Origin: Actinomycetes bacterium
GTDB taxonomy: Bacteria; Actinomycetota; Acidimicrobiia; Acidimicrobiales; RAAP-2
NCBI GenBank assembly: GCA_021838005.1
Contig: JAKCEK010000002.1
Coordinates: 1-34,412 of the forward strand
Direction: 5' to 3'
Length of the DNA: 34,412 nucleotides
The notes below the pieces were generated by a model. The model saw only the letters and a program-made list of their open reading frames with translations. It had not been told where the DNA came from and searched no databases. Shown here piece after piece: positions 1 through 34,412 of the stretch (position 1 is the stretch's first letter; every line of letters begins with the position of its first letter). A program made the position numbers and the translations under genes.

Positions 1-168
1 CGCTTCATAGACTACCTCTACACGTCCTTCGCCAACGGCACCAGCTTCGCCCCGGCGGACGCGATGCCCCTGTCGCCGGTGGCCAAGCTGCTCTTCCTCG
101 GGGAATCGCTGGTGTCGCTCGCGACGATCGCGATCGTGGCCGCGCGCGCCGTCAACATCCTGCGTTAG
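1..168 (+). CDS. integral membrane protein, C-terminal fragment
   Basis: The 5' part lies outside the window; frame 1 is open from base 1 to TAG and gives 55 residues. The fragment has a short polar stretch (YLYTSFANGTSFAPAD) followed by a hydrophobic helix (LLFLGESLVSLATIAIVAA) and a short basic tail ending NILR. This resembles the pore-loop plus last-helix end of small two-helix channel-like membrane proteins, but no TVGYGD-type selectivity filter is present, so a channel function is not claimed. Its stop shares TTAG with the stop of the convergent FAD oxidoreductase. It is too short and partial to name further. Confidence 0.7.
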   Translation, partial: RFIDYLYTSFANGTSFAPADAMPLSPVAKLLFLGESLVSLATIAIVAARAVNILR

Positions 169-1562
169 GGGGACTTGGGCAGGAGGCGGCCGAGGAGGGC
201 CCCGGCTCGGCTCGGTCGACCCGCGGTCTCCTCGACCCGGTCAGCCCGGGCCCCGAGGGAGAGTCCGACGTTGATGCCGACCCAGCGCAGCGGCTCGACC
301 TCCCAGCGCCGCGGGCGATGGTGGACGAAAGGCAGTCGGGTGAGGTCGGTCTCCTCCTCCGGGGTCGCGATGAGGTCGGCGAGCGCGCGCCCGGCGACGT
401 AGCTCAACACCACGCCGTCGCCGGTGTAGCCACCGGCGCTGGCGAGTCCCGACTCGGGGTCGAAGAGGACCGAGGGGGAGAGGTCGCGCGGCATCGCGAG
501 CGGCCCGCCCCAGCGATGGGTCAGCCCGGCGTCGAGGTCGGGGAAGAGGTCGTGCAGGGTCTGCTCGAGCAGGGCGAAGACCCGCGGGACCTCGTCGAAT
601 CGCTCCTCGACCGCCGAGGCGAAGTGGTAGGGGGCGCCCCGACCACCGAAGGCGATGCGGTCGTCGGCGGTGCGCTGGCCGTAGATGATCATGTGGCGAT
701 CGTCGGCGAAGGTCTCACGACCGGCGAAGCCGACGCTCGCCCAGAAGGCGGGGCTCAACGGCTCGGTCGCCACCATGAGCGAGTAGAGCGGGGCGACGGT
801 GCGTCGCTCGCCGGGCAGGCTCGGGGTGAAGGCCTCGGTGGCGCGCACGACGACGTCGGCGTGGATCGTCCCGCCCGCGGTGACCGCCGTGGCTCGGCGC
901 CGGCCGCGACGGCCCAGGACGCGGGTGACCCGCGTGTTCTCGAAGATCCGCACCCCGTGGCGCTCGGCGGCCTCGGCCAGGCCCCGGACGAGGCGGGCCG
1001 GTTGGACCCGCGCGCAGTGGGGTGTGTACAGCGCGCCGCGCGCGCCGTGCACGCGCGCGCGTGCGGTGAGGTCGTCGCCCTCGAGCCACACGAGGTCCTC
1101 CTCGGTGTCCCCGAGGTCGCGCGCCTGGGCCAGCTGGGCGCGCAGGCGTGACTCTTGGACCTCGCTGCGCGCGAAGGTGAGCGAGCCGCCCTTGAGGTAG
1201 TGCGCGTCCACGCCGTCCTCGTCCAGCGCCGCGCCGAGCTCGTCGACCGCGCGGCGCAGCACCCCGCGCAGCACGTCGAGGTCCTCGCGGCCGGCGCGTT
1301 CGACGACGGCCTCGTCGTTCAGGGGATACAGGGCCGTGGCCCAGCCCCCGTTGCGCCCCGAGGCGCCGAAGCCGCACACGGCCTGCTCCACGACGGCGAC
1401 CGACAGCCCGGGGTCGCGGCGCACGAGCTCGCGGGCGCACCACAGCCCGGTGAAGCCCCCGCCGACGACCACGACGTCGACGTCGAGGTGGTCGGCGAGG
1501 GCGGGCCGGGCGTCGACGGGGCGCTCGAGGCCGTCCCACCACAGGGAGCGCGGTGGGCGCAC
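165..1562 (-). CDS. FAD-dependent amine oxidoreductase (DAO family, PuuB-like)
   Basis: The 465 aa product has an N-terminal dinucleotide fold with the FAD motif VVVVGGGFTGLWCARE near residue 25, followed by SGRNGGW, typical of DAO-family flavoproteins close to gamma-glutamylputrescine oxidoreductase. The C-terminal GGYTGDGVVLSYVAGRALAD is the second FAD-contacting region. These enzymes oxidise a primary or secondary amine to imine or aldehyde with H2O2 formation; the substrate here is inferred, not proven. The ORF track starts 27 codons earlier, inside the aminotransferase gene. I prefer the GTG at 1562, two bases after the aminotransferase stop, because the homologous sequence (SLWWDGL) begins right there and translational coupling is likely. 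It is third in the operon Lrp - aminotransferase - oxidoreductase. Confidence 0.85.
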   Translation of the reverse strand: MRPPRSLWWDGLERPVDARPALADHLDVDVVVVGGGFTGLWCARELVRRDPGLSVAVVEQAVCGFGASGRNGGWATALYPLNDEAVVERAGREDLDVLRGVLRRAVDELGAALDEDGVDAHYLKGGSLTFARSEVQESRLRAQLAQARDLGDTEEDLVWLEGDDLTARARVHGARGALYTPHCARVQPARLVRGLAEAAERHGVRIFENTRVTRVLGRRGRRRATAVTAGGTIHADVVVRATEAFTPSLPGERRTVAPLYSLMVATEPLSPAFWASVGFAGRETFADDRHMIIYGQRTADDRIAFGGRGAPYHFASAVEERFDEVPRVFALLEQTLHDLFPDLDAGLTHRWGGPLAMPRDLSPSVLFDPESGLASAGGYTGDGVVLSYVAGRALADLIATPEEETDLTRLPFVHHRPRRWEVEPLRWVGINVGLSLGARADRVEETAGRPSRAGALLGRLLPKSP

Positions 1563-1564
1563 GG

Positions 1565-2986
1565 CTAGAAGTTCAGTGCGGCGGCGCCGGTGAAGACCTC
1601 GCGCAGGATGCCGACCATGACGTCGATGTCCTCGCGGGTGCACACGATCGGAGGGGCCAGCTGGACGACGGGGTCACCCCGGTCGTCGCTGCGGCAGATG
1701 AGCCCCCGGCGGAACATCTCCTTGGAGACGTAGCCGCGCAGCAGCCGCTCGGCCGACTCGCCGCTCCAGGTCTCCTTGGTCGCCTGGTCCTTGACGAGCT
1801 CGACGCCCCAGAAGTAGCCGGTCCCGCGCACGTCGCCGACGATCGGGATCTCCTTCAGGGCCTCGAGGCTGTCGCGGAAGTAGTCCTGGTTCGCCAGGAC
1901 GTTGTCGAGGAGCCTCTCCTCCTCGACGATCCGCAGGGTCTCGAGCGCCACGGCGCACGACACCGGGTGGCCCGACCACGTGAAGCCGTGAAAGAAGGCG
2001 GTCTCGTCGTGCTGGAAGGGCTCGGCGACCCGGTCCGAGACGATCATCGCGCCCAGGGGGGCGTAGCCGGCGGTGAGGGCCTTGGCCGCGGTGATGATGT
2101 CCGGGACGTAGTCGTACTTCTGGCCACCGAACCACGTGCCGATCCGCCCGAAGGCGCAGATCACCTCGTCCGAGACGAGCAGGACCCCGTAGCGGTCGCA
2201 GATCTCGCGCACCGCCCGCCAGTAGCCCGGCGGCGGGGTGAAGCAGCCCCCCGCGTTCTGGACCGGTTCGAGGAAGACGGCGGCGACGGTCTCGGGACCT
2301 TCGCGCAGGATCGCCTCTTCGATCTGCTGGGCCGACCAGAGGGCGAACGCCTCGGGGTCGTCGCCGTGGACCGGCGCGCGATAGAGGTTCGTCGCGGGGA
2401 CCTTGACCGCCCCGGGAACGAGGGGCTGGAAGGGGTCGCGGTACGAGTCGAGCGAGGTGATGGTCAGTGCGCCCATCGTCGTGCCGTGGTAGGCGACGTC
2501 GCGGCTGATCACCTTGTAGCGGTCCACGTCGCCGCGGATCCGGTGGTACTGGCGCGCGAGCTTCCACGCGCTCTCGTTGGCCTCGGCGCCGCCGGTCGTG
2601 AAGAACACCCGGTTGAGGTCGCCCGGGGCGAGGGCCGCGAGCCGCTCGGCGAGCTCGATGGCCCGGGGGTGGGCGTAGGTCCACAGCGGGAAGAAGTGGA
2701 GCTCGTTCATCTGGCGGGCCGCGACCTCGGCGATCTCGGGCCGGCCGTAGCCCAGCGTGTTGGTGAACAGCCCCGAGAGACCGTCGATGTACTCGGTCCC
2801 GTTGGCGTCGTAGACCCGGGTGCCCTTGCCGCGGACCATGATGGGGATCTCGTGCAGCTCGTCGTAGGCGCCCATCCGTGACATCTGCAGCCAGAGGTGG
2901 CGCCGAGCCCGCTCGGAGTAGCCGTGGCTCGGATGCCTCTCGTCGGCAACGGCGATCCCGTCGGTGATGGTGTCGTTCAATGTCAC
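1565..2986 (-). CDS. class III aminotransferase, probable putrescine/diamine:pyruvate type
   Basis: The 473 aa product is a PLP-dependent fold-type I class III (omega) aminotransferase. The PLP-binding Asp lies in LLVSDEVICAFGRIG and the Schiff-base lysine is about K302 in ITAAKALTAGYAPLG. The N-terminal DGLSGLFTNTLGYG and FFTTGGAEANESAWKLAR motifs resemble the SpuC-like putrescine/beta-alanine:pyruvate group. It likely moves the amino group of a diamine or omega-amino acid to pyruvate, making alanine and an aldehyde. The aldehyde dehydrogenase and alanine dehydrogenase encoded divergently fit that reaction. The GTG start at 2986 overlaps the Lrp stop by 4 bases (GTGA), which is why the 668 aa ORF-track version, read through the Lrp gene in another frame, is wrong. 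The exact substrate cannot be read from sequence. Confidence 0.9.
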   Translation of the reverse strand: MTLNDTITDGIAVADERHPSHGYSERARRHLWLQMSRMGAYDELHEIPIMVRGKGTRVYDANGTEYIDGLSGLFTNTLGYGRPEIAEVAARQMNELHFFPLWTYAHPRAIELAERLAALAPGDLNRVFFTTGGAEANESAWKLARQYHRIRGDVDRYKVISRDVAYHGTTMGALTITSLDSYRDPFQPLVPGAVKVPATNLYRAPVHGDDPEAFALWSAQQIEEAILREGPETVAAVFLEPVQNAGGCFTPPPGYWRAVREICDRYGVLLVSDEVICAFGRIGTWFGGQKYDYVPDIITAAKALTAGYAPLGAMIVSDRVAEPFQHDETAFFHGFTWSGHPVSCAVALETLRIVEEERLLDNVLANQDYFRDSLEALKEIPIVGDVRGTGYFWGVELVKDQATKETWSGESAERLLRGYVSKEMFRRGLICRSDDRGDPVVQLAPPIVCTREDIDVMVGILREVFTGAAALNF

Positions 2987-3507
2987 TTGGTCCCCCAGGC
3001 GTAGGTCTGCTTGGCTAGTTTCAGGTACACGAAGGTCTCGACCTCGGTCACGCCCGGAATCGAGCGGATCGAGTCGTTGAGGAGGTGCACCAGGGCGTTG
3101 TCGTCCCCGGCGATCACCTCGGCGATGATGTCGAAGCTGCCGGCCGTCATCACGACGTAGTTGGCCTCCTCGATCGCCGCCACCTTGTCCGCCACCAGCC
3201 GCACGTCCCCGTGGACGCGAATACCCACCAGCGCCTCCCGGCCGTAGCCGAGCTGGAGCGGGTCGGTGATCGCGACGATCTGCATGACCCCGGTGTCCCG
3301 GAGCCGCTGCACGCGTCGACGCACCGCGGCCTCGGAGAGGCCGACCTCGACGGCGAGGGCGCCGTAGGCGCGACGACCGTCCGCTTGCAGGAGCGTGATG
3401 ATCCTGCGGTCGAGGTCGTCGAGCGCTGCCGGGCCCCCACTGGCGGGGTCTGGGGCCGGGCGTTCGACGCCCGAGCGGCCCTTGCGCGGTGATTTGGCTG
3501 CTGGCAT
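2983..3507 (-). CDS. Lrp/AsnC family transcriptional regulator
   Basis: The 174 aa product starts at ATG 3507. A charged tail of about 28 residues precedes the helix-turn-helix (LDDLDRRIITLLQADGRRAY through VRRRVQRLRDTGV), and a C-terminal RAM ligand-binding domain follows (VGIRVHGDV ... GSFDIIAEV ... IPGVTEVETFVYLK). Lrp-family proteins bind amino acids and act locally on amino acid catabolic genes. It is the first gene of the minus operon and is divergent from the aldehyde dehydrogenase/alanine dehydrogenase pair. In mycobacteria an Lrp-type regulator (AldR) sits next to ald and controls it, so an AldR-like role over both directions is a reasonable inference. The longer ORF-track start runs through the promoter region and is not supported. 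Confidence 0.9.
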   Translation of the reverse strand: MPAAKSPRKGRSGVERPAPDPASGGPAALDDLDRRIITLLQADGRRAYGALAVEVGLSEAAVRRRVQRLRDTGVMQIVAITDPLQLGYGREALVGIRVHGDVRLVADKVAAIEEANYVVMTAGSFDIIAEVIAGDDNALVHLLNDSIRSIPGVTEVETFVYLKLAKQTYAWGTK

Positions 3508-3556
3508 TGGACTTACCCCCGCGCGGTGATGTGGCCACCGTGCAACGGATATGGCG

Positions 3557-3656
3557 AGCATAGCAGGCCACGGCGACGGATACCGGCGTGATATTTCGAT
3601 AATGCGACTGTTTTCACAATCTCGGTTTGCGCCGGTCCGGGGCCATCTGGCAGAGT
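3557..3656. promoter_or_regulatory. divergent control region between the Lrp gene and the aldehyde dehydrogenase
   Basis: The 193-base gap 3508-3700 has no gene and contains an unusually AT-rich patch (GATATTTCGATAATG, 3590-3604). On the plus strand TTGCGC (3627-3632) and CAGAGT (3651-3656) are 18 bases apart and could be the -35/-10 of the dehydrogenase; CAGACT, a one-base variant, recurs before two other genes here. On the minus strand TATGCT (3562-3557) is a -10 candidate for the regulator. The AT-rich patch lies between the two and is the obvious place for Lrp binding, but I see no clean palindrome. Confidence 0.4.
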
Positions 3657-3700
3657 GGCGAGTGACGCCGCGAGGGGGCGGCGCGAGCCAAGGAGACAGC

Positions 3701-5128
3701 ATGCGTCGTCTGGAGAACTTCATCGGTGGCGAGTCGGTAGCGCCCTCCAGCGGCCGCTACGTGGAGTTGCTCAGCCCCGTCACCGGACAGCCCTTCGCCG
3801 AGGCGCCGGTGTCCGATGAGAAAGACGTCGACCGGGCCTTTCGGGCCGCCGCCGGCGCGTTCACGGCGTGGCGGCGCACGACGCCGTCCCAGCGCTCGCT
3901 CCTGCTCTTGCAGATCGCCGACCTCATCGAGGCGCGCAAGGACGAGATCGTCGCGATCGAGGCCGAGAACACCGGCAAGATCGTCGCCGTCACGTTGGCC
4001 GAGGAGATCCCGCCGATGGTCGACCAGATCCGCTTCTTCGCGGGCGCCGCGCGACTTCTCGAGGGACGCGGGGCGACCGAGTACATGGAGGGCATGACGA
4101 GCTACGTCCGGCGCGAGCCCGTCGGGGTGTGCGGCGCGGTGACCCCGTGGAACTACCCGATGATGATGGCGACCTGGAAGTGGGCACCCGCGCTCGCGGC
4201 GGGCAACACGATGGTCCTCAAGCCCAGTGACACCACCCCCGCCTCGACTCTGTTCATGGCCCAGCTCATGGCCGAGGTGCTGCCGGCCGGGGTCTTCAAC
4301 GTGATCTGCGGCGACCGCGACACCGGTCGGGCCCTCGTCGAGCACCCCACGCCCGCGATGGTTTCGATCACCGGGTCGGTGCGCGCGGGGAGCGAGGTCG
4401 CGTCCTCGGCCGCCCAGGGTCTCAAGCGTGTCCACCTCGAGCTCGGGGGCAAGGCCCCGGTCGTCGTCTTCGACGACGTCGACGTCGAGGCGGCCGTCGA
4501 GGCGATCGCCATCGCCGGCTACTTCAACGCGGGTCAGGATTGCACGGCCGCGACGCGCGTGCTGGCCGAGGCGGGCGTCTACCGAGACTTCGTCGACGCC
4601 CTGGCCGAGGAGGCCCGCCAGACGGTCGTCGGCGCGCCCGAGGACGAGGACGCCTTCGTCGGGCCGGTGAACAACGTCAATCAGTTCGAGCGGGTCACGG
4701 GCTTCTTGAACCGCCGCCCGCCCCACGCCACGGTCGTTACCGGTGGCGAGCGCGTGCGTGACGCCGGCTACTTCCTCTCGCCGACCGTCGTCGCCGACCT
4801 CCACCAGGACGACGAGATGATCCAGAACGAGATCTTCGGCCCGGTGATCACGGTCCAGAAGTTCACCGACGAGGCCCAGGCGGTGGAGTGGGCCAACGGC
4901 GTCGACTACGGGCTCGCGTCCTCGGTGTGGACCCGGGACCACTCGCGCGCGATGCGCATGACCCGCGACCTCGACTTCGGCTGCGTGTGGGTCAACACCC
5001 ACATCCCCCTCGTGGCGGAGATGCCCCACGGTGGCTTCAAGCGCTCCGGCTACGGCAAGGACCTGTCGGTGTACGGCTTCGAGGACTACACGCGCATCAA
5101 GCACGTGATGCACAACATCGAGTTCTGA
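3701..5128 (+). CDS. NAD-dependent aldehyde dehydrogenase, probable gamma-aminobutyraldehyde dehydrogenase
   Basis: The 475 aa product has the length of a full ALDH. The catalytic Cys is C281 in NAGQDCTAATR, the general-base Glu is E247 in HLELGGKAP, and GSVRAG lies in the NAD-binding loop. VTPWNYPMMMATWKWAPALA and the C-terminal GGFKRSGYGKDLS resemble the PatD/YdcW aminobutyraldehyde dehydrogenases, which turn 4-aminobutanal (from putrescine) into GABA. ATG 3701 is chosen over the ORF-track start because AAGGAGA stands 5 bases upstream and the conserved RRLENFIGGE begins there. It is followed 46 bases later by ald. The substrate assignment rests on the neighbouring aminotransferase; another omega-amino aldehyde is possible. 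Confidence 0.88.
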   Translation: MRRLENFIGGESVAPSSGRYVELLSPVTGQPFAEAPVSDEKDVDRAFRAAAGAFTAWRRTTPSQRSLLLLQIADLIEARKDEIVAIEAENTGKIVAVTLAEEIPPMVDQIRFFAGAARLLEGRGATEYMEGMTSYVRREPVGVCGAVTPWNYPMMMATWKWAPALAAGNTMVLKPSDTTPASTLFMAQLMAEVLPAGVFNVICGDRDTGRALVEHPTPAMVSITGSVRAGSEVASSAAQGLKRVHLELGGKAPVVVFDDVDVEAAVEAIAIAGYFNAGQDCTAATRVLAEAGVYRDFVDALAEEARQTVVGAPEDEDAFVGPVNNVNQFERVTGFLNRRPPHATVVTGGERVRDAGYFLSPTVVADLHQDDEMIQNEIFGPVITVQKFTDEAQAVEWANGVDYGLASSVWTRDHSRAMRMTRDLDFGCVWVNTHIPLVAEMPHGGFKRSGYGKDLSVYGFEDYTRIKHVMHNIEF

Positions 5129-5137
5129 GTGTCCAGT

Positions 5138-5152
5138 GGGTGCGGGGCACCC
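5138..5152 (+). other. small hairpin between aldehyde dehydrogenase and ald
   Basis: GGGTGC-GGG-GCACCC forms a perfect 6-bp stem with a 3-base loop in the 46-base gap, without a T tract. It could be a processing or partial termination element that sets the ratio of the two genes, or chance in GC-rich DNA. Confidence 0.3.
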
Positions 5153-5174
5153 GGAGAGTGAGAGGTGATCGACG

Positions 5175-6293
5175 ATGATCATCGGAGTCGTGACCGAGAT
5201 CAAGACCGACGAGGGGCGTGTCGCCCTGACGCCGGCGGGGGCGAGGGAGCTGACCAGCCTCGGCCACCGCGTGCTGGTCGAGCGGGGCGCGGGCCTCGGC
5301 TCGTCCATCCCCGACGAGCAGTACGCGGCGAACGGCGCGACGCTCGTCGAGCGGGCCGACGACGTGTGGGCCGAGAGCGACATGGTGCTCAAGGTCAAAG
5401 AGCCGGTCGCCGAGGAGTACCACCGCCTGGCGGCCCGCGAGGGCCAGGTCCTCTTCACCTACCTGCACCTGGCCGCCAGCCGTGAGTGCACCGACGCGCT
5501 CGTCGCGGCCGGCAACGTGGCCATCGCCTACGAGACGGTGCGCCTCGCCGACCACAGCCTGCCCCTCCTCGCGCCGATGAGCGAGGTGGCCGGCCGGATG
5601 GCCCCGATGATGGGGGCGCACCACCTCATGCGCCCGGGTGGCGGCCACGGGACGTTGGTCTCGGGGGTCCCGGGAGTGGCGCCGGCCAAGGTCGTGATCA
5701 TCGGTGCCGGCGTGTCGGGTATGTCGGCCGCGACGATCGCCCTGGGGCTGCACGCCGAGGTGACGGTCCTCGACAAGAACCTCGAGCGGCTGCGTCACGT
5801 GGACACCGTCTTTGACGGCCGGGTGGCGACGTTGGCGTCGTCGGTCCTCTCCATCGAGGAGTCCTGTCTCGGGGCCGACGTCGTGATCGGCGCCGTGCTG
5901 GTGGTGGGCGCGCGAGCCCCCAGGCTCGTCTCCAACGACCTCGTGGCGCAGATGAAGCCGGGCTCGGTGCTCGTCGACATCGCGGTCGACCAGGGCGGCT
6001 GCTTCGAGGCGACGCGGCCGACGACCCACTCCGACCCGGTCTTCGCCGTCCACGATTCGATCTTCTACTGCGTGGCCAATATGCCCGGGGCCGTCCCGGC
6101 GACCTCGACCCGGGCGTTGTCGAACGCGACCCTGCCCTACGTGGTCGAGTTAGCCCAGCGCGGCTGGCGCGGCGCGGTAGCGGGCGACGCGGCCCTCGCC
6201 GAGGGCGTCAACGTGGTGAACGGGCGCGTGACCTACGGGCCCGTCGCGGAGTCCCTCGGTCTGGACTACACCCCGCTCGACTCGGTGCTCTAG
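5175..6293 (+). CDS. ald: alanine dehydrogenase
   Basis: The 372 aa product is almost exactly the family length. It catalyses NAD-dependent L-alanine = pyruvate + NH3. The substrate-binding Arg lies in DEGRVALTP, catalytic Lys is K75 in KVKEP, catalytic His is H98 in FTYLHLAA, the NAD-binding GAGVSG lies near residue 178, and the active-site Asp region VDIAVDQGG and NMPGAVP are present. ATG 5175 is preceded by AGAGGTG. The gene follows the aldehyde dehydrogenase on the same strand. In this setting it would regenerate pyruvate from the alanine made by the aminotransferase and release ammonium and NADH. Its stop overlaps the convergent DUF5522-like gene in a shared CTAG. Confidence 0.95.
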   Translation: MIIGVVTEIKTDEGRVALTPAGARELTSLGHRVLVERGAGLGSSIPDEQYAANGATLVERADDVWAESDMVLKVKEPVAEEYHRLAAREGQVLFTYLHLAASRECTDALVAAGNVAIAYETVRLADHSLPLLAPMSEVAGRMAPMMGAHHLMRPGGGHGTLVSGVPGVAPAKVVIIGAGVSGMSAATIALGLHAEVTVLDKNLERLRHVDTVFDGRVATLASSVLSIEESCLGADVVIGAVLVVGARAPRLVSNDLVAQMKPGSVLVDIAVDQGGCFEATRPTTHSDPVFAVHDSIFYCVANMPGAVPATSTRALSNATLPYVVELAQRGWRGAVAGDAALAEGVNVVNGRVTYGPVAESLGLDYTPLDSVL

Positions 6294-6502
6294 TCGTCGA
6301 GGTACGGACAGTGGCGACAGCCGCTGGAACAGCACTCGCCGCGCGCCAGGTGGGTGGCGGCCGTGAGGACGCTCAGCCCGCTCAACGGGTCGCGGTAGGT
6401 CGGCTCACCGGCGCGCACGGCCGCCTCGTGCGCGGCGAGGATGACGTCGTAGTCGGGTCTCGAGGGGTCGAGCCGCGACCGGTGGGGCACCGGGACGCTC
6501 AC
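6290..6502 (-). CDS. small cysteine-rich protein, DUF5522-like
   Basis: The product is 70 aa from the GTG at 6502. The body RPDYDVILAAHEAAVRAGEP followed by a Cys/His-rich end (CCSSGCRHCPYL) matches my recollection of the DUF5522 family, small actinobacterial proteins with a terminal CC-GC-HCPY cluster. The cysteines suggest metal binding; no function is known to me. The GTG overlaps the stop of the upstream quinone oxidoreductase by 4 bases (GTGA), so the two are co-translated. The ORF-track version starts 42 codons further up, inside that gene in another frame. The stop is shared with ald (CTAG). Confidence 0.75.
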   Translation of the reverse strand: MSVPVPHRSRLDPSRPDYDVILAAHEAAVRAGEPTYRDPLSGLSVLTAATHLARGECCSSGCRHCPYLDD

Positions 6503-7449
6503 CGCGGCGCCACGGCGAGCACGATCTTGCCGAACTTGCCGGGCCGGGCGAAGGCGTCGTAGGCGCGGGCCGCCTCGCGGACGTCGACCACCTCGGCGAC
6601 GGGCACCCGGAGCGCGCCGTCGCGCCACCGCGGGCCGAGATCGCGCGCGACGCGCCCGACCACCTCGGCCTTTTCGGTGCGCGTGCGACCGCGCAGGGTG
6701 GACCCGGTGAGGGTGAGTCGTGAGCCCATGACGGCGAGCAGGTCGAGCTCGACCCGAGAGCCCGAACCCACCCCAACGACCAGAATCCGCCCGTGGGCCC
6801 GCACCCGGGGCAGGACCGCGGGCAGCGTCGCCGCGCCGACGAGCTCGAGGACAACGTCGACGGGCTCGATCGCGGCGAGGCCGTCCGCGACCACCGTCTC
6901 GTCGGCCCCGAGGGCGCGCAGCGCCTCGTGGTGGCGCCCGTCACGGGTGAGGGCGACGACCGTCGCGTCGAGGGCCCGGCCGATCTGGACGGCCGCGCAG
7001 CCCACCCCGCCCGCGGCCCCGGTGACGGCCAGTCGCTCGCCCGAGGTCAGCGCGCCCTGGGTGACGAGGGCGTCGTGGGCGGTGCAGAAGGCCTCCGGGA
7101 AGCCCGCGGCCTCGACGAGCTCGACGCCCTCGGGCACCGCGAGGAGGTGCTCGACCGGCACGGCGCAGTGCGTCGCCTGGGCGCCCCCGCCGGTGAGCGC
7201 GGCGACCCGCCGTCCCACCCACGTCGCGTCGACTCCGTCGCCCACCGAGACGACCCGCCCGGCGAGCTCGAGGCCGGGCACGTCGGCGGGCACGCCGGGC
7301 GGGGCGGGGTAGCGGCCACGCCTTTGGAGGAGGTCCGCGGCGTTGAGACCGGCGGCCGCCACCTCGACCACGACGTCACCCGGACCGGGTACGGGGTCGG
7401 GCCGCTCGCGCCAGTCGAGGACTCCGTCGTCGATGACGAGGGCGAACAC
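6499..7449 (-). CDS. NADPH:quinone oxidoreductase-like MDR protein (zinc-free)
   Basis: The 316 aa product is a medium-chain dehydrogenase/reductase of the quinone reductase group. The N-terminal catalytic half has GLNAADLLQRRGRYPAPPG, typical of Qor/TP53I3-like enzymes, and lacks the zinc-ligand cysteines of alcohol dehydrogenases. The Rossmann half has the nucleotide motif VTGAAGGVGCAAVQIG. It probably reduces quinones or enones with NADPH. The GTG start at 7449 has TACGCT six bases upstream and no Shine-Dalgarno, the leaderless pattern. It is divergent from the glutathione peroxidase with only 47 bases between starts and overlaps the DUF5522-like gene by 4 bases. Confidence 0.88.
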   Translation of the reverse strand: MFALVIDDGVLDWRERPDPVPGPGDVVVEVAAAGLNAADLLQRRGRYPAPPGVPADVPGLELAGRVVSVGDGVDATWVGRRVAALTGGGAQATHCAVPVEHLLAVPEGVELVEAAGFPEAFCTAHDALVTQGALTSGERLAVTGAAGGVGCAAVQIGRALDATVVALTRDGRHHEALRALGADETVVADGLAAIEPVDVVLELVGAATLPAVLPRVRAHGRILVVGVGSGSRVELDLLAVMGSRLTLTGSTLRGRTRTEKAEVVGRVARDLGPRWRDGALRVPVAEVVDVREAARAYDAFARPGKFGKIVLAVAPR

Positions 7450-7455
7450 GCGCCC

Positions 7456-7461
7456 AGCGTA
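7456..7461 (-). promoter_or_regulatory. -10 element TACGCT of quinone oxidoreductase (leaderless)
   Basis: TACGCT on the minus strand ends six bases before the GTG at 7449, so transcription would start at or next to the start codon. No -35 consensus is visible. Confidence 0.6.
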
Positions 7462-7484
7462 GGGGCCGCGCCGACCGGGGCCGC

Positions 7485-7490
7485 TAGGGT
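7485..7490 (+). promoter_or_regulatory. -10 element TAGGGT of glutathione peroxidase (leaderless)
   Basis: TAGGGT ends six bases before ATG 7497. Only 23 bases separate it from the opposing -10 of the quinone oxidoreductase gene, so each -35 position would fall close to or within the other promoter. Confidence 0.65.
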
Positions 7491-7496
7491 CCGACC

Positions 7497-7979
7497 ATGA
7501 CTATCTACGACGCACCCTTGCGCACCCTCTCGGGCGAGCCGACCTCGCTCGAGCCCTACCGGGGACGTCCCGTCCTCATCGTGAACGTGGCGTCCCAGTG
7601 CGGCTTGACCCCGCAGTACGAGGGACTCGAGCGGCTCCACGAGGGCTACGCGGATCGGGGCTTCAGCGTGCTGGGGTTCCCGTGCAACCAGTTCGGCGCC
7701 CAGGAGCCGGGCACCGCCGAGGAGATTCAGACGTTCTGCTCGACGACCTACGGCGTGACCTTCCCGCTCTTTGAGAAGGTCGAGGTCAACGGCGAGGGCC
7801 GTCACCCGCTCTTCGAGGAGTTGAGCGCCGTCGCTGACGGCGAGGGCTACCGGGGCGACGTCCGCTGGAACTTCGAGAAGTTTCTCGTGTCGGCCGACGG
7901 CTCCGTCCAGCGCTTCGCCCCCCAGGTCACCCCCGAGGACCCGATCCTCGTGGCCGCGATCGAGGCCGCCCTCTCCTAG
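7497..7979 (+). CDS. glutathione peroxidase family protein (Cys type)
   Basis: The 160 aa product has the usual length for bacterial GPx/BsaA proteins. The peroxidatic residue is a cysteine (C35 in NVASQCGLTPQY), not selenocysteine. FPCNQFGAQEPG carries the catalytic Gln and RWNFEKFLV the catalytic Trp/Asn. Cys-type enzymes of this family generally use thioredoxin rather than glutathione and reduce H2O2 and organic hydroperoxides in the cytoplasm. The ATG at 7497 is leaderless by the -10 spacing. Its divergent neighbour is a quinone oxidoreductase, giving a small redox pair. The stop overlaps the convergent GNAT gene in CTAG. Confidence 0.93.
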   Translation: MTIYDAPLRTLSGEPTSLEPYRGRPVLIVNVASQCGLTPQYEGLERLHEGYADRGFSVLGFPCNQFGAQEPGTAEEIQTFCSTTYGVTFPLFEKVEVNGEGRHPLFEELSAVADGEGYRGDVRWNFEKFLVSADGSVQRFAPQVTPEDPILVAAIEAALS

Positions 7980-8872
7980 ACGGGTAGCGGCCTCTCGACC
8001 AGCGCCTGAGTGGGCGTGAAGCCGCGCCCGCGCCAGAACCGCTCGACCCGGGGGTCGACGGTGCGCCAGTTGACTTCGGCGACGACGTGGCCCGCCCGCC
8101 GGGCCCGTTCGAGGACGGACTCGACGAGCGCGGTGCCGAGACCGCGTCCGCGCCGATCCGGGTCGACCGCGACCGCGCTCAGGTGGACCGCGGGCGCGCG
8201 GCTGCCGCGGCGTGGGGCGAGGGGCATCACCACGGCCTGGGCGAGCGCACGGCCCCCGAGCTCGGCGATGAGGTAGTCGATGTCGGGGTCTTCGAGCAGC
8301 GAGGCGACCTCGTCGCGCCGCTCCTGCTCGTCGGGCGGCCGTCCACCCGGCGGGTCGCCCCACCGGTCGAGGGTGAGGGCCGTCTCGAGGTCGCCGGGCC
8401 CGGCGCGGCGCAGGTCGAAACCCGCCGGTGTGCCCCGGTCGGCCGGGAACGAGAGCGCGCGCACGCCCCGGCGGGCGCTGAGGGTCGCCCCGCACGTCGC
8501 CCACGCGTCCACCTCGGTGGGTTCGTCGTACACCCAGGCCGCGTAGCCGCTCGCCCCCGCGTCGCGCCAGACGGACGCCGCGGCATCGAGCAGTCCGCGG
8601 AGCACGGCGGGGTCGTCGAAGCTCGCCCCGTCGGGGGGGATCCAGGCCCGGCGCTGGGTCCGGTCGATCATTGTGGTCACGAGGTGGCCGACGACGCGCC
8701 CCCGGGAGCGCGCCACCCACGCCGGGGTGACGGCGGAGACGACGGCGCGCAGCTCGTCGTGATCGAGCGTCCCCACGAGCGCGGTGCTGCGCGCCGCCGC
8801 CGCCGCCACGCGGGCTTCGACCCGCGCGCACACCGCGTCCACGTCGCGCGGACCGAGCGGGCGCACTCTCAC
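7976..8872 (-). CDS. GNAT acetyltransferase, two-domain
   Basis: The 298 aa product looks like two GNAT units. The N-terminal half is degenerate (ending AWVYDEPTEVDAWATCGA). The C-terminal half is complete, with LSAVAVDPDRRGRGLGTALV as the acetyl-CoA pyrophosphate loop and VERFWRGRGF as the closing strand. Substrate unknown. Tandem GNAT architecture also occurs in mycothiol synthase (MshD), but I see no specific support for that. I chose the GTG at 8872 rather than ATG 8887 because TACCGT stands six bases before it, as for other leaderless genes here; that hexamer would overlap the ATG. The long ORF-track version runs over the HAD gene. The stop is shared with gpx. Confidence 0.78.
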   Translation of the reverse strand: MRVRPLGPRDVDAVCARVEARVAAAAARSTALVGTLDHDELRAVVSAVTPAWVARSRGRVVGHLVTTMIDRTQRRAWIPPDGASFDDPAVLRGLLDAAASVWRDAGASGYAAWVYDEPTEVDAWATCGATLSARRGVRALSFPADRGTPAGFDLRRAGPGDLETALTLDRWGDPPGGRPPDEQERRDEVASLLEDPDIDYLIAELGGRALAQAVVMPLAPRRGSRAPAVHLSAVAVDPDRRGRGLGTALVESVLERARRAGHVVAEVNWRTVDPRVERFWRGRGFTPTQALVERPLPV

Positions 8873-8878
8873 GGGCTC

Positions 8879-8884
8879 ACGGTA
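8879..8884 (-). promoter_or_regulatory. -10 element TACCGT of the two-domain GNAT gene (leaderless)
   Basis: TACCGT on the minus strand ends six bases before GTG 8872. It decides the start: ATG 8887 would lie upstream of the predicted transcription start. Confidence 0.5.
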
Positions 8885-8897
8885 CATCGGGGTGTGC

Positions 8898-8903
8898 AAG
8901 GGT
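8898..8903 (+). promoter_or_regulatory. -10-like AAGGGT of the HAD hydrolase gene
   Basis: AAGGGT keeps A2 and T6 of the TAnnnT pattern and ends six bases before GTG 8910. It lies only 13 bases from the opposing GNAT -10. Weaker than the other elements. Confidence 0.4.
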
Positions 8904-8909
8904 CTTGGG

Positions 8910-9566
8910 GTGACCCTGCGCGCGACGCTGTTCGACATGGACGGGCTCCTCCTCGACTCCGAGGTGCTCTGGCACCGCGCCGAACACGTGGTCTTCGGGC
9001 GACTCGGGGTCGTCCTGCCCGCGGACCTGCGCGCGACCAAGGGGATGTTCGTCGACGAGGTCGTGGCGTACTGGCGCGCGCGCCAGCCCTGGCACGGGCC
9101 GAGCGACGCGGTGGTGGTGGCCGAGCTCCTCGAACGCGTGGGCGAGCTCGTCGAGGCGGAGGGCCGCCTGCTGCCGGGCGCCCTGCGGGCCCTCGACCTG
9201 GCCGAGGCACGAGGTCCGCTGGCCCTCGCGAGCTCGACCCCCACCGCCCTCATCGAACGCTGCCTCGACCACTTCGGCCTGCGTGGGCGCTTCGGGTCGA
9301 TCCACTCGGCCGAGGACGAGCCCTACGGCAAGCCCCACCCGGGCGTCTTCTTGAGCGCGGCCGCGGCCCTCGGCGTCGAGCCGACGCAGTGCCTGGTGGT
9401 CGAGGACTCGGCGGCCGGGGTCCTCGCCGGCAAGGCCGGGCGCATGACGGTCGTCGCGGTGCCCGCGGCCGAGGATCGCGGGGCGCCGGCGTACGCCCTC
9501 GCGGACCTCGTCCTCGCGTCCCTCGGGGAGCTCGAGCCGTCGTGGCTCGACGCCCGCTTCGCCTAG
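8910..9566 (+). CDS. HAD family hydrolase, subfamily IA (phosphatase/phosphoglucomutase-like)
   Basis: The 218 aa product starts at GTG 8910, giving TLRATLFDMDGLLLDSE, the normal N-terminus of this family. The four HAD motifs are visible: DMDG (nucleophile Asp and acid/base Asp), ALASSTPT (Ser/Thr), KPHPGVF (Lys) and VVEDSAAGVLA (Mg-binding acidic). A helical cap domain lies between motifs I and II, as in phosphoglycolate phosphatase and beta-phosphoglucomutase relatives. The substrate is a small phosphorylated metabolite, not identifiable from sequence. The ORF-track start at 8784 overlaps the divergent GNAT gene and is rejected. The stop is shared with the next GNAT gene. Confidence 0.88.
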   Translation: MTLRATLFDMDGLLLDSEVLWHRAEHVVFGRLGVVLPADLRATKGMFVDEVVAYWRARQPWHGPSDAVVVAELLERVGELVEAEGRLLPGALRALDLAEARGPLALASSTPTALIERCLDHFGLRGRFGSIHSAEDEPYGKPHPGVFLSAAAALGVEPTQCLVVEDSAAGVLAGKAGRMTVVAVPAAEDRGAPAYALADLVLASLGELEPSWLDARFA

Positions 9567-10027
9567 AGGGGCTTGGTGAAGAGCAGGGAGTTCGGGTGGG
9601 GCGTGGCGCCCTCGGGGTACGCCGCGACTTCCACCCAGCCCTCGCGGCGGTAGAAGGCGATGGCCTCGGGCTGACGCGGTCCCGTCTCGAGATAGAGCCG
9701 GGCGAGGCCCGCGTCGCGCGCGCAGTCCTCGACGGCCGCCATGAGCCGAGTGGCGACCCCGTGGCGGCGCCGGTCGGGGCGCACCCAGAGGCGCTTGACC
9801 TCGCCGAGGGCGTCGTCGGGATCGCCGATCGACCGAACGCCCGCCCCGCCCACGAGCGCGCCGTCGTCGCGCGCGACGACAAAGAGACCGCCCGGGGGCT
9901 CGTACTCCTCGAGCGCTTCGCGCAGCGTCGTGCGCTCGTAGCGTCGGGCGAGCTCGTCGAGGGCCGCGAGGTAGAGGCTGCGCGCGCCGTAGCCCGTGAC
10001 CGGCTCGCGCTCGACCGTGAGGGGCAT
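9563..10027 (-). CDS. GNAT family N-acetyltransferase
   Basis: The 154 aa product is a single GNAT domain: EVKRLWVRPDRRRHGVATRL is the acetyl-CoA-binding region and AIAFYRREGWVEVAAYPEG the C-terminal strand/loop. It resembles small cytoplasmic acetyltransferases acting on amines or amino acids; the acceptor is unknown. ATG 10027 has TAGGGT six bases upstream and no ribosome-binding site, so it is probably leaderless. It is divergent from ileS (67 bases between starts) and convergent with the HAD gene, sharing CTAG at the stops. Confidence 0.88.
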   Translation of the reverse strand: MPLTVEREPVTGYGARSLYLAALDELARRYERTTLREALEEYEPPGGLFVVARDDGALVGGAGVRSIGDPDDALGEVKRLWVRPDRRRHGVATRLMAAVEDCARDAGLARLYLETGPRQPEAIAFYRREGWVEVAAYPEGATPHPNSLLFTKPL

Positions 10028-10033
10028 CGCGCC

Positions 10034-10039
10034 ACCCTA
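10034..10039 (-). promoter_or_regulatory. -10 element TAGGGT of the GNAT gene (leaderless)
   Basis: Minus-strand TAGGGT ends six bases before ATG 10027. The same hexamer and spacing occur before the glutathione peroxidase gene. Confidence 0.62.
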
Positions 10040-10066
10040 GGCGTCGGGCCCGCAGGGGCCCTTCAG

Positions 10067-10090
10067 TACCATGGGTGAACCCCGAAGGAG
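10067..10090 (+). promoter_or_regulatory. ileS -10 (TACCAT) and ribosome-binding site
   Basis: TACCAT (10067-10072) would give a transcript starting near 10079; GAAGGAG (10084-10090) then lies 4 bases before ATG 10095. The leader is therefore about 16 bases, too short for a T-box, a regulator often found before ileS in Actinobacteria. The ORF-track ATG at 10071 overlaps the -10 element and is rejected. Confidence 0.55.
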
Positions 10091-10094
10091 TCCC

Positions 10095-13000
10095 ATGTTC
10101 CGTCCGCTCAGTCCCGAGTTCGACTTCGTCGCCCTCGAAGAGGCCGAGCTCGCCCGCTGGAGGGCCAACCGGGTTTTCGAACGCTCCATGGACGTGCGCG
10201 AGGGTCGCCCGTCGTGGGTCTTCTACGAGGGTCCGCCCACGGCCAACGGCAAGCCCGGCCTCCACCACGTCTGGGCCCGCGTCTACAAGGACCTCTTCTG
10301 CCGGTACCGCACCATGCGGGGCTACTACGTCGCCCGCCGCGCCGGCTGGGACACCCACGGCCTGCCCGTCGAGGTCCAGGTGGAAAAGCAGCTGGGCATC
10401 TCGGGCAAGAAGGCGATCGAGGAGGAGGTCGGGATCGCCGAGTTCACGCGGCTGTGTCGTGAGTCGGTCCTCGTCTTCGTGGGCGAGTTCGAGCGGCTCA
10501 CCGAGCGCATCGGCTACTGGACCGACCTCGAGCACGCCTACTACACCTTCCACCCCTCCTACGTGGAGTCGGTGTGGTGGCACCTGAAGCGCCTCTTCGA
10601 CGCCGAGCTGCTCTACGAGGACCTCAAGGTCGTGCCGTACTGCCCCCGGTGCGAGACGGCGCTCTCCTCCCACGAGCTCGGCCAGCCCGGCGTCTACTAC
10701 GACGAGGTCGACCAGAGCTGCTTCGTGCGTCTTCGCCTCGTCGACGCGCACGGCCGCGACGACCTCGGCGGGGCGACCCACCTCGCGGTGTGGACGACGA
10801 CGCCCTGGACCCTGCTCGCGAACGTCGCGGTGGCCGTGAACCCGGTCATCGAGTACGCCGTCGTGGGGGGGACGGTCGTCGCGCGCGACCTGGTCGAGGC
10901 GGTCGTCGGCGAGGGAGCGATTGTCACCGCCACATTCTCGGGCACGGCCCTGCTCGGACTGCACTACGAGCGGCCCTTCGACGACGTGGCGATCCCCGCG
11001 GGCGCGGAGTGCTGCGTGGTCGTCGCGGCCGACTACGTCACGACCGAAGACGGCACCGGGCTCGTGCACCAGTCGCCGGCCTTCGGTGAGGTCGACCGCC
11101 AGGTCGCGCGCGAGAACGGCCTACCCACCCTCAACCCCGTCGGCCCGACGGGCGCCTTCACCAGCGCCGTGGCCTGGCTCGAGGGCGTCGGTGTGCGCGA
11201 GGCGAACCCGGCGATCAACGATGAGCTCGAGCGTCGCGGCCTGCTGATCCGGCGGATGGACTACGCCCACTCCCTGCCGCACTGCTGGCGTTGCGACACC
11301 GTCCTCATCTACTGGGGCAAGCCCAGCTGGTACGTCGCGACGAGCCGGTTGAAGGACCGGCTCATCGCCGAGAACGCGGCGGTCGACTGGCATCCCGGCT
11401 ACATCCGCGAGGGCCGCATGGGTGAGTGGCTCGAGAACAACGTGGACTGGGCGCTCTCGCGCGACCGTTACTGGGGGACGCCCCTACCGATCTGGCGCTG
11501 CGGCGACGGGCACCTGCACTGCGTGGGCTCGCGCGACGAGCTCAGCGCCCTCGCGGGCCGGGACCTGCGCCACGTCGAGCCCCACCGGCCCGAGATCGAC
11601 GAGGTCGTCTTCGACTGCCCGGTCTGCGGGTCGCTCGCGCGTCGCGTCGAGCCCGTGATCGACGCGTGGTTCGACTCCGGCTCGATGCCGGCCGCTCAAG
11701 TGGGCTACCCTCACGCGCCGGGCAGCACCGAGGCCTTCCGCTTCCCCGCCCAACTCATCGCGGAGGCCATCGACCAGACGCGCGGCTGGTTCTACTCGCT
11801 GCTCGCGGTCAACACCCTGGTCTTTGGGCGCAGCCCCTACGAGCACGTGCTCTGCCTGGGCCACATCGTCGACGAGACGGGACGCAAGATGAGCAAGTCC
11901 CTGGGCAACGTGATCGATCCGTGGGAGGTCCTGTCGACTCGGGGCGCCGACGCGCTGCGCTGGTGGATGTTCTCCCAGGGCTCGCCGTGGACCTCGACGC
12001 GCACGAGCCTCGGGGCGATCGACGGCGCGCTTCGAGAGACGCTGGCCACCCTGTGGAACACGGTGAGCTTCTTCACGACCTACGCGTCGCTCAACGGCTT
12101 CGATCCGCAGGACCCGGCTGTCGTTGCGGCGGGTGAGCGAACGGCGATCGACCGGTGGGTCCTCTCGCGCACCGAGGCGGCCACCGAGGCCGTGACGGCC
12201 GCCCTCGACGGCTACGAGCCCCTCGCCGCGGCCGACGCGCTGCGCGAGCTCGTCGACGACGTCTCGAACTGGTACGTGCGACGCAGCCGCCGCCGGTTCT
12301 GGCGCACCGACCCCACCGCGCCGCGCGCGGACTCCCTAGCCGCCCAGGCGACGCTGCTCGAGGTATTGCGCCGGGTGACGTTGCTGCTCGCGCCCCTGTG
12401 TCCGTTCCTCGCCGACCGGCTCTACCACGAGCTGTTCGAGGTGGCCGACGAGGACTCGGTCCACCTGGCCGACTGGCCGGTGGCCGACCCGTCCCGGCGC
12501 GATCAGGTCCTAGAGGACTCCATGGCCGTCGCGCGCCGGCTCACCTCGCTCGGGCGGGCCGCGCGGGCCGAGGCCGGCGTGCGGGTGCGTCAGCCCCTGT
12601 CGCGGGCCCTGGTCTTCCTCCCGCCGGGCACGCCCCGGCCGCCGGTGGGGATCGTCGAGGACGAGCTCAACGTCGACCGCCTCGACTTCGGCGGCGAGCT
12701 GGCCGAGGTGCTCGACTTCGCGCTCGTGCCCAACTTCCGCAGCGTCGGCCCACGTCTGGGCGAGGCCGTCAAGGAGCTGCGCGGGGCTCTCGCGGCCCTC
12801 GAGCCCGTCGCGGCCGCCGAGGCCCTCGAGTCGGGTCGGCCGGTGACGGTCACCCTCGGGGGTGCGTCGGTGACGCTCTCGAGCGAGGACGTGGAGCTGA
12901 GGGTGAGCGGGCACGGCGGCTTCGCCGTGTCGCGCGACCGGGGCGAGGTCGTCGCTCTCGACCTCGCCCTCGACGAGGGCCTGGTGCGCCGCGGCCTGGC

Positions 13001-13229
13001 GCGCGACGTCGTGCGCCAGGTGCAGGACCTGCGCAAGGCGTCGGGCCTCGAGGTCTCGGACCGCATCGTGCTGCGGGTCACGGGACTCGACGACCTCGCC
13101 GAGGAGTTCGCCTCGATCGCCCTCGAGGTGCTCGCCCTCGAGGTGCTCGACGTCGCCGGCGAGGGGGAGGGGAACCGGCTCGAGCTCGACGACGGCCGCG
13201 ACGCCCGGGCCTGGATCGCCCGCGTCTAG
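10095..13229 (+). CDS. ileS: isoleucyl-tRNA synthetase, type 2 (eukaryote-like)
   Basis: The 1,044 aa product is a class I aminoacyl-tRNA synthetase charging tRNA-Ile with isoleucine. The HIGH-type signature is GPPTANGKPGLHHVWA (from residue 46), with GLHH in place of the bacterial type-1 form, and the KMSKS loop is GRKMSKSLGN (about 598-602). A long CP1 editing domain lies between, including TTTPWTLLANVAVAV. The length and GxHH signature fit IleRS2, common in Actinobacteria and linked in the literature to reduced mupirocin sensitivity. The C-terminal region (LRKASGLEVSDRI) is the usual tail of this type. The start is set by GAAGGAG. The stop overlaps marR in CTAG. Confidence 0.96.
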   Translation: MFRPLSPEFDFVALEEAELARWRANRVFERSMDVREGRPSWVFYEGPPTANGKPGLHHVWARVYKDLFCRYRTMRGYYVARRAGWDTHGLPVEVQVEKQLGISGKKAIEEEVGIAEFTRLCRESVLVFVGEFERLTERIGYWTDLEHAYYTFHPSYVESVWWHLKRLFDAELLYEDLKVVPYCPRCETALSSHELGQPGVYYDEVDQSCFVRLRLVDAHGRDDLGGATHLAVWTTTPWTLLANVAVAVNPVIEYAVVGGTVVARDLVEAVVGEGAIVTATFSGTALLGLHYERPFDDVAIPAGAECCVVVAADYVTTEDGTGLVHQSPAFGEVDRQVARENGLPTLNPVGPTGAFTSAVAWLEGVGVREANPAINDELERRGLLIRRMDYAHSLPHCWRCDTVLIYWGKPSWYVATSRLKDRLIAENAAVDWHPGYIREGRMGEWLENNVDWALSRDRYWGTPLPIWRCGDGHLHCVGSRDELSALAGRDLRHVEPHRPEIDEVVFDCPVCGSLARRVEPVIDAWFDSGSMPAAQVGYPHAPGSTEAFRFPAQLIAEAIDQTRGWFYSLLAVNTLVFGRSPYEHVLCLGHIVDETGRKMSKSLGNVIDPWEVLSTRGADALRWWMFSQGSPWTSTRTSLGAIDGALRETLATLWNTVSFFTTYASLNGFDPQDPAVVAAGERTAIDRWVLSRTEAATEAVTAALDGYEPLAAADALRELVDDVSNWYVRRSRRRFWRTDPTAPRADSLAAQATLLEVLRRVTLLLAPLCPFLADRLYHELFEVADEDSVHLADWPVADPSRRDQVLEDSMAVARRLTSLGRAARAEAGVRVRQPLSRALVFLPPGTPRPPVGIVEDELNVDRLDFGGELAEVLDFALVPNFRSVGPRLGEAVKELRGALAALEPVAAAEALESGRPVTVTLGGASVTLSSEDVELRVSGHGGFAVSRDRGEVVALDLALDEGLVRRGLARDVVRQVQDLRKASGLEVSDRIVLRVTGLDDLAEEFASIALEVLALEVLDVAGEGEGNRLELDDGRDARAWIARV

Positions 13230-13690
13230 GGGGTGAGGGGCTCGCCCAGCTTGGCGAGCAGCGCGCTCAGCGCGACGCGCTCGTCCTCGCTGAGCCGCGC
13301 CGCGAGCTGACGGTCGAGGAATCCGAGGTGCACGGCCAGCGCCTCGTCGAGGCGGCCGTTGCCCTTGGGGGTGATGGCGACGTAGACCGCCCGGCGGTCG
13401 TTGGGGCAGCTCTGGCGGGTCACGAGGCCGGCCTCTTCGAGCCGATCCACGAGGCGGGTCGTGCCCCCGGTCGAGTGGACGATGGCGTCGGCCATCTGGC
13501 TCATCTTGAGGCGCCCCTCGTCGCTGCGGCGCAGGCGCAAGAGCACGTCGAACCACGCCAGAGGGAGCCCGCACTCGGCCTCGAGCGCGGTGGCGAAGTC
13601 GCGCGAGAGGCGGGCGTTGGTCTCGGTGAGCAGACCGTAGAGCAGGACCCGCTCGTCCCCCGAGGGGCAGGCCGCGGCGTCGATGGTCAC
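13226..13690 (-). CDS. MarR family transcriptional regulator
   Basis: The 154 aa product has the winged-helix core: LAWFDVLLRLRRSDEGRLKM, SQMADAIVHSTGGTTRLVDR as the recognition region, and the wing QSCPNDRRAVYVAITPKG. MarR dimers bind palindromes and are released by small ligands or oxidation. GTG 13690 is chosen because TATGCT lies seven bases before it; ATG 13702 would start inside that -10 element, though it cannot be excluded. Divergent to it is yceI, with two palindromes in between, so autoregulation and control of yceI are likely. Three cysteines are present, but no known redox-switch arrangement is clear. The stop is shared with ileS. Confidence 0.88.
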   Translation of the reverse strand: MTIDAAACPSGDERVLLYGLLTETNARLSRDFATALEAECGLPLAWFDVLLRLRRSDEGRLKMSQMADAIVHSTGGTTRLVDRLEEAGLVTRQSCPNDRRAVYVAITPKGNGRLDEALAVHLGFLDRQLAARLSEDERVALSALLAKLGEPLTP

Positions 13691-13697
13691 GAGAGAC

Positions 13698-13703
13698 AGC
13701 ATA
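13698..13703 (-). promoter_or_regulatory. -10 element TATGCT of marR (leaderless)
   Basis: Minus-strand TATGCT ends seven bases before GTG 13690. It touches the left arm of the palindrome at 13703-13732, so binding there should block marR transcription. Confidence 0.5.
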
Positions 13704-13732
13704 GCAGAATAATTGATAAATCTGATTCTGCT
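13703..13732. promoter_or_regulatory. operator-like palindrome 1 (marR side)
   Basis: AGCAGAAT (13703-13710) and ATTCTGCT (13725-13732) are perfect 8-base inverted arms separated by 14 bases, in a locally AT-rich stretch. The site spans the marR upstream region and ends at the yceI -35. Probably a MarR operator. Confidence 0.55.
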
Positions 13733-13761
13733 TGACAAATATCTTCGTGAGCAGATATACT
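13732..13761 (+). promoter_or_regulatory. yceI promoter: TTGACA - 18 bp - TATACT
   Basis: This is the only near-consensus vegetative promoter in the window: TTGACA at 13732-13737 and TATACT at 13756-13761. The transcript would start near 13768, leaving a leader of about 28 bases with AAGGAG at 13785-13790. Confidence 0.75.
13739..13758. promoter_or_regulatory. operator-like palindrome 2 over the yceI promoter
   Basis: ATATCT (13739-13744) and AGATAT (13753-13758) are perfect inverted arms 8 bases apart, lying in the yceI promoter spacer and running into its -10. The right arm is preceded by GC, giving AGCAGATAT, a near copy of the AGCAGAAT arm of palindrome 1. A bound MarR dimer would block RNA polymerase. 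Confidence 0.6.
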
Positions 13762-13795
13762 AGGGCCAACCGCAACACCCACCCAAGGAGACCCC

Positions 13796-14356
13796 ATGAC
13801 CACCGCCCCCTCTACCACCCAGCTGCCGGTCGCCGGCGTCTACACCATCGACCCGGTCCACAGCACCGTCGGCTTCGTGGTGCGCCACCTGGTCGCGGCC
13901 AAGGTCCGCGGACAGTTCAACGACTTCGCCGGCACCATCACGGTGGGCGAGACCTTCGAGACCTCCAAGGCCGAGGCGACCGTCCAGGCCGCCTCGATCA
14001 CGACCAACAACGAGATGCGCGACAACCACCTCAAGAGTGGCGACTTCCTCGAGATCGAGACCTACCCCACCCTCACCTTCGCCTCGACCGGGCTCACCGC
14101 CAAGGGCGATAACCGCTTCGAGCTGACCGGCGACCTCACCCTCAAGGGCGTGACCAAGTCGGTCACCTTCGACCTCGAGTACCTCGGCTCGGGCACCGGG
14201 ATGGCCCCCGGCTCGACCGTCGCCGGCTTCGAGGCCCGCACCGAGATCGACCGGCGCGACTTCGGCGTCAACTTCGAGGGCGCCCTGGAGAACGGCACGA
14301 TCGTCGTGAGCAACAAGGTCACGATCGAACTCGCCATCGAGGCCTCCAAGGCCTGA
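13796..14356 (+). CDS. YceI family lipid/polyisoprenoid-binding protein
   Basis: The 186 aa product has the YceI beta-barrel signature: YTIDPVHSTVGFVVRHL near the N-terminus, GDNRFELTGDLTLKGVTK, and FEARTEIDRRDFGVNFEGAL near the end. Family members bind long-chain isoprenoid lipids in a lipocalin-like barrel; some are periplasmic. No signal peptide is visible here (polar MTTAPSTTQLPVAG), so a cytoplasmic location is likely, as for many actinobacterial members. It has the strongest promoter in the window, a good AAGGAG site, and a divergent marR with palindromes over the promoter, so it is probably strongly inducible. A hairpin follows the stop. Confidence 0.92.
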   Translation: MTTAPSTTQLPVAGVYTIDPVHSTVGFVVRHLVAAKVRGQFNDFAGTITVGETFETSKAEATVQAASITTNNEMRDNHLKSGDFLEIETYPTLTFASTGLTAKGDNRFELTGDLTLKGVTKSVTFDLEYLGSGTGMAPGSTVAGFEARTEIDRRDFGVNFEGALENGTIVVSNKVTIELAIEASKA

Positions 14357-14365
14357 CCTCCCGTC

Positions 14366-14403
14366 ACGACGCCGGGCCGGGGGAGACCTCGGCCCGGCGT
14401 CGT
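14366..14403 (+). terminator. 14-bp hairpin after yceI (no T tract)
   Basis: ACGACGCCGGGCC and GGCCCGGCGTCGT are perfect 13-base inverted arms, extended by one more G-C pair, with a 10-base loop. There is no T run, as is common for candidate terminators in high-GC actinobacteria. The right arm ends one base before the TACGAT -10 of the next gene. Confidence 0.65.
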
Positions 14404-14409
14404 TACGAT
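14404..14409 (+). promoter_or_regulatory. -10 element TACGAT of the small membrane protein gene (leaderless)
   Basis: TACGAT ends seven bases before GTG 14417 and overlaps an in-frame ATG at 14408, which argues that GTG is the real start. Confidence 0.5.
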
Positions 14410-14416
14410 GGACGCC

Positions 14417-14581
14417 GTGAGCGATCCCGAGACGACTCCGGCCGAGCCCGCCCACGGCCACGGCGTGCGCTCGAGCCTCGGCGTGCTGGGGGCGCTGGCC
14501 ACGATCTTCTCGGTGTGGTGGTTCGCCCTGCGCCCGCGGCGTCGCTCCTCCGACGAGGACGCCACCCCCTCGTCCGACTGA
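14417..14581 (+). CDS. small single-pass membrane protein
   Basis: This 54 aa gene is below the ORF-track cutoff. A polar, acidic N-terminus (SDPETTPAEPAHGHG) is followed by one hydrophobic helix (SLGVLGALATIFSVWWFAL) and a cytosolic-type RPRRR stop-transfer and polar tail. Only ten bases separate its stop from the MFS start, so the two are probably co-transcribed. Support comes from the well-formed helix, the positive-inside tail and the leaderless -10; I recognise no family. An ATG at 14408 would add three residues. Confidence 0.6.
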   Translation: MSDPETTPAEPAHGHGVRSSLGVLGALATIFSVWWFALRPRRRSSDEDATPSSD

Positions 14582-14591
14582 CCGCTCGGCC

Positions 14592-15836
14592 GTGGTGCCC
14601 ACTTCGCTTCGGCCGCTGCGCCACCGCAGCTTCGCCCTGGCGCTCTCGTCGTCACTCGTCTCGTCGGTCGGCACGTGGATGCAGAGCGTGGCCCTCGGCA
14701 TCTACCTCACCGAGCGGACCCACAACCCGATCTGGCTGGGGGTCCTGACCGCCGCGGCGTGGTTGCCGGCCGTGGTGGGCGCCCCGGTCGGGGGCGTCGT
14801 CGCCGATCGCTGGAGCCGCCCGCGCTGGATCCAGGCGAACAACCTCGCGTTGACCGTCGTGGCGAGCGCCCTCGCGGTGCTGGCCCTGACCCATCACCTC
14901 ACGCCGCTGTGGGCGTGCGCCCTCGCGACCCTCGACGGCTTGTGCTCGTCGGCGTCGTGGGCGGCGTGGCAGTCGCTGCTGCCCGACCTCGTCGGGCCGG
15001 ACGAGGTGCTCGCCGCGGTCTCGCTCTCGTCGGCCCAGTTCAACCTGGGGCGGATCATCGGCCCGGTGGTGGCGGCCGTGGCCCTCGCCGCGGGCTCGGT
15101 CGAGGCGTGCTTCGCCGCCAACGCCGTCTCGTTCCTCGCCGTGCTGGTCGCCTTCGCCTTCGTGCGCGCCCCCGCGCGCCCCCGACCCGAGGGTCGGGTC
15201 CGGATCGTCGCCGAGACGCTGGACGGCGCGCGGCGCGCCTGGTCGGTGCCGGGCTGTCGAAACCCGATCGTGGCGATCGCGGGCCTCGCGGTCCTGGCCA
15301 GCCCCTTCATCACCCTCGTGCCGGCCATGGCGATCCTGGTGCTGCACGCCGGTGCGCGCGGCACGGGCCTGCTCGTGACCGCCCAGGGCGTCGGGGCGGT
15401 CGTCGGCGCGTTCGTCCTGCCCTCGGTGGCCGCGCGCACGTCGCGGGTCGCCGTCCTGGCGGGCTCGGTGGTCGTGCTCGTGGTGGTGCTCGCCCTCTAC
15501 GCTCTGGCCCCGTCACTCGAGCTCGCGGCGCTGGCGATGGTCGTGATCGGCGGCAGCTACATGGGGACAATGACCGGGCTCAACGCGTCGGTCCAGATCC
15601 ACGCGCCCACCGCCGAGCGCAGTCGGATCATCTCGCTCTACAACCTCTCGCTGTCCATCTTCTTCCCGATCGGCTCGCTCGCCCAGGCGACCCTCGCCCA
15701 CCACTTCGGGGTGCGCGCGGTGACCGTGGCCGGTGCGGCCGCCGTGGCCGTGGGGCTGGTCCTCGTGCGGGTGGGCGCGCCGGGGTTCTGGCGGGCGATG
15801 GGCCCGGCCGAGGTCGTGACGGCGCTGGCAGACTGA
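14592..15836 (+). CDS. MFS transporter (DHA3/MFS_3-like exporter)
   Basis: The 414 aa product is hydrophobic throughout with about 12 predicted helices. It begins with LRHRSFALALSSSLVSSVGTW and has the loop GGVVADRWSRPRW, the MFS motif A position (G-x-x-x-D-R). The first region (MQSVALGIYLTERTHNPIWL) is typical of the MFS_3/EntS-like exporter group. The substrate is unknown, probably export of a small molecule or drug. The GTG start at 14592 lacks a visible Shine-Dalgarno and lies ten bases after the small membrane protein gene. Its last codons contain the -10 element of the next gene. Confidence 0.85.
   Translation: MVPTSLRPLRHRSFALALSSSLVSSVGTWMQSVALGIYLTERTHNPIWLGVLTAAAWLPAVVGAPVGGVVADRWSRPRWIQANNLALTVVASALAVLALTHHLTPLWACALATLDGLCSSASWAAWQSLLPDLVGPDEVLAAVSLSSAQFNLGRIIGPVVAAVALAAGSVEACFAANAVSFLAVLVAFAFVRAPARPRPEGRVRIVAETLDGARRAWSVPGCRNPIVAIAGLAVLASPFITLVPAMAILVLHAGARGTGLLVTAQGVGAVVGAFVLPSVAARTSRVAVLAGSVVVLVVVLALYALAPSLELAALAMVVIGGSYMGTMTGLNASVQIHAPTAERSRIISLYNLSLSIFFPIGSLAQATLAHHFGVRAVTVAGAAAVAVGLVLVRVGAPGFWRAMGPAEVVTALAD
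15829..15834 (+). promoter_or_regulatory. -10 element CAGACT of the semialdehyde dehydrogenase gene (leaderless)
   Basis: CAGACT ends six bases before ATG 15841 and overlaps the last codons and stop of the MFS gene. The same hexamer at the same spacing precedes mnmA. Confidence 0.5.
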
Positions 15837-15840
15837 GGGC

Positions 15841-17205
15841 ATGCCCTTCGTCGCCGTCAACCCGTACACCGAGGAGGAGATCTCCCGCCACGACGCCTTC
15901 GACGCCGCCCGCCTCGAGGCGGCCCTGGCCGGGGCCGCCGAGGGCTTCCGCGCCTGGCGCGCGTCGTCCTTCGCCGAGCGCGCCGAGGTCATGAACCGCG
16001 TCGCCGAACTGCTCGAGGCCGAGTATCCCGTCGCGGCGGAGCTCATGACGAGCGAGATGGGCAAGACCTTCTCCGCCGCGAAGGGCGAGGCGATGAAGTG
16101 CGCCCTCACGATCCGCTACATGGCCGAGCACGTGGAGTCGATGCTCCTGCCCGAGTCGCTCGCCACGGCCGGGTCGCGCAGCGGCGTGCGCTACGAGCCT
16201 CTCGGGGCCGTCTTCGCGATCATGCCCTGGAACTTTCCCCTGTGGCAGGTGGTGCGGATGGCCGCCGGGACGCTCATGGCCGGCAACGTCGTCGCCTTCA
16301 AGCACGCGCCCAACGTCCCGGGGTGCGCCCTCTACCTCGAGGATCTGTTCGCGCGCGCGGGCGCCCCCCGAGGGGTGGTGACGAACCTCTTCGTCGAGCT
16401 CGACCAGGTCCCCACGGTGATCGCCGACGACCGCGTCGCCGCCGTCACGATCACCGGGTCGGAGAGGGCGGGCCGCGCCGTCGCCCAGCTCGCCGGGGCG
16501 AGCCTCAAGAAGTGCGTTCTCGAGCTCGGTGGCGCGGACCCCTTCATCGTCACGGGCTCGGCCGACCTGGGGCTCGCGGTCGCCTCGGCGGTGAGTGCGC
16601 GCGTGCAGAACAACGGTCAGGCCTGCATCGCGGCCAAGCGCTTCATCGTCGTGCGCGAGCGCGCGGCGGAGTTCCTCGACGCCTTCGTCGAGGCCATGGG
16701 GGCCGTCGCGATGGGTGACCCGATGGACGCCTCGACCACCCTCGGGCCACTCGTCTCGCGCGCGCAGCGCGACCTGCTGGCGGCCCAGGTCTCGAGCTCG
16801 CTCGAGCGCGGGGCCCGGGCGCTCGTGGGCGGGGCGGTGCCCGCGGGCCGGGGATTCTTCTACCCGGCCACCGTGCTCGTCGACGTCCCGGCCGACGCCC
16901 GGGCCGCCACCGAGGAGCTCTTCGGTCCGGTCGCGGTGGTGCTCGTCGCGGCGGACCTCGAGGACGCCGTCGCCGTCGCCAACGCGACGCCCTGGGGACT
17001 CGGCGCCTCGGTGTGGAGCTCGGACCCCGACGAGGTCGACCGCGCGATCGAGACCCTGGAGGTCGGGATGGTCTTCGCCAACGCCGTGGTCGCCTCGATG
17101 CCCGAGCTGCCCTTCGGCGGGACCAAGCGCTCGGGCTTCGGGCGCGAGCTCTCGGTCCTGGGCGCGCGCGAGTTCGTCAACGCCAAGTCCTTCTACGTCG
17201 CGTGA
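15841..17205 (+). CDS. succinate-semialdehyde dehydrogenase-like ALDH
   Basis: The 454 aa product is an NAD(P)-dependent ALDH. Catalytic Cys is C262 in NNGQACIAAKRF, general-base Glu is E228 in VLELGGADPF, the loop TGSERAG is present, and PWNFPLWQVVRMAAG matches the shorter (about 455 aa) GabD1/YneI group. It begins directly with VAVNPYTEEE, as that group does. It probably oxidises succinate semialdehyde to succinate, which would complete the GABA route suggested by the first cluster, though it lies 10 kb away and could serve another aldehyde. The start is leaderless. The stop overlaps the cysteine desulfurase start by 4 bases. Confidence 0.87.
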   Translation: MPFVAVNPYTEEEISRHDAFDAARLEAALAGAAEGFRAWRASSFAERAEVMNRVAELLEAEYPVAAELMTSEMGKTFSAAKGEAMKCALTIRYMAEHVESMLLPESLATAGSRSGVRYEPLGAVFAIMPWNFPLWQVVRMAAGTLMAGNVVAFKHAPNVPGCALYLEDLFARAGAPRGVVTNLFVELDQVPTVIADDRVAAVTITGSERAGRAVAQLAGASLKKCVLELGGADPFIVTGSADLGLAVASAVSARVQNNGQACIAAKRFIVVRERAAEFLDAFVEAMGAVAMGDPMDASTTLGPLVSRAQRDLLAAQVSSSLERGARALVGGAVPAGRGFFYPATVLVDVPADARAATEELFGPVAVVLVAADLEDAVAVANATPWGLGASVWSSDPDEVDRAIETLEVGMVFANAVVASMPELPFGGTKRSGFGRELSVLGAREFVNAKSFYVA

Positions 17206-18356
17206 CCACCTACTACTTCGACCACGCCGCTTCCGCCCCCCGTCGTGACGCGGTGAACGCGGCGATGGCGCCCTGGCTCCACGGGGTGGTCGCGAACCCC
17301 TCGGGCGCCCACCACGCCGCGCGCGCCACCCAGCGCGCCCTCGAGGACGCGCGCGAGGTCGTGGCTACCCACCTCGGGGCGCGTCCCGGCGAGGTGATCT
17401 TCACCGCCGGGGGCACCGAGTCGTGCCAGTTGGCCCTCGCGGGGCGGGCCCTGTGGGCGCGGCGCACGCGAGGCCGGGCCCGTCTCGTCGTCTCGGCCGT
17501 CGAGCACCACGCCGTGCTCGACGCCGCCGACTGGGCCGCCCGGGCCCTGTCCGGGGTCAGCGTCGCGCGCGCGCCGGTCGATCGCGACGGACGGGTGAGC
17601 GCCGAGGGCCTCGCCCGGCTCCTCGACGAGGACGTGGCCCTGGTCTCGGTGATGACGGCCAACAACGAGACCGGTGTCCTCGAGCCGCTCAACGTGGTGC
17701 GCGACGCCGCGGCCCACGTACCCGGGTGCGCGACCCACACCGACGCGGTGGCCGCGGCGCCGTGGCTGGACCTCGCCCGGGCGACGGCCGGGTTCGACCT
17801 CGTGTCGGTGTGCGCCCACAAGATCGGCGGACCGGTCAACGCCGGGGCTCTCGTCGCGCGCGGCGGGGTCGGGCTCGACCCCCTCGTGCCCGGGGGCGGC
17901 CAAGAGCGCGGCCGTCGTGGCGGCACCGTCGACGTCGCCGCCGCGGTGGGGCTGGCCGTGGCCCTCGAGTGCGTCGCGCGCGAGCGCGCGGGCGTCGCCG
18001 AGCGCGTCGGAGGCTACCGCGACCGGCTCGGGGCCGCGCTCGGGGCCATCGGCGGGGTGCGCGTCACGGCGGGCGACGCCGCTCGCCTCCCCGGCACCGT
18101 TCACCTCACAATCGAGGGCGTGGCGAGCGACGAGCTGCTCTTCGTGCTGGATCGGGCCGGGGTGTGCGCGTCGGCGGCGGCCAGCTGCTCGAGCGGCGCG
18201 AGCGGTCCGAGCCACGTGCTCGCCGCGATGGGGGTCGACGGGGCTCGCGCGCGCGGGTCCCTGCGGCTGTCGATGGGAGCCGAGACGACGAGCGACGAGG
18301 TCGACGCGGTGATCGGGCTGGTGACCGCGGCGATCGAGCGTCTGCGGAGCGTCTGA
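17202..18356 (+). CDS. cysteine desulfurase (NifS/IscS family)
   Basis: The 384 aa PLP enzyme converts cysteine to alanine and a protein persulfide. YYFDHAASAP is the family N-terminus, TAGGTESCQLAL binds PLP phosphate, and the Schiff-base lysine is K207 in SVCAHKIGGP. The persulfide cysteine is C329 in AAASCSSGASGPSHVL. Position just before mnmA indicates that its main client is tRNA 2-thiolation, as proposed for the same gene pair in other Actinobacteria; Fe-S assembly is also possible. The GTG start overlaps the ALDH stop in GTGA. The ORF-track start at 17013 lies inside the ALDH gene. Confidence 0.94.
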   Translation: MTTYYFDHAASAPRRDAVNAAMAPWLHGVVANPSGAHHAARATQRALEDAREVVATHLGARPGEVIFTAGGTESCQLALAGRALWARRTRGRARLVVSAVEHHAVLDAADWAARALSGVSVARAPVDRDGRVSAEGLARLLDEDVALVSVMTANNETGVLEPLNVVRDAAAHVPGCATHTDAVAAAPWLDLARATAGFDLVSVCAHKIGGPVNAGALVARGGVGLDPLVPGGGQERGRRGGTVDVAAAVGLAVALECVARERAGVAERVGGYRDRLGAALGAIGGVRVTAGDAARLPGTVHLTIEGVASDELLFVLDRAGVCASAAASCSSGASGPSHVLAAMGVDGARARGSLRLSMGAETTSDEVDAVIGLVTAAIERLRSV

Positions 18357-18365
18357 GGGCCCTGG

Positions 18366-18371
18366 CAGACT
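18366..18371 (+). promoter_or_regulatory. -10 element CAGACT of mnmA (leaderless)
   Basis: CAGACT ends six bases before GTG 18378, in the 21-base gap after the cysteine desulfurase. mnmA-ligA may therefore have their own promoter in addition to read-through. Confidence 0.5.
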
Positions 18372-18377
18372 GGGTCG

Positions 18378-21463
<3,086 letters not shown>

Positions 21464-21471
21464 GCCCTCAG

Positions 21472-21477
21472 TAGGGT
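21472..21477 (+). promoter_or_regulatory. -10 element TAGGGT of the PASTA protein gene (leaderless)
   Basis: TAGGGT ends seven bases before ATG 21485. The ORF-track GTG start at 21476 overlaps this hexamer and so is unlikely. Confidence 0.6.
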
Positions 21478-21484
21478 GGGGCCG

Positions 21485-23308
21485 ATGGCGCAGTTCCCCA
21501 ACGGACACGTGGTCGCCGGCCGCTACCGCGTGGCCGAGCTGCTCGGGGTCGGCGAGGTCGCCGAGGCCTACCGGGCCGAGGACCTCTCCTTGCACCGCAC
21601 CGTCGTGGTCAAGGCCCTCGCCCCCGGTCTCGCCGCGCACGAGACGGTGCGCCGGGAGTTCCGCACCCGCATCGTGCGCGCCTCGTCCCTGAGCCACCCC
21701 CACCTGCCCCGGATCTACGACGGGGGCCAGGAGCACGGGGCGATCTTCGTGGTGGGCGAGTACCTCGCGGGCGGCTCGCTCGAGGACCGGCTGGCCCGCG
21801 GGGTACGCCTCTCGATCGACGACGGCGCCCGCCTGGGCCGCGACGTCGCGGGGGCCCTCGCCTACCTGGCCGAGCACGGCTTCGTGCTCGGCGACCTCTC
21901 ACCGGGCTCGTTGATCTTCGACGGCGACGACCGCGTCCGGGTCGGCGACCCGACCCTGGCGAGCCTGGCTGACCCCTACCGCGAGCGGCTCTCGGCCGAG
22001 ACGGCTCGCTACCTCTCACCCGAGCAGGTCCGGGGCGAGGCGCCCGACGACAAGAGCGACGTGTACGCCCTCGCCCTGGTCCTGTTCGAGGCGGTGACCG
22101 GCGAGCCGGCCTTCCCGGGCGTGGCGGCCGACGCGGTGGCCCAGGCGCGCCTCACCCAGCCCCTCCCGGTGCGCGTCGAGCTCGGCACCCTCGACATGAT
22201 CCTGGCCCAGGCCACCGTGCCCGACCCGCTGCTGCGCCTCGACGCGGGCCAGTTCGCCCAGCGCCTCGGGGCGGTCGCCGGCGACCCGGCGCCCGCGGCC
22301 GTGCCGCGGGCCGCGGCGCGCCTGCCCCTGCTGGCCCAGGTCGAGCCGACGGCCCCGCGACGATCCATCGGCTTCAACGCCCCCTCCGCCAGTGAGGTCG
22401 CCTCGACGCCGGTCTCGAGCGGCCCGACGTTGCGCCCGCGCCAGGATCTCGGCCCGGGACTCAGCGCCGGGCGGGTGGTGAGCGGGCGCACGCCCCACTT
22501 CTCGTACGGTCTCGAGCCGCCGCGCCCGCCGGCGCGCCCCACCCGCTGGGGGCTGATCGCCGTCGCGATGCTGCTCGTCGTCGTGGCCGTCGGCGCCGGC
22601 GCGGCGTGGAAGGCCGGCCTCTTCGCGCGCAGCTACGCGGTGCCGGACCTGGTGGGGGCCTCGCTCAGCGCCGCGGCCGCCCAAACGGCCCCCCTGCACT
22701 TCAGCGTCGACGTGACCGGGCGGACCCACTCGACCCGCGTCTCGAGCGGCCACGTCGTCTCCCAGTCGCCCGCCCCGGGCACGACGATGAAGTCGGGTTC
22801 GACCATCTCGGTGGTGCTCTCGCAGGGCGCGGCCCTCGTCTCAGTGCCGCGCAACGTCGTCGGACGGGGCTGCGCCGGGGCGACCCACGAGCTCACGTCG
22901 CTCCACCTGCGCGTGAGCTGCCCGGCCTCGGCGGCGCTCTACTCGTCGAGTCTGCCCGCGGGCGACGTCGTCGCGGTCATCTACCACGGTACGCGCAACC
23001 CCCTCGCGGTCCCGGCCGGTGCGTCGGTCGTCCTGGCCCTGTCCCGGGGTCCGAACCCGGCCAGCACCACCACCTCGACGATCGCCCCGACGACGACCAC
23101 GACGTCCGCCGCGCGGCGACGCGCTGTGCCCAACGTCGTGGGCGACGACTACGCCCAGACCTACGCCGCCTTTAAGAAGGCGGGGCTCTACTTCAGCACC
23201 TCGGGCCACCTCGCGGGCACCACCACGTGGACCCGGGTCATAAGCGAGACGCCCGCCGCCGGAACCCTCGTGCCCTTCAAGTCGACCGTCTCGCTCGTCG
23301 TCCGGTGA
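21485..23308 (+). CDS. membrane PASTA-domain protein with degenerate Ser/Thr kinase domain
   Basis: The 607 aa product has a PknB-like layout: cytoplasmic kinase domain (about 10-270), a Pro/Arg-rich juxtamembrane linker, one transmembrane helix (WGLIAVAMLLVVVAVGAGAA, about 355-375), and three extracellular PASTA repeats (about 384-449, 450-520, 546-607), the last two separated by a Thr-rich linker. K43 (VVVKAL), the C-helix Glu and the YLSPEQ/DVYALALVLFE core are kept. The catalytic loop reads LGDLSPGSL instead of HRDLKPxN: D137 stays, Lys and Asn become Ser. The DFG motif is DPT (155-157). It is therefore probably a pseudokinase or weak kinase sensing muropeptides. The next gene overlaps by 4 bases. 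Confidence 0.88.
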   Translation: MAQFPNGHVVAGRYRVAELLGVGEVAEAYRAEDLSLHRTVVVKALAPGLAAHETVRREFRTRIVRASSLSHPHLPRIYDGGQEHGAIFVVGEYLAGGSLEDRLARGVRLSIDDGARLGRDVAGALAYLAEHGFVLGDLSPGSLIFDGDDRVRVGDPTLASLADPYRERLSAETARYLSPEQVRGEAPDDKSDVYALALVLFEAVTGEPAFPGVAADAVAQARLTQPLPVRVELGTLDMILAQATVPDPLLRLDAGQFAQRLGAVAGDPAPAAVPRAAARLPLLAQVEPTAPRRSIGFNAPSASEVASTPVSSGPTLRPRQDLGPGLSAGRVVSGRTPHFSYGLEPPRPPARPTRWGLIAVAMLLVVVAVGAGAAWKAGLFARSYAVPDLVGASLSAAAAQTAPLHFSVDVTGRTHSTRVSSGHVVSQSPAPGTTMKSGSTISVVLSQGAALVSVPRNVVGRGCAGATHELTSLHLRVSCPASAALYSSSLPAGDVVAVIYHGTRNPLAVPAGASVVLALSRGPNPASTTTSTIAPTTTTTSAARRRAVPNVVGDDYAQTYAAFKKAGLYFSTSGHLAGTTTWTRVISETPAAGTLVPFKSTVSLVVR

Positions 23309-23589
23309 GCCGCTGCGACCTCTGCGAGGCGGCGGTGGTGACCCGGCGCTACTACGAGGACGAGCGGTGCTGGATCGCCGACTGCGAGATCTGCCGGGTG
23401 CCGATGGTCGTGTGGCGCGAGCACGACCCCGATCCGCCCGACGAGGTGCGCGAAGCCCTGCACGAGGCCCTCGCCCGCGTGGCCGAGGCCGCCTTCGAGG
23501 GAGGGCAGTGGCGCCTCGACGACCACATGCGCAACATCCCCGACCACTACCACGCCCACGCCCGACCGCCCACGTTCGGGCGCCGCTAG
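23305..23589 (+). CDS. small zinc-ribbon protein with HIT-like motif
   Basis: The 94 aa product starts at GTG 23305, overlapping the PASTA gene stop (GTGA). It opens with CDLC (C4, C7), then YYEDERCWIADCEIC (C22, C27, C30) and PMVVWREH, and ends with HYHAHARP (H81, H83, H85). The order CxxC, YEDE strand, (V)V-x-x-x-H strand, helix, H-x-H-x-H-x-x is that of HIT-superfamily nucleotide hydrolases, but at 94 residues it is shorter than typical HIT domains and has extra cysteines. I infer a divergent HIT-like metal protein; a nucleotide substrate is unproven. Translational coupling suggests a link with the kinase-like protein. Confidence 0.7.
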   Translation: MSRCDLCEAAVVTRRYYEDERCWIADCEICRVPMVVWREHDPDPPDEVREALHEALARVAEAAFEGGQWRLDDHMRNIPDHYHAHARPPTFGRR

Positions 23590-23598
23590 CGGTCTCGG

Positions 23599-23622
23599 TA
23601 CACTCGGCTCTGAGCCAAGGAG
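23599..23622 (+). promoter_or_regulatory. SDR gene -10 (TACACT) and ribosome-binding site
   Basis: TACACT (23599-23604) and AAGGAG (23617-23622), five bases before ATG 23628, give a short leader of about 17 bases. The leader contains GGCTC-T-GAGCC directly upstream of the Shine-Dalgarno. Confidence 0.55.
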
Positions 23623-23627
23623 AACCC

Positions 23628-24503
23628 ATGGGAGCCCTCGACGGACGCGTCGCTGTCATCACCGGAGCCGGACGGGGCATCGGGCGCGAGCACGCCCTGC
23701 TCTTCGCCGCCGAGGGCGCACGCGTGGTCGTGAACGACCTCGGCGCGGGGCTCGACGGCTCGGGCGGCGCGGAAAGCGCCGCCGAGGAGGTGGCGGCCGA
23801 GATCCGCGCGATGGGCGGAGAGGCGATCGCCAACCACGACGACGTCGCCACGTGGTCCGGGGGGGAGGCACTCGTCGCCGCGGCGGTGGAGGCCTTCGGC
23901 GACCTGCACGTGCTCGTGAACAACGCGGGGATCCTGCGAGACCGGGTGCTCGTGAACCTCTCGGAGGACGACTGGGACTCGGTCGTGCGGGTCCACCTGA
24001 AGGGACACTTCGTGCCGCTGCGCTTCGCCGCGGCCCACTGGCGCGAACGGGCCAAGGCCGGCCACGAGGTCGCGGCCGCGGTGGTGAACACCTCGTCAAC
24101 CTCGGGCCTGCTGGGTAACGTCGGCCAGTCGAACTACGGCGCCGCGAAGGCCGGGATCGCGGCCCTCACCGTGATCGCCGCCGAGGAGCTCGGCCGCTAC
24201 GGGGTCCGGGTCAACGCCATCGCCCCGGCGGCGCGCACCCGGATGACCGAGTCGACCCCGGGGCTCTCGGACTACGTCGTCAAGCCGGCCGACCCGGCCG
24301 CCTTCGACGTCTGGGACCCCGCCAACGTCTCGCCGCTCGTGGCGGCGCTGTCGACCGCGACGTGCCCGATCACCGGCCACGTCTACTTCGTCCAGGGTGG
24401 GACCGTGCGGCTCTTCCAGAACTGGACGATGACCGAGACCCTGGAGAAGGGGGACCGATGGGGGGTCGCCGAGCTGGCCAGCCGACTGGGCGAGCTCGGC
24501 TAG
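23628..24503 (+). CDS. short-chain dehydrogenase/reductase (hydroxyacyl-CoA or hydroxysteroid type)
   Basis: The 291 aa classical SDR has the cofactor motif TGAGRGIG (residues 12-19), VVVNDLG (an acidic residue after strand 2, favouring NAD), LVNNAGILRD, the catalytic Ser in VNTSSTSGL, and YGAAK. The NDLG ... NNAGILRD pattern and the early insertion (GAGLDGSGGAESAAEEV) resemble the (3R)-hydroxyacyl-CoA dehydrogenase domain of MFE-2/HSD17B4-like proteins, so a role in fatty acid or sterol side-chain oxidation is plausible. The C-terminal extension (WTMTETLEKGDRWG) is also found in that group. ATG 23628 is fixed by AAGGAG. The next gene probably starts within its last 46 bases. Confidence 0.88.
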   Translation: MGALDGRVAVITGAGRGIGREHALLFAAEGARVVVNDLGAGLDGSGGAESAAEEVAAEIRAMGGEAIANHDDVATWSGGEALVAAAVEAFGDLHVLVNNAGILRDRVLVNLSEDDWDSVVRVHLKGHFVPLRFAAAHWRERAKAGHEVAAAVVNTSSTSGLLGNVGQSNYGAAKAGIAALTVIAAEELGRYGVRVNAIAPAARTRMTESTPGLSDYVVKPADPAAFDVWDPANVSPLVAALSTATCPITGHVYFVQGGTVRLFQNWTMTETLEKGDRWGVAELASRLGELG

Positions 24504-26104
24504 TCCGGGCGCGCCGGGCGCGCCGCCACGACCTCGGCGCCCTCCTCGACCCGAGCGAGGACCCCGGTTCGACCGCCCTCGGCGCCCTCGGCACCGAGGC
24601 GGGCAGCGACCTCAACTGGTGGGCGCTGTTGCACCGCCGGGTGCAGGCGCGCGCGGGGGCCTCGACCCGTCACGCCTGGTGGGTCCTGTGGGCCCTGCTC
24701 GCCGGCCTCTTCGCCCTTAACTTCACCTTCACGGTCTTCGTCGTGGCCCTGCCCACGGTCGCCCGTCAGCTGCACACCTCGGTGGGCACCCTGACCTGGA
24801 CGATGGTCGGGCCCCTTCTCGCCTACGGCCTGGCCGCCCCCCTGCTCGGAAAGACCGGCGACGTCGTCGGTCACCGGCGGCTCTACCTGGTGGGTCTGTC
24901 CGGCGCGCTGGTCGCGGCCGCCCTCACGGCGCTCAGCCACGACGTCGCCACCCTCATCGCCGCGCGCACCCTCGACGGGGTCCAGGGCGCCGCCACCGGC
25001 ACCGCGTCGGGGGCGCTGGTGAACGCCGCGTTCTCGCGCGAAGAGAGGGTGAAGGCGCTGGGCTGGTGGAGCCTCGTCGGGGCGGGGGGGCCGGTGATCG
25101 GGGTGTCGCTCGGCTCGCCGATCATCCAGGCGTTCGGGTGGCGGACGCTCTTCTGGCTCCAGCTCGGGCTCCTCGTGGTCGCCCTGGTCGTGGTCGCTCT
25201 CCTCTTGCCGCCCCCGTCGAGCGTGGCCGGGGCGCAGGCGGCCCGTCGGGCCGCGGCCCGCGCCGAGCTGCGGGCCCTCGACTGGGTCGGCTCGGTCGCC
25301 CTGTCGCTCGCCGTCACGCTCGTGATGCTCGGTCTCTCGATCGGCCCCGCCGTGGGCTGGGCCGCCCCGGTGACCCTCGGCGCCTTCGTGGGGGGCGCCG
25401 CCGGCGTCGCGCTCTACGTCGTGCGCCTGCGCACGGCGGCCAACCCGCTCATCCCGGCGCGCTACTTCACCCGGCGCAACTTCCTCGGTCCACTGGTCCT
25501 GCGCGCCACGGCCAACTTCGCGTACTTCGGGGGTTTCTTCCTCTTCCCGCTCATGATGGAAGAGGCGTACCACTACAGCGTCACCGGGGCTGGGGGGCTC
25601 GCCATCGCCCGCCCCCTCGTGTTCGCGCTGAGCTCCCCGGTCGCCGGCTACGTGGCCTACCGGATCGGGGAGCGCACCGGCGCGGTCGTGGGTGCGGCCT
25701 CGCTCGTGGCCTCGATGGCGCTGTTCGCCACCCTGGGCACGGGGTCGAGCCCGTGGACGATCGGGCTCGCCCTGGCTTTGTCGGGGCTCGCCATGGGGGT
25801 GGCCCTGCCCTCGTCGAGCTCGGTCATGGCGAGCGAGGTCGAGGAGCACGAGTTCGGGGTGATGTCGGCCGCCCAGCTGCTGGCGATGCAGGTCGGCGAG
25901 GTCGCCGGGATCGAGGTGCTCGAGACCCTCCAGCAGGGCCTGGTGCGGAGCCGACACCTCGGCGCGCACGCCGGCGCGGCGGCGTGGCTCTCGACGTTCC
26001 AGACCCCCTTCGTGGTGGGGGGCGCCGTCGCCCTCGTCGGGCTCGGGGCGGCGCTCGCCGTGCGCTCGGTCGCGCGTCAACCCCTCGGGTGGTCGGAGGC
26101 GTAG
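24458..26104 (+). CDS. MFS transporter, DHA2 (EmrB/QacA-like)
   Basis: The product is 548 aa from ATG 24458. A polar N-terminal tail of about 80 residues precedes many transmembrane helices, starting with VLWALLAGLFALNFTFTVFVVALPTVA. The loop LLGKTGDVVGHRRLYLVGL is the MFS motif A position, and the LGWWSLVGAGGPVIGVSLGS helix is motif C, the mark of drug:proton antiporters. Substrate unknown. The start is uncertain: ATG 24458 overlaps the SDR gene by 46 bases and has GGAGAAGGGGG before it; the alternative GTG 24641 would drop the tail, but codons between have the same G/C-ending pattern as the gene. Confidence 0.8.
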   Translation: MGGRRAGQPTGRARLVRARRARRHDLGALLDPSEDPGSTALGALGTEAGSDLNWWALLHRRVQARAGASTRHAWWVLWALLAGLFALNFTFTVFVVALPTVARQLHTSVGTLTWTMVGPLLAYGLAAPLLGKTGDVVGHRRLYLVGLSGALVAAALTALSHDVATLIAARTLDGVQGAATGTASGALVNAAFSREERVKALGWWSLVGAGGPVIGVSLGSPIIQAFGWRTLFWLQLGLLVVALVVVALLLPPPSSVAGAQAARRAAARAELRALDWVGSVALSLAVTLVMLGLSIGPAVGWAAPVTLGAFVGGAAGVALYVVRLRTAANPLIPARYFTRRNFLGPLVLRATANFAYFGGFFLFPLMMEEAYHYSVTGAGGLAIARPLVFALSSPVAGYVAYRIGERTGAVVGAASLVASMALFATLGTGSSPWTIGLALALSGLAMGVALPSSSSVMASEVEEHEFGVMSAAQLLAMQVGEVAGIEVLETLQQGLVRSRHLGAHAGAAAWLSTFQTPFVVGGAVALVGLGAALAVRSVARQPLGWSEA

Positions 26105-26108
26105 CCGG

Positions 26109-26114
26109 TAGTGT
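26109..26114 (+). promoter_or_regulatory. -10 element TAGTGT of the carboxylesterase-gatCAB operon (leaderless)
   Basis: TAGTGT ends seven bases before ATG 26122 and begins four bases after the MFS stop. Confidence 0.6.
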
Positions 26115-26121
26115 GGTCGCG

Positions 26122-26868
26122 ATGTCGGCCGAGGTCCTCCCTGGTTGTGAGCCCTTCGCGCACGCGGGCTCGCCCGACGGCGTGCTGGTCCTGCACGGCT
26201 TCACCGGGAACCCGACCTCGATGCGCCCGCTCGCCGAGGTCGTCGCCGCGGCCGGCTACAGCGTCGAGCTGCCCCGCCTGCCCGGACACGGGACGAGCCT
26301 CGAGGACATGGTCGCCACCCGCTTCGAGGACTGGCTCGGTGAGGCCGAGGCCGCCTACGAGCGGCTCGCGGCCCGGGGCGGGCGCGTCGGGGTGGTGGGC
26401 CTCTCGATGGGCGGAACGCTGGCCGCCCGGCTCGCCGAGACCCACGACGTCGCCGGCGCCGCCCTCATCAACCCGCTGGTGAAGTCCCAGCCCGAGGTGC
26501 TCGAGGGGATCGGCCAGCTCCTCGAGGCCGGGCTCGAGACGGTCGAGGCGATCGGCTCGGACATCAAGCGCGAGGGGACGCGCGAGCTCAGCTACGACGC
26601 CACGCCGCTCGCGAGCGCCTACAGCCTCTTTGGCGCCCTCGCCGAGGTCGAGGCCGACCTCGCGCGCGTCACCTGCCCGGTGCTGCTGCTCTCGAGCCGC
26701 GAGGACCACGTCGTCCCGCCCGAGAACGGTGACCTGCTGGCCGAGCGGGTGACCGGCCCCCTCGAGCGGATCTGGCTCGAGGACTCCTACCACGTGGCGA
26801 CCCTGGACAACGACCGCCACCAGGTCGAGTCGGCGGTCACGGCGTTCCTCGCTCGGGTCCTCCACTGA
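26122..26868 (+). CDS. alpha/beta hydrolase, carboxylesterase/monoacylglycerol lipase type
   Basis: The 248 aa product has the Est30-like fold: [18 protein letters not shown] (oxyanion region), nucleophile Ser in [10 protein letters not shown], Asp in [14 protein letters not shown] and His in [12 protein letters not shown]. Members hydrolyse short-chain esters or monoacylglycerols in the cytoplasm. No signal peptide is visible. It heads a tight operon: its TGA and the gatC ATG share one base, and gatC-gatA-gatB follow with 4-base overlaps. I know of no mechanistic link between the esterase and tRNA amidation; the coupling may be purely for expression. Confidence 0.9.
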
Positions 26869-27167
26869 TGGAGCGGCTCTCGCGCGCCGAGGTGGCCAAG
26901 GTGGCCCGTCTCGCCCGCATCGCCCTCGACGACGTCGAGCTCGAGCGCTTCACCGACCAACTGGCTCAGGTCCTCGAGCACGCGCGCGACCTCGAGGCGC
27001 TCGACCTCGCCGGCGTCGCGCCGACGGCCCATCCCCACGGGCTGATCAACGTGGTGCGCGACGACGAGGTCCGCGCCAGCCTCGACCGGGCCGAGGTCCT
27101 CGCCCAGGCGCCCGACGTCGTCGAGGACCGCTTCGCCGTGCCGCGGATCATCGGCGAGGCGCCGTGA
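26868..27167 (+). CDS. gatC: aspartyl/glutamyl-tRNA amidotransferase subunit C
   Basis: The 99 aa product has the usual GatC pattern: [25 protein letters not shown] at the N-terminus, [25 protein letters not shown] in the middle and the C-terminal [13 protein letters not shown]. GatC wraps around GatA and stabilises the GatCAB complex that converts Glu-tRNA-Gln or Asp-tRNA-Asn to the amide. ATG 26868 overlaps the esterase stop by one base (TGATG) and its own stop overlaps the gatA start. Confidence 0.95.
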
Positions 27168-28579
27168 ACGCCCTGGAGGTCGCCGCGTCGGTGCGCGCGG
27201 GCGCGACCACCGCCGTCGAGGTCGTCGCGGAGTGCCTCGAGCGGGTCGCCACCCGCAACGCCGAGCTCAACGTCTTCATCCACCTCGACGCCGAGGGAGC
27301 CCTCGCCTCGGCCGCGCGGGTCGACGAGCGCGTCGCCGCCGGCGCGTCGTTGCCGCTCGCCGGGGTGCCGGTGGCGCTCAAGGACAACCTCTGCGTGCGC
27401 GGCCAGCCGACCACGGCCGGCTCGCGCATCCTCGCGGGCTGGCGCCCACCCTACGACGCGACGGTCGTGGGGCGGCTCGCCGGCGCCGGTGCCGTCGCGC
27501 TCGGCAAGGCCAACATGGACGAGTTCGCGATGGGCTCGTCCACCGAGACCTCGGCCTACGGGCCGACGCGCAACCCGCTCGACCCCACGAGGGTGCCCGG
27601 GGGATCCTCGGGTGGTTCGGCGGCGGCCGTCGCCGCGGGGATGGTGCCGGTCGCGCTCGGCTCGGACACCGGCGGCTCGATCCGTCAGCCGGCCGCGCTC
27701 TGCGGGCTGGTCGGGGTGAAGCCGACCTACGGGCTCGTTTCGCGCTACGGGCTCATCGCCTTCGCGAGCTCACTCGACCAGATCGGCCCCTTCGCCCACA
27801 CCGTCGCGGAGGCCGCCCTCGTCCTCGAGGTGATCGCCGGCCACGACCCCCTCGACACGACCTCGCTGCCCGAGCCGGCGCCGGAGCTCTCGAGCCACCT
27901 CGACGACGGGGTGGCCGGGCGACGGGTCGGCCTGGTGCGCGAGCTCGTCGAGGGCGCCGACCCCGAGGTCCTCGACGCGGTGCGCCGGGCGGCCGAGACC
28001 CTCACCCGCGCCGGCGCCACCGTCGAGGAGGTCTCGATCCCCGAGATCAAGCTCGGCCTCTCGGCCTACTACCTCATCGCCCCGGCCGAGGCCTCGAGCA
28101 ACCTCGCGCGCTACGACGGGGTGCGCTACGGGCTGCGCGTCGACGGCCCCGACGTCGAGGCGATGAACGTCGCGACGCGCACCGTCGGCTTCGGCGACGA
28201 GGTGAAGCGCCGGATCATGCTCGGCACCTACGCCCTGTCGGCCGGCTACTACGACGCCTACTACGGCCAGGCCCTCAAGGTGCGCACGCGCATGATCGAG
28301 GCCTTCGCGCGCGCCTACGCGCGCGTGGACACCCTGCTCGGGGCGACCGCGCCCTCGGTCGCCTTCGCGCTCGGGGCGAAGACCCAGGACCCGCTCGCGA
28401 TGTACCTCTCGGACGTCTTCACCATCCCGACCAACCTGGCCGGCGAGGCCGCCGTCAGCGTCCCCTTCGGTGCCGGCGAGGGCGGCCTGCCGATCGGGGT
28501 CCAGCTACTCGGCCCGGCCCGCAGCGAAGCGCGCCTGCTCGCCGCGGCCCGGGTCCTCGAGGCCGAGGGGGGGCGATGA
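27164..28579 (+). CDS. gatA: aspartyl/glutamyl-tRNA amidotransferase subunit A
   Basis: The 471 aa amidase-signature enzyme releases ammonia from glutamine for tRNA amidation. The Ser-cisSer-Lys triad is visible: Lys K73 in [12 protein letters not shown], the cis-Ser in [15 protein letters not shown] and the nucleophile in [33 protein letters not shown] and the C-terminal [20 protein letters not shown] are typical of GatA. GTG 27164 overlaps gatC by 4 bases and the stop overlaps gatB by 4 bases, giving tight subunit stoichiometry. In many Actinobacteria pfkA lies between gatA and gatB; here it does not. Confidence 0.97.
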
Positions 28580-30006
28580 GCCTGCCCGAGGGCTGGGAGA
28601 TGGTCGTGGGGCTCGAGGTCCACACCGAGCTGCGCACGGCCACCAAGCTCTTCTGCGGCTGCGCCAACGCCTTCGGCGCCGAGCCCAACACCCAGACCTG
28701 CCCGGTCTGCCTGGGGCTGCCCGGCTCGCTGCCGGTGCTCAACCGTCGGGCGGTCGAGCTCGCGATGGCCATCGGCCTGGCGCTGCACGCCACGGTGTCG
28801 CCCTCGACCTTCCACCGCAAGAACTACTTCTACCCCGACATGCCCAAGGACTTCCAGATCAGCCAGTACGACCGGCCGATCAACGCCGGGGGCCACCTGG
28901 ACCTACCCGACGGCTCGCGCGTGGGTATCGAGCGGGCCCACCTCGAGGAGGACACCGGCAAGTCGACCCACCTCGGGGGGACCGGGCGCATCCACGGCGC
29001 CGAGCGCTCCCTCGTCGACTACAACCGGGCCGGCGTGCCGCTGGTGGAGATCGTCTCGGCCCCGGACCTGCGCTCGTCGGCCCAGGCCCGCGCCTACGCC
29101 GCCGAGCTGCGAGGCATCCTCATGGCCACCGGTGCCTCCGACGGACGCATGGAGGAGGGCTCCATGCGCATCGACGCCAACGTCTCGGTTCACCGGGTCG
29201 GCGAGCCCTTCGCGACGCGCTGTGAGCTGAAGAACCTCAATTCGCTGCGCAGCCTGCAGCGGGCCATCGACTACGAGGCCGATCGCCAGTACGCGCTGGT
29301 CGCCTCGGGCGGCGTCGTGCGCCAGGAGACCCGTCACTGGGACGAGGACCGCGGGGTCACCTCGACGATGCGCGTCAAGGAGGAGGCCGACGACTACCGG
29401 TACTTCCAAGAGCCCGACCTCGTCGAGCTCGACCCCGCGCCGGCGTGGGTCGAGGCGGTGCGCGCCGGGCTCGGGCCGATGCCGGCCGAGCGCCGCGCGC
29501 GCCTCGCGGCCCTGCTCGGGACCCCCTCGCCCGCCCAGTTCGACGCCGTCGAGACGGTGGTCGACCTCGGGGTCGACGACCACGTCGACGCCGCGATCGC
29601 CGCGGGCGTCGAGCCCGACCGGGCGATCGCCCGGGCGGCCAACGAGCTCGCCGGCGACCCCCACGAGCGCGCGGGGCTCACCCCCGGGGCCTTCGCCGCG
29701 ACGCTGCGCCTCGAGCAGTCGGGCGACCTCTCGGCCACCCAGGCGAAGACCGTGCTCGCGACGCTGGCGCTCTCGGGTGGCGATCCCGCGGCCGTCGCCC
29801 GCGAGCTCGGCTTCGAGCGCATGGCGAGCGGCGAGCTCGAGTCGCTCGTGGACCGTCTGATCGCCGAGCACCCCGAGGAGTGGGGTCGCTACCGCGAGGG
29901 CGACGACAAGCTCGCCCAGTTCTTCACCGGCCAGGTGATGCGGGCCACTCGCGGCCAGGCCGACGGCAAGGCCGTCGTCGAGGTGCTGCGCGCTCGCCGG
30001 GGCTGA
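28576..30006 (+). CDS. gatB: aspartyl/glutamyl-tRNA amidotransferase subunit B
   Basis: The 476 aa product binds the misacylated tRNA, phosphorylates the side-chain carboxylate and amidates it. The cradle domain has [18 protein letters not shown], a zinc site formed by FCGC and CPVCLG, and the GatB signature [36 protein letters not shown] is highly conserved. The C-terminal helical YqeY-like tail ([18 protein letters not shown]) contacts tRNA. ATG 28576 overlaps gatA (ATGA). The 924 aa ORF-track entry is this frame extended upstream over gatA and is not a fusion. Confidence 0.97.
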
Positions 30007-30047
30007 GCCCGCCGCCGTCACCCGGGACCGCCGGGGGCCGGGCGGGC
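30007..30047 (+). terminator. possible GC hairpin after gatB
   Basis: GCCCGCC (30007-30013) pairs with GGCGGGC (30041-30047), and the loop contains a smaller CCCGG-GACCG-CCGGG hairpin. There is no T tract. It may end the gatCAB transcript just before the ilvD promoter, but GC-rich DNA makes such pairing common. Confidence 0.35.
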
Positions 30048-30053
30048 CCTCCC

Positions 30054-30059
30054 TAGTAT
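30054..30059 (+). promoter_or_regulatory. -10 element TAGTAT of ilvD (leaderless)
   Basis: TAGTAT ends six bases before ATG 30066. No Shine-Dalgarno is visible and no -35 consensus is seen. Confidence 0.62.
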
Positions 30060-30065
30060 CGAGCG

Positions 30066-31745
30066 ATGGACCGCCACCCCACCCCCCGCTCCACCGCCGT
30101 CACCCTGGGAGCGGAGAGGGCGCCCGCGCGCGCGATGCTGCGCGCGATGGGCCTCACCGACGACGACATGGTCAAGGCGCAGGTCGGCGTGGCTTCCAGC
30201 TGGAACGAGGTCACCCCCTGCAACCTGCCGCTCGACCGGCTGGCCGATCGGGTGAAAGACGCCGTGCGCGAGGGCGGGGCCGTGCCCTTCGAGTTCGTCA
30301 CGATCGCGGTCTCCGACGGCATTTCCATGGGTCACGAGGGGATGCACGCCTCGCTCGTCTCGCGTGAGGTGATCGCCGATTCGGTCGAGACGGTCATGCA
30401 CGCCGAGCGCTTCGACGCGATGGTCACCCTCGCCGGCTGTGACAAGAGCCTGCCGGGCATGCTCATGGCGGCGGCACGCCTCGACGTGCCGGCCGTCTTC
30501 CTCTACGGCGGGACGATCCTGCCCGGCCACCTCGACGGTCGGGCCCTCGACATCACGTCGGTCTTCGAGGCCGTCGGGGCCCACGCCGTGGGCCAGATGA
30601 GCGACGCAGAGCTGCGGGCGATCGAGTGCGCCGCGTGCCCGGGCGAGGGGAGCTGCGCGGGGATGTTCACGGCCAACACCATGGCGAGCGTGGGTGAGGC
30701 CCTCGGGATGTCGCTGCTCGGCAGCGCCTCGGTGCCCTCGGTCGACCCGCGCCGTGACGCGTACGCGGCGGCCTCGGGACGGGCCGTCCTCGGCCTGCTC
30801 GACGCCGGGATCTCCGCCCGGCGGATCCTCACCCGAGAGGCCTTCGAGAACGCGATCGCCGTCGTGATGGCCCTCGGCGGCTCGACGAACGCCGTGCTGC
30901 ACCTGCTCGCGATCGCCCACGAGGCGCGCGTCGAGCTCGCCCTCGACGACTTCAACACGATCGCGGCGCGCGTCTCGCACATCGCCGACACCAAGCCCCA
31001 CGGCCGCTACCACATGAGCGACCTCGACCGGGTCGGTGGGGTGCCCGTGGTCATGGCCCATCTGCTCGAGCGTGGCCTGCTGCACGGCGAGGCGATGACC
31101 GTCGCGGGCACCACGCTCGCCGAGGCCCTCGACGCCTACCACGCGCCGGGACCCGACGGCGACGTCGTCCACGACCTCGACCACCCGATCCACCTCCAGG
31201 GGGGGATCGTCGTGCTCAGGGGGACCCTCGCGCCCCGGGGGTCCGTCGTCAAGGTGGCCGGCCTCGATCAGCTGCGCTTCGACGGGCGGGCCCGGGTCTT
31301 CGACGGCGAGGTCGCCGCCATGGAGGCGATCCTCGCGGGGTCCATCGAGCCGGGCACTGTCCTCGTCATCCGCTACGAGGGCCCCAAGGGCGGGCCGGGG
31401 ATGCGCGAGATGCTCGCCATCACCGGGGCCCTCAAGGGCGCGGGCCGCGGGGGGGACTGCGCCCTGGTGACCGACGGGCGCTTCAGCGGGGGCACCCACG
31501 GCTTTTGCGTCGGCCACGTCGCGCCCGAGGCCGTCGACGGCGGGCCGATCGCCCTCGTCGAGGACGGCGACCGCATCGTGATCGACGTCGAGAGCCTCTC
31601 GATCGACCTGGACGTGGACGAGTCCGAGCTCGCGACGCGCGCCGCGCGCGTCGTCGCGCCGGCGCCGCGTTACACCACGGGTGTCCTGGAGAAGTTCGCG
31701 CGCCTGGCCCAGGGCGCCGAGAAGGGCGCGGTGACCAGCCGTTAG
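30066..31745 (+). CDS. ilvD: dihydroxy-acid dehydratase
   Basis: The 559 aa product dehydrates 2,3-dihydroxy-isovalerate and -methylvalerate to the keto acids of valine and isoleucine, using an Fe-S cluster. Cluster cysteines lie in [12 protein letters not shown] and [19 protein letters not shown], with an early Cys in [19 protein letters not shown] is a family signature, and [21 protein letters not shown] holds the C-terminal active-site motif. The start at ATG 30066 fits the -10 spacing. It stands directly before the ilvB attenuator, so ilvD can be expressed independently of the attenuated ilvBNC operon. Confidence 0.97.
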
Positions 31746-31749
31746 GGGG

Positions 31750-31778
31750 TTGTGCGCGGCGGGGGGAGCCCCTAGACT
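31750..31778 (+). promoter_or_regulatory. ilvB operon promoter: TTGTGC - 17 bp - TAGACT
   Basis: TTGTGC (31750-31755) and TAGACT (31773-31778) have the ideal 17-base spacing. The -10 ends seven bases before the GTG of the leader peptide, so the transcript should begin at or next to that codon. Confidence 0.65.
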
Positions 31779-31785
31779 CGCGGTC

Positions 31786-31833
31786 GTGAGGAGCCGCCGA
31801 CTGTCCCTGGTAGTAGGAGACCGGCGCCTCTAG
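31786..31833 (+). CDS. ilvB operon leader peptide
   Basis: A 16-codon reading frame, GTG to TAG, encodes [14 protein letters not shown] after the initiator. It carries Leu, Leu, Val, Val close together and both valines use GTA, a codon ending in A that is unusual in this very GC-rich DNA. It is followed after 22 bases by a perfect terminator hairpin and then ilvB. This is the layout of ribosome-mediated attenuation: shortage of charged Leu or Val tRNA would stall the ribosome at the LSLVV codons and favour an antiterminator. Similar short leader peptides before ilvB are known in Actinobacteria. The start is leaderless by the -10 position. Confidence 0.72.
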
Positions 31834-31855
31834 TCACGTCTCGACGTTGCACCGG

Positions 31856-31887
31856 AGGCCTCCCGAAAGCGGGAGGCCTTTTTGTTT
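31856..31887 (+). terminator. ilvB attenuator (rho-independent terminator)
   Basis: AGGCCTCCCG-AAAG-CGGGAGGCCT forms a perfect 10-bp stem with a 4-base loop, followed by TTTTTGTTT. It is the only terminator with a clear T tract in the window, and it sits upstream of ilvB rather than after an operon. GCCTC at 31826-31830 could pair with GAGGC at 31855-31859 as part of an antiterminator. Confidence 0.88.
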
Positions 31888-31910
31888 ACCCCGACCACCG
31901 AAGGAGCCCC

Positions 31911-33619
31911 GTGGAACTCACCGGAGCCCAAGCCCTCATCAAGAGCCTCGAGCACGAGGGGGTCGAGGTCATCTTCGGCCTGCCCGGTGGAGCGATCCTG
32001 CCGGTCTACGACCCGATCCTCGACTCACCGATCCGTCACATCCTCGTGCGCCACGAGCAGGGGGCCGGCCACATGGCCGAGGGCTACGCCCTCGCGACCG
32101 GCCGACCGGGGGTCGCGATGGTCACGAGCGGGCCCGGGGCGACCAACATCGTCACCCCGATCGCCAACGCCCACATGGACTCGACCCCCCTCGTCGTGGT
32201 GACCGGCCAGGTGGCTCGGGCCTCCATCGGCACCGACGCCTTCCAAGAGTGCGACATCACCGGGATCACGATGGGCATCACCAAGCACAACTTCCTCGTG
32301 TCGTCGGCTCGCGAGATCCCCCGGGCGATCGCCGCGGCCTTCCACCTGGCCACCACCGGCCGACCCGGGCCGGTCCTCGTCGACCTGCCCAAGGACGTCG
32401 CCCAGTCGACCATGGAGTGGTGGTATCCCGCGGGCGTCGAGGAGCTCGACCTGCCGGGCTACCGGCCGCTCGTGGGGGTCGACGAGGGCGAGCTCGAGCG
32501 CGCCGCCGCCCTGCTCGCGACCTCGGAGCGGCCGGTCCTCTACGTCGGCGGCGGGGTCTTGAAGGCCCGGGCCCACGAGCAGCTGCGCGCCTTCGCCGAG
32601 CGCACGCGCATCCCGGTCGTCACGACCCTCATGGCCCGCGGCGCCTTCCCCGACAGCCACGAGCTGGCCCTCGGCATGCCCGGGATGCACGGCACCTACG
32701 CCGCGGTCACCGCCTTGCAGCGGGCCGACCTCCTGCTCGCGCTGGGCACGCGCTTCGACGACCGGGTGACCGGCAAGGTCTCGGCCTTTGCGCCCTCCGC
32801 CAAGGTCGTCCACGTCGACATCGACGCGGCCGAGTTCAACAAGATCCGTCACGCCGACGTCGCGGTGCGTGCCGACGCCGCGGGCGCCCTCGGCGCGCTC
32901 GAGGAGATGGGCGCGGCCCCGGCGAACCTCGACGTCTGGTGGAAGGAGATCCGCACCTGGCAGGAGAGCTACCCGCTCACCTACGACCCACCGGCCGAGG
33001 CGGGGCCGCTGCGCCCCCAGCACGTCATCGAGTCGATCTACGCGGCCTCACCGGGCGGCACCGTGGTCGCGGCGGGGGTGGGCCAGCACCAGATGTGGGC
33101 CTCGCAGTTCTGGCGCTTCGAGGAGCCGGGCACCTGGATCAATTCGGGGGGCGCGGGGACCATGGGCTTCGGCGTGCCGGCCGCCATCGGGGCGAAGGTC
33201 GGACGACCCGAGCGCACCGTGTGGTGCATCGACGGCGACGGCTGCTTCCAGATGACCGCCCAGGAGCTCACCACGGCGCGCGCCGAGGGCATCCCGATCA
33301 AGGTGGCCATCCTCAACAACGCCTACCTGGGCATGGTCCGCCAGTGGCAGGAGATGTTCTACGAGGAGCGCTACAGCGAGGTCTACCTCAACGCCGACCT
33401 GCCCGACTACGTGAAGTGGGCCGAGGCGATGGGCTGCGTGGGGCTGCGGGCGCGCACACCCGCCGAGATGCGCTCGGTCATCGAGGAGGCCAACGCCGTC
33501 AACGACGTGCCCGTCGTGGTGGACTTCCGCACCGACGCCACCGAGAAGGTCTTCCCGATGGTCGCGGCCGGCGCGAGCAACGACGACATCATGGTCCACC
33601 CCTCCCAGAGGGTTCGCGC

Positions 33620-33623
<4 letters not shown>
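31911..33623 (+). CDS. ilvB: acetolactate synthase large subunit
   Basis: The 570 aa ThDP enzyme condenses pyruvate with pyruvate or 2-oxobutyrate, the first common step of Val/Leu/Ile synthesis. The ThDP-activating Glu lies in [22 protein letters not shown] is present. The FAD-binding middle domain contains [13 protein letters not shown] and [14 protein letters not shown]. The ThDP/Mg motif runs from [15 protein letters not shown] to [17 protein letters not shown] 31911 has AAGGAG four bases upstream, placed just beyond the attenuator. The stop overlaps ilvN by 4 bases. Confidence 0.97.

Positions 33624-34412
<789 letters not shown>

Follow-up and report, generated by a model that had tools for sequence, protein, structure and literature searches.

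Gene and domain organization of the locus

The window, the whole 34,412-nucleotide stretch of DNA that was analyzed, contains at positions 21485–23308 an open reading frame of 607 codons that begins with ATG and ends with TGA. The product combines a kinase-like domain, a single transmembrane helix and extracellular PASTA repeats. The features of the locus, all on the forward strand, are as follows.

18378–19439 (+): mnmA, conserved neighbor
19436–21463 (+): ligA (DNA ligase), the upstream neighbor that marks the orthologous locus
21485–23308 (+): PASTA pseudokinase gene, 607 aa (open reading frame and Pfam profile matches)
21503–22270 (+): pseudokinase domain, residues 7–262 (AF2 kinase fold; best PDB matches PknA/PknB/Stk1)
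21545–21565 (+): glycine loop, residues 21–27, GVGEVAE (clade alignment)
21602–21613 (+): VAIK motif, residues 40–43, VVVK (motif reading)
21668–21670 (+): αC Glu position, residue 62, now Arg (clade alignment)
21887–21913 (+): degenerate catalytic loop LGDLSPGSL, residues 135–143; HRDxKPxN in active orthologues
21947–22024 (+): DPT (DFG position) to SPE, residues 155–180, shortened activation loop
22172–22213 (+): C-lobe stretch RVELGTLDMILAQA, residues 230–243 (clade alignment)
22358–22399 (+): juxtamembrane motif RRSIGFNAPSASEV, residues 292–305 (pattern scan and reading by eye)
22547–22612 (+): single transmembrane helix, about residues 355–376
22631–22828 (+): PASTA 1, residues 383–448 (Pfam and AF2 model)
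22829–23053 (+): PASTA 2, residues 449–523, divergent, with invariant Cys463 and Cys479 (AF2 model)
23117–23305 (+): PASTA 3, residues 545–607 (Pfam and AF2 model)
23305–23589 (+): small CxxC protein, 94 aa, whose start overlaps the kinase stop (GTGA)

The Pfam profiles Pkinase (83 bits, residues 14–225) and PASTA (85 bits) both exceeded their cut-offs, and the equivalog profile for PASTA kinases, NCBIfam NF033483, matched from end to end with 235.7 bits, below its cut-off of 450. An earlier note on this DNA had described the full PknB/StkP architecture with three PASTA repeats. Pfam recognizes only two of them, at residues 385–447 and at the C-terminus; the description nevertheless holds, because the AF2 model gives the middle unit (449–523) the strand-helix-strand order of the other two. 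The structure prediction that the note had proposed (mean pLDDT 79.4) gave an N-terminal Hanks kinase fold whose nearest Foldseek neighbors are PknA, PknB and Stk1.

Catalytic motifs of the window copy

The sequence was aligned with PknB (PDB 1MRU and 3F61) and with its relatives. The alignments confirmed, residue by residue and at the same coordinates, the reported change of HRDLKPxN to LGDLSPGSL (L135-G-D137-L-S139-P-G-S142-L) and of DFG to DPT (D155-P156-T157). The catalytic-loop Lys is thus replaced by S139 and the loop Asn by S142, and the DFG Gly is lost. Two further changes had gone unnoticed: the αC Glu is replaced by R62, and the activation loop has 26 residues compared with 30 in active orthologues. 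The GT motif of this loop is absent as well; it is kept in 105/110 active and 9/78 degenerate sequences. Where PknB and Stk1 have HRDxKPxN, DFG and the αC Glu, the window protein has LGDLSPGSL, DPT and R62.

A simple active site definition based on three residues, Lys, Asp and Asp, has been described (PMC12599244). Under this definition a pseudokinase lacks at least one of them, and the window copy, with VVVK43, D137 and D155, has all three. In the broad sense it is a pseudokinase, with the loop Asn, the loop Lys, the αC Glu and the DFG Gly all gone. Given K43, D137 and D155, this particular copy may have residual activity.

Distribution of the orthologous locus

A homologue was found in every one of 120 genomes of the family, and the ligA-linked orthologue is spread across an Acidimicrobiia-like order. 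The order mnmA-ligA-kinase is common to live and dead versions at almost every locus on a sufficiently long contig, and the live and dead kinases are one orthologous, synteny-locked locus. In the window's genus, a group of uncultured actinobacteria, the ligA-linked gene was present without internal stops in 45 of 47 sampled genomes; it is cut by a contig end in G108, and only the canonical kinase was found in G093 and G110. The named records are metagenome-assembled genomes (MAGs) titled Acidimicrobiaceae, Acidimicrobiales or Actinomycetes, many of them with the label palsa, bog or fen. Five loci (L104, L112, L149, L150 and L164) come from records titled Acidobacteria or Saccharibacteria, and their sequence and gene order lie inside the actinobacterial clade; these MAGs are probably mislabelled.

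The gene for the 94-aa CxxC protein lies directly downstream in 75/82 degenerate loci, compared with 31/100 active loci. The protein starts with GTG, has CxxC pairs and a His-rich C-terminal stretch (DHYHAHARP), and gave no match in Pfam or NCBIfam; it is a candidate operon partner of the pseudokinase.

Recurrent loss of the catalytic residues

Catalytic motifs were read in 220 non-redundant kinases, four of which were re-sorted by their position in the tree. The canonical PknB was intact in all cases, as were about 110 ligA-linked orthologues outside the window's genus, whereas all 78 full-length non-redundant sequences of the genus clade were degenerate. The earlier note had held that orthologues with intact HRD and DFG motifs would imply a local mutation. 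Such orthologues exist, but only outside the genus, and a local mutation is excluded because the broken state is universal in the genus and under purifying selection (see below). With the same loss fixed in 78 sequences, the degeneration goes far past what chance would give, and pseudokinase status at the level of the clade is strongly supported.

Within the genus clade, the loop Asn (position 142) is present in 0% of the sequences, the loop Lys in 1% (lost in 77/78), the αC Glu in 6% (5/78) and the DFG Gly in 9%. The HRD Asp occurs in 13%, with at least 68/78 sequences lacking it, and its position drifts among A, S, E, D, G and Q. Other parts of the pocket are largely kept: position 43 is Lys in 69/78 sequences (H, R or Q in the rest), D155 is kept in 75/78, and G21 and G23 of the glycine loop are kept in 94% and 92% of the clade, with E27 newly fixed in the same loop. 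Two long-branched members of the degenerate clade, L040 (G100) and L033 (G118), have seen their remaining motifs degrade still more (VALH and VTIQ).

Degenerate sequences were also found outside the genus. Four sequences of a second genus, g10 (L085, L087, L089 and L090), have HGAVKPAN-like loops, DFS, DFR or DFH in place of DFG, and K→R; no Thr is present in their activation loops. G006 has HSAITPTN in the catalytic loop, and a single sequence, G073, differs by K→Q only. In G019 (L048), the sister of g10, HGDLKPSN occurs with an intact DFG, an apparent intermediate.

With the catalytic columns removed, FastTree placed the window's genus in one clade and required four state changes in total. 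An IQ-TREE mixture-model tree of 49 rows required three; in it the intact G019 is the sister of g10, and the intact G018 is the sister of the window's genus. Forcing the genus and g10 into one clade was rejected (AU p=0.014), and therefore catalysis was lost recurrently, the second genus having lost it independently.

By unordered parsimony, the earliest substitutions in the genus, at its base, were Arg→Gly and Asp→Ala in HRD and Lys→Ser in the catalytic loop; K43, the αC Glu and the DFG Asp and Gly were still there at that point. The crown would then have lost the αC Glu and the DFG Gly while keeping K43 and D155, and the basal lineages would have lost K43. D137 occurs in the seven-sequence subclade of the window and, by parsimony, was regained from a non-Asp ancestor, probably as a reversal. 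The observation in the earlier note that K43, D137 and D155 remain is accurate as to their presence, but "remain" is misleading for D137, which as an inferred return from a non-Asp ancestor is no evidence for catalysis.

These patterns bear on two readings in which the domain still uses ATP. In one, the protein retains an unconventional ATP-dependent activity, either as a weak or Mg-independent kinase or by another transfer, as in SelO and SidJ, pseudokinases that have acquired new chemistry (PMC12599244). The frequent retention of K43, D155 and the glycine loop and the complete K/D/D set of the window copy speak for it, but the loop Asn is lost in all sequences, the loop Lys in 77/78, the αC Glu in 73/78 and the DFG Gly in most. 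Because the Asp position drifts and the Lys is gone in basal members, no single active-site chemistry is conserved, and we consider this activity unlikely. In the other reading, ATP occupancy of the dead pocket governs the docking of a partner. The same conserved residues in crown members fit such a switch, and the window copy, with K43, D155 and its glycine loop, could possibly bind nucleotide. Basal members, however, have H, R or Q at position 43 and yet keep the architecture and mostly the juxtamembrane motif, and as a reading for the clade the switch appears very unlikely. The earlier note had expected a nucleotide binder or scaffold rather than a kinase. Pseudokinase status is well supported across the clade. 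Nucleotide binding cannot be its common function, since the Lys is missing from basal members.

Selection on the degenerate domain

Nei-Gojobori dN/dS was calculated for the window sequence and five close orthologues. The values were 0.16–0.21 for the kinase domain, 0.32–0.62 for PASTA 1 and 0.20–0.29 for the whole protein; short stretches were noisy, and the transmembrane, juxtamembrane or PASTA 3 segments were as low as the kinase domain in some pairs. Few parts of the protein are as strongly constrained as the pseudokinase domain. Active orthologues share 103 conserved positions; of these, the degenerate clade retains 49 and has lost 54, most of the catalytic residues among them. A further 22 positions, including R56, G80, Q82, R230, D237 and Q242, are fixed only in degenerate sequences.

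The catalytic residues are gone and the domain diverges faster than the PknB of the same genomes (41–66% compared with 66–83% identity), as a decaying relic without function would. The faster divergence is as expected for a changed function, yet the domain stays constrained. The protein is not a relic because the domain is strongly constrained and carries clade-specific fixed residues; the uninterrupted reading frames and the fixed gene order across the genus point the same way. Such decay is hardly credible, and for the genus as a whole it is refuted.

The second, intact PASTA kinase

Exactly two Pkinase loci, one of them the ligA-linked gene (85.7 bits), were found in the genome of the window (1.85 Mb in 213 contigs, 95% complete). 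The search for a second, intact PASTA kinase that the earlier note had suggested yielded one canonical PknB, on contig C121 (178.2 bits, HRDVKPGN and DFG). It lies between a pstP-like gene and a penicillin-binding protein gene on one side and a crgA-like gene on the other, and this pstP-pbpA-pknB-crgA arrangement is the canonical actinobacterial pknB cluster.

An apparent count of only one FHA protein in the genome was set aside: the usual number in relatives is three genes, of which two lie close to pknB, and the single count is most likely an assembly artefact because contig C121 begins inside pstP. An FHA gene (L266:5895–6359, minus strand, contig C116) encodes an OdhI/GarA-like protein with a zinc ribbon, with 100.8 bits to NF041660, below the cut-off of 200. 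It is followed by a MerR-type regulator gene and a bifunctional-nuclease-like gene, an order that presumably resembles the mycobacterial garA region. The product of a further gene (L267:3442–4224, plus strand, contig C191) is putatively secreted. It carries a lytic transglycosylase-like DPBB domain together with two PASTA repeats, and these repeats (LYFTTRGPGAST..W) resemble PASTA 3 of the pseudokinase.

The juxtamembrane motif and candidate interfaces

The juxtamembrane motif SIGFxxPSxxE (residues 292–305) lies in a linker of low AF2 confidence before the transmembrane helix, and this linker is probably disordered. The strict pattern was found in 73/79 sequences of the genus, in 4/4 of g10, in G006 and in 7/106 active orthologues, all of the latter in the window's family; it was found in 0/21 PknB sequences. 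By eye, four of the six misses in the genus are close variants (L030, L036, L047 and L097), and L034 and L147 keep only IGFNP. The form in active orthologues is typically GFRAPSADELTQ. Active and degenerate proteins both carry the motif, so it is probably a docking peptide that predates the loss of catalysis.

R13, L36 and D79 are kept in 100%, 97% and 100% of the clade and align with R10, L33 and D76 of PknB, which we take to be its back-to-back dimer positions. Conservation of this face was rejected as proof of pairing with PknB: active kinases conserve the three residues to the same degree, and the clade retains 49 of the 103 conserved positions in any case. The retention of R13, L36 and D79 is thus compatible with dimerization but no more than that. 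PknB itself forms back-to-back and front-to-front dimers, and ligand-driven dimerization is the prevailing model of its activation (PMC6428115, PMC6333020). There are three candidate interfaces: the back face of the N-lobe, the patch of newly fixed residues R230, D237 and Q242, and the juxtamembrane motif.

A full PASTA architecture with a dead kinase, beside one live PknB in the genome, could also serve as a decoy or dominant-negative protein that dampens PknB signaling by titrating muropeptides or PknB with its PASTA repeats or N-lobe. One study in mycobacteria reports that regrowth is delayed and β-lactam sensitivity increased when the external PASTA domain of PknB is overexpressed (PMC4632501). 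In a pure decoy, however, the intracellular domain need not be so constrained nor the juxtamembrane motif conserved, which makes this role rather improbable.

Proposed function

The reading that we favor, and hold to be somewhat more probable than all others together, is that of a PASTA receptor in which the kinase fold no longer phosphorylates and serves instead as an interaction module that docks a partner, most economically in the PknB pathway. The ancestor would have been a second, ligA-linked, active PASTA kinase, a single-pass membrane receptor, and in the ancestor of the genus the catalytic loop would have been destroyed while the fold was retained. The extracellular PASTA repeats may bind peptidoglycan or lipid II, and the pseudokinase domain and juxtamembrane motif may relay the signal by docking a cytoplasmic partner. 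This partner would most economically belong to the PknB pathway, reached either through a heterodimer at the N-lobe back face or by recruitment of PknB substrates or FHA readers. A precedent is the pseudokinase of MviN, which is phosphorylated by PknB and recruits FhaA (PMC12599244, PMC11898655).

More tentatively, these pseudokinases might form a new family of PASTA receptors, one with two or more origins from a syntenic active PASTA kinase, and act as non-catalytic co-receptors that allosterically tune the single PknB of the cell. They would then be a bacterial counterpart of receptor tyrosine kinase heterodimers in which one partner is dead, such as HER3; we regard this as possible but doubtful.

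Comparison with known systems

In Gram-positive bacteria, PASTA kinases are the principal phospho-receptors that connect the cell wall with the cytoplasm, and their role as sensor or scaffold is hard to separate from phosphorylation. The genus described here offers a natural experiment, in which the receptor and locus are the same, catalysis is gone and the domain is selected, with the live orthologues of sister genera as controls. The recurrent loss and the possible intermediates (HGD in G019, HSAIT in G006) allow one to trace how a bacterial kinase turns into a pseudokinase. Rule-based kinome surveys that score the presence of K/D/D would class the window protein as active.

A 2025 review of bacterial Ser/Thr pseudokinases distinguishes seven families, ActPs1–3, GLW, CP1, DYD and DLHK; none of the seven is described as a PASTA receptor, and "PASTA" occurs only in its reference list. 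In the open-licence literature, no description of a PASTA pseudokinase or of an Acidimicrobiia PASTA kinase was found.

The closest relatives in architecture are PknB, Stk1 and StkP (NF033483), which share the kinase domain, the single transmembrane helix and the extracellular PASTA repeats, and the best PDB matches are PknB, PknA and StkP/Stk1. The window protein differs from them in lacking the catalytic loop, the αC Glu, the DFG Gly and the activation-loop GT. EssB/YukC is likewise a transmembrane pseudokinase that serves as a scaffold, but it is part of type VII secretion, and its architecture and gene neighborhood differ from those of the window locus.

ActPs2 and DYD are actinobacterial and membrane-associated like the window protein, and DYD also lacks the αC Glu. 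ActPs2 is characterized by a β3 Arg, HRD Asp→Asn and a long activation-loop insertion, where the window protein has K43, D137 and a shortened loop; DYD has its DYD motif and a β3 Arg, where the window protein has DPT and K43. ActPs3, the C-terminal domain of MviN in M. tuberculosis, is likewise an actinobacterial membrane pseudokinase with a deletion in the activation loop, a feature that the window protein shares (26 compared with 30 residues), and it plausibly acts in the same pathway of PknB and FHA proteins. All three motifs are degraded in ActPs3, including the VAIK Lys (VALT, Lsidhpsr and Y-- in MviN), whereas the window protein keeps K43 and D155. MviN is a lipid II flippase protein and not a PASTA receptor; the window protein is such a receptor and derives from an orthologue that was active.
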